A stretch of 56,474 nt of DNA from Bacteriovorax sp. BSW11_IV (GCF_000447755.1 NZ_AUNE01000049.1:1-56474); one strand, 5' to 3'; shown: positions 1 through 56,474, counted from the first letter of the stretch. Notes: a model not told the origin generated them from the sequence alone. Numbers and translations: made by a program.

Positions 1-1081
1 TCTGAATGAGTTTAGCATCTCTCATCAACTTTTCTACTGGATATTCTTTACTGTAGCCGTAGCCTCCGTACACTTGAACCGCGTCAGTTGCTACTTCCAT
101 AAATGCGTCTGCTGCAAATGCTTTGGCATAAGAAGCAAGTTGCGTATTAGGCTTATTATTATCTAACAACCAAGCCGCTTTGTGAACTAAAAGACGAGAT
201 GCTTCGATTTTCATGGCCATTTCAGCAATCATAAACTGAATAGCTTGGTGCGCAGAAATAGGCACATTAAATTGAGTTCTCTCTTTGGCATATTTGACTG
301 CATGGTCAAAGGCACATTGCGCACCACCAACAGCTGATGACGCTACCATTGGACGTGAGTGATCGAGGGTTTTCATGGCAATCTTCCAACCATTACCGAG
401 ACCACCAATGATATTTTCTTTAGGGACTTTTACATTGTTAAAAGTGACAGCTCTTGTATCCGAACAACGATGTCCCATTTTATTTTCTTTCTCACCAATC
501 TCAATTCCTTCACTGCCTTTTTCAACAACTACGGCCGTAATGCCTTTGTGTTTGAGAGAAGGATCAGTTGTGCAGTAGACAACAAATAGATCAGCGTAAC
601 CTGCGTTTGTAATCCACATTTTATTACCGTTAAGACGGTAGCAGTCACCATCTTCTTTTAGAGTTGTCTTCAATCCTGCAGCGTCTGAACCATTGCCGGG
701 CTCAGTTAAACAAAATGCTGCAATTTTATAACTCTCTGTGAAAGGTGTGAGAAAGCGTGCTTTTTGTTCATCATTAGCACCGATTACAATCGGAAGAAGT
801 GCAAGGTCATTGGCCATAATTGCTGTATTCATACCAAGACAACCATAGGCAAGTGATTCTGTAATTATCATTGAATCTATTGTGGAAAATCCTGTTCCTC
901 CAAAAGTTGTAGAAATACAAGTATTCACAAGACCAAGCTCCCACGCTTTTTGTAAGATAGGCATCGGCATTTGAGCTTTTTCATCATACTCAGAGGCGTG
1001 TGGCATCATTTCATTTCTTGCGAACTTCATGGCCATTTCTTGGATTTCTTTTTGCTCATCCGATAATTCAAAGTTAATCAT
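1..1081 (-). CDS. acyl-CoA dehydrogenase (3' end beyond window)
   Basis: FAD-dependent acyl-CoA dehydrogenase: alpha,beta-oxidation of acyl-CoA thioesters in fatty-acid or branched-chain amino-acid breakdown, cytoplasmic, passing electrons to ETF. About 360 residues are readable on the minus strand. Near the start is an MINFELSDEQ segment typical of the family. A TEPGNGSDAAG-like flavin/substrate motif follows, then WITNAGYADLF. Near the left edge a YGGYGYSKEYPVEKLMRDAK segment supplies the probable catalytic Glu and the conserved Arg-Asp. The C-terminus is cut by the window edge. The ATG at 1079-1081 follows a good ribosome site (GAGGTC). Chain-length specificity cannot be told from sequence. 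It is not obviously co-transcribed with folK, which lies 79 bases upstream on the same strand. Confidence 0.93.
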   Translation of the reverse strand, partial: MINFELSDEQKEIQEMAMKFARNEMMPHASEYDEKAQMPMPILQKAWELGLVNTCISTTFGGTGFSTIDSMIITESLAYGCLGMNTAIMANDLALLPIVIGANDEQKARFLTPFTESYKIAAFCLTEPGNGSDAAGLKTTLKEDGDCYRLNGNKMWITNAGYADLFVVYCTTDPSLKHKGITAVVVEKGSEGIEIGEKENKMGHRCSDTRAVTFNNVKVPKENIIGGLGNGWKIAMKTLDHSRPMVASSAVGGAQCAFDHAVKYAKERTQFNVPISAHQAIQFMIAEMAMKIEASRLLVHKAAWLLDNNKPNTQLASYAKAFAADAFMEVATDAVQVYGGYGYSKEYPVEKLMRDAKLIQ

Positions 1082-1160
1082 ATTGACCTCTTTTTTGATT
1101 AGGGAAAATTTCTATAAGGTGATTATAGAAACACACTGGATTTGGGTCAATGAGAGCAAA

Positions 1161-1640
1161 TTAGATATTGTCTAGAGAACTTTTTGCTTGAGCAAAATTG
1201 TCAAAATTATCAGGGAAATGAAATTTTGTTTTCAACACTTCTGAATACGGAAGTTCGAGAAGAGGTAAAACGACAAAACTTCTTTCGAAGAGTCTTGGAT
1301 GGGGCAACTGAAGTTTAACGGTATCGTTGGTTTGAAGGTCGAAAAAAAGAAGGTCGAGATCAATTGTTCGAGGGCCTTTTGGTATATCTCTTCTGCGTCC
1401 TAAGTCTTTTTCTATACTGAGAAGAAGATCCATTACAGACTCAGCATCTAGTGACGTTGGAGTTTTACACTGGATGACCATATTAAAAAAATCAGGTTGA
1501 TTAAGATAATCAACAGCAGGTGATTCGTAGACGCGACTTTGAGCTTCAATTTCAAAATGATCTGAAATTTTTGAAATAGCATCGCGAAGATTGTTAGCTT
1601 TATTTTCTAAATTTGAACCAAGAGCAATAATGATAGGCAC
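1161..1640 (-). CDS. folK: HPPK, 2-amino-4-hydroxy-6-hydroxymethyldihydropteridine pyrophosphokinase
   Basis: Transfers pyrophosphate from ATP to 6-hydroxymethyl-dihydropterin in folate synthesis, in the cytoplasm. The 159-residue length is normal. It has the N-terminal IALGSNLE motif, the ESPAVDYLNQPDFFN substrate loop, and the signature GPRTIDLDLLFFD with metal-binding Asp residues, followed by LPHPRLFERSFVVLPLLEL. The start is GTG at 1640-1638, which shares its G with the TAG stop of the lipoprotein gene upstream, so translation is probably coupled. A folate gene behind two envelope genes is an unusual operon. Other folate genes (folD, gcvT) lie far away at 46-48 kb. Confidence 0.95.
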   Translation of the reverse strand: MPIIIALGSNLENKANNLRDAISKISDHFEIEAQSRVYESPAVDYLNQPDFFNMVIQCKTPTSLDAESVMDLLLSIEKDLGRRRDIPKGPRTIDLDLLFFDLQTNDTVKLQLPHPRLFERSFVVLPLLELPYSEVLKTKFHFPDNFDNFAQAKSSLDNI

Positions 1641-1843
1641 TAGTTTTCTTCTTTTTCAACGTCTTCAGCATTATCAGTAACAGAAGAATCTTTTTTGACT
1701 TCAATATAGGGAGCATCAATAGATGGTAAACTTAGAGAACTAGATTTTGGAGGGGCCTTAACACCACATGATGAAATATTGAATACTAGAAAAAATAGTG
1801 TAAGTCTAAAACTCCAAACTGAAACCGACGTTAAGCATGTCAT
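1640..1843 (-). CDS. small putative lipoprotein (67 aa)
   Basis: No homologue is recognised. The ATG at 1843 is chosen over a longer upstream reading because a strong GAGGAG ribosome site lies 9 bases before it. The product then starts MTCLTSVSVW, has a hydrophobic stretch LTLFFLVFN, and a lipobox-like ISSC followed by GVKAPPKSS. Such a CG-K-PP sequence right after the lipid cysteine is common in tiny LptM-type outer-membrane lipoproteins, so an LptM-like role is possible but unproven. The gene begins inside the last codons of the outer-membrane protein gene in another frame, and its stop overlaps the GTG of folK. It is therefore the middle gene of a tightly coupled trio. Confidence 0.6.
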   Translation of the reverse strand: MTCLTSVSVWSFRLTLFFLVFNISSCGVKAPPKSSSLSLPSIDAPYIEVKKDSSVTDNAEDVEKEEN

Positions 1844-2774
1844 TTCCGAAATCTCCTCGCATAAACCATCCTGGAACAAGACGTTTAAGAACAGTTACGC
1901 CAAAGATTACTCGTTTTTCTTTTAAACTGTCTACTAAATCGAGCTCTTTTTGTAATGCGACAGGATCAGTCTTTTGAGCATCTGGCTGACCGGCACCCGG
2001 ACTATCGGCATTGATAATTTGAAAACCTGCATAGGGTTGGAAATAGGTAAACATTGGTCCAGCAAAAGTATATTTACCACGCACTGTGAGGTTTGTGATT
2101 TTTGTCCCTAGGCCATCATCAGGAAAGTTTTTTTGAGTTCCTTCACCATAAAGAACCTCTCCCCAGATATTGTCGTCAAATTGATAGGCCCATGAAGCAT
2201 TAAATTGATTAAGTCGAATTGAGTTTTGATCTTTATCGATCGTATCAAGAAATCCAAGGGAGGCGGAAATGATATTATCGGTCTTGATTGCACGATTTTT
2301 GTTTTCGTTTAGATCGAGGTCATCTTCTGTAATAAGATCCTCATTGTATAAATCTTCTTCTTCGTTAATTTTTGAAGTCTCAGTTTCTTCTTTCTTTTTT
2401 ACTTTGAAAAAACTGTCATCACCACGAAGGACTTTTACTTCATCACCAACACGAAGATCTTTAAAAAGATCTAGAGAGTAGGTTTTCAATATCTTGATAC
2501 CTGCAATACCGTTAGTATCTTTTGCAACTAAAGCACGAGTAACAAGTTTGTTGAACTTGATTAAAGAAATAAAGTCACCCTTAGAGAAGGATTGATTCGT
2601 GTTCGTGATTATAAAAATTCTTCCTGAAGCAGAAATTTTTTCAATTTTTTCTGTAGGTAAATCACTAGCAACTTCTTCAACTGAAGCTGTATCGTCGAAA
2701 TCATCCACGAATGATTGTGCATGAATCGAAAAGTTGAGTAAAAATGTCAGTAATAGAAAGACAAGTTTTTTCAT
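1806..2774 (-). CDS. predicted outer-membrane beta-barrel protein
   Basis: The 322-residue protein has a clear Sec signal peptide (MKKLVFLLLTFLLNFSIHAQS). It has an N-terminal part of about 110 residues with repeated beta strands (SASGRIFIITN, GDEVKVLRGD). An acidic Glu/Asp linker follows at about 125-160. The C-terminal half has alternating aromatic and polar strands (SWAYQFDDNIWGEVLYGEG, TFAGPMFTYFQPYAGFQI) and ends in SLEF, a terminal Phe typical of BamA-inserted barrels. I do not recognise a named family. The role is inferred as a surface or outer-membrane structural protein. It is first in a three-gene unit with the small lipoprotein and folK. Confidence 0.6.
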   Translation of the reverse strand: MKKLVFLLLTFLLNFSIHAQSFVDDFDDTASVEEVASDLPTEKIEKISASGRIFIITNTNQSFSKGDFISLIKFNKLVTRALVAKDTNGIAGIKILKTYSLDLFKDLRVGDEVKVLRGDDSFFKVKKKEETETSKINEEEDLYNEDLITEDDLDLNENKNRAIKTDNIISASLGFLDTIDKDQNSIRLNQFNASWAYQFDDNIWGEVLYGEGTQKNFPDDGLGTKITNLTVRGKYTFAGPMFTYFQPYAGFQIINADSPGAGQPDAQKTDPVALQKELDLVDSLKEKRVIFGVTVLKRLVPGWFMRGDFGNDMLNVGFSLEF

Positions 2775-2901
2775 ACTGTTATTCTAAAGAAAAGGCCGAT
2801 TCTCGTCTAGTTAGGGGGAAAAAGTGTACATCAAAAAAAATTAAACTTTCAATGTGTTAGTCCGAAACGAGTAATGACATAAACAAAGAAAGGAGTCTCG
2901 C

Positions 2902-3555
2902 ATGAAATTTATGAATATCCTGGTTATGCTCTCACTGCTAAGTATGGCCGCTTGTTCAAGTAATAAAACTGAAGAAAATACAACTGCTGAAACAACTAGC
3001 CTTGATGAAAAACTACTTGAGGAAGATGCTGATTTCATCGTTGACTCTGATGATTCTGCACTAATGGAAGAAACGAATAAGGCCGAAGCTGGTGCAATGG
3101 CATCTGCTGAAGCAATTATGGAAGACCAACCGATGATAGAAGAAACTATGCCATCAACGTCACCATCTATAACTGAAATGGCCGAGTATACAGTTCAAGC
3201 TGGTGATACTCTAATGTTAGTTGCCTTCAAAGTTTGGGGAGACTATGAGAGATGGAAAGAGCTTTCACAATTAAATGGTGGTATCGAAATGGGGAATCTT
3301 CCTGTTGGAAAAACTCTTAAATACGTACCAAATGGCTTTACATGGAATCCACAAGGTCTTCCACACCTAATTAAAAGAGGTGATACTTTAGGAACAATTT
3401 CTACTGAAAAGTACGGAACTGATCAAAAGTGGAAAGATATTTGGGATAATAATAGACCAATGATTAAAGATCCTAATTTGATTTTTGCTGGTTTTACTCT
3501 ATATTATATTCCTGTAGAGGAAAGAGATTTAGCATCTGAACCACAAGAACTATAA
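2902..3555 (+). CDS. lipoprotein with two LysM domains
   Basis: An envelope lipoprotein likely to bind peptidoglycan. It has a signal peptide and lipobox MAAC at about residue 19, then an acidic, Glu/Ser-rich unstructured region (about 20-95). Two LysM-type repeats follow: YTVQAGDTLMLVAFKVWGD (about 97-145) and HLIKRGDTLGTISTEKYG (about 155-207). The AAAGGAG ribosome site before ATG 2902 is strong. The acidic spacer may let the LysM part reach the wall from an outer-membrane anchor. The stop is one base before the next start, and an intrinsic terminator lies just inside that next gene, so this gene may often be transcribed alone. Confidence 0.85.
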   Translation: MKFMNILVMLSLLSMAACSSNKTEENTTAETTSLDEKLLEEDADFIVDSDDSALMEETNKAEAGAMASAEAIMEDQPMIEETMPSTSPSITEMAEYTVQAGDTLMLVAFKVWGDYERWKELSQLNGGIEMGNLPVGKTLKYVPNGFTWNPQGLPHLIKRGDTLGTISTEKYGTDQKWKDIWDNNRPMIKDPNLIFAGFTLYYIPVEERDLASEPQEL

Positions 3556-3556
3556 G

Positions 3557-4354
3557 ATGATTAAAAAAAGTATATATAAAATGGGCCCTCTTCTAAAGAG
3601 GGCCTTTTTTATTGGATCACTATTAACTTTAACCGCCTGTTCGACTACGAAGAGTGCGGATTGGTCGTTCCAATTGGATCAGCCAATTAGTTCGGATTAT
3701 GCCGCCCACCTTAAATATCTTGGGAGTAGTTTTTTAAATACACCAGGAACTGAGACAATACGTCTATCATCTAGCTCAAAAAAATATTTGAATGATATTT
3801 ACTCAAGGCTTGTGAAAAACAATGAACTCTTATTGCCTCAAAATGATAGGCCAAATTTTAATGTCATAAAATCTAGAATTCCGTACTACTTCTCCTTGCC
3901 TGGATCAGACTTCTATTTTTCAACTGGTCTTATTGAACGTTATTTGAAAAATGAACAGCTTCTAGTCGCAATGTTAAGTGCCGAAACGTTTAAAAGTACC
4001 AATTTAATTTATGAAAAAAATGTAGTCGTGCCTACGGGATTTATTACTATCGAAAGAATGCTTTCACTCGTTAAAGTACCTCTTCCAGTAAAGTCTGAGA
4101 TCAATAATAATTCTTATTTAATTCTAAGACGTTCTGGTTATGATCCTTCAGCTTATCTTATTTGGTTGCAGACACAGAACAAGAATATGTTAGACTTTTC
4201 ACTACAGCACGGAACAACACGAAGACTGTCGCGTGAAGAGTATTTGTTCAAAAACTTCATCGCTTCTAAAAAAGATCGTTTTGAAGGTATTGAAGAAAAA
4301 AACTCTAGCAAGCAGTTCTATCAGTTTATTAATGAGATTAAAGGCCAGTTATGA
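3557..4354 (+). CDS. degenerate M48-like lipoprotein, probably not a protease
   Basis: A 265-residue lipoprotein with lipobox LTAC at about residues 25-28. The middle aligns by eye with M48 (BepA/HtpX-type) metalloproteases: PYYFSLPGSDFYFSTGLIERYLKNEQLLVAMLSAETF matches the usual N-A-F-x-L-PG-G-x-I-x-x-x-x-GLL-x-x-x-x-x-E-L-A-x-V-L-A-HE-x-x-H. The HExxH positions read AETFK, so both zinc histidines are gone. A downstream RRSGYDPSAYLIWLQ matches the conserved GYDP segment. Inference: a pseudo-protease with a scaffold or chaperone role in the outer envelope. A terminator hairpin covers codons 10-18. Its stop overlaps the amgK start (ATGA). Confidence 0.65.
   Translation: MIKKSIYKMGPLLKRAFFIGSLLTLTACSTTKSADWSFQLDQPISSDYAAHLKYLGSSFLNTPGTETIRLSSSSKKYLNDIYSRLVKNNELLLPQNDRPNFNVIKSRIPYYFSLPGSDFYFSTGLIERYLKNEQLLVAMLSAETFKSTNLIYEKNVVVPTGFITIERMLSLVKVPLPVKSEINNNSYLILRRSGYDPSAYLIWLQTQNKNMLDFSLQHGTTRRLSREEYLFKNFIASKKDRFEGIEEKNSSKQFYQFINEIKGQL
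3584..3610 (+). terminator. intrinsic terminator embedded in the start of the next gene
   Basis: A perfect 9-bp stem (3584-3592 with 3596-3604) has a 3-base loop and is followed by six T. It ends the LysM lipoprotein transcript. Unusually, it lies inside codons 10-18 of the M48-like lipoprotein gene, so read-through would set the level of that gene and of amgK-murU. Confidence 0.8.
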
Positions 4355-5346
4355 AACACGAACAATCTGAAAAACTTTTTGTAGAAGAACTTTATAACGG
4401 TTCTGCGCAGAAAAATGACGGTCTATCAAAAATTAAAGATGTTCAACGCTTAACTGGTGATGCATCTACTAGAAGATATTATCGAGTTCAATCAACAACA
4501 AAAAGTTATGTTGTTTGCCTAGATAATCCTACAGATTTTGATTCTGATTTTTTTCAAATGCAAAATATTTTAGAAGAAAATAAAGTTCGCGTGCCACATA
4601 TTTACGATGGAAGAAAAGATAAGGGGTATCTCTTAGAAGAAGATTTGGGTGATGTAACACTTCTTTCGAAGCTTGCAATTTGTTCGAAAGAAGAAGAATT
4701 GGCCCTATACATAAGAGCAATTGATGAAGTTGTAAAAATCCACAGTATAGATGTTCAGGACGGAAAACCTTACTCTAGCAGATATTTTGATTCAGAAAAA
4801 CTTAATCAAGAAACGAATATGACTAATGAATATTTTTTAAGAAAATATTTAAAATTTTCAAACGAAACTATGATTTCAAGTATTGCATCTGTTCTAGATA
4901 AAATTAATTCCGAGTTAGCACAAGAAAAACAAGTTGTGTGCCATAGAGATTATCACAGTAGAAATTTGATGCTCAAAGATGATGAGATGATCGTTATCGA
5001 TTTCCAAGATGCAAGACTTGGCCCTGCGCAATATGATCTTGTTTCATTGATCGATGATTGTTATTACAATCTCGATGCAGATAATAAAATTGCTCTACAA
5101 GAGTACTATTGTAAAGAGATGAAGATAACAAAAGATATTCAGTTTGATAGAATATACAATCTCATGCTTATCCAAAGAACGTATAAGGCCATCGGAAGTT
5201 TTTGTTATATTGCAGATACTCGAGGGGATTATCGTTATCTGAAATATGTGGGAAGAGCATTTGAGACAGTTCGTAATACTCTTAAAAAGTTTCCTGAATT
5301 TAAAGAACTCAATGAACTGTTAAGTAAGATCTATTATGAAAGTTAA
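4351..5346 (+). CDS. amgK: AmgK-like anomeric N-acetylmuramate/N-acetylglucosamine kinase
   Basis: A cytoplasmic kinase of the aminoglycoside-phosphotransferase fold. It is predicted to phosphorylate MurNAc at C1 in peptidoglycan recycling, which bypasses early UDP-MurNAc synthesis. Visible motifs: TGDASTRRYYRV near the N-terminus (about 31-42), the catalytic loop CHRDYHSRNL (HxDxxxxN) at about 196-205, and the metal site IDFQDARLGPAQYDL just after. The 331-residue length matches AmgK (about 340). The overlap with murU by 11 bases strongly supports the assignment, since AmgK product is the MurU substrate. A generic sugar or choline kinase is the alternative if the pairing is ignored. Confidence 0.87.
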   Translation: MKHEQSEKLFVEELYNGSAQKNDGLSKIKDVQRLTGDASTRRYYRVQSTTKSYVVCLDNPTDFDSDFFQMQNILEENKVRVPHIYDGRKDKGYLLEEDLGDVTLLSKLAICSKEEELALYIRAIDEVVKIHSIDVQDGKPYSSRYFDSEKLNQETNMTNEYFLRKYLKFSNETMISSIASVLDKINSELAQEKQVVCHRDYHSRNLMLKDDEMIVIDFQDARLGPAQYDLVSLIDDCYYNLDADNKIALQEYYCKEMKITKDIQFDRIYNLMLIQRTYKAIGSFCYIADTRGDYRYLKYVGRAFETVRNTLKKFPEFKELNELLSKIYYES

Positions 5347-6106
5347 TGATACTGTCCTAATTCTCGCAGCAGGTTTTGGCACAAGAATGGGTGAGGTTGG
5401 AAAAAATCTTCCCAAGCCTTTGTGGCCGATTGATCAAACGACATTACTAGCAAAACAAATTCATTTTGCGAGAAGCATTAGTGATGGTGATGTTTGGGTA
5501 AACGTTCACCATTGTAAGGATTTGATGTGTAGTTATCTTCAAAGATTTTTCCCTTCAGTGAAAGTTATTATAGAAGATGAAATACTTGGTTCCGGTGGAG
5601 CAATTCATAATCTGATGAAAAATGCTGGTATATCTAATAATTTGATAACAATTAATAGCGACGTTCTCTATTCACTTAGTGAATCAGATATTGAAAAATT
5701 TCTTAGACCAATGGGGAGCGCGCGCGCCAGACTTGTCTCTATGCCTGTTGATGCAAATCAGTCATACAATGCGCTCATAACTGAGAATAATAAACTCGTC
5801 GAAATTACAAAACCAAAAGATGTTAAGTATAGAACTTACTGCGGTCTTGGAAGAATTCATTTAAAGGGTCTAAAAATAGTAGAAGGCGTATCGCCTTTTT
5901 TTGAAACTGTTGCACCTTATAAGTCTGAGAAAGTTGAAATTGATGATCTGCCGTCTTTAAAAATGAAAGACTACGGAACTCTTGAGGAGTATGCGGCCCA
6001 ATTTTTAAACGCCACATTAAGTAAGGTTCATATTGGAAGTGAGCTAGGGTGGCTGACATTAGAGCGTTGTGGTGGCGCTATTTTAGCAAAATACGAAGGC
6101 CATTAA
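5336..6106 (+). CDS. murU: MurU-like MurNAc-1-phosphate uridylyltransferase
   Basis: A nucleotidyltransferase expected to make UDP-MurNAc from MurNAc-1-phosphate and UTP. The GT-A/Rossmann nucleotide loop is LAAGFGTRMGEVGKNLPKPLWPI (about 9-31, with G-x-G-T-R-M and the KPL lysine). GSGGAIHNL follows at about 84-92, and the metal Asp lies in INSDVLY. The 256-residue length is a little longer than typical MurU (about 223). The coding start overlaps the 3' end of amgK. In a predator that digests prey wall this pair could also salvage prey-derived sugars, but that is inference. Confidence 0.85.
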   Translation: MKVNDTVLILAAGFGTRMGEVGKNLPKPLWPIDQTTLLAKQIHFARSISDGDVWVNVHHCKDLMCSYLQRFFPSVKVIIEDEILGSGGAIHNLMKNAGISNNLITINSDVLYSLSESDIEKFLRPMGSARARLVSMPVDANQSYNALITENNKLVEITKPKDVKYRTYCGLGRIHLKGLKIVEGVSPFFETVAPYKSEKVEIDDLPSLKMKDYGTLEEYAAQFLNATLSKVHIGSELGWLTLERCGGAILAKYEGH

Positions 6107-6114
6107 TCTTCTTC

Positions 6115-6303
6115 TTAATCTTCTTCCAAAACTTCTTTGATACAATCAACAGGACACAACTCAACACAGATATTACACAGTGTGCAAGACCAGTTCTCAA
6201 TAGAATATGTGTTGTCATGGATTAAGATAGCATTCTCAGGACAGGCAAGCCTGCAATTATCACATTGAATACATCTGTTGTTGATCTGTAGTTTCGGTAG
6301 CAT
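6115..6303 (-). CDS. 2[4Fe-4S] ferredoxin-like protein (62 aa)
   Basis: A small cytoplasmic electron carrier with two classical cluster motifs: CIQCDNCRLACPENAI (residues about 11-26) and CTLCNICVELCPVDCI (about 40-55). Each is CxxCxxxC-x-x-x-CP-like, plus one extra Cys in the second. The length is that of bacterial 8Fe ferredoxins. It lies convergent to murU with only 8 bases between, and divergent from the membrane-protein gene at 6363. No partner enzyme is adjacent, so the redox partner is unknown. Confidence 0.88.
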   Translation of the reverse strand: MLPKLQINNRCIQCDNCRLACPENAILIHDNTYSIENWSCTLCNICVELCPVDCIKEVLEED

Positions 6304-6362
6304 AATGGTAGTGTGACATATTAATAAGATTAATCAATTTGGGACTATTTGCCCGGTGATCA

Positions 6363-7070
6363 ATGAGAATATTGAAGAGAACCTCAGTAATTAAAAACTC
6401 CATAGTATTTTGCTTTTTTAGCATCATGTTCATGCATCTTGTTTATTCATTTCATAGCGGAATAAGCGCACTTGTGTGGAAGGATCTGTTGGATTTTTTA
6501 ATGGGCGAAAAGTTGCTAGCGGCCTTAATGCTTGTAACTAGCTTTTGCTTATTTAAATGTTACAAATTCTCGAAATACATTTTTCCGGCCTTTACTCTAA
6601 TTGTAGCGTTTAGAAGTGGAGTCTTATTCTTTGATGGTTTTGATAAGGTACTTCTTCTTTTAACATTTCTCTATATTCTGTGCGCATTCTATTTCTACCA
6701 ACTTCTCATTTTGGAATTTGAAGAGGCCCTTTATAATCCGAACTATACTAAGAGGGATTTATGCGTTAATGGAAAACTTCAAAACGTTAAAATCCTAGTA
6801 GATGGCCAAATGGTTGAGGGACAAATAACAAATTTAGATAAGGGAAGTTTGTTCATAAAATTTGATAACCCTGTTCAGATTATTTCTAAAAAAATTAGAG
6901 TTGAAGTTGAGTTCCTTGGTAGGTTATTTCAGATTCTTGGGCTCACTATGACAAGTTATTCTGATGGGATTGGGCTTAGAATCGAAAATGGAGAAAATAC
7001 TGCCAACAATGACCTAGGTTGGAATGAGTTATATGATATTCTAAAAGACCGAGGAATCATTAGGAATTAA
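6363..7070 (+). CDS. membrane protein with C-terminal PilZ-like domain
   Basis: The first ~125 residues contain four hydrophobic segments (around 13-30, 51-64, 72-90 and 95-120). They are followed by a cytoplasmic beta-rich domain (about 140-215). That domain has the rhythm of PilZ: EGQITNLDKGSLFIKF, then KIRVEVEFLGRLFQILGLTM, then DGIGLRIEN. The two c-di-GMP binding motifs of PilZ (RxxxR and [D/N]xSxxG) are not intact: NLDKGS stands where NxSxxG is expected. Nucleotide binding is therefore doubtful. The ribosome site is weak. A small lipoprotein gene starts 1 base after the stop, suggesting an operon. Confidence 0.5.
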   Translation: MRILKRTSVIKNSIVFCFFSIMFMHLVYSFHSGISALVWKDLLDFLMGEKLLAALMLVTSFCLFKCYKFSKYIFPAFTLIVAFRSGVLFFDGFDKVLLLLTFLYILCAFYFYQLLILEFEEALYNPNYTKRDLCVNGKLQNVKILVDGQMVEGQITNLDKGSLFIKFDNPVQIISKKIRVEVEFLGRLFQILGLTMTSYSDGIGLRIENGENTANNDLGWNELYDILKDRGIIRN

Positions 7071-7071
7071 T

Positions 7072-7512
7072 ATGAATAAACTGATCATTGTATTCGCTTC
7101 AATTTTATTGGCAACTTCATGTACAAAAAAATTAGGTCCAGAAGAAACATTAAGAGAGTTCATCGATTATAGATTCACAAGTAATCAATCTGCTGAAAAA
7201 ATCATGAGCTTTCTAGATGGGGACATTCTTGAAGAGACTCAAGAAATGAAAGATGAAGAGCTAAAGCAATTTCTTGAAACAGAAAAGTTTAAAAAGAATA
7301 GCTTTAAGGTTGTCCATTCAAATTGCAATGCCGATAAGTGTTTTCTTACATATGTTTTAAAGTATGTTGAAACCAAAGAAGAAGAAAAATCAGAGACAGA
7401 AGTTAAGAAAATTGCAGAACTAAGAAAAGTTGACGAAAATACTTGGAAAATTTTTGATATTACTAATGTGAAAACATATATCGAAAATAAAGAAACTATC
7501 GGCGACAAATAG
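7072..7512 (+). CDS. small lipoprotein, unknown function
   Basis: A 146-residue protein with signal peptide and lipobox ATSC at about residues 14-17 (MNKLIIVFASILLATSC), followed by TKKLGPEETLREFIDYRF. The rest is lysine/glutamate rich with a predicted alpha/beta fold. It resembles the NTF2-like or DUF4878-type lipoproteins that begin with an 'EETLREF' helix, but I cannot assign it firmly. It contains two Cys (NCNADKCF) that could form a disulfide. It is likely co-transcribed with the PilZ-like membrane protein just upstream. Confidence 0.7.
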   Translation: MNKLIIVFASILLATSCTKKLGPEETLREFIDYRFTSNQSAEKIMSFLDGDILEETQEMKDEELKQFLETEKFKKNSFKVVHSNCNADKCFLTYVLKYVETKEEEKSETEVKKIAELRKVDENTWKIFDITNVKTYIENKETIGDK

Positions 7513-7548
7513 TTTAAGTCATCGGCAAATTTTTCCGATTTAGTGGTT

Positions 7549-8058
7549 ATGGCACCACTAAAGAATGAAGAAAATTTAATATCCCAATTGCTTGAAGAAA
7601 CTTACGAGATCTCGGAGACTTCTAAGCTTCACGACACGGGTTGTTTACAAAAATACTTCGAACTAAGAACGAATCAAGTTGAGCAAGAGGAAGATAATCC
7701 TTTTGTTCAGCTTTTTTATTTAAAAGGGATTTCATTTTTTGAAGTTCAGTATCTTGAAAAAATTGGCGCTTATAGGGTTAAGTTTAATAAGAATGTTATC
7801 GACTTTCCTGAGAACTGGGGTGTTTTTGAGTTAATTAAAAACGCGATGAACACTGCTCGGGTTGGTCTTTATAGAATCAAAGATTTTGATGAAACTCTTT
7901 ATGAAGTCCTGTCTTGCTCAGATGCCTTTAATGGTGAGCCAAGTATTCTAGTCTTCAGGGACAATTCTTATTTATTTGTTCTGGATGATGGTGATAGTGC
8001 AAAACTTAAAATGATTCAAGATTTAGTTGATGAAGCTCAAATAAAAAAGGCCTCTTAA
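7549..8058 (+). CDS. conserved-looking hypothetical protein
   Basis: I do not recognise this family. The product is about 169 residues, soluble and acidic, with no signal peptide or membrane segment. Mixed strands such as FFEVQYLEKIGAYRVKFNK and EPSILVFRDNSYLFVLDDGD suggest an alpha/beta domain. The start could be ATG 7549 or GTG 7543 two codons earlier; neither has a good ribosome site. A small 4-bp hairpin just upstream may matter little. The gene follows the lipoprotein by 36 bases, and its TAA stop lies within the hairpin of the bidirectional terminator at 8043-8070. Confidence 0.65.
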   Translation: MAPLKNEENLISQLLEETYEISETSKLHDTGCLQKYFELRTNQVEQEEDNPFVQLFYLKGISFFEVQYLEKIGAYRVKFNKNVIDFPENWGVFELIKNAMNTARVGLYRIKDFDETLYEVLSCSDAFNGEPSILVFRDNSYLFVLDDGDSAKLKMIQDLVDEAQIKKAS

Positions 8059-8070
8059 AGAGGCCTTTTT
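8043..8070. terminator. bidirectional intrinsic terminator
   Basis: A GGCCTC/GAGGCC stem (8049-8054 with 8060-8065) is flanked by an A-run and a T-run. It serves both the gene ending at 8058 (plus) and the endonuclease-like gene ending at 8072 (minus). Confidence 0.85.
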
Positions 8071-8071
8071 A

Positions 8072-8908
8072 CTAAATACTTGTGTAGTAATCTTTCATCA
8101 TTTTTGCATCAACTTCTAGGTTAGGGCTGTTGCAAATTACATAACCAGAAGCATCGTGCTCTTTAAGAGTTTTCAATAGGGCCTTCCAGTTAAATTCAGA
8201 TTGATTCAGGTTCAGATGCTTCAAATCACCTTTAGAGTTTGAGCTAATTCCTGAAATATGAATGTGCATTTTCTTAAGCGCATTCGGTCCTAGTTCTTCT
8301 TTTAAACGAGTAAGAACTTGGTTGAATTCTTCTTCAGTATTGTACTCACCTGTTCTAGCGTAAAGGTGAGAGAAGTCCATACAAGGAGAACATGTTGTAA
8401 CGTTCTTAGTAAGAGTGATTAGCTCTTCAAGAGAACCAAATTGAGATGTCTTACCTGTAAGTTCTGGACGAAGTTCAATTTCGATATCAAGACGGCTAAG
8501 TCTTTCTTCGATTACGTTCATACTTTTTTCTACTAGATCAAAAACATCATATGGAGAATCTTTCATGTAGAAAGCAGCGTGAAATGTCATAGATTCAGCA
8601 CCACAAAGGTCTGAGATCTTAGCTGTTTGAATAATACGCTCAACAGATGAATCAATTTTATCTTGTTCACGGGCGTTAAGGTTAATGTAGTAAGGGCCAT
8701 GAGACGTAAGTGGAATTCCTAGTTCGTAAGAAATTTTACGAAGACCTGAAGAGACTTCTTCTTTCATGCGTACGCCATGAGCGAACTCAAGTTGCATACA
8801 ATCTAGACCAAGAGCGTGGATAGTTTTAACACCTTCAATTGGATTGTTTTTTTTCACAGTGCAATTTGGAACTCCAGCAGTTCCGAAGAGAAGTCTGTTC
8901 ATTTGCAT
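8072..8908 (-). CDS. endonuclease IV-like (AP endonuclease family 2) TIM-barrel protein
   Basis: A 278-residue TIM barrel of the xylose-isomerase/AP-endonuclease superfamily. Likely metal ligands follow the Nfo order: SHGPYYINL (His), FHAAFY (His), ELRPELTGKTSQFGS (Glu), CMDFSHL (Asp and His), MHIHISG (His) and KHLNL (His). The final Glu of classical Nfo is not seen; the last strand reads YVICNSPNLE. The N-terminus FGTAGVPNCT resembles the archaeal-type branch rather than E. coli Nfo. A role in abasic-site repair is plausible, but a sugar-isomerase-like function cannot be excluded. Confidence 0.7.
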   Translation of the reverse strand: MQMNRLLFGTAGVPNCTVKKNNPIEGVKTIHALGLDCMQLEFAHGVRMKEEVSSGLRKISYELGIPLTSHGPYYINLNAREQDKIDSSVERIIQTAKISDLCGAESMTFHAAFYMKDSPYDVFDLVEKSMNVIEERLSRLDIEIELRPELTGKTSQFGSLEELITLTKNVTTCSPCMDFSHLYARTGEYNTEEEFNQVLTRLKEELGPNALKKMHIHISGISSNSKGDLKHLNLNQSEFNWKALLKTLKEHDASGYVICNSPNLEVDAKMMKDYYTSI

Positions 8909-8950
8909 TCAAATCCCCCGATACAAACGTGCATTGATACAACTAATAAA

Positions 8951-8987
8951 TGCGATTCACGATGTCATATCACATATCAAAATCGCA
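8951..8987. repeat. 7-bp inverted repeat in divergent intergenic region
   Basis: TGCGATT (8951-8957) and AATCGCA (8981-8987) face each other across 23 bases, upstream of the endonuclease IV-like gene. It may be an operator or chance; nothing else supports it. Confidence 0.3.
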
Positions 8988-9103
8988 CAGTAGGCACGCA
9001 GCAGCAAAGCCTTTGATTTTAGATATTTATGGCCCCTTCCCCAAAGGGCCCGCGACTTAATGACGAATCATTTTGGGTAATAGCCGTAATCAAAATTTTT
9101 GTC

Positions 9104-9132
9104 TATAATTTAGAAATTCTTATGTAAGAATT
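9104..9132 (+). promoter_or_regulatory. candidate promoter -10 box with overlapping palindrome
   Basis: A perfect TATAAT lies at 9104-9109; no good -35 is seen 16-18 bases upstream. The expected transcription start (about 9116) falls inside an 18-base inverted repeat (9115-9132, 8-bp arms, 2-base centre). That is a natural place for a repressor or activator site controlling the HtpX-like/CHASE2/NtrC unit. Confidence 0.5.
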
Positions 9133-9173
9133 CCTACGTGTTGAAAAAAGGATAGTCTATTAGACAGTTTTTA

Positions 9174-9956
9174 TTGCTATCATGGTGGATGGCGTACTTC
9201 ATTTTAAGTGGGTTAATTGGCTACCTTGTGGCCGATCTGTTCTTTGCTGGCCTTGTGTTAGCGATATCCCTATTTCTTTCTATATTCATCTTTTTCTTCG
9301 GTGATCGCTTAATATTAGCGGCCATCAATGCCCGTGGGGCCTTGGTTTCAAGGGATCTTTGGAGACGTGCCAATAATATGTCTGCAAGGCTAGGTCTGGG
9401 GACTATTTATCTCTATAGTGCACCTTTTTTGAACCCGAATATCTATTTTCTTCAATCTGGGATGGGCAGAGCAAGTCTTGTCTTTGGTGGTGGAATTGAA
9501 GAGAAGCTCTCACAAGAAGAGCTTGATCTGGTGATTTATGCCAGCTTGAAGATCATTAAAATCAAGGAAGCAAGAGCAAAAATGCTTGTGAGCTTTGGCC
9601 ATTACTTCTTGGCCCTTCCTCATTTTGCGCTAAAAAAGATCAAACCATTGGCCTGGCTAGGAACTATATATGAATTTCTTGCGATGCCTGGCCAGCTCAT
9701 GAATAAGCTAGTGCTTAATTACCTAAATATGTCAGTTGTAGATAAGGAAGTGGGGCTAGAAACTGAACAAAACAGAGAGCTCGCGGGTTCAATTTATAAA
9801 ATTGGGACCCTTTCTGGAAGAAATGCAACTTTTATTCAAAAGTATATAATGAATTCACTAACTTATGCCGATAATAAGAGAGATGAAAACGATTTTAGAC
9901 TAAACGGCCAAGATGGCACGAGTCTTCGTTTTCAAAACTTAATATCGGAAAAGTAA
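9174..9956 (+). CDS. degenerate HtpX-like (M48) membrane protein without HExxH
   Basis: A 260-residue protein. Two membrane helices lie at about 5-45, then GDRLILAAINARGALVSRDLW, and a segment aligning with HtpX: IYLYSAPFLNPN followed by ASLVFGGGIEEKLSQEELDLVIYASLKIIKIKEAR. In active HtpX the last part reads dELxAVLAHELxH; here HExxH is replaced by YASLKI, so no zinc site is visible. The start is uncertain: TTG 9174 (used here) and ATG 9189 lack good ribosome sites. An AAGGA site lies 6 bases before a possible ATT start at 9159. The stop overlaps the CHASE2 kinase start by one base (TAATG), so it may sense or tune that kinase. Confidence 0.6.
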   Translation: MLSWWMAYFILSGLIGYLVADLFFAGLVLAISLFLSIFIFFFGDRLILAAINARGALVSRDLWRRANNMSARLGLGTIYLYSAPFLNPNIYFLQSGMGRASLVFGGGIEEKLSQEELDLVIYASLKIIKIKEARAKMLVSFGHYFLALPHFALKKIKPLAWLGTIYEFLAMPGQLMNKLVLNYLNMSVVDKEVGLETEQNRELAGSIYKIGTLSGRNATFIQKYIMNSLTYADNKRDENDFRLNGQDGTSLRFQNLISEK

Positions 9957-11833
9957 TGCTGAAAAAAATTAAACAGTTTGATTTTTCAAAACTCTATCCG
10001 TTTGCGTTCACAATTTTCTTTGTGGCGATTTTATTTCAATATAGCTTTTCAAATTTAGAAGCTGTCTTTTACGATATGCGTGTAAAGTATGATTTCGGAA
10101 TTAGCTTCTTAGATAATATAGTTATTATTACTCTAGATGAAGAAAGTGACGACTTCTTGGGAGAATCTTATCCCTATACCTATGCAACACATAATCGATT
10201 ATTAAAAAGAATCATTGAAGAAAAACCAGTTGTCGTAAACTATCTCGTCCATTTGGATGAGCCTGAAAGTGATAGAACAGAACTTGAGTTAGATAAATTT
10301 AAAGATACCATAAAAGAATTTACTAGTTCTGGAGGAGCATTTCGCTTTGGAACGGATTTGGATACATGGGGAGAACAACTTCCACCCGAAAGGCTGAGAG
10401 ATGTTGGATATTCTCTGGCCATCCTAAATGTAGATAACGCCGTATTCGCAAGAGATGATGTTTCAAGAAAGACTATTTTAAATTATTCAGGTGAAGACTC
10501 TCTTCATCTTTGGGCCGCGAATGCATATCGAAGAAGAACCGGATATTTACCATTGAAGCTCAATGATATTAACGGCGCCTACTATGTAAGAGAGAGTGAT
10601 GCGACTTTTGTAAATTTTAGATACTATGAAAACACTGTTGAAGGAAAAGGAAAGATTAAAAAGATTCCATTTCATAGAGTTGTCGTAGGGAATTTTCCAA
10701 AAGGTTTCTTTAAAAATAAACTCGTCCTGATTGGTCCAAGTTATTTATCAAATGCCTCAGACTTTGTGATGACTCCCTATGATCGAGAGAGTTATAGCTC
10801 GCCTAAAATAGGTGTACATGCATCTATAATTGAATCCTTAATTCAAAATAAAACAGTGGTGCAAGTACCGCGATTGTTTTCATATGTTCTTTCACTACTG
10901 TTAGGTTTAGTGCTTGCTTATGTTATTAATCGCATTAAGCCAACTCATGGTCTGGTGTTTACTCTAGTAACAATACTCTCAGTAATCGTTCTTTCGTATG
11001 TTTTATTTTCGTTGTTTGGACTTTGGATTTACCTAGCGCATATTCTTCTAACAATATTTGCAGTCTATTATATTTGGGTTCCCTTTAGGGCCATTGGTGA
11101 ATATCAAAGACGCTATGCAATTCAAGAAGAAACAAAGCTATTGAAAAAAGTAGAAAATTTAAAACAAAACTTTATCTCTTTAATGAGTCATGATTTGAAA
11201 ACACCCGTAGCAAAAATTGCAGGTATAGCTGATGTTGCGATCCATAAATATGGTTCAGCTGATCCCGGTGTACGCTTCGAGTTTTTACGCATTGTGGATG
11301 CGACCAAAGAACTGAATAAATTTATCACTTCAATTTTGGATCTTACAAAAATTGAATCTTCGAATTTGAGCTTGAACAAAGTTTCAAAAGATATCAATAC
11401 TGTTATTGAACAGGTCTGTGACAATTTGAAGTTTGAGGCCGGTCAAAAAAATATAAAAATCGAAAAAGAAATAACACCTCTTTATCCGATTCAGATAGAT
11501 GTGACACTTATAAACAGGGTTATTTCAAATCTTGTTGAAAATGCCATTAAATATTGTGAGGAAAACACTCAGGTAATCGTTAAATCTTGGGATGACGAGA
11601 AATGGGTTTATATAGAAATAACAGACAATGGTGATGGAATTCCAAAAGAAGATTTAGAGAATATTTTTGAGAAATTTTATCGCGTTAAAAATGACAAAAG
11701 CCATGAAATCAAAGGTAGTGGACTTGGTCTTTATCTTGTGAAGTATTTCGTTGAACTCCACGGGGGAACAATTGTCTGCGAATCAAATATTGGAATTGGT
11801 ACAACTTTTAGAATAAAATTAAGGAATGAATAG
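9956..11833 (+). CDS. CHASE2-domain sensor histidine kinase
   Basis: An inner-membrane signal sensor of 625 residues. One N-terminal helix (about 14-33) is followed by a large extracytoplasmic CHASE2 domain (about 40-300: YDMRVKYDFG, KLVLIGPSY, SPKIGVHASIIESLI). Three closely spaced helices follow (about 307-375), then a cytoplasmic kinase. The phospho-acceptor is His412 in SLMSHDLKTPVAKIAG. N-box: NRVISNLVENAIKYC. G boxes: DNGDGIP and GSGLGLYLVKYFVELHGG. It probably phosphorylates the regulator encoded 9 bases downstream. The first gene of the unit is a degenerate M48 membrane protein. The ligand is unknown. Confidence 0.92.
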   Translation: MLKKIKQFDFSKLYPFAFTIFFVAILFQYSFSNLEAVFYDMRVKYDFGISFLDNIVIITLDEESDDFLGESYPYTYATHNRLLKRIIEEKPVVVNYLVHLDEPESDRTELELDKFKDTIKEFTSSGGAFRFGTDLDTWGEQLPPERLRDVGYSLAILNVDNAVFARDDVSRKTILNYSGEDSLHLWAANAYRRRTGYLPLKLNDINGAYYVRESDATFVNFRYYENTVEGKGKIKKIPFHRVVVGNFPKGFFKNKLVLIGPSYLSNASDFVMTPYDRESYSSPKIGVHASIIESLIQNKTVVQVPRLFSYVLSLLLGLVLAYVINRIKPTHGLVFTLVTILSVIVLSYVLFSLFGLWIYLAHILLTIFAVYYIWVPFRAIGEYQRRYAIQEETKLLKKVENLKQNFISLMSHDLKTPVAKIAGIADVAIHKYGSADPGVRFEFLRIVDATKELNKFITSILDLTKIESSNLSLNKVSKDINTVIEQVCDNLKFEAGQKNIKIEKEITPLYPIQIDVTLINRVISNLVENAIKYCEENTQVIVKSWDDEKWVYIEITDNGDGIPKEDLENIFEKFYRVKNDKSHEIKGSGLGLYLVKYFVELHGGTIVCESNIGIGTTFRIKLRNE

Positions 11834-11842
11834 GAGTTTAAT

Positions 11843-13333
11843 ATGTATAGAGTACTCGTAGTTGATGATGATAAAGTTTTACAGGACAACGTTAGACAGG
11901 CCTTAGAGTTCCATCATTTCAATGTCGATGTTGCAAACAATGGTAAAGAAGCTGTTGGTGCAGTTTATAGAGAGAAATATGATCTTGTTGTTATGGATGT
12001 TAATATGCCAGAAATGACAGGGATTGAAGCTCTCGCTGAAATTAAAAAATATGATCCTTCGATAATCGTGATTATCCTTACAGCATACTCAAATGTTACT
12101 GATGCAGTAAAGGCCGTTAAGGAAGGTGCCTACAACTATCTTGAAAAACCAATCACTAGTGAAAATCTTGTTGCTCTTATTAAAAGAGCATTGAAAGCAA
12201 GAAGTTTAGTAGAAACATCTATGTTCTCTGCTCCTACGCTTTCACTGGGACAAGGATCAGATCAATTTGTTGGTGAATCTGATGTCATGAAAAAAGTTTT
12301 CAATGTTATCAGTAAACTAGCACAAGTTAATACGCCTGTTCTTATCAGAGGTGAATCAGGTACAGGTAAAGAGCTTGTTGCGAAGGCAATTCACTTCAAT
12401 GGTCCAAGAAAAGATGAGAAGTTTGTTACAATCAACCTTGCTGCTATCCCAGATAATCTTATTGAGTCAGAGTTATTCGGTCACGAAAAGGGTGCTTTTA
12501 CAGGGGCGACTGAAAGAAAAATTGGTAAATTTCAATATGCTGATGGTGGAACAATCTTTTTAGATGAAATAGGTGATGTTTCTCCAACAATGCAAGTGAA
12601 GCTCCTTCGTGTTCTTCAAGAGAAAACTTTTACACCGGTTGGATCTAATAGAGACATCAAGTGTGATGTTAGAGTGATCGCTGCTTCACATAAGCCATTT
12701 GAAAAAATGATTAAGGAAGGAACTTTCAGAGAAGACTTATTTTATAGATTGAACGTTCTTCCAGTTTACCTGCCTCCATTAAGAGAGAGAAAAGACGATA
12801 TTAATTTTCTTGTTGAATACTACTTAAAATATTTCAACAATCTTCACAATCTCCAGATCTCAGGTTTTACACCTGATGCAATGGAAGCTATGAAAAACTA
12901 TTCATGGCCGGGAAATATTCGTGAACTAAGAAACGTTATTGAACACTCGTTTATTATTGAGTCAACAGATACAATTAACTTCAATTCTCTTCCTGAAACA
13001 GTGAAGAAAAACTCTCAACAAGCACAAACACATATTGTTGAAGATGAAGAAGAAAGTATTATTGATTTCGAAGGTATTAAAGAGAGTGTTCTTAATAAAG
13101 AAATCAATGAATCGGAAGAGGGACTCAAATTTACATTTAAATTAGGGTCAGAAAATGATTATAATATGGACTTCCAGGTAGCAAAAGAATTGTTTGAAAA
13201 ACAGTTTATTATTGAGGCCCTAAGAGTTAATAAAGGTAAGATTAATCAAACCGCCTTGAAAGCGAATATTCCAAAGAAGACGCTTTTGAGAAAAATTGAG
13301 AAGTACGAAATTAATCCAAAAGAGTACTACTAA
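11843..13333 (+). CDS. NtrC-family sigma-54-dependent response regulator
   Basis: A 496-residue activator in three parts. Receiver domain (1-120): VVDDD, phospho-acceptor Asp52 in LVVMDVNMPEMTG, ILTAYSN and the LEKPIT lysine. AAA+ domain (about 145-380): Walker A GESGTGKE at 170-177, the sigma-54 contact loop GAFTGA at 217-222, and FLDEIGD. A C-terminal Fis-type helix-turn-helix is preceded by an acidic linker (about 390-440); ALKANIPKKTLLRKIEKY is the recognition part. It should activate sigma-54 promoters when phosphorylated by the upstream CHASE2 kinase. Its targets are not identifiable here; I saw no convincing -24/-12 element in the window. Confidence 0.95.
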   Translation: MYRVLVVDDDKVLQDNVRQALEFHHFNVDVANNGKEAVGAVYREKYDLVVMDVNMPEMTGIEALAEIKKYDPSIIVIILTAYSNVTDAVKAVKEGAYNYLEKPITSENLVALIKRALKARSLVETSMFSAPTLSLGQGSDQFVGESDVMKKVFNVISKLAQVNTPVLIRGESGTGKELVAKAIHFNGPRKDEKFVTINLAAIPDNLIESELFGHEKGAFTGATERKIGKFQYADGGTIFLDEIGDVSPTMQVKLLRVLQEKTFTPVGSNRDIKCDVRVIAASHKPFEKMIKEGTFREDLFYRLNVLPVYLPPLRERKDDINFLVEYYLKYFNNLHNLQISGFTPDAMEAMKNYSWPGNIRELRNVIEHSFIIESTDTINFNSLPETVKKNSQQAQTHIVEDEEESIIDFEGIKESVLNKEINESEEGLKFTFKLGSENDYNMDFQVAKELFEKQFIIEALRVNKGKINQTALKANIPKKTLLRKIEKYEINPKEYY

Positions 13334-13343
13334 AAGGTAGAGG

Positions 13344-13847
13344 ATGAATAGAATTTGGCGTTTGACCCTTGTGATGGTTGCAATTATTTTAGTGGATCAG
13401 TTCACAAAGGGCTATATTCAATCAGCTTTCCAACTTGGAGAGATTAAAGCAGTTATACCTGGATTTTTTAACTTAACTTATGTTCAAAATACTGGGGCGG
13501 CCTTTGGGTTTGGTGCAGGTTCAGAAGAATGGTTTAGAGTTCTTATGTTCTTGGCGCTGCCTGTGGTGGCATGTTTTTGGTTGCTTTATTTGATTTGGGA
13601 CACACGCCACAAAGCACTTGTTTTATGTTCTGCCTACTCACTTATTTTGGCCGGTGCTATTGGAAATCTTATTGACCGTTTCTATCTAAAGTTCGTGGTT
13701 GATATGTTTGATTTTTATTATGGTACATGGCACTTTGCGGCCTTCAATGTTGCAGACAGTGCAATTACGATTGGGGCGATGCTTTTGATTTATGATTTTA
13801 TTTTTTTAGAGAAAAAAAGAAAAGTTGAAGAAGAAAAGACGGTATAA
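13344..13847 (+). CDS. lspA: lipoprotein signal peptidase (signal peptidase II)
   Basis: Inner-membrane aspartyl protease that cleaves the signal peptide of prolipoproteins after lipidation. The 167-residue length is normal and four membrane helices are evident. Conserved segments: DQFTKGYIQ, NLTYVQNTGAAFGFG, AGAIGNLIDRF, and the two catalytic Asp in VVDMFDFY and FNVADSAITIG. It follows the NtrC regulator by 10 bases, so it may be expressed with it. That fits the many lipoproteins here but could also be housekeeping read-through. Confidence 0.96.
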   Translation: MNRIWRLTLVMVAIILVDQFTKGYIQSAFQLGEIKAVIPGFFNLTYVQNTGAAFGFGAGSEEWFRVLMFLALPVVACFWLLYLIWDTRHKALVLCSAYSLILAGAIGNLIDRFYLKFVVDMFDFYYGTWHFAAFNVADSAITIGAMLLIYDFIFLEKKRKVEEEKTV

Positions 13848-13875
13848 AAAAAGGCTCCTAACGGAGCCTTTTTTA
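13846..13875. terminator. bidirectional intrinsic terminator
   Basis: GGCTCC/GGAGCC stem (13853-13858 with 13863-13868), loop TAAC, flanked by A-run and T-run. It lies between lspA (plus) and the ferredoxin gene (minus) and ends both. Confidence 0.88.
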
Positions 13876-14304
13876 TTATGCAGTTTCTTCTGTTTCTTCA
13901 TCTTTTTTAAGACTAATTCCATACTCTGAATTTAATTGCTCTAGAGCATCTTCTTCAATGTAAAGTTCTGAACTCAATGTTTCATTACCCCAAGCGATGA
14001 AAGCGTCGTCATGGTGATACATTGTGATCGTCTCCCAAGGACAGTCTTGTGAACAGTTTTGACAACCAATACAGCGAGAAAGGTCGATTTCTACAGTTTG
14101 TCTAAAGGCTGGGTTCGATGCATCTGGACCTGGTACTAACTCGATTGAGTCTACAGGACACCCTTGAATACAAACTTCACAACCTGTACAACCTGATTGG
14201 TGCACAACAGCAAGTAGTTTAGGTGGTTTCTTCCCCTTACGAACAGGCTTTAATCTTGCCGTATGATATGGGTTTTCCACTAGAATTTTTTGTTCTTCGC
14301 TCAT
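13876..14304 (-). CDS. 2[4Fe-4S] dicluster ferredoxin-type protein
   Basis: A 142-residue cytoplasmic iron-sulfur protein with motifs CTGCEVCIQGCP (about 39-50) and CIGCQNCSQDCPWETI (about 77-92). An N-terminal basic stretch (RLKPVRKGKKPPK) and a C-terminal acidic tail (EEDALEQL, KDEETEETA) flank the clusters, which is longer than a plain ferredoxin. It is divergent from icmF and shares the 154-base intergenic region with it. Its redox partner is unknown. Similar proteins accompany electron-transfer flavoprotein or quinone-linked systems, but nothing here proves that. Confidence 0.85.
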   Translation of the reverse strand: MSEEQKILVENPYHTARLKPVRKGKKPPKLLAVVHQSGCTGCEVCIQGCPVDSIELVPGPDASNPAFRQTVEIDLSRCIGCQNCSQDCPWETITMYHHDDAFIAWGNETLSSELYIEEDALEQLNSEYGISLKKDEETEETA

Positions 14305-14330
14305 TTCGTACCTATTTTGTAATTTGTAAT

Positions 14331-14394
14331 CCTAATATAGCACAAAAAATGCCAATCAATAAAGATGGGATTTTGCCCCTATGAGTATATTAGG
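14331..14394. repeat. inverted repeat pair in the ferredoxin/icmF divergent promoter region
   Basis: CCTAATATA (14331-14339) and TATATTAGG (14386-14394) are perfect 9-bp inverted copies 46 bases apart, centred in the divergent gap. They could be paired operator half-sites or AT-rich chance. No cobalamin riboswitch-like structure is visible; the leader is too short. Confidence 0.35.
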
Positions 14395-14458
14395 ATATAT
14401 TCCCTATACTTTAAAATTTGAAAAATGTGAATGTAAATAAATTTATTTGGCGGTAACT

Positions 14459-17400
14459 ATGAAAAGATTAAGATTTGTAACTGCAGCATCGCTATTTGAT
14501 GGTCACGATGTCTCAATAAACATTATGAGAAGACTCCTCCAGGCCAATGGAGTAGAGGTAATCCATTTAGGACACAATCGTTCGGCAAAAGAAGTCGTAG
14601 ATGCGGCCCTGCAAGAAGATGCCCATGCGGTAGCTTTAAGCTCATACCAAGGTGGACACAACGAATATTTCGCTTATATCCGAGAGCTTTTAGATGAGGC
14701 CGGGGCCAAGAACGTAAGAATTGTCGGCGGTGGTGGTGGAGTAATTACTCCCTCTGAAATTAAGGCCCTACACGACAAAGGTATCACTAGAATTTATTCG
14801 CCTGAAGACGGAATGAAGATGGGTCTAGTGGGAATGATCGAAGATATGATCAAAAGATCAGAGCACTCGACAATTGATGATGTGAATTTTAGTGAAATTC
14901 AAAAAAGAGATTTAAGCTACTATGATATTTCAAAAGTAATTACATATATTGAAGACAATGGTGAATTACCTTTTTCTGTAACAGAAAAGAAGACACCTGT
15001 TCTTGGTATTACAGGAACTGGTGGTGCAGGTAAATCATCTTTAATTGATGAATTACTTCTGCGTTTTCACAGAAGTTTTCCAAATAAAAAAGTGGCCCTT
15101 ATTTCTGTAGATCCTACTAAGAAAAAAACTCAGGGAGCTCTTCTAGGGGACAGAATTAGATTGGGAAGTGCTGTTTACGATAATTTCTATATCAGATCCC
15201 TTGCGACTAGAGATTCGAAAACTGAACTTTCTCCACAAATTCAAAAAGTCGTTTCTTTTATGAAGTCGCTAGACTTCGATCTCGTGATCGTTGAAACTTC
15301 AGGGATTGGTCAAGCATCAGATGAAATTACAAAAGTTGCAGACAAGTGTGCTTATGTAATGACACCGGAATATGGGGCAGCATCTCAGCTTGAAAAAATT
15401 GAAATGCTTGAGCAGGCAAATTTCGTGATTTTGAATAAATTTGAAAAACCGAGATCTGAAGATGCTTTAAGAGATATAAGAAAGCAATATAGAAGAAACC
15501 ACAATCTTTTTGCTGGTCACCCTGGTGCACCAACAGATGAAGAGTTACCAATTTATGGAACTATGGCATCTCAATTTAATGATGCTGGTGTGAACGCTCT
15601 TTTTTATGATCTGGCCAAGAGTTTAGACTTTGATGTTGACCATCTAGACCATATTAAAAAAGAAAAAGTTCCAACGAATAAGACAAAGATAATTCCAGCA
15701 GAGAGATCTTTATACCTAAGAGAAATTTCTTCTGCTTGTAAGAACTATAATGAAGAGGCGAATCGTGTTGCCGAATTAATTAAAGATTATGAAGCATTAG
15801 AAATCTCTGCAAATATCCTAAAGGACAATAAAGAGATTGCCCTTAAAAGAGATGAGGTTAAGGCACTTATTCCAGAAACTGCGCTTTCTGAACTTGAGCT
15901 TTTTGAGGCAACTGTTGCTCAATATACCAATGGACTCTTTACATACACTGTTCGTGGAAAAGATATTAATGTAAAAACAAAATATACTTCTCTAAGTCAA
16001 AATGAAATTTCAAAAGTTGGAGTTCCTAATTATAAATCTAAGTTTGAAAAATATAGATTTATTAAAAAATCAAATCTACCAGGACACTTCCCATACGCAT
16101 CAGGAATTTTCCCATTCAAGCGTGCTGATGAAGACCCAAAAAGAATGTTTGCTGGAGAAGGTGGACCGCTTAGAACGAATAAGCGTTTTCACTATCTTTC
16201 TGAAAATGATCCGGCAAAACGCCTTTCAACTGCGTTTGACTCAGTAACACTTTACGGTGAAGACCCTGATTATAGACCGGACATCTTTGGTAAAATTGGT
16301 GAGGCCGGTGTTTCAATTGCAACTCTTGATGATATGCAAGACTTATTCAAAGGATTTAAATTAACAGATCCAATGACTTCTGTTTCGATGACAATCAATG
16401 GTCCTGCGCCAATTATTCTGGCAATGTTTATGAATACGGCAATGAAACAAGATCTTCAGGGGACAGATTTTTGGGATGAGGCAAAACGTATTGCTGTTAT
16501 GCAAATGGTACGTGGTACTGTTCAGGCCGATATTTTAAAAGAAGATCAGGCACAGAATACTTGTATATTCTCTCTTGAATTCGCTCTTAAACTTATGGGA
16601 GATGTTCAATCATTTTTCTGTAAGCATGCAATCAAAAACTATTATACGGTTTCTATTTCTGGGTACCACATTGCTGAAGCTGGGGCGAACCCAATTACTC
16701 AAGTTGCTTTCACTCTTTCAAACGGCTTCACATTTGTAGAATACTATTTAAGCCGTGGCATGAATATTGATGATTTCTCTGGAAACTTATCATTCTTCTT
16801 CAGTAATGGTCTTGATCCTGAGTATACAGTTATTGGCCGTGTTGCTAGAAAAATTTGGGCCGTTGCCATGAGAGATAAGTACGGTGCAAATACTAAATCA
16901 CAAATGTTCAAGTATCACATCCAAACTTCAGGGCGTTCGTTACATGCTCAAGAGATTGATTTCAACGATATTAGAACAACACTTCAAGCATTCCTTGCTC
17001 TAAGTGATAACTGTAACTCTCTTCATACAAATGCCTATGATGAAGCCATCACAACTCCTACAGAAGAATCGGTAAGACGTGCAATGGCCATTCAGATGAT
17101 TATCAATAGAGAGTTTGGCTTAAACAAGACAGACAATCCTATGCAAGGATCTTATATTTACGAAGAGCTTTGTGAGATAGTTGAAGATGCCGTGCTTGCA
17201 GAATTCGAAAGAATTTCTGATAAAGGTGGCGTTCTTGGTGCTATGGAATCAATGTACCAAAGAAGTAAAATTCAAGAAGAGTCATTATACTACGAAACAC
17301 TGAAAGACTCAGGAGAGCTTCCAATTATTGGTGTTAATACTTATATCGCAGATAATATTGATGAGCAGTTGAATCAGGAAATTGAAATTTCTCGTTGTTC

Positions 17401-17614
17401 TGATGAAGAGAAGACTGAGCAAATTAAACGTCTTGAAAATTTCAAAGCAAAAGCTGGTGATAAAGGTGAGGAATCTCTTAAGCGCTTAAGAGAAGTTGCC
17501 CTAACTGGTGGTAATATTTTTGAAGAGCTTCTTACTACTGTTAACTACTGCTCACTAGGACAAATTACAAATGTACTTTATGAAGTTGGTGGAAGATACA
17601 GAAGGAATATGTAA
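14459..17614 (+). CDS. icmF: fused isobutyryl-CoA mutase (IcmF)
   Basis: A B12-dependent carbon-skeleton mutase that interconverts isobutyryl-CoA and butyryl-CoA, fused to its own G-protein chaperone. Order in 1,051 residues: cobalamin-binding domain (about 1-135, DGHD at 14-17); MeaI-type GTPase (about 180-420, P-loop GTGGAGKSS at 186-194, VDPTKKKTQGALLGD, ETSGIGQ, NKFEKP); substrate TIM barrel (about 530-1050). The segment FPFKR..DPKRMFAGEGGPLRTNKRFH is of IcmF type, with Phe as expected for ICM rather than methylmalonyl-CoA mutase. ATG 14459 is preferred over TTG 14447 because GGCGG lies 5 bases upstream. The adjacent adenosyltransferase supplies its cofactor. Confidence 0.94.
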   Translation: MKRLRFVTAASLFDGHDVSINIMRRLLQANGVEVIHLGHNRSAKEVVDAALQEDAHAVALSSYQGGHNEYFAYIRELLDEAGAKNVRIVGGGGGVITPSEIKALHDKGITRIYSPEDGMKMGLVGMIEDMIKRSEHSTIDDVNFSEIQKRDLSYYDISKVITYIEDNGELPFSVTEKKTPVLGITGTGGAGKSSLIDELLLRFHRSFPNKKVALISVDPTKKKTQGALLGDRIRLGSAVYDNFYIRSLATRDSKTELSPQIQKVVSFMKSLDFDLVIVETSGIGQASDEITKVADKCAYVMTPEYGAASQLEKIEMLEQANFVILNKFEKPRSEDALRDIRKQYRRNHNLFAGHPGAPTDEELPIYGTMASQFNDAGVNALFYDLAKSLDFDVDHLDHIKKEKVPTNKTKIIPAERSLYLREISSACKNYNEEANRVAELIKDYEALEISANILKDNKEIALKRDEVKALIPETALSELELFEATVAQYTNGLFTYTVRGKDINVKTKYTSLSQNEISKVGVPNYKSKFEKYRFIKKSNLPGHFPYASGIFPFKRADEDPKRMFAGEGGPLRTNKRFHYLSENDPAKRLSTAFDSVTLYGEDPDYRPDIFGKIGEAGVSIATLDDMQDLFKGFKLTDPMTSVSMTINGPAPIILAMFMNTAMKQDLQGTDFWDEAKRIAVMQMVRGTVQADILKEDQAQNTCIFSLEFALKLMGDVQSFFCKHAIKNYYTVSISGYHIAEAGANPITQVAFTLSNGFTFVEYYLSRGMNIDDFSGNLSFFFSNGLDPEYTVIGRVARKIWAVAMRDKYGANTKSQMFKYHIQTSGRSLHAQEIDFNDIRTTLQAFLALSDNCNSLHTNAYDEAITTPTEESVRRAMAIQMIINREFGLNKTDNPMQGSYIYEELCEIVEDAVLAEFERISDKGGVLGAMESMYQRSKIQEESLYYETLKDSGELPIIGVNTYIADNIDEQLNQEIEISRCSDEEKTEQIKRLENFKAKAGDKGEESLKRLREVALTGGNIFEELLTTVNYCSLGQITNVLYEVGGRYRRNM

Positions 17615-18177
17615 TGGCCAAATCGAAAGTTTATACGAGAAGTGGTGATAAAGGTCAGACGGGACTTGTTGGTGGGTCCCGTATTTCAAAAGGCTCAGAT
17701 CTTATTGATCTTTATGGTGAAGTTGACGAATTAAATTCTCACTTAGGTGTCGCGACTACATTAATTAATGATAAAGCACTTCTTGAAGACTTACACACGA
17801 TTCAGGTTAAACTTTTTGATCTTGGAAGTAATCTTGCTTGTGAAGTTGAAAAAAGACTTCAATTCAAGTTGCCACAACTTTCAAAACAAGATGTTGATTG
17901 GTTGGAACAAAAAATAGATAAATTAGATACAGAGCTTGAACCACTAAAGTATTTTGTACTACCAGGTGGTTCACAGGCCTGCGCTGTTTTACATGTTTGT
18001 CGAACTGTTTGCAGAAGAGTTGAAAGAAAAATGGTTGCACATTTAGCCGTTGAAGATACGCCTGAAAGTTCTCGCGAGTATATCAATAGATTGTCTGATT
18101 ATTTCTTCGTCTTATCTCGCTATATAAATAAAGTTGAAGGAAAAGCAGAAATTTATTGGGTTCCCAAAAAAGATTAA
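17614..18177 (+). CDS. PduO-type cob(I)alamin adenosyltransferase
   Basis: Makes adenosylcobalamin from ATP and cob(I)alamin in the cytoplasm. The 187-residue helical-bundle protein has the N-terminal ATP-binding motif YTRSGDKGQTGLVGGSRISKGS, then LYGEVDELNSHLG. Further on are VLPGGSQACAVLHVCRTVCRRVER (about 117-140) and INRLSDYFFVLSRYIN, all hallmarks of the PduO/MMAB family. The icmF stop and this ATG overlap by one base (TAATG), so the enzyme and its cofactor supplier are made together. Its 3' end overlaps the convergent FHA gene by four bases. Confidence 0.95.
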   Translation: MAKSKVYTRSGDKGQTGLVGGSRISKGSDLIDLYGEVDELNSHLGVATTLINDKALLEDLHTIQVKLFDLGSNLACEVEKRLQFKLPQLSKQDVDWLEQKIDKLDTELEPLKYFVLPGGSQACAVLHVCRTVCRRVERKMVAHLAVEDTPESSREYINRLSDYFFVLSRYINKVEGKAEIYWVPKKD

Positions 18178-18845
18178 GCTTTAAAAAGCTTCAATATTTT
18201 ATCTAGAAGTCCTTCTTCTTTTTTTACAGGAGAAGGTTTCGTTCTTGCTCTCTTTTTAATTTTTGCACTTTCTTTGGCCTCGACCTTTGGCGATCGATCA
18301 ATTTTAATCATTCGAGTCATACCAGATGATTCTTCAAGCTCCATCTCTGTAATATTTTTTCCAACTTTTACAGGGCCTGCTGAATTTACTTCTTTATCAG
18401 CATCATTGGCCGGTTCTGCACTTTGATTGATTGGCTTTTTACGATTGATCTTCATTACGGTTGTAGCGTCTTGAGCTGATTCTTGAGTATTTGTTATACC
18501 AATTACGGGCTTTTCATTAATTTCAATTGAGCTACGTTCAAAGCTTGAGAGTGAACCACTATCAATACTGATTTTGATATTGGGTCCAATGGTAAGAACG
18601 TCATTAATACGCAATAAGCTCTCAGAAATAGAACTTTGATTTAGAAACGTACCATTAGTAGACCCTAAGTCTTTAACGACTATTTTGCCTTGTTCTGTTT
18701 TTTTAAATGCGAGATGCTTACCACTGACATGATCGTCAGTGAGCTTGATATCACACGAGCTAGAACGGCCGATAGTTTTAATCGACTTATCAAGTATGAG
18801 TTCATGGACATTTTCGCTTTCGTACACTTTAACTTTGATTACCAT
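18174..18845 (-). CDS. FHA-domain protein with basic tail
   Basis: A 223-residue cytoplasmic protein. The N-terminal FHA domain (about 15-95) has the phosphothreonine-binding signature: TIGRSSSCDIKL, DDHVSGKHLAF, LGSTNGTFLN, then DVLTIGPN. A low-complexity linker contains two related motifs, TTVMKINRKKP (about 126-136) and MTRMIKIDRSPK (about 175-186). The C-terminus is Lys/Arg-rich and ends LLDKILKLFKA, which may be amphipathic. It probably docks phosphothreonine proteins. The Thr motifs could be kinase targets bound by its own FHA domain, as in GarA-type proteins (inference). No Ser/Thr kinase gene is in the window. Confidence 0.85.
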   Translation of the reverse strand: MVIKVKVYESENVHELILDKSIKTIGRSSSCDIKLTDDHVSGKHLAFKKTEQGKIVVKDLGSTNGTFLNQSSISESLLRINDVLTIGPNIKISIDSGSLSSFERSSIEINEKPVIGITNTQESAQDATTVMKINRKKPINQSAEPANDADKEVNSAGPVKVGKNITEMELEESSGMTRMIKIDRSPKVEAKESAKIKKRARTKPSPVKKEEGLLDKILKLFKA

Positions 18846-18976
18846 ATTACCTCATTCCAAATACTTATCGGAATTCATAAGAAAACTATAAGCAAAAAGG
18901 AGGAGTTTCATTTAAAATTATAGTGTGATAAACCTGTACTGACATAATTAAGCATAAGAAAAATAGGGGCATCTTG

Positions 18977-19315
18977 ATGGAAACGTCAAAAGTTGTTGAA
19001 ATTACAGATAAAGCCGTTAAACAAATTGAAACAATTTTTTCAACTGATCAAAATAATCAGGGGAAAGGACTGAGGCTTGGAGTGGTCGGTGGGGGCTGTT
19101 CTGGTCTTTCCTATAAAATTGATTTTGATTATAAGAAAGATAAAGACAATGTAATGAGCTTTGAGCATTTTGAAGTCTATATTGATCCAAAATCATCAAT
19201 TTACTTAAAAGGTGTTGTCTTAGATTTTAAAGATGGCCTAGCAGGTAAAGGATTTGTTTTCAGTAATCCTAACGCTACAAATACTTGTGGTTGTGGTGAG
19301 TCTTTTTCAGTCTAG
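18977..19315 (+). CDS. IscA/ErpA-type Fe-S cluster assembly protein
   Basis: A HesB/IscA-family A-type carrier that transfers Fe-S clusters to client proteins. The 112-residue length is normal. Three conserved Cys are present: one in GGGCSGLSYKIDF (about 35-47) and two in NTCGCGESFSV at the C-terminus. ATG 18977 is preferred over TTG 18974, which lies one codon earlier. The YgfZ-TPR gene follows immediately at GTG 19316 with no gap. That is a fitting partner, since YgfZ-type proteins help maintain certain Fe-S enzymes. Confidence 0.93.
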   Translation: METSKVVEITDKAVKQIETIFSTDQNNQGKGLRLGVVGGGCSGLSYKIDFDYKKDKDNVMSFEHFEVYIDPKSSIYLKGVVLDFKDGLAGKGFVFSNPNATNTCGCGESFSV

Positions 19316-20881
19316 GTGAATAAATTGAAAATTTGTGATGAAATCATTTTAGGTGGTCACTTTAAAGGTGACATGTTCGATCTTTTCCAAGTTACAGGAG
19401 AAGATCGTACTCGTTATATGCAAGGCCAACTTACGGCCGATTTAAAATCAATTAGCTCTAATGAAGGCCTACTAAATACCCGTCTTACTCAGCACGGTAA
19501 GGTTGTTTCTTATTTGTATTATCTTGTTGGTACAAATTGCGATTATATGATTGTGCCGAAGGAAACTTCAGTAGTTTTAAAGAGTGATTTAGAGAAGTTT
19601 ATTATTATGGATGATGTTGAGATCACGACATCGACTAATAAAGCACAATTCTCATTTGGTCTTGAATCTTTTTCTAAAAAAGATGAGAACGATTTCAGGG
19701 TAAATATTTTTGATGAACCTGGAGTTATTAGTATTGTTGAAGAATATGAAGATTTAGAGTTCTTAGATGAAAACAAGCTTGAACAATATGCTGTTCTAAC
19801 CGGATATCCAGTCTGGAATAAAACAGTAAAAGAAAATGAATTCATTAATGATTCAAGATTAAATGAATTGGCCATTTCTTATAAGAAAGGGTGTTTTCTT
19901 GGACAAGAAACAGTTGCAAAAATTAATAATAATCGCGGTGCTGCCTACTATCCGACGCTATTAGAGTTTACTGAAGAAAATCAGATTTTTATTTCAGGAA
20001 ATATTCTAATGATTGAAGACCGTAAGGGTGGAGAAGTCATTGGGTCAACAGAAGTTGATGGAAAAAATTACGTCTTAGTTAAATTATATAGAGATTTCAG
20101 AGTTGATAAAAAGAAATTTGAAGTCTCTTTTGAAAATAAGAAATTTAAAGCTACAGTACACTATGCACCTTTGTTTGGTTCATTTGATAGAAATCAAAAG
20201 GCCGAATATTACTATGATCATGCTATTTCATTGTTTCAAAATGATGAAGAGCAAATGGCCCTGAAATATTTGTATGCTACAGTTCAATTGAAACCTGATT
20301 TTGCAGACGCTTATGAAGTCATTGGGGTTATATTAGGTCGCCATGAAAAATACAATGAAGGTATTGAGTATATGGATAAGCTTCTTGCCGTTGATGAATC
20401 TTCGGTAATGGCACATACAAATAAATCTCTCTATCTAATGAAGTTAGGAAAAATTGAAGAAGCAGAAGAACAAAAAAGTATGGCCACAGTAAAGACTTTC
20501 GAACGATTAGGTAAAGAAGCTGCTGCAAAAAGAGCGGCCGCTGACGAGGCCCAAAAAAGAAATGCTGAAATTGAAAGACGTGAATCAATGTTTAAACAGG
20601 TTTTAGAGATTGATGAGAATGACGTCTTGGCCAACTATGGTATGGCCGATATTTATTATTATAGGAAAAATTATACGGCCGCTATAGAACACTTAGATGT
20701 CGTGCTTGCTGAAGATGCTCAATACTCAAACGGCTATTACTTATTAGGAAAGTGTCTACTTGAAACAGGTGACACTGTTAGGGCCAAGGATGTTTTAGAG
20801 AAAGGTGTTGTTGTTGCCTCTAAAAGAGGGGACATGATGCCAGCAAATGGCATGCAGTCCCTACTTAATTCTATCAATTAA
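19316..20881 (+). CDS. YgfZ/GcvT-like folate-binding protein fused to a TPR domain
   Basis: A 521-residue fusion. Residues 1-285 resemble YgfZ/IBA57, tetrahydrofolate-dependent Fe-S maturation factors. They include MQGQLTADL near the N-terminus and the family signature KGCFLGQETV (about 197-206). From about 300 to 520 there are tetratricopeptide-like helices (AISLFQNDEEQMALKYLYATVQLKPDFADAYEVIGVIL and so on), broken by a charged Ala/Lys/Arg/Glu helix (about 400-425). The GTG start directly abuts the IscA-type stop. Typical YgfZ ends near 325 residues, so the TPR tail is extra. It convergently overlaps the HExxH gene by four bases. Confidence 0.85.
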   Translation: MNKLKICDEIILGGHFKGDMFDLFQVTGEDRTRYMQGQLTADLKSISSNEGLLNTRLTQHGKVVSYLYYLVGTNCDYMIVPKETSVVLKSDLEKFIIMDDVEITTSTNKAQFSFGLESFSKKDENDFRVNIFDEPGVISIVEEYEDLEFLDENKLEQYAVLTGYPVWNKTVKENEFINDSRLNELAISYKKGCFLGQETVAKINNNRGAAYYPTLLEFTEENQIFISGNILMIEDRKGGEVIGSTEVDGKNYVLVKLYRDFRVDKKKFEVSFENKKFKATVHYAPLFGSFDRNQKAEYYYDHAISLFQNDEEQMALKYLYATVQLKPDFADAYEVIGVILGRHEKYNEGIEYMDKLLAVDESSVMAHTNKSLYLMKLGKIEEAEEQKSMATVKTFERLGKEAAAKRAAADEAQKRNAEIERRESMFKQVLEIDENDVLANYGMADIYYYRKNYTAAIEHLDVVLAEDAQYSNGYYLLGKCLLETGDTVRAKDVLEKGVVVASKRGDMMPANGMQSLLNSIN

Positions 20882-22338
20882 TCATTTAAAGAATAATGAG
20901 CACGTTTTTCTTTTAAAGTTTCTACGAGCTCATTAATTTCTTTACCAGATTCAGGATCTTGCTCTAGAAGAGTTTTATGAATCGCAGTAATTCCATCTTT
21001 CATTTGCTCAATCAAATTATAAATTGAAAGAATAAGATTGTTACCTTCTGGTGAGACCTTACCATTTTCAAAAGCATGTTCAAGATCAAGAGCACAGTAC
21101 GTGAGCATATAGTACTCTTCTACAGCTCTTCTTTTAACTTTAAGCTTTTCTTCTTTTGTAAACTTATAGAAAGCATCTAATTTTCCGGTCGTAATCGCCG
21201 CATCTAATTCATGAAATAGATTAAGCGCCCAGTAAAATGTAAAGACAGCGTGGTAGATTCCTCGAATAGGTCTTAAAGCTCTTCGCCATGGACTATAGTA
21301 GATCTTCTCATCGTCTTCAAAGATAAGTTCTGTATAGTTAAGAAAAGTATTTAAATAGTGGTGACCATTCTCATGAAGAAGGTCATCCATTAAATCAACG
21401 AAGTCTCTTTCAAACATATTGATTGAAGAGAACCCTGGAAGCGATTGCATTGAGAAACTAACAATCCCTGGTTCGTTCACAGGAACTATAGAGTGAGTGA
21501 AACTCATGAATGTATCTAAAAGTCCTGGATTAGAGTCACCGATCAGTTTAAGTGCTAATCCAATTTTCTCTTTGAATTCAATTTCTCTTTTTCTTCCCTC
21601 TTCACAGATTGGAAGAAGAAAAATTCTATGTTCACCAACAGTGATATAGTCGTGATTTTCACGAATAGGTACTTCGTAAAGATCAGTATTGATCTCTACT
21701 TCGAATCCTTGGCGTTGCTCAAAAACACTTTTTAGGGCAATACTAGGATAAATATCAGAAGGCTCTGGAAAATCAGCAATACGATGTTGTTCACCAATAT
21801 ACATACGCTCTGGTGAATCACCAATTTCTGGAATGACATTATAAAGAATAACATCTTTTAGTTCATGGTGAGTTGAAGCAATATGCAAATAGTAAAAACT
21901 TAAGATTTGATTTTCTAGGATAGTTAGCAGATTCGATGATGCTTCAATAATATTGTTGCTCTCATCTAACATCTCAAGAAATGATTGCGCCATTTCTGAA
22001 TCATTCCAAAAATTAAATAATTCATCTTCTGATTCTGAGAATTCGAAGTCAGACTCATCCTCTTCAGCTTCTTGAATTTCATCATGTAATTGAACAACGT
22101 AAATGAGATTCTCAAGAAGTGTTGTCCAATAGAAATTGAAAGAAGTGTAGTTATTAAGAGCAGGGTCCTTAATGATTTTTGCTAGGCCTTGAAGGAATTC
22201 TTTTGAAAGGTGTTCCGTTTCAAATCCCTGTGCCATATCCTCTCGGATATCCTGAATAAGGTCTTTGTAGTTAGCAACAACATTAGCTTTAATGTCTTTA
22301 TGAAACTTTGAAGAACAAATATTCTTTGCTGTAATCAT
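20878..22338 (-). CDS. HExxH protein resembling aKG-HExxH peptide beta-hydroxylases
   Basis: A 486-residue protein. The ATG at 22338 is used; the frame is open further upstream but runs into tRNA-Asn. The N-terminal ~270 residues are helical and acidic. A metal-site motif HENGH lies at 322-326 after NEPGIVSFSMQSLP. Then YYSPWRRALRPIRGIYHAVFTF (347-368) supplies a possible third ligand, His363. That order (PG strand, HExxH, Y-PWR-x-x-x-RP, H) matches the HExxH domain of putative peptide-modifying enzymes, some shown to be Fe(II)/2-oxoglutarate peptide hydroxylases. No precursor peptide, radical SAM or exporter gene is adjacent. A zinc protease is the alternative. Confidence 0.6.
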   Translation of the reverse strand: MITAKNICSSKFHKDIKANVVANYKDLIQDIREDMAQGFETEHLSKEFLQGLAKIIKDPALNNYTSFNFYWTTLLENLIYVVQLHDEIQEAEEDESDFEFSESEDELFNFWNDSEMAQSFLEMLDESNNIIEASSNLLTILENQILSFYYLHIASTHHELKDVILYNVIPEIGDSPERMYIGEQHRIADFPEPSDIYPSIALKSVFEQRQGFEVEINTDLYEVPIRENHDYITVGEHRIFLLPICEEGRKREIEFKEKIGLALKLIGDSNPGLLDTFMSFTHSIVPVNEPGIVSFSMQSLPGFSSINMFERDFVDLMDDLLHENGHHYLNTFLNYTELIFEDDEKIYYSPWRRALRPIRGIYHAVFTFYWALNLFHELDAAITTGKLDAFYKFTKEEKLKVKRRAVEEYYMLTYCALDLEHAFENGKVSPEGNNLILSIYNLIEQMKDGITAIHKTLLEQDPESGKEINELVETLKEKRAHYSLND

Positions 22339-22376
22339 GGAATTTCTCTTGAATTTGTAAGGGTGAGGATAAGAAG

Positions 22377-22451
22377 TGGCTGGGGTGGCCGGATTCGAAC
22401 CGGCGACCAACGGATTAACAGTCCGCTGCGCTACCGCTGCGCCACACCCCA
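22377..22451 (-). tRNA. tRNA-Asn (anticodon GTT)
   Basis: A 75-base cloverleaf on the minus strand with a 7-bp acceptor stem (TGGGGTG/CACCCCA), anticodon loop CTGTTAA, a TTCGAAT T-loop and an encoded 3' CCA. It lies 38 bases upstream of the HExxH gene on the same strand, so read-through from the tRNA promoter could reach that gene. Confidence 0.96.
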
Positions 22452-22469
22452 ATGTACCTGTGAGTAACT

Positions 22470-22498
22470 GTTATAAGAGTTTTTTTGATGGATGTCTA
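22470..22498 (-). promoter_or_regulatory. sigma-70 promoter for tRNA-Asn
   Basis: On the minus strand TAGACA (22498-22493), a 17-base spacer and TATAAC (22475-22470) give a start near 22463, about 12 bases before the tRNA. The -10 sequence TATAAC is identical to that of the tRNA-Thr cluster promoter. Confidence 0.72.
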
Positions 22499-22624
22499 GC
22501 CCCTTTTTAGAAAAAAGTGGGCCGTCTATAACTTGTTGAAATATTTGCAAATAAAGGATGTTTACGTAAAGTTTTTAGAAGGAATAACCGATAGGTTTGG
22601 TAAGCTATTATTGTGGGAAATTTT

Positions 22625-23140
22625 ATGGCCGCTACTAACATTTTAATGGATATTTTTAGGCTTTTGACTCCTGAGGAGATCAATAAGCTTACGACAAGTT
22701 CCATTGGGGATAAACGAGTCTCTTTAACAGAGATGATGACTCGCTACGATCATGGAGAGATTCCTGTTAGTGAAGAGGGCGCAAAAATTCTGCCTTTCAA
22801 AAAACCAGGGGCCCAAGAAGAAGTTGTCGAAGAAGAGAAAATTAGACTCGAATTCTTTGCTGGCGCCGAAGTTCAAAAATATTTAGATCATTACTTTGAA
22901 AAGGCCAAAATCAATGAAAGTTATGGTGATGCTAAAAGTTCCAAATTTATGGATACAGCTAGCTTTATTATAAATGAGAAGAAGCGATTTAATTACTCTC
23001 AAACAAAGTTAAAAGGTGCGGAAGTATTAAAGCTGTATCGAAAAAATTCATCAGTCGATATAGAACAAGAGCGTAAGCTGAAAGACGATATGTCAAAATC
23101 AGCTCAGGTCGGCGTTCTTGTGAATAAGAAGCAATATTAA
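22625..23140 (+). CDS. hypothetical protein, helical
   Basis: No family is recognised. The product has about 171 residues, is mostly helical and rich in Lys/Glu, and has no signal peptide. It starts MAATNILMDIFRLLTPEEINKL, followed by a proline-containing link ILPFKKPGAQEEVV and a longer helical part ending QVGVLVNKKQY. ATG 22625 with GGGAA upstream is chosen over GTG 22613. It could be a small regulator or coiled-coil adaptor; nothing nearby points to a role. It ends at a bidirectional terminator shared with the arginine-catabolism operon. Confidence 0.7.
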   Translation: MAATNILMDIFRLLTPEEINKLTTSSIGDKRVSLTEMMTRYDHGEIPVSEEGAKILPFKKPGAQEEVVEEEKIRLEFFAGAEVQKYLDHYFEKAKINESYGDAKSSKFMDTASFIINEKKRFNYSQTKLKGAEVLKLYRKNSSVDIEQERKLKDDMSKSAQVGVLVNKKQY

Positions 23141-23171
23141 AAAAAAAGCAGTCCGAAGACTGCTTTTTTTA
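23141..23171. terminator. bidirectional intrinsic terminator
   Basis: GCAGTC/GACTGC stem (23148-23153 with 23158-23163), loop CGAA, A-run before and T-run after. It separates the hypothetical gene (plus) from the astD end (minus). Confidence 0.9.
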
Positions 23172-24683
23172 TTTCATTAAACCAGTAATGGTATTGAAAT
23201 CTTCTACAAAATCATTTTCGATTTCTAAACTTGATAGTTGATAAACACAAGCATCAATTGTTGTAACAGCAGCTGGATGATAGTTACCAGAATTTTTGAC
23301 ACCCCCGAAAGGAAGTTTTGCACTAGCTCCAACAGTTGAACGGTTTCTGTTAACAAGGCCTGCGTCGATATCCATCACACATTTTTCGAAGATAGCATTA
23401 TCTTTTGTGAAAATTGAAGCGGCTAAACCGTACTCAGTACTATTGGCAATTGTAATAGCTTCTTCAATATCTGTATAAGGAACAAATGTATTGTTTGGAC
23501 CAAAAATTTCACTTTGAAGAAAGTGAGACTTGTTATCCCATGCTTTCGCTAGGTGAATTGATGGTGAAACATAGTAGCCTTTTTTAGATCTCTCTAGTTG
23601 TTTACCACGCATAATCTCTTCAATACCTTCACGTTTTGCCATTCCTTGGAATAGTAAGTATTGATCAAGTGATCTTTGATCAATAAGTGGTCCCATGAAA
23701 GGAAGAACTTCTTCATTCATTGGATCATCAACGATAATTCTTTTTGCTAATGCATGGAATTTATCAATGAATTCATCCTTAATATCGTTATGGATTACTG
23801 TAATCGCCGTTGAAGTACAACGCTGACCAGTCGTAAGGAATGAACCTTTAATGATTTCTGCGAGAGCATGATCAATATCTGTATCTTTGTGAATGATTGA
23901 TGGGTTTTTACCACCAAGTTCTAAACAAACAAGTTTTCCGAGATCTTTATGAGTTTGTTCAAGAATTCTAAGTCCAACTTCTTTTGAACCTGTGAAGAAT
24001 ACACCTTTGATGGCCTTTTCTTTTAGAATTCTTCTTGCGACTTCACCATCTCCTTGGATCAAGTTTACAACACCAGTTGGAAATCCTGCTTGAGCAAGAC
24101 ATTCAAACATAAGCTGAGCACTGTAACATGTCTTCTCAGAAGGTTTGAAGATGATTGAGTTTCCTGCAATAAGAGCACTTAGAATCTGACCGTTGGCCAA
24201 ATGACATGGGAAATTGAATGGACCAATAATTAACGATGGACCAATTGGCTTGAAGAAAATATGCCCGTGTGTGTGTGGCATGATTTCTGGAAAATGCTTC
24301 TTGTTAATTCTTGGAAGAGAATCGTTAATTGTAACGTCAACCTTACCAATTAAAGATTGGGCCTCTGTTCTTGCTTCCCAAAGTGGTTTTCCAACCTCTA
24401 GGGCTATTGCGCGCGAGATTTCTTCTTTTTTCTCTAAAAGGGCCGCCTTATAGCGTCCAAAAATCGCAATCCTTTCTTCAAGTGGTGTTTTTCTCCAAAC
24501 ATTGAAACCATTGATGGCCGATTCAACAACATGATCAACATCTTGATACTCAATAGGACAACGCCAAAGAGTTAGACTTAGGTCTGAGGGGCATTCACGT
24601 TCTACAAAGAGTTGAGTGCTTGAAGATCCCTTACCCAAGTTAGGATGAAATTCTCCATTATAATAATTACCTTTAAGTTCCAT
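23169..24683 (-). CDS. astD: succinylglutamate-semialdehyde dehydrogenase (AstD-like)
   Basis: An NAD(P)-dependent aldehyde dehydrogenase of about 504 residues, expected to oxidise N-succinylglutamate semialdehyde in the arginine succinyltransferase pathway. The N-terminus is MELKGNYYNGEF. Catalytic region: FTGSKEVG (cofactor), LELGGKNPS (general-base Glu) and TTGQRCTSTAI (nucleophile Cys), then EIFGPNNTFVPY. ATG 24683 is chosen because AAGGA lies 7 bases upstream; a longer start would overlap the astA 3' end. Third gene of the minus-strand ast unit. Confidence 0.87.
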   Translation of the reverse strand: MELKGNYYNGEFHPNLGKGSSSTQLFVERECPSDLSLTLWRCPIEYQDVDHVVESAINGFNVWRKTPLEERIAIFGRYKAALLEKKEEISRAIALEVGKPLWEARTEAQSLIGKVDVTINDSLPRINKKHFPEIMPHTHGHIFFKPIGPSLIIGPFNFPCHLANGQILSALIAGNSIIFKPSEKTCYSAQLMFECLAQAGFPTGVVNLIQGDGEVARRILKEKAIKGVFFTGSKEVGLRILEQTHKDLGKLVCLELGGKNPSIIHKDTDIDHALAEIIKGSFLTTGQRCTSTAITVIHNDIKDEFIDKFHALAKRIIVDDPMNEEVLPFMGPLIDQRSLDQYLLFQGMAKREGIEEIMRGKQLERSKKGYYVSPSIHLAKAWDNKSHFLQSEIFGPNNTFVPYTDIEEAITIANSTEYGLAASIFTKDNAIFEKCVMDIDAGLVNRNRSTVGASAKLPFGGVKNSGNYHPAAVTTIDACVYQLSSLEIENDFVEDFNTITGLMK

Positions 24684-24696
24684 ATAAGATTCCTTT

Positions 24697-25716
24697 TTAT
24701 ACAAAAGTTATATTCGTTTCAAAATTATCTTCGAGTTCAAACTCATCTTGATAAGACTTATCTATGAATATTGTATCATCTTCTTCGATCGCATTGGCGT
24801 AAATAGCAGCATAAGAATGTTCAGCTTGGGGAATTTCAAATAAAACAGCTCTATTAGTGTCAATGAGATTTTCCTTGAATACGATCTTCTTTTTTGCGAT
24901 TTTCTTAACAATTGAAATATCATCCATTTTTGCACGATAGTGAGGGCCGCCATCAAATGGGTCTACCTCATCCATGTATTTGAAACCGATGTTTTCAAGC
25001 ATTCTTTTAACAGGAATTGTGTCTTTTCCAACTTTTCCAATGGCATTTCTCGCTTCAATAGGGAGAAGTGTTTCGTAAATAATTCCAGATGGGAAAAGAC
25101 TAAGAATAAATTCTTTATTTGAACGGCTTAGAAGATCGGCATCATGATACTCAAGATTTAAAAATCGTCTGCCAATGGCCTCCCAAAGGGGAGATTTTCC
25201 ATCTTTATCAAATGGAGGCATTAGTTCAGAGTGGATCATTTCTTTGAAGCGATCTCTGTTTGTTCCCATATAGAGAAAGCGAACAAATGATAGCTGCTTA
25301 CCTAACTTGAAAGGATTGTTTCTGTATTCTGGATCTAAAATAAGCCCACCGATTTCAGTGGGACCATCTGTATCATAACCAAGTTTTAGAGTTCCATGAA
25401 TAAATCCAGTGTTGATAGATTTACTGAATTTATTCTCTTGTCCAACTTTTAAGAAGTAGTGAGGCTCGTCCTCTGTTCCGTGTTGGGCATGGATCATTGA
25501 ACAGCCAATGATCGTTTTTCTCTTCACATCCTCGAGAACAAAAATATAATGATTGTCCTCGAGTTTCTTTGATGGATTGGTAAAGGCCTGAACAGAGCTT
25601 TTGATTTTATCGTGGATAATATCTCTGTCCGGAGGAAGATTGATGAAGAGGTAATGCTGACTTAATGTAAATAAGTCATCTAAATCTTTCTCCTTAACGG
25701 CCCTTAATAAAAACAT
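24697..25716 (-). CDS. astA: arginine N-succinyltransferase-like protein (AstA)
   Basis: A GNAT-fold transferase of 339 residues (family usually about 340) that transfers succinyl from succinyl-CoA to the arginine alpha-amine. Typical AstA segments are FLLRAVKEKDLDDLFTLS at the N-terminus, GGLILDPEYRNNPFKLGKQLSFVRFLYM (acyl-CoA region, about 122-150) and FMDEVDPFDGGPHYRA-like sequence near 250. It lies between the aminotransferase (16 bases upstream) and astD (13 bases downstream), in AstC-A-D order. The substrate, arginine or ornithine, cannot be settled from sequence alone. Confidence 0.83.
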   Translation of the reverse strand: MFLLRAVKEKDLDDLFTLSQHYLFINLPPDRDIIHDKIKSSVQAFTNPSKKLEDNHYIFVLEDVKRKTIIGCSMIHAQHGTEDEPHYFLKVGQENKFSKSINTGFIHGTLKLGYDTDGPTEIGGLILDPEYRNNPFKLGKQLSFVRFLYMGTNRDRFKEMIHSELMPPFDKDGKSPLWEAIGRRFLNLEYHDADLLSRSNKEFILSLFPSGIIYETLLPIEARNAIGKVGKDTIPVKRMLENIGFKYMDEVDPFDGGPHYRAKMDDISIVKKIAKKKIVFKENLIDTNRAVLFEIPQAEHSYAAIYANAIEEDDTIFIDKSYQDEFELEDNFETNITFV

Positions 25717-25731
25717 AAATTCTCCGATTTA

Positions 25732-27096
25732 TTACAACACTTCCTGTGCCGTTTTTTCGATGATCTTAAAAATATCATCGATATGTTCGTCTGTTAAACA
25801 AGTTGGAATTAAGAATCGAACTCTGACAGGATCTTTTCCTGCAGAGAAACAAATAATTCCATTTTCAAATAATTTTTTAATAAATTTATCAGTAGCATCT
25901 TTTGAGCTGTCACCAACTTCAAACGAGATCATTGTCCCAACACCACCAGCATAACCGATTTTGCCTTTACAAGTTGTTGCACCAAGGTGGTTAAGTTTAG
26001 AAATAAACTTTCCTTCAAGTTCTTTCATGCGACCGTTCTCACCATAGAAGTTTCCTTCTGTCAGGTAGCGAACGACTTTTTCACCCGCATTAAGTGCAGC
26101 GATAGAGCCATTGAAAGTACCAGCAATAAGACCTGGTTTAGGATTAAGTTCTTCTGTATAAAGTGTACCACATGCTTGTAGGGCCTTACCTACAGTAACA
26201 ACATCAACATATTCATCTAGACCGAAGTGTTGGAAAGCAAAGAGTTCATGAGTTCTACCAAATGATTGAACCTCATCAACCCAAACATAAAGACCGTGGT
26301 CTTTTGCCCACTTAAAGACACCTTCGTAATACTCTTTAGTACCATAAACAAAACCTGCTTCACCTTGAATAAGTTCCATCATGATAGCGCAGTGTTGATT
26401 AGGTCTCTCTTTAACAAGTTCGTTAAGGGCATCAATTGTTTTTTGAAGTGCATTTGTCGGATCGTTTTGATCAAAGTGAGGAATGTGATCAACTTGAATC
26501 GTTTGTGGCATTCCTTCTCTGTACCCAGCATTGTAAGTAATATCTTGTGTGGCAATACTTCTACCAGCAAAAGCTTTTTGAAATGCAATAAGTCTATAGT
26601 TCGGGGCCTTTTTTTGCCAAAGCATTTTAAGGGCCGAGTCGTTGGCAAAAGAACCTGAACCAGCAAACCAGAAGTGTTTTAGTCTAGATTTTTTAACAGC
26701 ATTTAAAAGTACTTTAGAAAGTTTGTAAGGTTCTTGATGTGAAAGAAGGTTTCCACACATCATGACATCACTAGTTGCTGCTTCTAAATGTGCTTTGATT
26801 GTAATTGGGTGAGAGTGACCAAGTAGATTTGGTCCGATCGCTCCGATTAGATCAAATTTAACAGAACCATCAACAAGTTCAGTGAAAGGTCCATGACCTC
26901 TACCTGAAGACATATAATTGAAGAAAAACCCTCTACCTTTTAGTGAGGCGTATTCATTAATAACTTCTTCTGAAAGATGTTTCTTATCTTCATCAGCGGG
27001 TTTTACACCCATGATCTTCGTTTGCTCTAAAAGAATTTCTGAGAATAACTTATTTGACAACTCTTGTATTTGTCCTGATTGTACTCCGTGAATCAT
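25732..27096 (-). CDS. class III PLP aminotransferase, probable AstC role
   Basis: A 454-residue pyridoxal-phosphate aminotransferase. It shows the PLP-phosphate region GSGSFANDSALKM, the Asp/Glu region MMELIQGEAGFVYG and WVDEVQSFGRT, and the Schiff-base Lys in VTVGKALQACGTL. It is about 50 residues longer than typical AstC, with an N-terminal extension, so it may be a lysine/ornithine-type branch. Its place ahead of astA and astD suggests it transaminates succinylornithine. A good AAAGGA site precedes ATG 27096. astB and astE are not in the window. Confidence 0.75.
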   Translation of the reverse strand: MIHGVQSGQIQELSNKLFSEILLEQTKIMGVKPADEDKKHLSEEVINEYASLKGRGFFFNYMSSGRGHGPFTELVDGSVKFDLIGAIGPNLLGHSHPITIKAHLEAATSDVMMCGNLLSHQEPYKLSKVLLNAVKKSRLKHFWFAGSGSFANDSALKMLWQKKAPNYRLIAFQKAFAGRSIATQDITYNAGYREGMPQTIQVDHIPHFDQNDPTNALQKTIDALNELVKERPNQHCAIMMELIQGEAGFVYGTKEYYEGVFKWAKDHGLYVWVDEVQSFGRTHELFAFQHFGLDEYVDVVTVGKALQACGTLYTEELNPKPGLIAGTFNGSIAALNAGEKVVRYLTEGNFYGENGRMKELEGKFISKLNHLGATTCKGKIGYAGGVGTMISFEVGDSSKDATDKFIKKLFENGIICFSAGKDPVRVRFLIPTCLTDEHIDDIFKIIEKTAQEVL

Positions 27097-27179
27097 ATCT
27101 GTTCCTTTAATTATGATGGGACAAAAGTTCTTTATGCGCCCATGCTTGCGAAAAAAAACTCGTTAGAGATAATAAAACT

Positions 27180-27845
27180 ATGGAAAATACTAGCACATCA
27201 GACATCTTAAAGTCATTAGAAGAGCTCTATTTAAACGGCAACTACGATGAGGCCATGGGGCTTTTAATTAAAAACAAGTCACTCTTTAGCAATAGTGATT
27301 TTCATTACAATTTAGGAACTATTCTTGTTAAGAATAATGACCTTGGAGCAGGGCGCTACAATTTCGAAATGGCGTTAAAAGAATCGCCATTCAATATAAA
27401 GGCCCGTAACAACCTAGATTTCTTGATGAAAAAATTGCCATTGAATGACCTTTCAACATCCGAAGTCACAAGCGATAAGGTGATAAATTTTTCAATGAAA
27501 ATGGGTACTGATTTAGTACTAAGTTTTTCACTGATTCTTGTTTTGTTGTTGGCCATTCTCTTGCGTATGGGAAAAATTACAAAGAAGCGAATTTTTGCTC
27601 TTTTAGTTGTTCTATCTTTAATGCCTTCAGGGGCCCATTACTTTATAAAGTCAAAATATAAAGTCGCAATTGCATTACAAAACCAAAAAATTTTAGAAGG
27701 TCCCTCTGGTGTATACGGAATGATTGGAGAACTGGCCGCTGGTGCAAAAATTATTCTTGGAGAAGAAAACAAGAAATGGGTCATGGTTGAATATCCAAAA
27801 CAATATGCTGGTTGGGTTAAAAAAGACTTATTAGGAAATTTATAA
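27180..27845 (+). CDS. TPR/SH3 membrane protein, BatE-like
   Basis: A 221-residue protein. TPR-like helices (about 7-85: LEELYLNGNYDEAMGLL, DFHYNLGTILVKNNDLGAGRYNFEMALKESPFNIKARNNL) are followed by two membrane helices (about 115-160). A C-terminal SH3-like domain (about 170-220: KILEGPSGVYGMIGELAAGAKIILGEENKKWVMVEYP, ending GWVKKDLLGNL) follows. This order is that of BatE proteins found in Bat/von Willebrand operons. No BatA-D genes are in the window. It starts a plus-strand run with the cNMP-binding protein one base after its stop. Confidence 0.7.
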   Translation: MENTSTSDILKSLEELYLNGNYDEAMGLLIKNKSLFSNSDFHYNLGTILVKNNDLGAGRYNFEMALKESPFNIKARNNLDFLMKKLPLNDLSTSEVTSDKVINFSMKMGTDLVLSFSLILVLLLAILLRMGKITKKRIFALLVVLSLMPSGAHYFIKSKYKVAIALQNQKILEGPSGVYGMIGELAAGAKIILGEENKKWVMVEYPKQYAGWVKKDLLGNL

Positions 27846-27846
27846 A

Positions 27847-28464
27847 ATGAGTAGTTACGAACAAGAAATTGAAAAAAAGATTCAAAACAATGAAAGTTTG
27901 CCTGAGACTTTGGACATTCCTGTTCTTAAGTATTTTTGGCAAGCGAATCCACTTGTTCGAAATAAGCAAACGATTCCAAAGTTTTTAAGAAAGGTTCAAA
28001 TTCTTAGTAGCTTTACAGATTACGAGCTAATGATTCTCTCTCGCTTCATGCATCATAGAAACTTTGCAAAAGATGAGTTTGTCTTTAAAGAAGGGGATAT
28101 TGGTGTTGGTTTTTATCTAATCCTTTCAGGAACGGTAAAGATTTGTACAAATTGTGAAGATGGTGGAACGAATTTAATTGTGAGCTTAGATCGTAACGAT
28201 TATTTTGGTGAACTTTCAATCTTACAAGAGAAAGGACTCAGAAACGCTTCTGCCGTTGCGGGTGAGCAAAGTGAACTTTTAGGTATATTTAAACCTGACT
28301 TGGAGAAGATGATTCAATCACATCCAGTTGTGGCCACGAAGTTTCTTCACTCGGTTTCTGTAATCACGGCCAATCGTTTTTATAACGTAACAGCAGAGTT
28401 AAAAAGACTAAAACAAAAAATAGCCCTATTAGAAGAAGAGTTAAATGCAAGTAAAAAAGACTAA
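27847..28464 (+). CDS. cyclic-nucleotide-binding domain protein without HTH
   Basis: A 205-residue protein with one cNMP-binding beta-roll (about 58-150: FAKDEFVFKEGDIGVGFYLILSGTVKI, then RNDYFGELSIL, the phosphate-binding cassette) and a long C-terminal coiled coil (about 170-205, LKRLKQKIALLEEELNASKKD). No helix-turn-helix follows the roll, so it is not a CRP-type transcription factor. It may be a soluble regulator of a partner protein. Its 3' end overlaps the transporter gene by 20 bases, suggesting that PerM-type protein as partner (inference). Confidence 0.85.
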   Translation: MSSYEQEIEKKIQNNESLPETLDIPVLKYFWQANPLVRNKQTIPKFLRKVQILSSFTDYELMILSRFMHHRNFAKDEFVFKEGDIGVGFYLILSGTVKICTNCEDGGTNLIVSLDRNDYFGELSILQEKGLRNASAVAGEQSELLGIFKPDLEKMIQSHPVVATKFLHSVSVITANRFYNVTAELKRLKQKIALLEEELNASKKD

Positions 28465-29491
28465 AATAGAAATCATTAGGTTATGCTTTTTCTTTGCAGT
28501 TTTAATAACGGCTTTTAGTATTCTTGTATACCTTCCTCGAATCACAATCCCTATAGGGATCGCTTTTATTTTAAATATGATTTTTGGACCACTGGTACCA
28601 AGACTAACAAAAATGGGATTAAACCGAGACCTATCGATTTGGGTTATTTTTATCGGGGTCTTATTTTTTAGTATTTACCCAGTCGTTAAAGTGGCTCCGC
28701 TGATTACTACGGAGTCACAAAATTTTCAGTACTACATTCCTAAAGTTGAACGTTATATTGAAACTGAAACACAGGCCCTACGTCAAAAAATCAAAAAAAG
28801 AATTGGTTATGAGGTCGAACAAAAGCATATAAGCGAAGGTCTTAACTACGTTAGAGAAAGTTCTGCTAACTTTCTTTTAAATCTACCAAAATCTATTGCA
28901 AATATCATTGAATGGATTTTTGTTGTCCCACTTTTTTTCTTTTTTATGCTTAAAGATGGCGACAAGCTTCTCATGATTCTTATGAGGATTACGCCAAATA
29001 ATATCTTTGAACGATTCTATTTCTTATCTCATCAATTTAATAAGAAATTGGGGAACTATATTTTTGCTAAAGTTGTCGAGGCCTCAATTGTTGGTATTGT
29101 TATCACGCTAGGCCTAATGCTTCTCAATGTTCGTTTTGCATTGTTATTTGGACTCATTGCTGGACTTACAAATGTTATTCCTTACCTGGGCCCAGTTCTT
29201 GGAATGGTGCCAGCATTGATCTTTGGAATGGTTGATTATGGAATGGGGACTACATTTGGGGCAATGTGTATTCTCTATATTATTGCTAATGCTATCGATA
29301 TTGCTCTGGTGTTCCCAATTCTTGTTTCAAAAATTGTAGACCTACACCCAATAGTTGTTGTTCTTAGCGTTATAGTGGGATCACAAGCGTTTGGGATTCT
29401 GGGTATGGTTATTTCAATACCTTTGGCCGCCGCGTTGAAACTTATTTTTATAGAAGTCTACAATGAGATTTATCTAACGAGATTCAAATGA
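28445..29491 (+). CDS. AI-2E/PerM-family transporter
   Basis: A 348-residue inner-membrane protein of the AI-2E exporter superfamily (PF01594). Hydrophobic helices lie at about 10-45 and 55-80, a soluble segment at about 95-145, and then five or six helices. Family-typical stretches are NIIEWIFVVPLFFFFMLKDGDKL, then GLIAGLTNVIPYLGPVLGMVPAL (about 235-260), and LHPIVVVLSVIVGSQAFGILGMVISIPLAA (about 300-330). The substrate is unknown. It overlaps the cNMP-binding gene by 20 bases. Confidence 0.9.
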   Translation: MQVKKTKIEIIRLCFFFAVLITAFSILVYLPRITIPIGIAFILNMIFGPLVPRLTKMGLNRDLSIWVIFIGVLFFSIYPVVKVAPLITTESQNFQYYIPKVERYIETETQALRQKIKKRIGYEVEQKHISEGLNYVRESSANFLLNLPKSIANIIEWIFVVPLFFFFMLKDGDKLLMILMRITPNNIFERFYFLSHQFNKKLGNYIFAKVVEASIVGIVITLGLMLLNVRFALLFGLIAGLTNVIPYLGPVLGMVPALIFGMVDYGMGTTFGAMCILYIIANAIDIALVFPILVSKIVDLHPIVVVLSVIVGSQAFGILGMVISIPLAAALKLIFIEVYNEIYLTRFK

Positions 29492-29554
29492 TTTTGACGA
29501 TCACTTTTCCAAAATGATAAACTGCACAAAGCGGTTTTATCATTTGGAGAAATA

Positions 29555-30319
29555 GTGAATAAATTTGGAAAAAAGTTGAATCTCATTGTTCTAGCGCTTG
29601 GCCTATTTCTTGGTTCATGTGCCACAGAAAGACCACAAGGACAGACAGAAGCAGAAGTTCTCTATCAAGAAGCGCAAGAGCTATATGATGCCGGACGCTA
29701 CCTACTTGCTACTGAAAAGCTAAATACAATTAGATCTAAATATTCTTACAGTGTTTACACGGCCAAGGCCGAGCTAATGCAAGCTGATATTCTTTTTAAA
29801 CAAGAAAACTATGTTGAAGCTGCTGCTTCATATATTATCTTCCGTGATTTTCACCCTAAATTTGAGAATTTAGATTATGTAATTTATAAAATTGCTGAAT
29901 CTTACTATCAGCAGATTCCTTCAACATTTGATAGGGATTTAACTGCGGCCCATGAGGCGATTAAGTACTTTGAAGAGATGTTAAGGCTGTTTAGAAATTC
30001 AGAGTATGCAAAAGGTGCTGTTGAAAAAATTCAAACGTCTAAACAGATGATCAAAGATAAAGAGAAGTATATTGCTGACTTCTATTATAAAACTGAAAAA
30101 TTTAATCCAGCTCGCATACGTTACAAAAAAATCGCAGAACAATTCGCAGACGATGTTGAGCTTAGAAGCTATGCGGTTTTTAAATATATGCAGGCCTCGT
30201 ATCATCTGAAAGAAATGAATGACTGTAAATCTGTATACAGAATGTACTCGACACTTATTTCTAAAAAATACAGTACGCTTGCAAAAGACGTAAACGATAA
30301 GTGCACAATTAAGGAGTAA
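29555..30319 (+). CDS. bamD: outer-membrane assembly lipoprotein BamD
   Basis: A BAM complex lipoprotein that helps insert beta-barrels. It has a signal peptide with lipobox GSC (about residues 20-22), then TPR-like helices: LYQEAQELYDAGRYLLATEKLNTIRSKYSYS, AELMQADILFKQENYVEAAASYIIFRDFHPKFENLDYVIYKIAESYYQQ. A conserved PSTFDRDLTAAHEAIKYFEEMLRLF segment follows. The 254-residue length is normal. It starts at GTG 29555 with GGAG 5 bases upstream. It is followed 2 bases later by a TPR gene. Confidence 0.87.
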   Translation: MNKFGKKLNLIVLALGLFLGSCATERPQGQTEAEVLYQEAQELYDAGRYLLATEKLNTIRSKYSYSVYTAKAELMQADILFKQENYVEAAASYIIFRDFHPKFENLDYVIYKIAESYYQQIPSTFDRDLTAAHEAIKYFEEMLRLFRNSEYAKGAVEKIQTSKQMIKDKEKYIADFYYKTEKFNPARIRYKKIAEQFADDVELRSYAVFKYMQASYHLKEMNDCKSVYRMYSTLISKKYSTLAKDVNDKCTIKE

Positions 30320-30321
30320 AA

Positions 30322-31053
30322 GTGGATAAGACAATTGATCTTGAAGGACTATTAAGTAAAGCAAAGGATTGTTTTAATCGCGGTGAATACTCTAATTCAT
30401 TAGCACTTTATAACGAAGTTATTGAAGTAGATGGTAAGAATCTTGAGGCCTTTTTTAATATGGCCAATATATTTCACATTAAAGGTGAGATTGGAAAGGC
30501 CATTAAGGCCTTCAATAAGGTACTTGAAATCGATCCTAATCATACAGATGCGGCCATTAGTTTATCCGTTCTTTATAACGATATCGGTCACTATGAAGAT
30601 GCTAAAAAAGTTTTCGAGAAGGCCAATGAAAGAGTTAAGGCAAAGAAGACTGGCGATCGCATTGAAGATAAGCATATCAATAAAAAATTTGCGATTAAGC
30701 ATTTAGAAATAGCGGATTTATATCTTACTTATAATCGTTTTGATGAAGCACTATTTGAGTACAATAAAGTAATTGCACTTGATTCAGAGAATCTAGAAAC
30801 GAGAATTAAAATAGCAAAAGTTTATGCAAAGAAAGGATTTGTATCTAAGGCCTTTGATGAACTACAAAAATTGAAAAATGAATATCCAAATTATCATCCA
30901 GCAAGAATTGCAATGGGTGTTCTTTATTACGGAAATGGAAAGATTCTTGAAGCTCAGGCCGAATGGGAAAGAGTTCTTGCCATGTCTGGTGGAAATTCTG
31001 AAGCAGCGATGTACTTAAATTTATCTAAGACAGCGACTGAAACAAGTATTTAA
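30322..31053 (+). CDS. TPR-repeat protein
   Basis: A 243-residue cytoplasmic protein made mostly of tetratricopeptide repeats (about 5-110 and 130-235), for example YSNSLALYNEVIEVDGKNLEAFFNMANI and GKAIKAFNKVLEIDPNHTDAAISL. No signal peptide. AAGGAG lies 5 bases before GTG 30322. All eight GGCC sites in this gene place GCC (Ala) after a codon ending in G. Its role is unknown; TPR proteins scaffold complexes. It ends the bamD run at a strong bidirectional terminator. Confidence 0.85.
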   Translation: MDKTIDLEGLLSKAKDCFNRGEYSNSLALYNEVIEVDGKNLEAFFNMANIFHIKGEIGKAIKAFNKVLEIDPNHTDAAISLSVLYNDIGHYEDAKKVFEKANERVKAKKTGDRIEDKHINKKFAIKHLEIADLYLTYNRFDEALFEYNKVIALDSENLETRIKIAKVYAKKGFVSKAFDELQKLKNEYPNYHPARIAMGVLYYGNGKILEAQAEWERVLAMSGGNSEAAMYLNLSKTATETSI

Positions 31054-31070
31054 ATAATTGAAAAATTGGT

Positions 31071-31103
31071 AAAAAAAAAGGCCTCCTAATGGAGGCCTTT
31101 TTA
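31071..31103. terminator. bidirectional intrinsic terminator
   Basis: GGCCTCC/GGAGGCC stem (31080-31086 with 31091-31097), loop TAAT, A-run and T-run on the two sides. It ends the TPR gene (plus) and fliW (minus). Confidence 0.9.
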
Positions 31104-31673
31104 TTAGGCTTCTAGATTTTGTGGATTTGATTTGTTTGAATTATCAGCTGCAGTGTCTTGAGAAACAACAGTAGTTTCTTCTTTAGCATCAATCATTACA
31201 TTTGTTCTTCTTGAATCATCAGAAGAGTAGTTCACGATGTATTTCTTAAGATCTGTATACATTGGGTACTTAACTTCTAGTTTTGAATCTTGAAGTACAA
31301 TTTGTCTCGCAACTTTAGTCTTATTGTTGATAACAATTGGAGCTTTCATATTTGCAGACATATCTTTTACGTTCTGTGGAATCGTAAGGATAGTGTAAAT
31401 GCTTGCGTTGTTTAAGTTCTCAAGTGATAGACTGTTAAGTTCTTGTGGTAGAAGCTTCACTGAATAATCAGGCTTGAAGATTTTTGGTTCGATCATTGGA
31501 AATGCAGTAGCAGCATCTTCAGAAGATTGTAACCAAAGAATTAGAGTCTGGTCACCTGGATCAACAACAAAGAATTTAGTTAGGTTTTCAAAACCTAAAA
31601 GGCCATCGGCCAAAGTAATTATATCTTTGTTATCTACTTCAAGTTCGCCAAATCTAGTTGTGTTGATTTTCAC
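31104..31673 (-). CDS. fliW: flagellar assembly factor FliW
   Basis: FliW binds CsrA (and flagellin) to control flagellin translation by partner switching. The GTG at 31673 is chosen because GGAGG lies 6 bases before it; the longer frame would add about 22 residues of unlikely sequence. The product of about 189 residues shows the family pattern KINTTRFGELEVDNKDIITLADGLLGFENLTKFFVVD, WLQSSEDAATAFPMIEP and ASIYTILTIP. A 35-residue Ser/Thr/Asn-rich tail extends beyond the usual about 150. It is downstream of csrA, the usual partner pair, at the end of the flagellar run. Confidence 0.93.
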   Translation of the reverse strand: MKINTTRFGELEVDNKDIITLADGLLGFENLTKFFVVDPGDQTLILWLQSSEDAATAFPMIEPKIFKPDYSVKLLPQELNSLSLENLNNASIYTILTIPQNVKDMSANMKAPIVINNKTKVARQIVLQDSKLEVKYPMYTDLKKYIVNYSSDDSRRTNVMIDAKEETTVVSQDTAADNSNKSNPQNLEA

Positions 31674-31755
31674 TTTTAGCCTCCAAATCTCCAAGGCCAC
31701 TTTGGCCCGATGGAAAGATTCTAACAGCCGTAGGGGCAAAAGGGCAAGAAGGAAT

Positions 31756-31986
31756 TTATTTCTTGTTCAGTTCGTCATTCAGTGACGAAATTGAGCTAAG
31801 ATCTGCCTTCGAGGCCTCAGTGTTTTGTTCTTGGATGGATTGGTAGACTTCTTCTCTATGGATTTTGGTCTCTTTAGGCGCTTTAATGCCTAAGCGAACT
31901 TGTTTTCCCTTGATTTGAACGACTACGATCTTGATGTGATCGTCAATTGCGATTGATTCACCCAGCTTCCGTGTTAATACCAGCAT
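31756..31986 (-). CDS. csrA: carbon storage regulator CsrA
   Basis: A small RNA-binding regulator (76 residues) that blocks ribosome access at GGA-containing hairpins. It shows the core MLVLTRKLGESIAIDDHIKIVVVQIKGKQVRLGIKAPKETKIHREEVY with the RNA-contact Leu4/Arg-Lys and the C-terminal HREEVY. The tail of about 25 residues is longer than in E. coli (61 residues). ATG 31986 has a GAGG site; the frame opens two codons earlier at TTG. Its leader carries a GGA-loop hairpin, suggesting autoregulation. It lies between flgL and fliW. Confidence 0.96.
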   Translation of the reverse strand: MLVLTRKLGESIAIDDHIKIVVVQIKGKQVRLGIKAPKETKIHREEVYQSIQEQNTEASKADLSSISSLNDELNKK

Positions 31987-32003
31987 ATTCAACCTCTTCT
32001 ACT

Positions 32004-32018
32004 GAACCTTCCTGATTC
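32004..32018 (-). promoter_or_regulatory. candidate CsrA-binding hairpin in csrA leader
   Basis: On the minus-strand RNA, GAATC pairs with GGTTC (one wobble) and holds the loop AGGAA, with GGA in the loop. It is 18 bases before the csrA ATG. GGA-in-loop is the CsrA recognition pattern; further GGA motifs lie nearby. Confidence 0.5.
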
Positions 32019-32127
32019 GGTCCGCACAGCTTCATATATTACCTTGTCGTATAAAAGGCAAGGAAAAAAGTCCAGCTATAGTGTAATAATTATATAAAAT
32101 TTATTAACTGTTGTACTTCGCTAAGCG

Positions 32128-33153
32128 TTACTTAAGAAAATCTAAAAGCGTGTTGTTAATAAGACCTTGCGTGGTCTTATAAGTCGTTTTTAGAACTTCC
32201 TGCTGCTTAGTTATATCTGAAAATAGTTCAGCGACATCGGCATCTACTAACGTAGAGCGACGTTCAGCTTGATCAATATTCTCAGCTTCAATTGTATTCA
32301 TCGATGTTTCTACAGAGCTTATAACTGAACCAACTTTGGTTCTTAAAGTAATAAGTCTAGAAGTTGCATCATCAAATTTTTCAAGTAAGTCTTGAATTAC
32401 TTTAGGGTCATTATTTTCAAGCCCAGAGACCAAGTTATCAAGTAGGGCAAAAATATTCTCCCTCTTTTCAAAACCGTCGGGACTTACATTAATTGATGCA
32501 AGATCTCGAGAGGCCTCGCCTTCCGGAATTGTTGGAAGGTTCTTCGGTGCACTTTGTAGATCAGGAAATTCTCTTAGCGGATGATCCTGATCTGTTGGAG
32601 TAGACTCTGAAGAGTAAAATACTTCGCTACCATTAACGTTAATAGGAACAAAGAAATCTTTTGAAACTTCAAGATTCACGTGACCTTTGTCTCCGTGATA
32701 ATTTCCTGAACCGTCAAAGGGTTGCTTTAAAGTAGAGAACCCACCAAAAATAAATTTTTGGCCAATACGTTTATTAGCAATAGATAAGGCCAAATTTTTA
32801 AGCTGAATGATTTCATTAGAAATATTCTTACGCACATCAGAGTTGTAAAAGTCTGATGATTGCGCAATTGCAACTTCTTTGGCCTTAACTAATATATTTG
32901 TAAGTTCTTCTAAAGATCTTTCTGTAACGTTCAAATGCATAAGAGCATAATTGGCATTTCTAACAAACTGTTTATTGTCGTTCATGCTACTTGTCAGCGC
33001 CATGGACTCAACGTTGCTAACGGGATTATCTGAAGGACGAGTGAGCTTCTTTAAAGTAGAACCTTTAAGTTGAAGGTCTTCCATTTTAGTCTTTGCCTTA
33101 TTTAAGGCAAACTTTAAGGAAGCTGTCTGACTGTTTTCAGATACTCTCGTCAT
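32128..33153 (-). CDS. flgL: hook-filament junction protein FlgL
   Basis: A 341-residue flagellin-like protein secreted by the flagellar apparatus. It forms the second hook-filament junction ring. The N-terminus TRVSENSQTASLKFALNKAKTKMEDLQLKGSTLKKLTRPSDNPV and the C-terminal SDITKQQEVLKTTYKTTQGLINNTLLDFLK match FlgL, with a central domain holding GQKFIFGGFSTLKQPFD. It lies 3 bases after flgK. About 140 bases with no gene separate it from csrA. Confidence 0.93.
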   Translation of the reverse strand: MTRVSENSQTASLKFALNKAKTKMEDLQLKGSTLKKLTRPSDNPVSNVESMALTSSMNDNKQFVRNANYALMHLNVTERSLEELTNILVKAKEVAIAQSSDFYNSDVRKNISNEIIQLKNLALSIANKRIGQKFIFGGFSTLKQPFDGSGNYHGDKGHVNLEVSKDFFVPINVNGSEVFYSSESTPTDQDHPLREFPDLQSAPKNLPTIPEGEASRDLASINVSPDGFEKRENIFALLDNLVSGLENNDPKVIQDLLEKFDDATSRLITLRTKVGSVISSVETSMNTIEAENIDQAERRSTLVDADVAELFSDITKQQEVLKTTYKTTQGLINNTLLDFLK

Positions 33154-33156
33154 CTA

Positions 33157-34623
33157 TTACCTTTTAAGGTCAATTACCGTTCTAAACATTTCATCGGCAG
33201 TTTTCATAACTTTTGCGGCCGCTTCATAAGCATGTTGGAAGCGAACCATATTTGCGGCTTCTTCATCTATTGAAACACCGCTAATTCTTTCTTTAATATT
33301 TTTAATTTGGGCTAAAAGACCAGTTGATTGCTCAAGGTCAATTTTAGTTTTCCCTGATTCAAGACCAACGTTTCCGATAGTCTGTAGAAAATATTCTTCA
33401 ATTGTGGCCGTTCCATCATCAAGATACTTTTCATGTTGGAGTTTTGAAATTGCAACAGCAACGCGGTTATCCCCAGGTGAGTTTGGAGCTAGAGCAGTTG
33501 CAATATTTGTGAGATCACTTGAAACGGCCGTACTTAATTCAATGTTTAGGGCCGCATCGCTCATTGCTGCTGGGGCCTGAAAAAAGTCGATGCCTGTTAG
33601 CGGACCTTTTGCATCGGCACTTTGCATTGGATTGCCATTTTCATCCATTTTTACGTCACGATGAGCAAATCCTTTTCTGTGAATAGCGTTAACAGCATTT
33701 ATAAAATTATAGGCAATTTCATCAATTTTCTTTCTAAGGCCTGCAACATCTTGATCACGAACCTCAGCAATGGCCTCCATCGTACCTTTTTGGAAACGCT
33801 CAGTAAGTGTCGCTGCAGGACGACCTTGATAATAAACCTGGCCCGATCCATCGAGTTGGGTAGTTCCAGCTTCCTTATTTTCTGTACCATAGCGAAGTGG
33901 AATCGTTTGAGCCGCTGTTACAAGAGTACCAACTCCGACAGCTGAAACAACAAAACTACCTTTTTCATCCTCGTATGTATGAACTTTCATGACTTTTGAA
34001 AGTTCTTTAATTTCAATATCTCTTTGGTCGCGTAGGTCACCAGTTTCTGAACCACCGGCCTCTAGTTCGGCTATTTTTTTATTTAAGCCGGCGATATTTT
34101 TAAGAGTTTGATTAACGTCTTCGACTGAACGAGACATTGAATTATCAATATTTCTAGAAATCATGTCTAATGATTCACGGATACGTTTGAAATCTTTTAT
34201 TACAAGTTGGGCATTGTCTCGTACAACAGAGCGAATCGTTTCATTTTCTGGTTGGTTAGCCAAGTCTCTGAAAGAGTTAAAAAAACGGTTCATAACTTGG
34301 TTTAAACCACCATTGTCAATTTCATTGAATACCTCTTCAACTTGGGTGAGATATTCAGATCTTTTTTCATAATATTCATGACTAGATGTTTGATCGCGAA
34401 ATCTTTTTTCTACAAAAGGGTCATGGACACGAGTAACATCTTTAATTCTTGCACCCGTTCCGTGGTTTAAACCACCTTTTACAATAGAAATATTTGTAGT
34501 TTGATTAACTCTTTGACGTGAATAACCTTCAGTGTTTGCGTTGGCAATGTTGTGCCCTGTAGTCTCTAGAGACTTCTTGGAAACATTTAAACCTGTGCGT
34601 CCAATATTTAATAAATCAGACAA
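33157..34623 (-). CDS. flgK: hook-associated protein FlgK
   Basis: A 488-residue first hook-filament junction protein. The N-terminal rod-type motif is SDLLNIGRTGLNVSKKSLETTGHNIANANTEGYSRQRV. The C-terminal heptad segment is SGVSIDEEAANMVRFQHAYEAAAKVMKTADEMFRTVIDLKR. The central domain is shorter and less conserved, as usual. It follows the FlgN-like chaperone gene, whose product protects FlgK and FlgL before export, so flgN-flgK-flgL is a working set. Confidence 0.96.
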   Translation of the reverse strand: MSDLLNIGRTGLNVSKKSLETTGHNIANANTEGYSRQRVNQTTNISIVKGGLNHGTGARIKDVTRVHDPFVEKRFRDQTSSHEYYEKRSEYLTQVEEVFNEIDNGGLNQVMNRFFNSFRDLANQPENETIRSVVRDNAQLVIKDFKRIRESLDMISRNIDNSMSRSVEDVNQTLKNIAGLNKKIAELEAGGSETGDLRDQRDIEIKELSKVMKVHTYEDEKGSFVVSAVGVGTLVTAAQTIPLRYGTENKEAGTTQLDGSGQVYYQGRPAATLTERFQKGTMEAIAEVRDQDVAGLRKKIDEIAYNFINAVNAIHRKGFAHRDVKMDENGNPMQSADAKGPLTGIDFFQAPAAMSDAALNIELSTAVSSDLTNIATALAPNSPGDNRVAVAISKLQHEKYLDDGTATIEEYFLQTIGNVGLESGKTKIDLEQSTGLLAQIKNIKERISGVSIDEEAANMVRFQHAYEAAAKVMKTADEMFRTVIDLKR

Positions 34624-34636
34624 CGCGAACCTCTAG

Positions 34637-35140
34637 TTAAAGTGCCTTGGATGTTTGTTTTCCAAGTGAGTTATATGTAGCGTAGTTCTTCTGACCTACG
34701 GCCTCATGGCGAATCTCTTTAAGAGCATGAATCGCCTTGTTAATGAAAATTTGGTTTCTCTTATTTTGATCTTGTATCTTCTCGATAATATCAATCAATA
34801 GTGCATTGAAGCGAAAAAGGTGCTTCAAATTATTTTTATCTTCGAATTCTCTAAAATAAGTAATTAATTCAGAAACGGTACTGATTTTTTTATCGTCACT
34901 CAGCTCTTTATTTAAATCATCGATCAAAAGGACTCGCTCACTTTCGATTAGTGAAATTTTTTGAATAATGGCCTTCTTCTCTTCAACTTTAGTTTCAAGA
35001 TTCTCTAGATCGCTTTTAAGAAGCAGGGAGTATTCATCACATGTAAGATCAAATAAGCTATTATGAAGTTCGCAGAACTCCTTCCAAAGATCTGTAATTC
35101 TATAATAAAGAATTTCTAGATTAAGCTTTGATCTTTCCAT
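34637..35140 (-). CDS. flgN: FlgN-like chaperone for FlgK/FlgL
   Basis: A 167-residue coiled-coil cytoplasmic protein predicted as the export chaperone of hook-junction proteins. Long amphipathic helices dominate (LLKSDLENLETKVEEKKAIIQKISLIESERV and so on). The C-terminal KNYATYNSLGKQTSKAL resembles the conserved Y-N-x-x-G motif of FlgN. Family sequences are variable, so the call relies mainly on its place between flgM and flgK. Confidence 0.75.
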   Translation of the reverse strand: MERSKLNLEILYYRITDLWKEFCELHNSLFDLTCDEYSLLLKSDLENLETKVEEKKAIIQKISLIESERVLLIDDLNKELSDDKKISTVSELITYFREFEDKNNLKHLFRFNALLIDIIEKIQDQNKRNQIFINKAIHALKEIRHEAVGQKNYATYNSLGKQTSKAL

Positions 35141-35145
35141 TAATC

Positions 35146-35469
35146 CTACATCTCCTCACTTAAAATACGGTCTGCCAGTGCATCGTAATCAACATTGTAT
35201 GTACCAGCTTGAATTCTACTTTTTAAGCTAGCGATCTTATCTGAGTTGTCGATTTCTGGTGCCGCATCTACTGCTCTTTTAATTTTAGAGAAGTCTTTGA
35301 TAGCGTCAGAAATATCAACCTTTGAATCAGTCTTAGCAAAAGCTTTCAGTTCGTTTGCACGTTCTGGAGTATTTTTTCTTAGAACGACATCAGCAACTTT
35401 TGAATTTGTTTCTTTAGTCGTTTTTGAATTAGGAAAAAAACCAGAGCGAGTAGTGTCGATATTATTCAT
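35146..35469 (-). CDS. flgM: anti-sigma-28 factor FlgM
   Basis: A 107-residue protein that holds sigma-28 (FliA) inactive until hook completion. An unstructured N-terminus of about 45 residues is followed by the sigma-binding helices: KVDISDAIKDFSKIKRAVDAAPEIDNSDKIASLKSRIQAGTYNVDYDALADRILSEEM. This closely follows the family pattern V-x-x-x-P-E-x-D-x-x-K-V-x-x-L-K-x-x-I-x-x-G-x-Y. It lies between the FlgJ-type and FlgN-type genes and overlaps the former by eight bases. Confidence 0.88.
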   Translation of the reverse strand: MNNIDTTRSGFFPNSKTTKETNSKVADVVLRKNTPERANELKAFAKTDSKVDISDAIKDFSKIKRAVDAAPEIDNSDKIASLKSRIQAGTYNVDYDALADRILSEEM

Positions 35470-35920
35470 GCGTTAGCTCCTTGGCAGAAGTTTTTCTGAC
35501 CATTTGGATATCTTGTGTTGGTTGATCATGAATTTCAATCTTCTTACGACTGAAATTATTCATTGCTACCATCTTTTGGTAAGCATCATAGGCCTCTTTA
35601 GTTCTTTGGGCCTCTGGATATATTTGATCTAAGATAACATTTTGAAGACCTAAACTTTCTTTCTTCGCCATCATCTCAGCTCTTTTAGAACGCATTAGAG
35701 TTGCATAGTAATCACCAGCTGTATCAGTAGGAAGATTCCCGACAGATTTTTCCATTTCGGCGATCATAAAATTTGCAAACTGCTCTTCCATACCAGTTGC
35801 GACTTCGCGATAGGGTTCTGGAATATATTGTTTTGTATCAATGTTTTTTGAAGCTGCAGGCTTACTATTGTTTCCAATAGCAATCTTTGGATTATGAATT
35901 TTGATGTCAACATTACTCAT
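35462..35920 (-). CDS. FlgJ N-terminal-type rod-binding protein
   Basis: A 152-residue protein with a rod-binding (rod-cap) domain at about 40-115: EVATGMEEQFANFMIAEMEKSVG and GDYYATLMRSKRAEMMAKKESLGLQNVILDQIYP. It helps rod assembly. The C-terminal muramidase domain of enteric FlgJ is absent, as in many non-enteric bacteria that use a separate lytic transglycosylase (none is seen here). The 102 bases between it and flgI hold no evident gene. Confidence 0.82.
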   Translation of the reverse strand: MSNVDIKIHNPKIAIGNNSKPAASKNIDTKQYIPEPYREVATGMEEQFANFMIAEMEKSVGNLPTDTAGDYYATLMRSKRAEMMAKKESLGLQNVILDQIYPEAQRTKEAYDAYQKMVAMNNFSRKKIEIHDQPTQDIQMVRKTSAKELTHE

Positions 35921-36022
35921 CCTGAGCTCCTGGGAGATTCAATCCTAGAATCACCTTCTATTATTGTGCCTTAAATATGGATAGAAAGCTAGTATTAAAA
36001 GTGCTTTCCGCCATTGTAAAAA

Positions 36023-37036
36023 TTATATTAGTTCAATGTCTCCTATGATTGAGCCATTCTTTTTAAGGGCCTGAAAGATCGAAATAAGGTCCTCTGGAGT
36101 CGTTCCGTAGGCATTTAGGGCCTTAACTAAATCATTAAGTGTAGTTTTTTCTTCAAAATAAACGGCAGAGGCAGATTTTGCCGCATTTTGGCCACCACCT
36201 TGGCCTTCTCCGACTTCAATTGTCAGGTTCCCATGGCTGATCGCCACCTCTTTGAGAAGGACATCACCACCGGCCACGATAGTACCAGTTCTTTCATTGA
36301 TGATAATTTTAGCTGATTGATCTGTTTCAACTTTAAAGTTTTCAACAATTGCCATGAGAGCAACAACACTTCTCTGGTAATGTACAGGGACAATTAAATC
36401 AATCGTTGTAGCATCTTTGGCATTAGCATACTTACCGCCAAGTTCTTGGTTGATTGTTCTTTCAATTCTCGCAGCTGTAGTGAAATCGGCATTATTTAAA
36501 GAAAGTCGAAGTGAGTTTTTACGATCAAAATCTAAGTTGATTTCTCTTTCAACAGATGCTCCAGAGGGAATAAGTCCTGTTGTCGCAAATTTTGCACCTT
36601 GCTTTAGACCACCAATTGAAAGGGGACCGTTTGCAACTGCGTATACATTACCATCACCACCTTTAAGGGGAGTTACGAGTAAAGTTCCACCCGCAAGAGA
36701 TGAAGCATCTCCAATAGAGGAAACAGTTACATCTATTTTTTGGCCAACGCGAGCGAATGGTGGAATTTTAGCGGTAACGATTACGGCAGCAACGTTTTTA
36801 GAAGTCACTTCTGTTTGTGGATTAAGCCCAAGTTTTTGAAACATTCTCTTAAGCGATGTGTTTGTTATTTCACCACCACCGTCACCAGAACCGTTAAGTC
36901 CTATAACAAGACCATATCCGATAATTGGATTTTCACGAACACCTTTTACAGTGACTAAATCTTTAAGACGTGAGGCCTTAGCAAAGGACACGTTTGAAAA
37001 AAGAAGAGACAAAGAAAGTAATAGAATTCTTTTCAT
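36023..37036 (-). CDS. flgI: flagellar P-ring protein FlgI
   Basis: A 337-residue periplasmic ring protein. The Sec signal peptide MKRILLLSLSLLFSNVSFA is followed by SRLKDLVTVKGVRENPIIGYGLVIGLNGSGDGG. Later segments are SSIGDASSLAGGTLLVTPLKGGDGNVYAVANGPL and NERTGTIVAGGDVLLKEVAISHGNLTIEV, all classic FlgI. Its length is slightly short (usually about 365) but complete. It follows flgH closely (4 bases). Confidence 0.97.
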   Translation of the reverse strand: MKRILLLSLSLLFSNVSFAKASRLKDLVTVKGVRENPIIGYGLVIGLNGSGDGGGEITNTSLKRMFQKLGLNPQTEVTSKNVAAVIVTAKIPPFARVGQKIDVTVSSIGDASSLAGGTLLVTPLKGGDGNVYAVANGPLSIGGLKQGAKFATTGLIPSGASVEREINLDFDRKNSLRLSLNNADFTTAARIERTINQELGGKYANAKDATTIDLIVPVHYQRSVVALMAIVENFKVETDQSAKIIINERTGTIVAGGDVLLKEVAISHGNLTIEVGEGQGGGQNAAKSASAVYFEEKTTLNDLVKALNAYGTTPEDLISIFQALKKNGSIIGDIELI

Positions 37037-37040
37037 TTAA

Positions 37041-37838
37041 TCACCTAATAACTGTTACGTTAGACTCTAAAAATTTTGAAGAACTAATGGTATCTTCATC
37101 TGATATATCTTTACGCGACACGAGTGCCTGTAATTCAATTAAGCGTTTTTGATTTTTGTAAAGAACCAGTTTTTGACCTCTTACAAGGAGGTGATCTTTA
37201 CTGATTTCCTCAACAATAACAGCAGAAATTCTGTCGTGAACCTTCTCTGGATCACCGTCTTCTGAGGCCGTATCATCTTCTGCACCTGACGCCGCTGGTG
37301 GCGTCGCTGCTGCTGCGGCGGGATCTGTAGAAGCAGGTCCTTTTTCTTGTTCTTTTTTACGAGTTGGGTAATCAGGAAATGCTCTTTTAAGTTCAAGAGT
37401 AATTTCATTCTTTAATTTAGATTGAACATTTATAAGAACAATGTCTCCGTTCTTTTTCCATTTGTTTTTGGTGAAGAGGTAGTTTTCATTACCTGAACCA
37501 GTCCATAGACTTCCTTCGTCACTATTATCCTCGAGATCTCTTGCGGTAACTCTTTTTTTGAATTCTTCTTGAGTGTTGTACTGTCTTTTAATATTGGGCT
37601 GAATAACAGACTGTTGAGCTGATGTGACAGTGTTTAGTGGAGCAGATCTTGGCGCATAGTATCCGTTTGGATTACTTCTTTGCGGAGCTCTGAATTGATC
37701 AAAAGTGTTATAACCACGTTTATAATTGGCATTATAGTTTTGTTGTTCTTCTCTATCTAATTCTTTGTGAATGCGATCTACATAACTAGCACATGAAGTG
37801 AAAAGAAAGAGTGATAAAATAAATAGAATAGACTTCAT
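37041..37838 (-). CDS. flgH: flagellar L-ring lipoprotein FlgH with a low-complexity insertion
   Basis: A 265-residue outer-membrane ring lipoprotein. The signal peptide has lipobox FTSC (about 13-16), then a Tyr/Asn/Arg/Pro-rich linker (about 35-75). EGSLWTGSGNENYLFTKNKWKKNGDIVLINV (about 108-138) matches the conserved GSLW...GDIV motif of FlgH. An unusual Ala/Pro/Asp/Glu-rich insertion lies at about 158-190. The C-terminus LLVRGQKLVLYKNQKRLIELQALVSRKDI matches the ring part. The start overlaps the flgA stop (ATGA). Confidence 0.82.
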   Translation of the reverse strand: MKSILFILSLFLFTSCASYVDRIHKELDREEQQNYNANYKRGYNTFDQFRAPQRSNPNGYYAPRSAPLNTVTSAQQSVIQPNIKRQYNTQEEFKKRVTARDLEDNSDEGSLWTGSGNENYLFTKNKWKKNGDIVLINVQSKLKNEITLELKRAFPDYPTRKKEQEKGPASTDPAAAAATPPAASGAEDDTASEDGDPEKVHDRISAVIVEEISKDHLLVRGQKLVLYKNQKRLIELQALVSRKDISDEDTISSSKFLESNVTVIR

Positions 37839-38713
37839 AGCTCGACCAATACCTTGTTAAAATCAATAACTGTTGCTGAAAATGTTCTGTTTGATTTTGG
37901 GTTTCTTAGTTCAATGTTTTGTCCCTTCGCACCACTTCGCAAAGGAATTCCATATCCAGAAAGTTTTAAAGAACTCGACTGAATAACAACTTTGGCCTGT
38001 TGACCTCTTTGAACAAGATTGATTGGAACAATGTCATATTTCTTTACTGCATGACCAACCGGAAAATGTTTGTTGTTTTTATAAAAAACTACTTCGTTTT
38101 TACTTTTTAAATAATCGCTCGGTCTATCTGTGAAGATCAAGGCCTCTTCGAACATATCTGGAGTTAAATCTGTGTTTATAGCACGTATTTCATCTTTAAC
38201 TTTTACAACTTGTACTTGTCTTTGAATGTGAATCTGACCCCACTTTGTTGCTTTTCCAAAAGGGGAGTTGATTTCAATATTTAAAGCATAGGTTCCAGGA
38301 CGCTCACATTGATAACATTTGATATTTAGGTTTTGATCTTCAGTAAGAGTGAGCGCTCCATCGATTCCTGTCACTTTTAAATCTGTAATGAATAAATCTC
38401 CTGCAAGATTTAATTTTTCTTTAACAAATTCGTTTAGTGAATTTATTTGAACCTTATTATTAGTGATCTTCAAGTTTTCTATGCTAGCACCTCTAGCAAT
38501 ATGAAAACCGGGAATAACACCGTTAGAGTTTTTTAGAGAATTTACAAGGTCGATTGTTGAACTTTGGTCACAAGCAGTTTGTAAACTTGCAGGCAAAGTT
38601 TCAATTTTTTGATCATTAATGAAAAAGATTTTATCGGGCAATGTCATTTCACACGATAAAACCTTAAAAGAAGCGATGAATGTGAATAAAATGAAAAAGT
38701 ATTTAATCATCAT
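37835..38713 (-). CDS. flgA: flagellar P-ring chaperone FlgA
   Basis: A 292-residue periplasmic protein with Sec signal peptide (FFILFTFIASFKVLSC), helping FlgI ring assembly. A SAF-type region is seen in the C-terminal half: VQVVKVKDEIRAINTDLTPDMFEEALIFTDRPSDYL, AVKKYDIVPINLVQRGQQAKVVIQSSSLKLSGYGIPLRSGAKGQNIELRNPKSNRTFSATVI. It is longer than enteric FlgA (about 219). The start could be either of two adjacent ATG codons. It overlaps both neighbours. Confidence 0.88.
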   Translation of the reverse strand: MMIKYFFILFTFIASFKVLSCEMTLPDKIFFINDQKIETLPASLQTACDQSSTIDLVNSLKNSNGVIPGFHIARGASIENLKITNNKVQINSLNEFVKEKLNLAGDLFITDLKVTGIDGALTLTEDQNLNIKCYQCERPGTYALNIEINSPFGKATKWGQIHIQRQVQVVKVKDEIRAINTDLTPDMFEEALIFTDRPSDYLKSKNEVVFYKNNKHFPVGHAVKKYDIVPINLVQRGQQAKVVIQSSSLKLSGYGIPLRSGAKGQNIELRNPKSNRTFSATVIDFNKVLVEL

Positions 38714-39549
38714 TACCTAATATTGTTCAGCGTTTGCATCATTTGATCTGTAACACCCATGACTTTAGAGTTCATTTCGTAGGCCCTTTGAGCACGAATC
38801 AAATCAGTCATCTCATTCATTACGTTTACATTTGAGTTTTCAAGAGAGCCTTGGACTACAACGCCTGAGTTACTTTGACCTGCTACGTTTTGAATGGGTT
38901 CACCAGATGCTGTTGTTATAAGATAATTGTTTCCACCAGCAGACTTAAGTCCTACTGGATTTACAAAAGTGAAAACTGGAATTTGTCCTAGATTCACTGG
39001 TTCAAGTTGACCATTAACATATGCCTCAACAGTACCATCCTCGCCAATTGAAACTGATTTTGTTCCTTGGGGAAAAGAAAAATTTGGAAAAAGTTTATAG
39101 CCTTGCTTATTTACCACTGTCCCTGTTTGATCGACGTTAAATGAGCCATCTCTTGTATAAAGTACCTCGTTATTAGGTTTAACAAGACCGAAAAAACCTT
39201 CTCCGTTGATCATTAGATCAAATGGGTTGTTTGTAATCCTAGGCATACCTTGTGAAAATTCTTTTCTAACGGCTGAAATTTTGGACCCAGAACCAATCTG
39301 TAATCCAACGTTATATTGAGTGTTTTGACTTGACCTAGCCCCTGCTTCAGTAACAGTGTTGTAAAGCAAATCTTCAGACTCAGCTCTTTGTTTTTTAAAT
39401 CCAATAGTATTTACGTTGGCAATGTTGTTTGAAATTGTACCAACTTGTGTTTCCTGTGCCGCCATTCCTGTCGCAGCAGTGTTGAGTGCGCCAAACATTG
39501 CATAGGTATTAGCTGACATAAAGAGAATAAGTGCTAGTGTTGTCTTCAT
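38713..39549 (-). CDS. flgG: distal rod protein FlgG with apparent Sec signal peptide
   Basis: A distal rod subunit. The conserved body starts MFGALNTAATGMAAQETQVGTISNNIANVNTIGFKKQRAE and ends VMNEMTDLIRAQRAYEMNSKVMGVTDQMMQTLNNIR, with normal length of about 261 after the extension. Before that Met lie 17 residues, MKTTLALILFMSANTYA, with a basic start, hydrophobic core and T-Y-A before the junction. ATG 39549 has AGGAG four bases before it; an earlier ATG 39576 has AAAGG and would add nine residues. The internal Met has no ribosome site. Rod proteins normally exit through the flagellar type III route without a Sec signal, so this is odd. Confidence 0.9.
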   Translation of the reverse strand: MKTTLALILFMSANTYAMFGALNTAATGMAAQETQVGTISNNIANVNTIGFKKQRAESEDLLYNTVTEAGARSSQNTQYNVGLQIGSGSKISAVRKEFSQGMPRITNNPFDLMINGEGFFGLVKPNNEVLYTRDGSFNVDQTGTVVNKQGYKLFPNFSFPQGTKSVSIGEDGTVEAYVNGQLEPVNLGQIPVFTFVNPVGLKSAGGNNYLITTASGEPIQNVAGQSNSGVVVQGSLENSNVNVMNEMTDLIRAQRAYEMNSKVMGVTDQMMQTLNNIR

Positions 39550-39556
39550 AAGACTC

Positions 39557-40396
39557 CTAAAATTTAGAGATTTCATTAACACCTTTACTGCTAATGTTGT
39601 CGTAAGTTTTTATAACGTTTTGAATACTTTCAAAGTGTCTGTGTGCTTTGATAAGCTCAGACATTTCCTGAATGGCATTAACGTTTGATTGTTCTACATA
39701 ACCTTGATGAATAGCTGTTTTAAGTGGAGTGTTGGAAATATTGTTCAGATCTTTATTTATGAATAATGAACTCCCTTCTTTTCTTAGGGCGTGAATATCT
39801 TTGAATTCACGAACGCTCATTTCTCCGACTTTGATATTGCCAGTGAAAATCTCACCTTGAAGATTTATAGAAATATTTCCACCATTGGCCTTAATAAAAC
39901 GCTCTTCTGGTTTTGGAAGTGTGTTTACTGCATTTACGTTTGTATTTAAATCTGGAGGAAGATCTAGTTTAGATAAGACTTTGAAGCCTTGATCGGTTAC
40001 AAGATGTCCTTGATTATCTAAAGAGAGCATACCTCTTCTTGTATAACGAATACCATTTGGTGTAAGAACTTCAAGAAAGCCCTTGCCGAATAACCCAACA
40101 TCTAATGGGTTTTTAGTAGGTCTTAATTGTCCTTGTTCAAAAATTGTGTAATTGCCATCCGCCTCAACTTTAGAATGTTCAGCACCCTGGCTTCTGTAAA
40201 AATCTTCTGGAGCAAATTCTTTATTGGGTATATCAATGTCCTCGACACCTTTATCTAGTGCCGTGAGATATTCACGAAATGTAACTTCGTCCTTTTTAAA
40301 TCCTGGTGTGTTTGCATTAGCAACATTGTTGGCAATTGTTTCAACTTTCCTCTGTTGAGCAATCGCGCCAGAAAGTGGGACCCATAATTCCTTCAA
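39557..40396 (-). CDS. flgF: proximal rod protein FlgF
   Basis: A 279-residue rod protein of the FlgF/FlgG family. It has the N-terminal signature LSGAIAQQRKVETIANNVANANTPGFKKDEVTF. Its central domain has RPTKNPLDVGLFGKGFLEVLTPNGIRYTRRGMLSLDNQGHLVT. The C-terminal part is YVEQSNVNAIQEMSELIKAHRHFESIQNVIKTYD. It starts with TTG at 40396, with AGGAGG 5 bases upstream. Unlike the next gene it has no signal peptide. It is first of the minus-strand flagellar run. Confidence 0.93.
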   Translation of the reverse strand: MKELWVPLSGAIAQQRKVETIANNVANANTPGFKKDEVTFREYLTALDKGVEDIDIPNKEFAPEDFYRSQGAEHSKVEADGNYTIFEQGQLRPTKNPLDVGLFGKGFLEVLTPNGIRYTRRGMLSLDNQGHLVTDQGFKVLSKLDLPPDLNTNVNAVNTLPKPEERFIKANGGNISINLQGEIFTGNIKVGEMSVREFKDIHALRKEGSSLFINKDLNNISNTPLKTAIHQGYVEQSNVNAIQEMSELIKAHRHFESIQNVIKTYDNISSKGVNEISKF

Positions 40397-40492
40397 TTCA
40401 CCCTCCTGGTGAGCCTTAGGAAAATAGTATCAATCCCTATGCCATAGATTCCACATGGGTAAAATTGACCCACTGAATAAGTCTTTGAAATT

Positions 40493-40597
40493 ATGTCAAA
40501 ACTGGTTTCAGATAGAGATAATAATGTTATAGATATAGAGATATATGAAAATTTTTCTCAAATTATGACCATGATGCGTCAAAGGTATGACATATGA
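40493..40597 (+). CDS. candidate small protein (34 aa) overlapping xseB
   Basis: A short open frame MSKLVSDRDNNVIDIEIY...RQRYDI whose TGA stop overlaps the xseB ATG (ATGA at 40594-40597), as in translationally coupled genes. No clear ribosome site precedes its ATG. It lies in the flgF/xseB divergent gap. Real gene or chance frame is undecided. Confidence 0.35.
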   Translation: MSKLVSDRDNNVIDIEIYENFSQIMTMMRQRYDI

Positions 40598-40806
40598 GTA
40601 AAGAAACAAATTCATTTGAATCATCATTAACAGACCTTGAAAAAGTTGTGCGTGAACTTGAATCTGGTGAGCTTTCATTGGATGAAAGTTTAGTGGCCTT
40701 TGAAAAAGGTGTTAAACTTTATAAAGGCTGCAAAGACTATCTCACTAAGGCCGAGAAGAAGCTTTCAAAACTAACCGATAGTCTAAAAGAAGAAGAATTA
40801 GAATAG
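40594..40806 (+). CDS. xseB: exodeoxyribonuclease VII small subunit
   Basis: A 70-residue helical protein that joins XseA to degrade single-stranded DNA. It shows the family pattern FESSLTDLEKVVRELESGELSLDESLVAFEKGVKLYKGCKDYLTKAEKKLSKL, with the conserved LExGxLxLxxSLxxFExG motif. An AAGG site lies 7 bases before the ATG. xseA is not in the window. Its stop overlaps the GTG start of the next gene by one base. Confidence 0.93.
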   Translation: MSKETNSFESSLTDLEKVVRELESGELSLDESLVAFEKGVKLYKGCKDYLTKAEKKLSKLTDSLKEEELE

Positions 40807-41750
40807 TGCGATATCTCGCTTTTGTTTTTATCCTATTCATTTGTTTTTCATGTTCTCAATCAGAGAAAGAGAGAAATATTCTTTTCACTGGTGTAGATGT
40901 TGATAAAACAATGGCCATTAAAAGCTCGCCCTTTATCAGTAAAGAAAGAGTTCGATCTCTAGATATGGGTCCTATAAATGTTGAGGGCCCTGATCAAGTT
41001 TATGACGAAAAAATTGAAAATAAAAAAGTTATTGCCCTCTATTTAGGACCAGGACTTCATAAATCATTTGCCTACATTCCAGTTATTTCGTGCTTAAAAA
41101 GAATGGATCTAGATTTTCATATCATTGCTGGAGCAGAGTTTTCTGCGATGATAGCATCTTTATACGCTTATGATTTAACCGCTGAGGAAATTGACTGGAA
41201 ACTTTATCAAATGTCTGAAGAGATAAAGAATAAGACAATTTATTCAAAGGATTGGAGTGAGACAATAGTTAAGTTTGTAGACAAAGAGTTTAAGAACAAA
41301 AGAATTCAAGGAGCAACAAAGGTTTTAGCTGTTGCTGAATATGATTTAAAAAAGAAGAAAAATGTTCTTACGTTTAAAGGAAACTTGAAAACGTCGCTTT
41401 TAAACAATCTCTCTTTAACTTTTAGCGGCAATAACGTTAATTCAGTATTTGGCAGCGAAGATGATATAGTAGAGGAGCTTAAAAAAAGAGCTGACTATGT
41501 CATTGTCCTAGATGTCCTTGGAGATAAATTGAAATTGAATTCAATTAATGACTATCTTTATGGCGTCTATGGAAAATTGATCGGTCATAATATAAAATTT
41601 GATACACGTGCAGATTTAAAACTCAAAATTCCTGTGGATGAATTTGAATTAGATACTGAGAAAATTGGTGATGTAATTCAAGTAGGGAAGGAATATTGCA
41701 AAAAAGTAGAATCTTTTTTGACTGAGTTAAAAGATAAAAAAGAGGAATAG
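40806..41750 (+). CDS. degenerate patatin-like lipoprotein
   Basis: A 314-residue lipoprotein (lipobox CFSC at about 13-16). Residues 72-125 follow the patatin fold pattern: KVIALYLGPGLHKSFAYIPVISCLKRMDLDFHIIAGAEFSAMIASLYAYDLTAEEIDWKLYQM. In active enzymes this reads GGGxRG, then GTSxGA. Here the oxyanion Gly run is GPGLHKS and the Ser nucleophile position is Glu (GAEFSA), so lipase activity is unlikely. The role is unknown; it lies between xseB and the PBP1A gene, five bases before the latter, so a wall-linked structural role is possible. Confidence 0.6.
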   Translation: MRYLAFVFILFICFSCSQSEKERNILFTGVDVDKTMAIKSSPFISKERVRSLDMGPINVEGPDQVYDEKIENKKVIALYLGPGLHKSFAYIPVISCLKRMDLDFHIIAGAEFSAMIASLYAYDLTAEEIDWKLYQMSEEIKNKTIYSKDWSETIVKFVDKEFKNKRIQGATKVLAVAEYDLKKKKNVLTFKGNLKTSLLNNLSLTFSGNNVNSVFGSEDDIVEELKKRADYVIVLDVLGDKLKLNSINDYLYGVYGKLIGHNIKFDTRADLKLKIPVDEFELDTEKIGDVIQVGKEYCKKVESFLTELKDKKEE

Positions 41751-41755
41751 ATTTA

Positions 41756-44479
41756 ATGAAGAAGTTGATCATAAGACTGATCCTAGGCGGATTAACTGCT
41801 GGTATTCTTGGAGTTATCGCCCTTGCCTTGCTATTTGTTTATTTTTCATTCGGATTACCGAAAATTCAAAGTTTGGCCGATTATAAACCAGCATTACCAT
41901 CACAGATTTTATCTAAAGATGGGGTTGTCTTAGCTGAAATTGGTAAAGAGCGCAGAGAAATTGCAAAATTTGATGAGATTCCAAAACTGATTGTGAATTC
42001 ATTTTTGTCTGCGGAGGATGATGGTTTCTATGAACATAAAGGAGTTGATTACCTAGGTGTTCTTAGAGCTATGCTTGCAAATATTAAGGCAGGTCGAGTT
42101 GTGCAAGGGGGAAGTACAATCACCCAACAGGTTGCAAAGTCACTTCTTTTATCTCGTGAACGATCAATTTCTAGGAAAGTAAAAGATTTCCTTTTGGCCC
42201 AAAAAATTGAAGAGAAGTTTACTAAGGAAGAGATTTTATTTTTATATTTAAATCAAGTTTATCTTGGTGGTGGATACTACGGAGTTAAAACGGCATTTCG
42301 TGGTTACTTCGGTAAAGAGTTAAGTGAAGCGACTGTCGCCGAGTCGGCCATGATTGCTGGTCTTCTCGTTGCTCCTGGGCGCTATTCCCCTTATATTAAT
42401 CCAAAGTTTGCATATAAGAGACAACACTATGTTCTAGGGAGATTGTTGGCCAACGGAAAAATATCAAAAGAGCAGTATGAAGAGGCCCTAAAAGAAAAAA
42501 TTAGATTTAGGCTTCGTGAAGATAATGATTTCAGAGCGGGTTATTTCACAGATTGGATTCGTCAAAGAGTTATCACGGCCATTGGCGAAGAAGAGTTTTT
42601 AACTGGTGGTTATAAAGTTCAAACAACTCTTGATTATGAGCTACAAAAGGCAGCAGAATTACAAGTACGTTATGGTGTAAAAGAAGTAGATAAGAGACAG
42701 GGATTTAATGGACCGCTTGCGACTTTAGCACCATCTGAAATTAATGATGAATATATTAAAAAATTCAGAACAGACTTCTATATGAATAAGTCTGAGTTTT
42801 TCACGTTAAGTGAATCTTTGGAAAGGGAATATGAAATGGCCTTTGACGAAGAAGAACTCACAAAAATTGTAGAACATCGTGATGAATTCACTGGAAAAAT
42901 TAGATCAAAAAATTATCTGCATGGTAATTTAAAAGACGACAAACTTTTAAATGCTCTTGAAGTAGGCAAGTCTTACGAGGCGTATGTTCTACATACTGAT
43001 GACGATTCACGATTGATTTATGTCAATCTAGGTGGTCTTACTGGGGTTATTCCATATAGATATTTTAGATGGGCACATGAAAGAATCATTAGTGAAGAAA
43101 GAAACTTTTTTCCATATGTGACTCGTCCTAGCAGTATTGTAAAACCTGGTGACAAAATCCTTGTTGAGCTAATGGGGAAAAACACTGGTCTGTTGCCGCA
43201 AATGTGGTCAACAGGAAAAGAGAGACTAGAGCGAAGTAAAGATAAAGAAATTGTTGAGAAAGAAAAATATCTTCTTGTTATGCTGGATCAAGAGCCGATT
43301 GCAGAGGCCGGGCTCGTATCAATTAGACCTGATACAGGAGAACTAATCTCTATGGTTGGAGGTTATGATTTCAAACGTTCTCAATTTAATAGAGCGCTAC
43401 AATCAAGAAGACAGCCAGGATCATCATTTAAGCCACTTCTATTTGCCGCTGGTCTAGAAAATGGATTTACACCTAATTCTATTATTATAGATTCACCAGA
43501 GGCCCTTGGGGGAGTTGATGCAAGTTTAAATTGGAAGCCAAGAAATTATGATGGAAAGTTCAAAGGGCCAATTACATATAGAAACTCACTTGAACAAAGT
43601 AGAAATATTCCAACGATCAAAATTACTGAAAAAATTGGAGTGCCAACAATATTTAAATTCATGGATAGAATTGGATTCAATGCCAAGCTTGATAGAGACC
43701 TAAGTCTTTCTCTCGGGTCTTTTGGCGTTACTCTAATGGATATTGTGAAGACATTTTCAATTTTTCCTAATGGTGGAAAACTCTTGAAGGTTAAATCAAT
43801 AGTTTCTCTTACTGATCGCGAAGGAAGACAGTACGACAATCTTGATAATTTGAATAAGGATGATGTCGTAGCTCCTGAAGTTGAAACAACTGAAGTAAAA
43901 CCAGTAGAAGAACCTATCCAAGAGGAAGTCGCACAAGTTGAAGAAGAAAAGAAAATAAATCCTTATCATGAACTTTTAAATGATGAACAAGTTTACGATC
44001 CTAGACTTGCCTATATTATGACAAACCTTATGAAGGGTGTTGTTAATTATGGAACAGGAAAAGGTGCTAAGAGTGTAAGTACCTTCTTGGGCGGGAAAAC
44101 AGGAACAACTAACAACTATGTTGATGCTTGGTTTATCGGTTTTTCAGCAAACGTAGTGACGGGTGTATGGACAGGATTCGATGACAATAAGACTCTCGGT
44201 TGGGGTGAGACTGGTGCAAAAACTGCGCTTCCAATTTGGAAAGATTTCATGCAAAAGGCCATTGAAAGATATGGAGAGCGTGACTTCAGTGTTCCTTTAG
44301 GAATTGTTAACGTTCCGATTAATAAAGAGACTGGCCGCCTCGCAAAGAATGGTGAGAAAGAGTATTTTCTGGAATCATTTGTTGAAGGAACTGAGCCAGG
44401 TTCTGAGACAGTTGAAGAGATAAAAGTTGACCCTAAAGGTCAGCTACTTGAAGATGATGAATACTTCAATAATCAGTAA
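41756..44479 (+). CDS. mrcA: penicillin-binding protein 1A (bifunctional)
   Basis: An inner-membrane peptidoglycan synthase of 907 residues. One N-terminal helix (about 5-33) is followed by a GT51 transglycosylase (about 58-230): SAEDDGFYEHKGVDYLG (catalytic Glu) and GGSTITQQVAK. A middle OB-like region (about 330-450) separates it from the transpeptidase: SSFK (catalytic Ser, in QPGSSFKPLL), SxN as QSRN, and KTG in GGKTGTTNN. A Glu/Pro/Val-rich segment (about 705-735) sits before the KTG motif, and an acidic C-terminus follows. It shares a unit with the patatin-like lipoprotein. Confidence 0.95.
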   Translation: MKKLIIRLILGGLTAGILGVIALALLFVYFSFGLPKIQSLADYKPALPSQILSKDGVVLAEIGKERREIAKFDEIPKLIVNSFLSAEDDGFYEHKGVDYLGVLRAMLANIKAGRVVQGGSTITQQVAKSLLLSRERSISRKVKDFLLAQKIEEKFTKEEILFLYLNQVYLGGGYYGVKTAFRGYFGKELSEATVAESAMIAGLLVAPGRYSPYINPKFAYKRQHYVLGRLLANGKISKEQYEEALKEKIRFRLREDNDFRAGYFTDWIRQRVITAIGEEEFLTGGYKVQTTLDYELQKAAELQVRYGVKEVDKRQGFNGPLATLAPSEINDEYIKKFRTDFYMNKSEFFTLSESLEREYEMAFDEEELTKIVEHRDEFTGKIRSKNYLHGNLKDDKLLNALEVGKSYEAYVLHTDDDSRLIYVNLGGLTGVIPYRYFRWAHERIISEERNFFPYVTRPSSIVKPGDKILVELMGKNTGLLPQMWSTGKERLERSKDKEIVEKEKYLLVMLDQEPIAEAGLVSIRPDTGELISMVGGYDFKRSQFNRALQSRRQPGSSFKPLLFAAGLENGFTPNSIIIDSPEALGGVDASLNWKPRNYDGKFKGPITYRNSLEQSRNIPTIKITEKIGVPTIFKFMDRIGFNAKLDRDLSLSLGSFGVTLMDIVKTFSIFPNGGKLLKVKSIVSLTDREGRQYDNLDNLNKDDVVAPEVETTEVKPVEEPIQEEVAQVEEEKKINPYHELLNDEQVYDPRLAYIMTNLMKGVVNYGTGKGAKSVSTFLGGKTGTTNNYVDAWFIGFSANVVTGVWTGFDDNKTLGWGETGAKTALPIWKDFMQKAIERYGERDFSVPLGIVNVPINKETGRLAKNGEKEYFLESFVEGTEPGSETVEEIKVDPKGQLLEDDEYFNNQ

Positions 44480-44513
44480 AACCTTTTAAGTAAAAAATCT
44501 ACCTGCCGATAAA

Positions 44514-44539
44514 GCTCATGGTGCTATAGCACCGTGAGC
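44514..44539 (+). promoter_or_regulatory. perfect hairpin abutting the ribosome site of the TonB-like gene
   Basis: A 26-base inverted repeat (12-bp stem with one T/G wobble, 2-base centre) ends exactly one base before the GAGG ribosome site. There is no T-run, so it is not a terminator. It could gate translation or be a protein-binding site. Confidence 0.5.
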
Positions 44540-44547
44540 GAGGCGCG

Positions 44548-45447
44548 ATGAAGAATCAACCAACAAATTTAAAAAAAGTAATCTTAATGAGTGTATTTTT
44601 CTCATTTATGATTCACGTTGGTTTTCTTGTTTCAAAATATGATGTCTACTCTCTAATTAAAAATTCTGAAGAAGAAGCACCAAAGAAACCTCAGAAGATT
44701 AAACTTGTTTTTAAAGATAAAGCAAAAGTTGAAAAACAAATCGTTAATAATATCAAACAACAAAATCAAGAGAAACCTGAAGATTCTAAGTTTTTGAGTC
44801 ACAGCAACCAAAGAGTTGATCGTCAGAGTGTTTCCAAAGATATTGGCTCATTTAAAGAGGCCGGCCTAGGTTCAAAAACAGCGATGGATATGGATCAAGG
44901 TGGAAAGAATGATAAAACGCCAAAGAAAAAAGTTAAAAAAGGTAAGAATAAGAAAATTTCATTTTCTGATTTGGCCTTCTCAAAAAATCCAGTTAAGAAA
45001 AATGTGATGGCACAGGCCAAAGGCCTTAAAAATGGAAATGCAAATGAACGAGGATTGTCACGTGCGAATGACTTCGTAGAAGAAATTCCCCTAGGTGATA
45101 TGACTAAACTTAATACTACAGAGTATAAGTATTACGGCTTCTATTTTAGAATTCGTCAGCGTCTTGAGCAGTATTGGGGTAATTCAATCCAAGAGAAGGC
45201 CAAGAAAATAATGAGTTCTGGAAGACGTGTTCCAGCGAGTGAAAATCATATAACGTCACTTAGAATCGTTCTCGATGAGAAAGGTAATATTGTCGACATT
45301 ATAGTTAAAAGTACTTCAGGAATTGCAGAACTTGATGAAGCCGCTATCGAATCGTTTAATAAAGCTGGGCCATTTCCAAATCCTCCAAAGGGACTTGTTA
45401 AAAATGGTGTTGCAACAATCGAATGGGGATTTGTTGTAAAATCTTAG
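44548..45447 (+). CDS. TonB-like C-terminal domain protein
   Basis: A 299-residue inner-membrane protein. An N-terminal anchor (about 12-28) is followed by a long Lys/Gln-rich periplasmic linker (about 40-165). A TonB-C/AgmX-type domain follows (about 190-299): YGFYFRIRQRLEQYWGNSIQEKAKK, SLRIVLDEKGNIVDIIVKSTSGIAELDEAAIESFNKAGPFPNPPKG. The lysine-rich linker replaces the proline-rich spacer of classical TonB. It may couple an ExbB/ExbD-type motor to a partner; no exb genes are in the window. Convergently overlaps the next gene by 4 bases. Confidence 0.75.
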   Translation: MKNQPTNLKKVILMSVFFSFMIHVGFLVSKYDVYSLIKNSEEEAPKKPQKIKLVFKDKAKVEKQIVNNIKQQNQEKPEDSKFLSHSNQRVDRQSVSKDIGSFKEAGLGSKTAMDMDQGGKNDKTPKKKVKKGKNKKISFSDLAFSKNPVKKNVMAQAKGLKNGNANERGLSRANDFVEEIPLGDMTKLNTTEYKYYGFYFRIRQRLEQYWGNSIQEKAKKIMSSGRRVPASENHITSLRIVLDEKGNIVDIIVKSTSGIAELDEAAIESFNKAGPFPNPPKGLVKNGVATIEWGFVVKS

Positions 45448-45737
45448 TGAGATGAAGACTTAAGCATAGTCTTTAGCTTGTTAATCCCTTCCATCATTAC
45501 GTAATCATTCCAAATTGAGTCTAGTTCTCTAACTGTTTCAACAATTTGAATTGCCGCTTGGTCGTAAGAAATTTTTTGGCTTTCTGCTAAATGTGAGATC
45601 GCAATTGAAAGAGCTTTAATGGCCTCTGTCTGACAAGTGGCCGATAGTCTTTCTTCATAGCTGCTATCAATTCTTTTTTCTTTGCTCTTGATGATTGCTG
45701 TATTGATTAATTGAATTGATTCTTGATTGTTATTCAT
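45444..45737 (-). CDS. hypothetical protein, helical (97 aa)
   Basis: Not recognised. An all-helical cytoplasmic protein with QESIQLINTAIIKSKEKRI, CQTEAIKALSIAISHLAESQKISYDQAAIQIVETVREL and a Met-rich loop. No signal peptide or enzyme motif. Its upstream gap of about 175 bases carries a group of DnaA-box-like sequences, so DnaA-linked control is possible. Its 3' end overlaps the TonB-like gene in the opposite direction by 4 bases. Confidence 0.65.
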   Translation of the reverse strand: MNNNQESIQLINTAIIKSKEKRIDSSYEERLSATCQTEAIKALSIAISHLAESQKISYDQAAIQIVETVRELDSIWNDYVMMEGINKLKTMLKSSSH

Positions 45738-45865
45738 AGCTCTGGAAATCCTCTTCAGATGGGCCTGTCAAACGCTTGCAGTATGAGACTTTAACAACAG
45801 TTTGTGAAGTAAAAAAAGCCACAATTAAAAAAAGTTTATAGTAGGTAATTCGTTTAGATATGCGG

Positions 45866-45908
45866 TGTGAATATGTTTAGGAAAATTGTGGATAAGTTGT
45901 GTGAATTA
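45866..45908 (-). promoter_or_regulatory. cluster of three DnaA-box-like sites
   Basis: On the minus strand: ATATTCACA (45874-45866, one mismatch), TTATCCACA (45895-45887, perfect) and TAATTCACA (45908-45900, one mismatch), all in the same orientation. A weaker copy lies at 45803-45811, beside an A-rich stretch (45811-45840). It is upstream of the small unknown gene and just past the gcv terminator. Confidence 0.55.
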
Positions 45909-45912
45909 GTTG

Positions 45913-45935
45913 AAAACCCCCGCAAAAGCAGGGGC
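45913..45935 (-). terminator. intrinsic terminator after gcvH
   Basis: On the minus strand CCCCTGC pairs with GCGGGGG (one wobble), loop TTTT, followed by TTTT. It ends the folD-gcvT-gcvH transcript. Confidence 0.8.
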
Positions 45936-45944
45936 TTCCTAAGA

Positions 45945-46331
45945 TTATAGTTCGCTGCAATGTTGTTCGTAATCAGCACTTGACAGTAGTGAATCAAGTT
46001 CAGAAAGGTTCGTTGCCTTTACTTTAATGATCCATGAGTCATATGGAGACTGGTTACAAAGCTCTGGAGATGATTCAAGTTCGTTGTTTGCTTCAACAAC
46101 TTCACCAGTAATTGGTGAGTATAAATCACTTACAGATTTAATAGATTCAACAACACCAAAAGTGCTTGCTTGATCTAGAGTTGAACCAACTTCTGGTAGC
46201 TCAACGAAGACGATGTCCCCTAGAGCTGATTGTGCGAAGTCTGTAATACCGATAGTTACGATATCACCTTCAATTTTCGCCCATTCGTGGTCTTTAGTGT
46301 ACTTAAGTGTTGATGGTACTTGATGAGACAT
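45945..46331 (-). CDS. gcvH: glycine cleavage system H protein
   Basis: Lipoyl-carrier of the glycine cleavage complex, shuttling the aminomethyl group. The 128-residue length is normal. The lipoyl-lysine lies in FGVVESIKSVSDLYSPITGEV (around 57-77). N-terminal KYTKDHEWAKIEGDIVTIGITDFAQSALGDIVFVELPEVG is typical. It starts at the last base of the gcvT stop. gcvP is not in the window, so the decarboxylase must be encoded elsewhere. Confidence 0.97.
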   Translation of the reverse strand: MSHQVPSTLKYTKDHEWAKIEGDIVTIGITDFAQSALGDIVFVELPEVGSTLDQASTFGVVESIKSVSDLYSPITGEVVEANNELESSPELCNQSPYDSWIIKVKATNLSELDSLLSSADYEQHCSEL

Positions 46332-47407
46332 TATTTGTGTCCTCCTGTTACAAAAGCTTTCGCATAGTATGTTGCTTCGAAATCATTTTTACGAATTCTA
46401 ATTTTATAGTTTTTATCTTTTGGATTTTTGTTTGCTTCTACCTGGCAAATGGCCACACCTTTATTCGCAGTTACTGACATTGTTCCAGAAGTTACTTTTC
46501 CAATGATTTCATCTGCGGCATTAAGAACTTCATAACCTTCTCTTGGAATTCCTTTTTCAAGAGCGAGCTTAACAAGAGTGTACTTGGCTTGATATTCACT
46601 TAATGCTTGTTTGCCAATGAACTCAGGTTTATTAAGTTTTACTGTCCACTTAAGACCAGCATCCAATGGAGTTATGTCATCTGTAATTTCGTGACCGTAA
46701 AGAGGATAACAAACTTCAACTCTTAGGACGTCTCTCGCTGCCAAACCACATGGAGCGACACCAACAGAAAGAAGTTTGTCCCAAAGTTCTCCTGCGAATT
46801 TATGTGAACAGAAAATTTCAAATCCATCCTCACCTGTGTAACCAGTTCTTGCGAGAATTAATTCATTTCCATTGAATTCACTTTCTTTAACAGAATAGTA
46901 TGGGAATTCAGCACTATCGATAATTTCTAAATCTTTTAGGATTTGTTCTGTCTTAGGACCTTGGATGGCCAAAAGTGAGTATTCGCTTGAAAGATTTGTA
47001 AGAGTACAGTCAAAGTCTCCCACAAATTCATTGAACCAATCCCAGTCTTTTTCAATATTCGATGCGTTTACACAAATAAGAACGCGACCATGTGAAAGTT
47101 TATAAGCAATAAGATCGTCGATGACAGTTCCGTTTTCTCTACATAGTGGAGAATAAACGGCCTTATTAGATCCTGCTCCGAGAAAATCATTTGTTACCAT
47201 GAAGTCCACAAACTTTTCTGCGTCTTCACCCACACATAGAAATTCTCCCATGTGACTAACATCGAAAACACCACAGTTTGAACGAACAGCGATAACTTCT
47301 TCTTTAACTGAAGAGTATTGAAGTGGCATATCAAAACCAGCAAATGGCGCCATTTTCGCACCAAGGTTTACATGCTTATTATGCAATGAAGTAAGTTGTA
47401 GAGACAT
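46331..47407 (-). CDS. gcvT: glycine cleavage system T protein (aminomethyltransferase)
   Basis: Transfers the methylene group from aminomethyl-H-protein to tetrahydrofolate, releasing ammonia. The 358-residue length is normal. N-terminus: TSLHNKHVNLGAKMAPFAGFDMPLQYSSVKEEVIAVRSNCGVFDVSHMGEF. The folate-binding aspartate region is in SPLCRENGTVIDDLIAYKL; RTGYTGEDGFEIFC and GLAARDVLRVEVCYPLYGHEI follow. An AAGGAG site precedes ATG 47407. No glycine riboswitch is possible in the 21-base gap after folD. Confidence 0.97.
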   Translation of the reverse strand: MSLQLTSLHNKHVNLGAKMAPFAGFDMPLQYSSVKEEVIAVRSNCGVFDVSHMGEFLCVGEDAEKFVDFMVTNDFLGAGSNKAVYSPLCRENGTVIDDLIAYKLSHGRVLICVNASNIEKDWDWFNEFVGDFDCTLTNLSSEYSLLAIQGPKTEQILKDLEIIDSAEFPYYSVKESEFNGNELILARTGYTGEDGFEIFCSHKFAGELWDKLLSVGVAPCGLAARDVLRVEVCYPLYGHEITDDITPLDAGLKWTVKLNKPEFIGKQALSEYQAKYTLVKLALEKGIPREGYEVLNAADEIIGKVTSGTMSVTANKGVAICQVEANKNPKDKNYKIRIRKNDFEATYYAKAFVTGGHK

Positions 47408-47428
47408 GATTTCTCCTTAATAATTTTC

Positions 47429-48295
47429 TTATGGATATAAGCTCTTTTTAGCAGCTTGTAAAAGATTTTGAGCAAGAGAGAGAATGGTCATGGGACCTAT
47501 TCCACCAGGAACAGGAGTTATGGCCTTAACTTTATTAGAAAGAGTTTGAAAGTCACAATCTCCAACTGTTTTGTTATCATTGTTTTTGTTGATTCCAACA
47601 TCAATTACAATTTGAGTTTTATCATCGCGAACATGATCGCAATTAATAAAACCTTCCTGACCAATTGCACTGATAATGATATCAGCACTTTTAGTGATCT
47701 CTTTTAAGTTTTTAGTTTTTGAATGACAAACAGTTACCGTTGCATTGTAGTTCATTAAAAGTAGGGCCAAAGGTTTTCCCACAATTAGCGATCGTCCAAC
47801 AACGACAATTTTTTTTCCTTCAAGGTCGATATTGTAGAACTTGCAAAGTGTGACGATTCCTTTCGGAGTACATGGAGCAAGTATCTTATCTTCTTTGTTA
47901 CCTTTGTAGAGTTCAAAAACATTCAGTGGATGAAAACCGTCTACATCTTTTGTTTCATTGACAAGAGTCGTGACATCAAGATGCTTTAACTTCTTAGGAA
48001 GGGGAAGTTGGATTAGTAATCCATGAACGCTATTATCATTATTGATATTTTCAACTTCGTTTAGGAAATCTTTTTCATCAATATCAGCAGACAGTTTTAT
48101 AATGTCGCACTTGGCACCGATCTTTTCGCAAAAAGCTTTTTTATTTTTTGTGTAAATGACACTCGCCGGATTATCTCCAACAAGGATCACTTTAAGATAC
48201 GGAGTAACCCCCTTACTTTTAAGTAAGTTGCACTCATTAATGAGGTCATTGATATTTTTATCAACGACGGGTTTTGCGCTAAGCACATTAGACAT
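47429..48295 (-). CDS. folD: methylenetetrahydrofolate dehydrogenase/cyclohydrolase
   Basis: A bifunctional cytoplasmic enzyme interconverting methylene-, methenyl- and formyl-tetrahydrofolate. Signatures are YLKVILVGDNPASVIYTKNKKAFCEKIGAK (catalytic Lys in the Y-x-x-x-K motif), LIQLPLPKKL, CTPKGIVTLC, VVVGRSLIVGKPLALLLMNYNATVTVCHSKT and PVPGGIGPMTIL. 288 residues. It is first in the folD-gcvT-gcvH unit, so one-carbon units made by GcvT feed directly to FolD. Confidence 0.97.
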   Translation of the reverse strand: MSNVLSAKPVVDKNINDLINECNLLKSKGVTPYLKVILVGDNPASVIYTKNKKAFCEKIGAKCDIIKLSADIDEKDFLNEVENINNDNSVHGLLIQLPLPKKLKHLDVTTLVNETKDVDGFHPLNVFELYKGNKEDKILAPCTPKGIVTLCKFYNIDLEGKKIVVVGRSLIVGKPLALLLMNYNATVTVCHSKTKNLKEITKSADIIISAIGQEGFINCDHVRDDKTQIVIDVGINKNNDNKTVGDCDFQTLSNKVKAITPVPGGIGPMTILSLAQNLLQAAKKSLYP

Positions 48296-48399
48296 AATCG
48301 ATTTACTCCTAAAGAGTTGATATATTAACTAAAAATATCTTCTTCGCAAAGTTGTTAAAAAACATCGTTTTGAGTATAAAGCACGAAGATGGAGGTCCT

Positions 48400-48570
48400 A
48401 TGCAATTTTATATTGGACTTGGAATGCAACTTATTGGTTTTGCATCTGTGGGAATGTGCTTATTTGCAGGTATGACTAAGGGAGATTATGGTCAATTGGA
48501 GTTAGTCCAATTAATTGGTGGCTCTGCGTTGTTCTATATTGGCTCTGCAATTAAAGGCAAATCAAAATAA
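48400..48570 (+). CDS. small two-helix membrane protein (56 aa)
   Basis: A tiny inner-membrane protein with two hydrophobic helices (about 4-22 and 33-50: FYIGLGMQLIGFASVGMCLFAG and LVQLIGGSALFYIGSAIKGK). ATG 48400 is chosen because GGAGG lies four bases upstream; the frame is open to 48352 but that stretch lacks a site. Function unknown. It is divergent from folD and 43 bases before ruvC, with a palindrome between. Confidence 0.6.
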   Translation: MQFYIGLGMQLIGFASVGMCLFAGMTKGDYGQLELVQLIGGSALFYIGSAIKGKSK

Positions 48571-48590
48571 CTAATCATAGACGATAGGGG

Positions 48591-48602
48591 ACAAGGCCTT
48601 GT
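48591..48602. repeat. 12-base palindrome upstream of ruvC
   Basis: ACAAGGCCTTGT is a perfect palindrome centred 17 bases before the ruvC ATG, in a gap that lacks a good ribosome site. It could be an operator; it is not the TTAC-N3-GTAA type I associate with SOS control in bdellovibrios, though that comparison is from memory. Confidence 0.35.
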
Positions 48603-48613
48603 AGAATACTCTT

Positions 48614-49174
48614 ATGATTATTCTTGGCGTTGACCCTGGATCTCGCAAAGCAGGCTTTGCACTCATTGAGCTTCACGGTAAAAAAATAAATTATATAACT
48701 TCGGGCGTTATGAAATATGACGATGTGGACGAGTTCGTAGATAGACTTGGACATATTTATGATTCATGCGAGGAATTAATTCGCGGCCACGCTCCTGCTG
48801 AAATTGCTATCGAATCGTTAATTTATGTTAAAAGTGTAACTTCGCTGGCAAAGCTTGCTCAGGCCCGTGGAGCTATGATTGCTGCTTTTATGAAAACAAA
48901 TAAGGGCAAAGTTTTTGAATATAGTCCGAACCTTATCAAATCAACGGTGACGGGGCATGGGCACGCAACGAAAGAAAGTGTGGACAAGGCCTTAACGATG
49001 ATATTTGGTAAAATTGAATTTAAAACACACGATGAATCAGATGCGCTAGCAATAGCAGTTTGTCATGCTTTAAGTCGCGACATTAAAATTGTCACAAATA
49101 AAAAAGCTATTCATTCTTCAAAGAGCAGATCTCTCAAATCAGTATTTGCTCATAAAATACAGGAAAAAAGATGA
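48614..49174 (+). CDS. ruvC: Holliday junction endonuclease RuvC
   Basis: Resolves Holliday junctions in recombination repair. 186 residues; catalytic acidic residues: Asp in ILGVDPGSRKAGFALIE, Glu in EIAIESLIYVKSVTSLAKLAQARGAM, and Asp in HDESDALAIAVCHAL. A C-terminal basic tail of about 25 residues extends the family length. The stop overlaps ruvA by the ATGA pattern. No SOS box was recognised upstream. Confidence 0.96.
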   Translation: MIILGVDPGSRKAGFALIELHGKKINYITSGVMKYDDVDEFVDRLGHIYDSCEELIRGHAPAEIAIESLIYVKSVTSLAKLAQARGAMIAAFMKTNKGKVFEYSPNLIKSTVTGHGHATKESVDKALTMIFGKIEFKTHDESDALAIAVCHALSRDIKIVTNKKAIHSSKSRSLKSVFAHKIQEKR

Positions 49175-49833
49175 TTGGATTTTTACAAGGTGATGTACTT
49201 TTCAGTGATGGAAATGAAATCATTATAAATACGAGAAGTGGAACAGGATACCAAGTTTACTTTTCAAATGTCGCCCTAGAGGGGTCAAAAATTAGTATTT
49301 ACGTGAGTCACATTGTTAAAGAAGGCTCAGAGGAATTATACGGTTTCAAATCTCTTCGCGATAAAAAAATGTTCGAATTGCTAATATCTGTAAAAGGTGT
49401 TGGGCCTAAGTCCGCTTTTAATTTGATGGCGGCATTGAGTACAACTCAAATCATTGATTCAGTTTTAAATGATGACAAGAAAACTTTAACGAAGGCCCCT
49501 GGGGTTGGAACTAAAGCAGCATCTCAGATGATTCTTGATCTTACTAAGAAAATTGAAAAAATTAGAATGTACTCTAATAAAACGATCGTAATTTCTGAAA
49601 TTAGTTCTGGTGAAGTTGAATATGAATATTCTCAACCGTTATTATTTGAAGATGCACCTTCAGAAGTTTCTGCAGTAGTGGAGAATGATCAGGTTCTAAG
49701 AGAAACGATCATGGCCTGTAAAGAACTTGGATTCAAAGAAGACAAAGTCATGTCTCTTGCCCACAGAATTATGTCTGAAAATAATATCGTCAAAGCAGAG
49801 CAATTAGTTCACCTAGTTTTAAAGGAAATTTAA
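49171..49833 (+). CDS. ruvA: Holliday junction DNA helicase subunit RuvA
   Basis: Binds the junction and loads RuvB. The 220-residue protein has an OB fold at 1-65 (MIGFLQGDVLFSDGNEIIINTRSGTGYQVYF), two helix-hairpin-helix motifs (LLISVKGVGPKSAFNLMAAL, LTKAPGVGTKAASQMILDLTKKI), and a C-terminal RuvB-binding domain after an acidic linker (about 150-170). Gene order ruvC-ruvA-ruvB is conserved. The gap to ruvB is 3 bases. Confidence 0.96.
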   Translation: MIGFLQGDVLFSDGNEIIINTRSGTGYQVYFSNVALEGSKISIYVSHIVKEGSEELYGFKSLRDKKMFELLISVKGVGPKSAFNLMAALSTTQIIDSVLNDDKKTLTKAPGVGTKAASQMILDLTKKIEKIRMYSNKTIVISEISSGEVEYEYSQPLLFEDAPSEVSAVVENDQVLRETIMACKELGFKEDKVMSLAHRIMSENNIVKAEQLVHLVLKEI

Positions 49834-49836
49834 AAA

Positions 49837-50838
49837 GTGGAAGAAAACGAAAGATTGATGTCCTCTTCAATTACTGATCAAGAATATAAGCAAGAAGTCT
49901 TTCTTAGACCGAAGGATTTTAGTGAATATATTGGCCAAAAAAAGGTCGTTCAGAATATTGAAGTCATGGTTGAATCCGCAAAACTGCGTGAACAAACTAT
50001 GGACCATTGTCTTTTGTCAGGACCCCCAGGCCTAGGGAAAACATCGTTAGCGATGATTATTTCAAAGGCCCTTGGCACAGAACTTCATGTGATTTCTGGA
50101 CCGGCCATTGAAAAAAAAGGGGATCTTGCTGCGATCCTTACAAATTTACAACCTCACGATGTTTTATTTATTGATGAAATTCATCGTATGCATATTTCAG
50201 TAGAGGAGATTCTCTACTCTGCAATGGAAGATTATCGATTAGATATTCTTATTGGTCAGGGGCCAAGTGCCAGAACTATGCAAATAGACATTGCTCCTTT
50301 TACCTTGATAGGTGCCACAACGAGATCGGGATTATTATCCAACCCGCTACGCGATCGTTTTATGGCCCATCTCCATTTTGATTTTTATAAAGCTGAAGAG
50401 TTGGCCCAGATTGTAAGAAATAATTCTCACAAAATGGAAATTACTCTGAGTGAAGGTGTTGATCTTCATATTGCAAAATGCTCAAGGGGAACACCGAGGA
50501 TCGCAAATAGAATTCTAAGACGCGTTCGCGATTTTGCCATCGTTGCAAGAAACACTAAAGTAACTGAGCAAGATGTTGAGAAGGCCTTAGGTCTTATGGA
50601 AATTGATTACTATGGCCTAGACAGAATGGATCGTAAGATTCTTTCAGTTATTAAAGACTATTATGGTGGTGGCCCTGTAGGTATTGAGGCCTTGTGTGCA
50701 ACTTTGTCTGAAGATAGAACGACAATTGAAGATGTTTATGAGCCATATCTTCTTAAAGAAGGTTTTCTTATCAGAACTCCTCGTGGAAGAGAAATATCTG
50801 AAAAGGCGAAAGATCATATAGAGAAGTCAAATTTCTAA
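49837..50838 (+). CDS. ruvB: Holliday junction DNA helicase RuvB
   Basis: The AAA+ motor for branch migration. 333 residues: LRPKDFSEYIGQKKVVQNIEVM at the N-terminus, Walker A LLSGPPGLGKTSLA, Walker B LFIDEIHRM, sensor ATTRSGLLSNPLRDRF, and a C-terminal winged helix ending LLKEGFLIRTPRGREISEKA. It starts with GTG 49837 with AAGGAA 9 bases upstream. Last of the ruv genes; no clear terminator follows. Confidence 0.97.
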   Translation: MEENERLMSSSITDQEYKQEVFLRPKDFSEYIGQKKVVQNIEVMVESAKLREQTMDHCLLSGPPGLGKTSLAMIISKALGTELHVISGPAIEKKGDLAAILTNLQPHDVLFIDEIHRMHISVEEILYSAMEDYRLDILIGQGPSARTMQIDIAPFTLIGATTRSGLLSNPLRDRFMAHLHFDFYKAEELAQIVRNNSHKMEITLSEGVDLHIAKCSRGTPRIANRILRRVRDFAIVARNTKVTEQDVEKALGLMEIDYYGLDRMDRKILSVIKDYYGGGPVGIEALCATLSEDRTTIEDVYEPYLLKEGFLIRTPRGREISEKAKDHIEKSNF

Positions 50839-50914
50839 CACTGAAGGTATTTTTTACAAAGTAAATAATGTGCTCTGAACTGAAGTGATATATTCACGCA
50901 TTATTGGAGTTATT

Positions 50915-51418
50915 ATGAAAGAAATCTTTTCAGTGATTCTTTTTAGTTCACTTTTTATTTTTAATTCTTGTGCCTCAATGAGTACTGAACAAGTACAAAC
51001 GGGTCCTAGTGAAGATATTGCTAAGAATATTAACCCATTCTATTCAGATGGTTGTAGCCGCTGGCCAGAAGGTACAAAAGATAAACCTTTTGCTTGGTTA
51101 GGCTGTTGTTTTGAACATGACAAGGCCTACTGGATGGGTGGCTCTGATTGGGATCGCAAACTAGCTGATCGTAAACTCAAACAATGTGTATCGAAAAATT
51201 TCTCTGATTGGATGGGAATTGTAATGTATCTTGGTGTTAGGGCCGGAGGAAGTCCAAGCTTTGAAACTGATTATAGATGGGGCTACGGATGGAAGTACAA
51301 CCGTGGTTATACTCCCTTAACAAAAAAAGAGCGTGAAATTCTTATGTCATTTCTGCCAACAGCAGAAGATGATATTTGGGATTATATTACGATCCCTCAC
51401 TACGAAGACAAAGAATAA
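50915..51418 (+). CDS. PLA2-like lipoprotein
   Basis: A 167-residue lipoprotein (MKEIFSVILFSSLFIFNSC, lipobox FNSC). Residues about 40-100 (SDGCSRWPEGTKDKPFAWLGCCFEHDKAYWMGGSDWDRKLADRKLKQCV) keep the CCxxHD core that holds the catalytic His-Asp in secreted phospholipases A2, with extra Cys for disulfides. It matches a widespread family of small bacterial 'HD-AYW-GG' proteins, but I cannot name it with certainty. ATG 50915 with GGAG five bases upstream is preferred over the frame opening at 50885. Convergent with the thioesterase gene (1-base gap). Confidence 0.6.
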   Translation: MKEIFSVILFSSLFIFNSCASMSTEQVQTGPSEDIAKNINPFYSDGCSRWPEGTKDKPFAWLGCCFEHDKAYWMGGSDWDRKLADRKLKQCVSKNFSDWMGIVMYLGVRAGGSPSFETDYRWGYGWKYNRGYTPLTKKEREILMSFLPTAEDDIWDYITIPHYEDKE

Positions 51419-51419
51419 T

Positions 51420-51842
51420 TTATCTCTCAACAATCGCCATGGTGAGAGTGCTTAAGCAAACGAGCTTATCATTCTCATCTGTGATTTTAATTTCCCAAAG
51501 ATGACTCTTTCTTCCCTTGTGCATAATTTGAGCTTTCGCTGTGACTAGACCACTGCTTACGGGACGTAAGTGATTTGCGGTAATAGATTGGCCAACAGCA
51601 TAGCTAATTTTATTATCAAGAATGAGATTGCTGGCAACACTTCCAACAGATTCGGCCAAAACGCAGCTTGCTCCGCCGTGAAGGACACCGTAGGGTTGGT
51701 GAGTTGTTGAATTTACAGGCATTGTTCCAACCAAAAAATCTGGGCCAATTTCAGTGATATTGATATTTAAATGCTCTAAGAGAGTGTTTTTATTGATTGA
51801 ATTGATTTTTTCTAATGTGAGCTCTTTATGAAACCAAATCAT
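51420..51842 (-). CDS. hotdog-fold acyl-CoA thioesterase (PaaI/MenI-like)
   Basis: A 140-residue cytoplasmic thioesterase of the hotdog superfamily. The family hallmark PYGVLHGGASCVLAESVGSVASNLILD (about 51-77) has the H-G-G and catalytic Glu. The C-terminal LVTAKAQIMHKGRKSHLWEIKITDENDKLVCLSTLTMAIV is typical of the PaaI/YbdB group. Substrate unknown. An 18-base perfect palindrome lies about 60 bases upstream of its start. Confidence 0.85.
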   Translation of the reverse strand: MIWFHKELTLEKINSINKNTLLEHLNINITEIGPDFLVGTMPVNSTTHQPYGVLHGGASCVLAESVGSVASNLILDNKISYAVGQSITANHLRPVSSGLVTAKAQIMHKGRKSHLWEIKITDENDKLVCLSTLTMAIVER

Positions 51843-51905
51843 CTTAACTCCTTGAAAATACGATGTCTTTTACTCGGTCTTTACTCTAAGTGTTTATAAA
51901 GATTG

Positions 51906-51923
51906 GCAGTTTTTAAAAACTGC
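51906..51923. repeat. 18-base palindrome upstream of the thioesterase gene
   Basis: GCAGTTTTTAAAAACTGC is a perfect palindrome in the thioesterase/lpxC intergenic gap, 64 bases before the thioesterase start. Possible operator. Its AT centre with A/T runs could also act as a weak hairpin. Confidence 0.4.
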
Positions 51924-52023
51924 AAAAATTCAATAACTTAAAATTTATCGTCAAAATAGTTGATATGTTTGGCAATTATTACATTCTTTATGACCACAAG
52001 TATAGAAACGATTATTATGGGAG

Positions 52024-52146
52024 ATGGAAGAGCATCCGTTTCTTCTGACGAGGCAAAACTTTCTAAAGCGTGACCCTCGTGAAAAAGCTTATATACTTGA
52101 ATATAGCTGTTTACAACGCATGTTGCATTGGATTAAAATAGCCTAA
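52024..52146 (+). CDS. candidate 40-aa ORF in the gap before lpxC
   Basis: The 331-base gap 51843-52173 holds a palindrome, a candidate lpxC promoter and this short frame (MEEHPFLLTR...LHWIKIA). Its composition looks protein-like, and it is open 18 bases upstream of the ATG without a start. GGGAG abuts the ATG directly (spacing zero), which is poor. It may be a gene remnant, a real small protein or chance. Confidence 0.25.
   Translation: MEEHPFLLTRQNFLKRDPREKAYILEYSCLQRMLHWIKIA
52110..52139 (+). promoter_or_regulatory. candidate sigma-70 promoter of lpxC
   Basis: TTTACA (52110-52115), an 18-base spacer and TAAAAT (52134-52139) put the start near 52146, 28 bases before the lpxC ATG. It overlaps the end of the 40-aa frame. 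Confidence 0.5.
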
Positions 52147-52173
52147 ATTGCTAAAAACACTGGATTTTGTTTA

Positions 52174-53094
52174 ATGTTATATCAAAGAACTATCGCCAAA
52201 TCTGTAAGTATCACAGGAATCGGTATTCACTCAGGAAGAAAAGTTACGATGAAACTTCATCCTGCTGAAGCTGATACGGGCGTGCGTTTTAAACGTGTAG
52301 ACATTCCAGGTTCGGAAATTCTTAGAGCATCTGCGACTTCAGTAGGTGCAACAGAAAATAATACAACAATTGGTGAAGGTGTTAATGCTGTTCATACAGT
52401 AGAGCACTTACTTTCAGTTCTTTATGGACTAGGTATTGATAACGTCTTTATTGAAATTGATGGCCCTGAAGTTCCGATCATGGATGGCTCAGGTGCTTCT
52501 TTTGTTTTTGTATTAAAAGAAATCGGAATCACAACTCTGAATAAATCGAAAAAGTTTCTAGTAGTACTAGAACCTGTTGAAGTTAGAGTTGATGACAAGT
52601 GGGCGAGAATCGAACCTGCTTCTCGTTTGATTATCGATTCAACGATTGTTTTCACTCACCCATTAATTAAGACTCAAAGAAAGACTTTTGAATTTAGTTG
52701 CGAAAATTATATCAATGAAATTGGTAGAGCTCGTACATTTGGTCTTTTAAGAGACGTTGATATGTTAAAGAGAAAAGGCCTAATCAAAGGTGGATCTCTC
52801 GACAATGCCATCGTTTTAGATGAATACAAAGTTGTAAATGAAGACGGTTTAAGATTTAGAGATGAATTTGTTAGACATAAAATTCTTGATACTGTCGGCG
52901 ACTTCGGCCTTTTAGGTCATGAGATTGCTGGAAAAATTACAACTTATAAATCTGGTCATAATCTGCACAATCTTCTGTGTCGTAAACTTCTAGAGACGCC
53001 AAGTGCTTATCAAATTGTTGCCGCTTCATCACTAGAAAAAGAAGCGCTAGAAGCGTTTGAACTCCCTCTGGCACTTACCCCCAGTTACTCTTAA
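52174..53094 (+). CDS. lpxC: UDP-3-O-acyl-N-acetylglucosamine deacetylase
   Basis: The zinc deacetylase that commits lipid A synthesis. 306 residues in two similar domains. Zinc ligands: His in VHTVEHLLS, and His and Asp in RHKILDTVGDFGLLG. Further typical segments are IHSGRKVTMKLHPA, GPEVPIMDGSGASF and GRARTFGLLRDVD. No zinc ligand is missing. Presence means the cell makes LPS. The ribosome site is weak (GGA well upstream). Confidence 0.97.
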   Translation: MLYQRTIAKSVSITGIGIHSGRKVTMKLHPAEADTGVRFKRVDIPGSEILRASATSVGATENNTTIGEGVNAVHTVEHLLSVLYGLGIDNVFIEIDGPEVPIMDGSGASFVFVLKEIGITTLNKSKKFLVVLEPVEVRVDDKWARIEPASRLIIDSTIVFTHPLIKTQRKTFEFSCENYINEIGRARTFGLLRDVDMLKRKGLIKGGSLDNAIVLDEYKVVNEDGLRFRDEFVRHKILDTVGDFGLLGHEIAGKITTYKSGHNLHNLLCRKLLETPSAYQIVAASSLEKEALEAFELPLALTPSYS

Positions 53095-53193
53095 ATAAAA
53101 GACATTTCCCCTTTTTATTAATGTTAAACTCTGATAAATAGGCTATGCTCATAGGGCATAGCTTCAAATTTTTTTTAAAACAAAAGGATCGGT

Positions 53194-55005
53194 ATGAAAC
53201 TGTCAAAAGGCTTTTGGCAAACATATAAAGAAACACCTGCGGATGCTGAAATCACATCTCATAAATTAATGATTAGAGCAGGACTCATTCATAAATCAGG
53301 AAGTGGACTTTATAACTATCTACCGATGGGCTACCGTTCAATCAGAAAAGTTGAAAATATCGTTCGCGAAGAATTGAATAAAATCGGATCGCAAGAACTA
53401 CTTATGTCTGTAGTGACTCCAGGTGAGCTGTGGCAAGAAACTGGTCGTTGGGACAAGATGGGTGATCTAATGCTTAAGTTTAAAGACAAGGCAGATCGTG
53501 ATCTTTGTATTTCTCCAACAAATGAAGAGGCAATCACAGATATTTTTAGAAAAACAGTAAAGTCTTATAAGCAACTTCCAGTATCTCTTTACCAAATTAA
53601 TACAAAGTTCAGAGACGAAATTAGACCACGCTTTGGTCTAATGAGAGGTCGTGAGTTTACGATGAAAGACGCCTATACATTTCATAACGATAAAGAATGT
53701 ATGGATAAAATCTATGACGATTTTTATGGTGCATACTCAGCAATCTTCACGCGTCTAGGCCTTGAGTTCACTGCTGTTGAAGCTGATGGTGGAGCAATGG
53801 CCTCAAGTGATGCCAAAACACATGAGTTCCAAGTTATTGCGGATTCTGGTGAAGATGCGATTATCTACAGCCCAGAAACAGGTTATGCGGCCAACGTAGA
53901 AAAAGCAAAAACGAAAAGAGCAAAGGTCGAATTTAATCATACTTCTGATGCTATTGAAGAAGTTGCCACACCAAATAAAGCGACAATTGAAGACGTATGT
54001 AATTTCTTAAAAGTACCACAGCATACAAGTCTTAAATCTCTTGTATACGTAGATGAAAGTGGAAAAGAGAAAAAATTCTATCTCCTACTTCTTTTAGGCG
54101 ATGACTCATTAAATGAAGTTAAACTAGGTGGATTTTTAAAATCAGATAAAGTTCGTGCGGCCCACGATGGTGAGTTAGAAGAGCTTAAATTAGAAAAAGG
54201 ATTTATTGGGCCAATCGGTCAAAATATCTCAATCGTTTTTGATAGAGAAGTTGATTTAGAAGCGGCCTTTGTTGCTGGAGCTAATAAGAAAGACTTCCAT
54301 ATTAAGAACTTAGTTCCAAAAAGAGATGTTGCAAAATTTGAAGTTGCAGATCTTAGAGAAGCACGCGAAGGTGATTTAACCGAGTGTGGAAAAGGTACAA
54401 TTAAAGTAAGACGAGGGATCGAAGTTGGGCATATATTCCAACTCGGGGATAAATATACTAAGGGTATGAACGTTACAATTCTTGATTCTAACGGTAAAGC
54501 CCAGCATCCACTTATGGGTTGTTATGGTATTGGTGTAACAAGAGTTGTTGCTGCGGCCATCGAACAAAATCATGATGAAAATGGAATTATCTGGCCAGCA
54601 TCTATAGCTCCATATGATTTATCTTTTGTCTCAATTACAAAATCAGAAGAATACAACAAGCTTGCAGATGATATTTATGAAGAACTTCTAAAAGAAGGTC
54701 TAGATGTTGTTTATGACGATAGAAATCAGGGGCCAGGCTTCAAGTTTAAAGATGCAGATCTTTTAGGATTACCAATTCAACTTGTACTCGGAGAGCGTGA
54801 CCATAAAGAATCGGGCATGCTTGAAATCAGAATTAGAAGAACTGGTAAAACAATCAAAGTTTCAACTGAAGAAGCTGTAAAAAAAGTAAAAAGTGTTCAT
54901 AAGTTAATTCTATGGAGCGAGCAGAGCAAAGGTTTTGAAGTTGCAAAGCTGATGGAAGAAATTAACAAAGTTCTAGATGTTGAAAAAGAAGTAGTAACAG
55001 AATGA
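53194..55005 (+). CDS. proS: prolyl-tRNA synthetase (bacterial type with insertion domain)
   Basis: Charges tRNA-Pro. 603 residues: the class II catalytic core shows motif 1 (GLYNYLPMGYRSIRKVENIVREEL), CISPTNEEAITDI, motif 2 (FRDEIRPRFGLMRGREFTMKDAYTFH) and motif 3 (GCYGIGVTRVVAA). An editing INS domain lies at about 220-405. The C-terminal anticodon-binding domain starts near 485 (YDDRNQGPGFKFKDADLLG). AAAGGA precedes ATG 53194. Overlaps the rlmB-like gene (ATGA). Confidence 0.97.
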   Translation: MKLSKGFWQTYKETPADAEITSHKLMIRAGLIHKSGSGLYNYLPMGYRSIRKVENIVREELNKIGSQELLMSVVTPGELWQETGRWDKMGDLMLKFKDKADRDLCISPTNEEAITDIFRKTVKSYKQLPVSLYQINTKFRDEIRPRFGLMRGREFTMKDAYTFHNDKECMDKIYDDFYGAYSAIFTRLGLEFTAVEADGGAMASSDAKTHEFQVIADSGEDAIIYSPETGYAANVEKAKTKRAKVEFNHTSDAIEEVATPNKATIEDVCNFLKVPQHTSLKSLVYVDESGKEKKFYLLLLLGDDSLNEVKLGGFLKSDKVRAAHDGELEELKLEKGFIGPIGQNISIVFDREVDLEAAFVAGANKKDFHIKNLVPKRDVAKFEVADLREAREGDLTECGKGTIKVRRGIEVGHIFQLGDKYTKGMNVTILDSNGKAQHPLMGCYGIGVTRVVAAAIEQNHDENGIIWPASIAPYDLSFVSITKSEEYNKLADDIYEELLKEGLDVVYDDRNQGPGFKFKDADLLGLPIQLVLGERDHKESGMLEIRIRRTGKTIKVSTEEAVKKVKSVHKLILWSEQSKGFEVAKLMEEINKVLDVEKEVVTE

Positions 55006-55763
55006 AAGAAGTAATCATAGTAGGGCTTCATAGTATTGCCGAGGCCCTAAGAAATAAGAAAAGAAGCTTAACGTCACTCTATGCATCTGAAGACGGTTTG
55101 GATGAATTAAAAAAGAAGCATGGAGTAACTAAAGCTGAACTTGAGAGAGTTGAGATAAAACTTTGTTCTTCTCATAAATTACAAGAAGAAGCGAAAAGAT
55201 ATTATTCGATTCACGACTTCAACTACACTCGCGTACCCTCACAGATTTTCTTAATTGCTGAAAGTTTAGAAGAAGAAAATATCGGATGGGTAAGTGATAT
55301 GGTAAATGGGGGCAAGGCCCCTCGAATCATTTGTCTTGATCAAGTTACAGATGTTCAAAATGCAGCAGCGATAATGCGTACAGCTTGTTTCTATGGTGTA
55401 GACGCTATTCTTATTTCTGCTAAAGGTAATTTCGGAATCGCTCCATCATTTGCAAGAATTGCATCGGGTGCACTTGAGCACGTAAAAATTATTAAAGTGG
55501 CAAGTCTTCCAAAGGCGATTACAAAGCTAAAATCCCTTGGCTATTCATGTATTGGATTTAGCGAGCACGAAACTCAGGCCGCTGAAAAAATTGATAGCGA
55601 AAAAATAGCACTTGTTCTTGGTGCAGAAGATGTTGGATTATCAAACGCAGTTATGAGAATGCTCGATAAAACTGTAGCTTTTAAATCACAAGGACCAATT
55701 AAATCATTGAACGTATCAGTGGCTGCAGCAGTGGCCATGGAAAAATTTTTCAGTGGCAACTAA
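55002..55763 (+). CDS. TrmH/SpoU-family RNA 2'-O-methyltransferase, RlmB-like
   Basis: A 253-residue knot-fold (SPOUT) methyltransferase. An N-terminal substrate-binding part (GLHSIAEALRNKKRSLTSLYAS) is followed by the SpoU motifs: DQVTDVQNAAAIMRTACFYGVDAIL (about 106-130, motif 1 with Asn and Arg), ALVLGAEDVGLSNAVM (motif 2), and IKSLNVSVAAAVAMEKF (motif 3). Target may be 23S rRNA (RlmB) but other guanosines are possible. Translationally coupled to proS. Confidence 0.85.
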   Translation: MKEVIIVGLHSIAEALRNKKRSLTSLYASEDGLDELKKKHGVTKAELERVEIKLCSSHKLQEEAKRYYSIHDFNYTRVPSQIFLIAESLEEENIGWVSDMVNGGKAPRIICLDQVTDVQNAAAIMRTACFYGVDAILISAKGNFGIAPSFARIASGALEHVKIIKVASLPKAITKLKSLGYSCIGFSEHETQAAEKIDSEKIALVLGAEDVGLSNAVMRMLDKTVAFKSQGPIKSLNVSVAAAVAMEKFFSGN

Positions 55764-55801
55764 TTTAATTGATAGGGAAAAATTTTTTTATTAAAAAAAA
55801 C

Positions 55802-55830
55802 TTGCAAACCTAAAACAAAGCTTTTATAAC
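55802..55830 (+). promoter_or_regulatory. sigma-70 promoter of the tRNA-Thr/Tyr/Gly cluster
   Basis: TTGCAA (55802-55807), a 17-base spacer and TATAAC (55825-55830) give a start near 55837, about 19 bases before tRNA-Thr. The -10 is the same as that of tRNA-Asn. Confidence 0.8.
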
Positions 55831-55855
55831 TACTATCCACAAGCTTTAAGAGTGC

Positions 55856-55931
55856 GCTGGTTTAGCTCAGTTGGTAGAGCAGCGGTTTTGTAAACCGCAG
55901 GTCGTAGGTTCGAGTCCTATAACCAGCTCCA
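55856..55931 (+). tRNA. tRNA-Thr (anticodon TGT)
   Basis: A 76-base cloverleaf with GCTGGTT/AACCAGC acceptor stem, anticodon loop TTTGTAA, standard T-loop TTCGAGT and encoded CCA. First of the tRNA cluster, matching the place of thrU in the thrU-tyrU-glyT-thrT-tufB cluster of E. coli. Confidence 0.97.
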
Positions 55932-55942
55932 GATTTACTCGG

Positions 55943-56029
55943 GGCGAGATTGCCGAGTGGCCAAAGGCAACAGACTGTAAATCTGTCGGGTTTACCCCTT
56001 CGATGGTTCGAATCCATCTCTCGCCACCA
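55943..56029 (+). tRNA. tRNA-Tyr (anticodon GTA)
   Basis: An 87-base class II tRNA with long variable arm, GGCGAGA/TCTCGCC acceptor stem, anticodon loop CTGTAAA and encoded CCA. It lies 11 bases after tRNA-Thr. Confidence 0.97.
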
Positions 56030-56077
56030 TCTTGACACTTGATAAAAGTTGATAGATAGTATAAAAAATTATTCTAT

Positions 56078-56153
56078 GCGGGCGTAACTCAGTTGGTAGA
56101 GTGTCAGCCTTCCAAGCTGAATGTCGCAAGTTCGATCCTTGTCGCCCGCTCCA
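56078..56153 (+). tRNA. tRNA-Gly (anticodon TCC)
   Basis: A 76-base cloverleaf, GCGGGCG/CGCCCGC acceptor stem, anticodon loop CTTCCAA, encoded CCA. The next element is a strong terminator, unlike the usual arrangement in which the cluster runs on to tuf. Confidence 0.97.
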
Positions 56154-56160
56154 AATAAAA

Positions 56161-56188
56161 AAAGAGTTCTTCGGAACTCTTTTTTTTT
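56161..56188 (+). terminator. intrinsic terminator after tRNA-Gly
   Basis: A 9-bp stem (56161-56169 with 56174-56182) closed by a UUCG loop is followed by a run of T. It splits the tRNA cluster before the second tRNA-Thr. Confidence 0.9.
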
Positions 56189-56231
56189 GCCCTAAATTCC
56201 CCAAAAAACATTGTCCTAGAGCTATTTTTGC

Positions 56232-56261
56232 TTTACATAAGCCTACCATATGATTTAAAAA
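56232..56261 (+). promoter_or_regulatory. candidate promoter of second tRNA-Thr
   Basis: TTTACA (56232-56237) with TAAAAA (56256-56261, spacer 18) or the better -10 TATGAT (56249-56254) with a poor -35. It fits a start between the upstream terminator and the tRNA at 56283. Confidence 0.45.
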
Positions 56262-56282
56262 TATGTGAAATGCAGATTATGG

Positions 56283-56357
56283 GCTTGCGTGGCTCAGTGG
56301 TAGAGTACTCCCTTGGTAAGGGAGAGGTCACGGGTTCAATTCCCGTCGCAAGCTCCA
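56283..56357 (+). tRNA. tRNA-Thr (anticodon GGT)
   Basis: A 75-base cloverleaf with GCTTGCG/CGCAAGC acceptor stem, anticodon loop TTGGTAA and encoded CCA. It stands between two terminators, immediately upstream of tuf, as thrT does in the E. coli cluster. Confidence 0.97.
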
Positions 56358-56358
56358 T

Positions 56359-56392
56359 CTCTGAACAACAATGGTTTAGAGGCATTTTTTTT
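56359..56392 (+). terminator. intrinsic terminator between tRNA-Thr and tuf
   Basis: CTCTGAAC pairs with GTTTAGAG (one wobble; 56359-56366 with 56374-56381), a 7-base loop, then GCA and eight T. It should end the tRNA-Thr transcript before tuf. Confidence 0.7.
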
Positions 56393-56395
56393 ATC

Positions 56396-56423
56396 TTGTT
56401 AATAACGAGTTAGCTTGTAATAT
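56396..56423 (+). promoter_or_regulatory. candidate promoter of tuf
   Basis: TTGTTA (56396-56401), a 16-base spacer and TAATAT (56418-56423) would give a start near 56430, with a leader of about 37 bases. Confidence 0.5.
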
Positions 56424-56466
56424 TTTAATTTTTTACACGCGATTTTTGCTTTAAGGAGTAGTAATC

Positions 56467-56474
56467 ATGGCAAA
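56467..56474 (+). CDS. tuf: start of elongation factor Tu gene (cut by window edge)
   Basis: Only ATGGCAAA is visible, encoding Met-Ala-Lys as in EF-Tu. AAGGAG lies at 56453-56458, eight bases upstream. The call rests on synteny: tRNA-Thr-Tyr-Gly-Thr followed by tuf is the E. coli tufB arrangement, here in identical order and anticodons. Too short to check by sequence. Confidence 0.8.

Follow-up and report, generated by a model that had tools for sequence, protein, structure and literature searches.

Organization of the locus

The window, that is the whole stretch of 56,474 nucleotides from Bacteriovorax sp. BSW11_IV that was analysed, carries on its minus strand an aKG-HExxH-type gene, whose product is termed P0001, directly behind tRNA-Asn. 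The features of the locus are the following, numbered from the first nucleotide of the window:

22377..22451, minus strand: tRNA-Asn (GTT), called by ARAGORN
22339..22376, minus strand: 38-nt spacer from the tRNA 3' end to the ATG, without a terminator or a promoter-like match
20878..22338, minus strand: aKG-HExxH-type predicted oxygenase gene (P0001), 486 aa plus stop, ATG at 22338 and stop at 20878
21604..22338, minus strand: N-terminal part, residues 1–245, an acidic helical bundle to about residue 155, then beta-rich at 164–241; probable substrate-recognition part
20881..21603, minus strand: catalytic part, residues 246–486, with the TIGR04267 match at 262–374
21358..21375, minus strand: HENGHH, residues 322–327, two candidate metal-binding His plus Glu; in 81/81 intact homologues; aligns with HEHRH of 8s5f
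21268..21294, minus strand: SPWRRALRP, residues 349–357, with R352 and R356 as candidate 2-oxoglutarate-binding arginines
21250..21252, minus strand: His363, candidate third metal ligand; Gln in SjiH
19316..20881, plus strand: YgfZ-like protein with C-terminal TPR, convergent to the oxygenase gene with a 4-nt overlap of the ends; conserved syntenic neighbour

Translation of P0001 places P301-G302, HENGH (322–326), YYSPWRRALRP (347–357) and H363 where the sequence-only reading had put them, and its open reading frame is likewise correct. The protein is acidic, with a pI of 4.7 overall and 4.3 for residues 1–160. The neighbours in the window comprise a methylmalonyl-CoA-type mutase, ATR, FHA, IscA, the YgfZ-like TPR protein, an aldehyde dehydrogenase and AstA. 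Across the Bacteriovoracia the gene is flanked by a common block of the aldehyde dehydrogenase, AstA and a 175-aa protein together with the convergent YgfZ-like protein, IscA, FHA, ATR and the mutase, and the adjacency of tRNA and gene is thus vertically inherited. The YgfZ-like protein displays by eye a KGCFLGQE signature, is fused to TPR repeats and lies directly behind the IscA-type gene family-wide. The 175-aa protein (22613–23140 in the window) belongs to no Pfam family and is kept at this place family-wide, remaining beside tRNA-Asn in most genomes that have lost the oxygenase gene. An exclusive tie of the latter to YgfZ or IscA was rejected, as intact copies exist with neither gene at the locus (L039, L042).

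P0001 belongs to the aKG-HExxH family

A search against NCBIfam returned a single match for P0001, TIGR04267 (mod_HExxH, aKG-HExxH-type peptide beta-hydroxylase), with 64.6 bits and an E-value of 1.1e-17 over residues 262–374, well over the curated cut-off of 40 bits; the genomic reading of the gene scores 67.3 bits. No Pfam family, including no peptidase, was matched at E-values up to 1. In the PDB, sequence matches were obtained to 8s5f, the HExxH domain of ChlH (E 3.9e-10), and to 22nu, SjiH (E 3.5e-6). The hallmark residues of TIGR04267 are all present in P0001, namely H322/E323/H326, SPWR at 349–352, R356-P357 and H363, and they are invariant or nearly so among homologues. In the alignment with 8s5f the HExxH, the SPWR and the LRP with the next His are all in register. 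H363 is a likely third metal ligand; the assignment goes no further than likely because SjiH carries Gln at this position. As read from sequence, the residue pattern is not due to chance, since it is scored at 64.6 bits by TIGR04267 and 81 of 81 intact homologues retain HENGHH, R352, R356 and H363 wherever the alignment covers them. On the curated model, the PDB sequence matches and the fold described below, P0001 is a member of the aKG-HExxH family, and the resemblance proposed by the sequence-only reading is borne out.

Predicted structure of P0001

The AlphaFold2 model of P0001, computed with 19 homologues, has a pLDDT of 93.1 and a pTM of 0.90. Foldseek retrieved five significant PDB chains with this model, every one of them from 22ob or 8s5f. 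To our knowledge, ChlH and SjiH are the only relatives of P0001 with a solved structure. The predicted model superposes in VIA-align on 8s5f (ChlH) with a Z of 23.3 over 293 residues and on 22ob (SjiH) with a Z of 21.1, whereby 365 of 409 residues are superposed on model residues 1–473. SjiH thus presents the most similar full-length arrangement, although it is 14% identical to P0001. The identity to ChlH amounts to ~20%, and P0001, in contrast to the radical-SAM-fused ChlB-HExxH from which this domain derives (TIGR04267/IPR026337), displays neither a radical SAM fusion nor a cyclophane precursor; its subfamily is further distinguished by HEN(G/S)HH and by the invariant R404, E407 and E408. 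Common to ChlH and P0001 are the catalytic blocks, the fold and the predicted Fe(II)/2-oxoglutarate chemistry.

The catalytic part can provide at most ~228 of the 365 residues aligned to SjiH. At least 137 therefore fall in the N-terminal half, which thus has a counterpart in SjiH. When this half was modelled alone (pLDDT 90.5) no significant Foldseek match was obtained, the top-scoring structure, a helical bundle with a Z of 8.2, was at background level and the known aKG-HExxH chains were absent from the candidates. Since nothing significant is found by the half itself, its counterpart in the solved aKG-HExxH structures, as judged from the model, appears to be very divergent, and its kinship is drawn solely from the full-length superposition. 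The N-terminal half had been described as acidic, helical and unrecognised; the description stands for the isolated half, which has no convincing match, but not for the full-length model, in which it is superposable on a divergent counterpart.

The fold also recalls zincins, and PflC acts as a peptide hydrolase if deprived of its leader peptide (PMC12636437), such that P0001 could be conceived as a metallopeptidase using HExxH hydrolytically. M1 aminopeptidases do appear in the structural comparison, at a Z of ~7, but this is background level, the next entry after the two aKG-HExxH enzymes reaching 8.4. The far better match to aKG-HExxH structures, the lack of any Pfam peptidase match and the agreement of the conserved SPWR..RP..H block with TIGR04267 make hydrolysis quite improbable. 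The match to a zinc protease family that had been named beforehand as refuting did not arise.

Distribution and conservation

The source genome contains one TIGR04267 match. Within the Bacteriovoracia, its own family, the family profile matches in 59 of 77 genomes, or 56 of the 73 of good quality, leaving 17 of the latter without the gene; the rest of the phylum (293 genomes sampled) gave only two weak matches. Scanning a contig collection with a single sequence recovered no relatives, and these were found when the scan was made with an alignment. The named records belong to Bacteriovoracaceae, Halobacteriovoraceae and the like, and one match, L208, is a Nitrospira MAG, with 71.7 bits to TIGR04267, above the cut-off. 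In the Nitrospira family to which the genome of L208 belongs, a whole-genome profile search matched 158 of 175 genomes, mostly full-length; a pattern scan that required HENGHHxLN had missed nearly all of these, which mostly read HENSHH. The gene is thus not the orphan that had been proposed, but a vertically inherited single-copy core gene, near-universal in two unrelated bacterial groups.

The copies of the Nitrospira type group together in a single supported clade with a long branch and retain SPWRR, RP and H next to HENSHH (HENGHH in L208). HEN(G/S)HH, SPWR, R356 and H363 are kept across the copies of both groups, and in a mixed alignment of 32 sequences 33 positions of P0001 are kept in at least 97%. 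Among the 81 intact homologues, the residues invariant where the column is present are V293, S294, S296, P301, S304, N307, R311, D318 and D319, together with HENGHH, SPWR, R356, R359, G360, H363, T367, F368, R404, E407 and E408.

The named relatives come from groups known for predators, which would suit modification of a prey protein, also raised by the sequence-only reading, or a secreted predation factor. Such a role is nevertheless highly improbable: a rough check detected in P0001 no long hydrophobic stretch of the kind expected for a membrane anchor or signal peptide (mean hydropathy ~1.0 over the best 19 residues), and the subfamily is equally core in the Nitrospiraceae, which are non-predators.

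The oxygenase gene is dispensable, because 17 of the 73 good family genomes do without it and one genus has a motif-less copy only. In this genus (g23; L048, L130 and L131) HENGHH, SPWR and H363 are all lost together. A long open frame persists behind tRNA-Asn in two of the three species (9268–10746 in L048; 17 nt behind tRNA-Asn in L130) and the copy of L131 is split. These copies no longer score against TIGR04267, the locus has lost YgfZ and IscA as well, and the gene is either a pseudoenzyme or decaying. The full-length motif-less copy offers a built-in comparison.

More distant aKG-HExxH-like proteins occur in the phylum in unrelated contexts (L049, L050, L051); that of L050 carries SPWSGNAIP in place of SPWR..RP and is below the TIGR04267 cut-off.

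Genomic neighbourhood and natural-product enzymes

The characterised aKG-HExxH enzymes in the literature searched are natural-product enzymes. They oxidise RiPP precursors, by beta-hydroxylation of His, Asp, Phe, Gln and Pro and, for PosC/PflC, by oxidative backbone cleavage (PMC12636437, PMC13060819). Some of them, PflC/PosC and PesO, are stand-alone proteins, to which P0001 is likened by annotation; these are encoded in RiPP clusters with a precursor, an MNIO and a transporter, which the gene of P0001 does not have. P0001 could likewise act as a RiPP beta-hydroxylase together with a precursor and partners from other loci of the genome, and the source genome (G000) does contain one strong MNIO match (PF05114) on another contig (C14, 27145–27921). 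This is unlikely for a single-copy core gene that has different neighbours in the two groups and no RiPP genes adjoining it. The window holds no RiPP precursor, radical SAM enzyme or exporter, as the sequence-only reading had observed, and the convergent neighbour takes up the space in which a downstream precursor would have to be encoded. RiPP genes were likewise absent next to the gene in the loci of the family and in the 21 loci of the Nitrospira type that were inspected. In addition, the MNIO is missing from 7 of 14 sampled genomes with an intact gene and the source genome has no match to a SPASM radical SAM enzyme.

The members in these two groups constitute a new core subfamily of predicted aKG-HExxH oxygenases outside natural-product clusters. 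That such a single-copy core subfamily occurs in two unrelated groups without RiPP genes points to an additional use of the fold in housekeeping protein oxidation.

As partners, MNIO, SPASM radical SAM and JmjC_2 proteins were rejected, their phylogenetic profiles not tracking the presence and absence of the gene. NFACT was rejected for the Bacteriovoracia, where it gave sub-threshold matches only, which do not track the gene either.

Linkage to tRNA-Asn and expression

Nearly all genomes searched have a single clear match to tRNA-Asn, the exceptions being the source genome, with a second match 77% identical, G089 with two, one of them called tRNA-Gln by ARAGORN, and two genomes with none. Linkage was counted over 75 distinct loci in which tRNA-Asn and the gene are both present. 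The start codon lies within 140 nt of tRNA-Asn on the same strand in 63 of them; 0.5–4.7 kb separate the two in the other 12, and the gap at L131 is due to the gene being split there. Two classes of spacer can be distinguished. The first (33 of 64 loci) has the ATG 5–21 nt past the tRNA CCA, many reading GCCA-CTTTTT-ATG, and displays no Shine-Dalgarno-like (SD-like) site (0/33). The second (31 of 64) has at least 37 nt, with an SD-like site in 16 of the 31. The tree displays 12 or more switches between these classes.

The gene of the window, 38 nt behind tRNA-Asn with no terminator-like or promoter-like site found in the spacer, fits the layout of a mixed tRNA-mRNA unit, being on the same strand, at short distance and without a terminator. 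Hairpin terminators were detected behind tRNA-Asn at 2 of 63 gene-adjacent loci, compared with 6 of the 14 loci without the gene (Fisher p 2.9e-4, relatedness ignored). This difference supports co-transcription of the gene with tRNA-Asn by read-through, which the sequence-only reading had put forward and which the comparison of spacers also favours.

The linkage could instead be passive synteny, the gene having its own expression signals. Conservation extends over the entire block, from the mutase through to AstA, an SD-like site is present in about half of the longer spacers, one lineage has a terminator between tRNA and gene and in another the gene has been relocated to a site apart from the tRNA. 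In contrast, the tight spacers in 33 of 64 loci are too short to accommodate a promoter behind the tRNA, no promoter-like match is found in the 38-nt spacer and terminators are commoner after tRNA-Asn when the gene is absent, rendering independent expression a doubtful, though still sizeable, alternative to read-through. The tRNA linkage was rejected as independent proof of function: because it sits in a family-wide syntenic block, adjacency alone is no evidence of it.

The two gene-adjacent loci with a terminator represent one lineage, L036/L156. In L036, L149 and L156 the intrinsic terminator (AAAAGCCACC..GGTGGCTTTT) lies between tRNA-Asn and the gene, ~15–18 nt before the start codon, and no promoter could fit between; the gene is arranged as though expressed by leak through the terminator. 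A gene with a guanylate/adenylate-cyclase domain follows directly.

The site just behind tRNA-Asn is also a repeated insertion point, where differing genes were put before the oxygenase gene in separate lineages (L031, L043, L046, L152, L157, L181, L194, L199, L201, L203 and L204), independently in all eight of the eight placed on the tree.

In species with tight spacers, 3' processing of the tRNA may leave a leaderless or nearly leaderless message, a layout predicted for the 33 of 64 loci of the first class but not for the gene of the window, whose spacer measures 38 nt. The tRNA precursors released endonucleolytically by RNase E (PMC4191395) and the leaderless mRNAs whose translation begins at or near the 5' end (PMC3848588) are precedents, although the end predicted here would come from tRNA maturation and not from a promoter. 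As judged from the arrangement of the genes, this family-wide, often leaderless-looking tRNA-mRNA organization is new. The recurrent tRNA-CCA-(5–21 nt)-ATG layout, lost and regained in many lineages, would constitute a natural system for making translatable mRNA from a tRNA precursor.

Proposed function and mechanism

With its family, fold, conservation, distribution, tRNA linkage and lack of a terminator established computationally, we infer that P0001 is an Fe(II)/2-oxoglutarate oxygenase that modifies one endogenous cellular protein and is co-transcribed with tRNA-Asn, a reading to which a probability of about 0.6 is assigned. A mononuclear non-haem iron would be held by H322, H326 and probably H363, and 2-oxoglutarate probably by the arginines of SPWR..RP. 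The N-terminal helical and beta part would present a peptide segment for oxidation, most likely hydroxylation at the beta carbon. A conserved cellular substrate, in place of a natural product, is the most economical reading because no RiPP gene lies beside the gene and MNIO and SPASM proteins are scattered independently of it; the single-copy core status points to one endogenous protein as the most likely target. In the Bacteriovoracia the gene would be the second cistron of the tRNA-Asn transcript, and in about half of the lineages tRNA 3' processing would leave a leaderless mRNA.

A substrate in the translation apparatus is a tentative lead, suggested by three independent contexts. These are tRNA-Asn itself, an ABC-F type ATPase closely downstream in the relocated clade in which the gene lies away from the tRNA (L047, L162, L165, L184), and NFACT (RqcH-type), which adjoins the gene divergently in 20 of the 21 loci of the Nitrospira type, also at those with differing genes further out. 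The three contexts could coincide by chance. For such a substrate the ribosomal oxygenases YcfD/RoxA (JmjC_2; PMC5862935) would provide an analogy of bacterial Fe(II)/2-oxoglutarate protein hydroxylation, although they have another family and motif, and JmjC_2 genes occur independently of the P0001 gene. The most elaborate version is a long shot: a translation-protein oxygenase that has the zincin-like aKG-HExxH fold and not a JmjC/cupin one as its scaffold, made from a leaderless mRNA cut from the tRNA-Asn precursor by 3' processing, its output thereby tied to that of tRNA-Asn. If it were true, the tRNA-Asn, ABC-F and NFACT/RqcH contexts would mirror the target of the enzyme.

Further genes accompany the oxygenase gene in these settings. 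Upstream of it, the relocated clade has genes for an ArsC/Spx-like protein and for a lysine-rich protein resembling histone H1. In 13 Nitrospira-type loci (L208, L241, L243, L244, L248 and L252–L259) a zinc-ribbon-like gene of ~75 aa, with CxxC..CxxC, lies between NFACT and the oxygenase gene and is co-directional with the latter.
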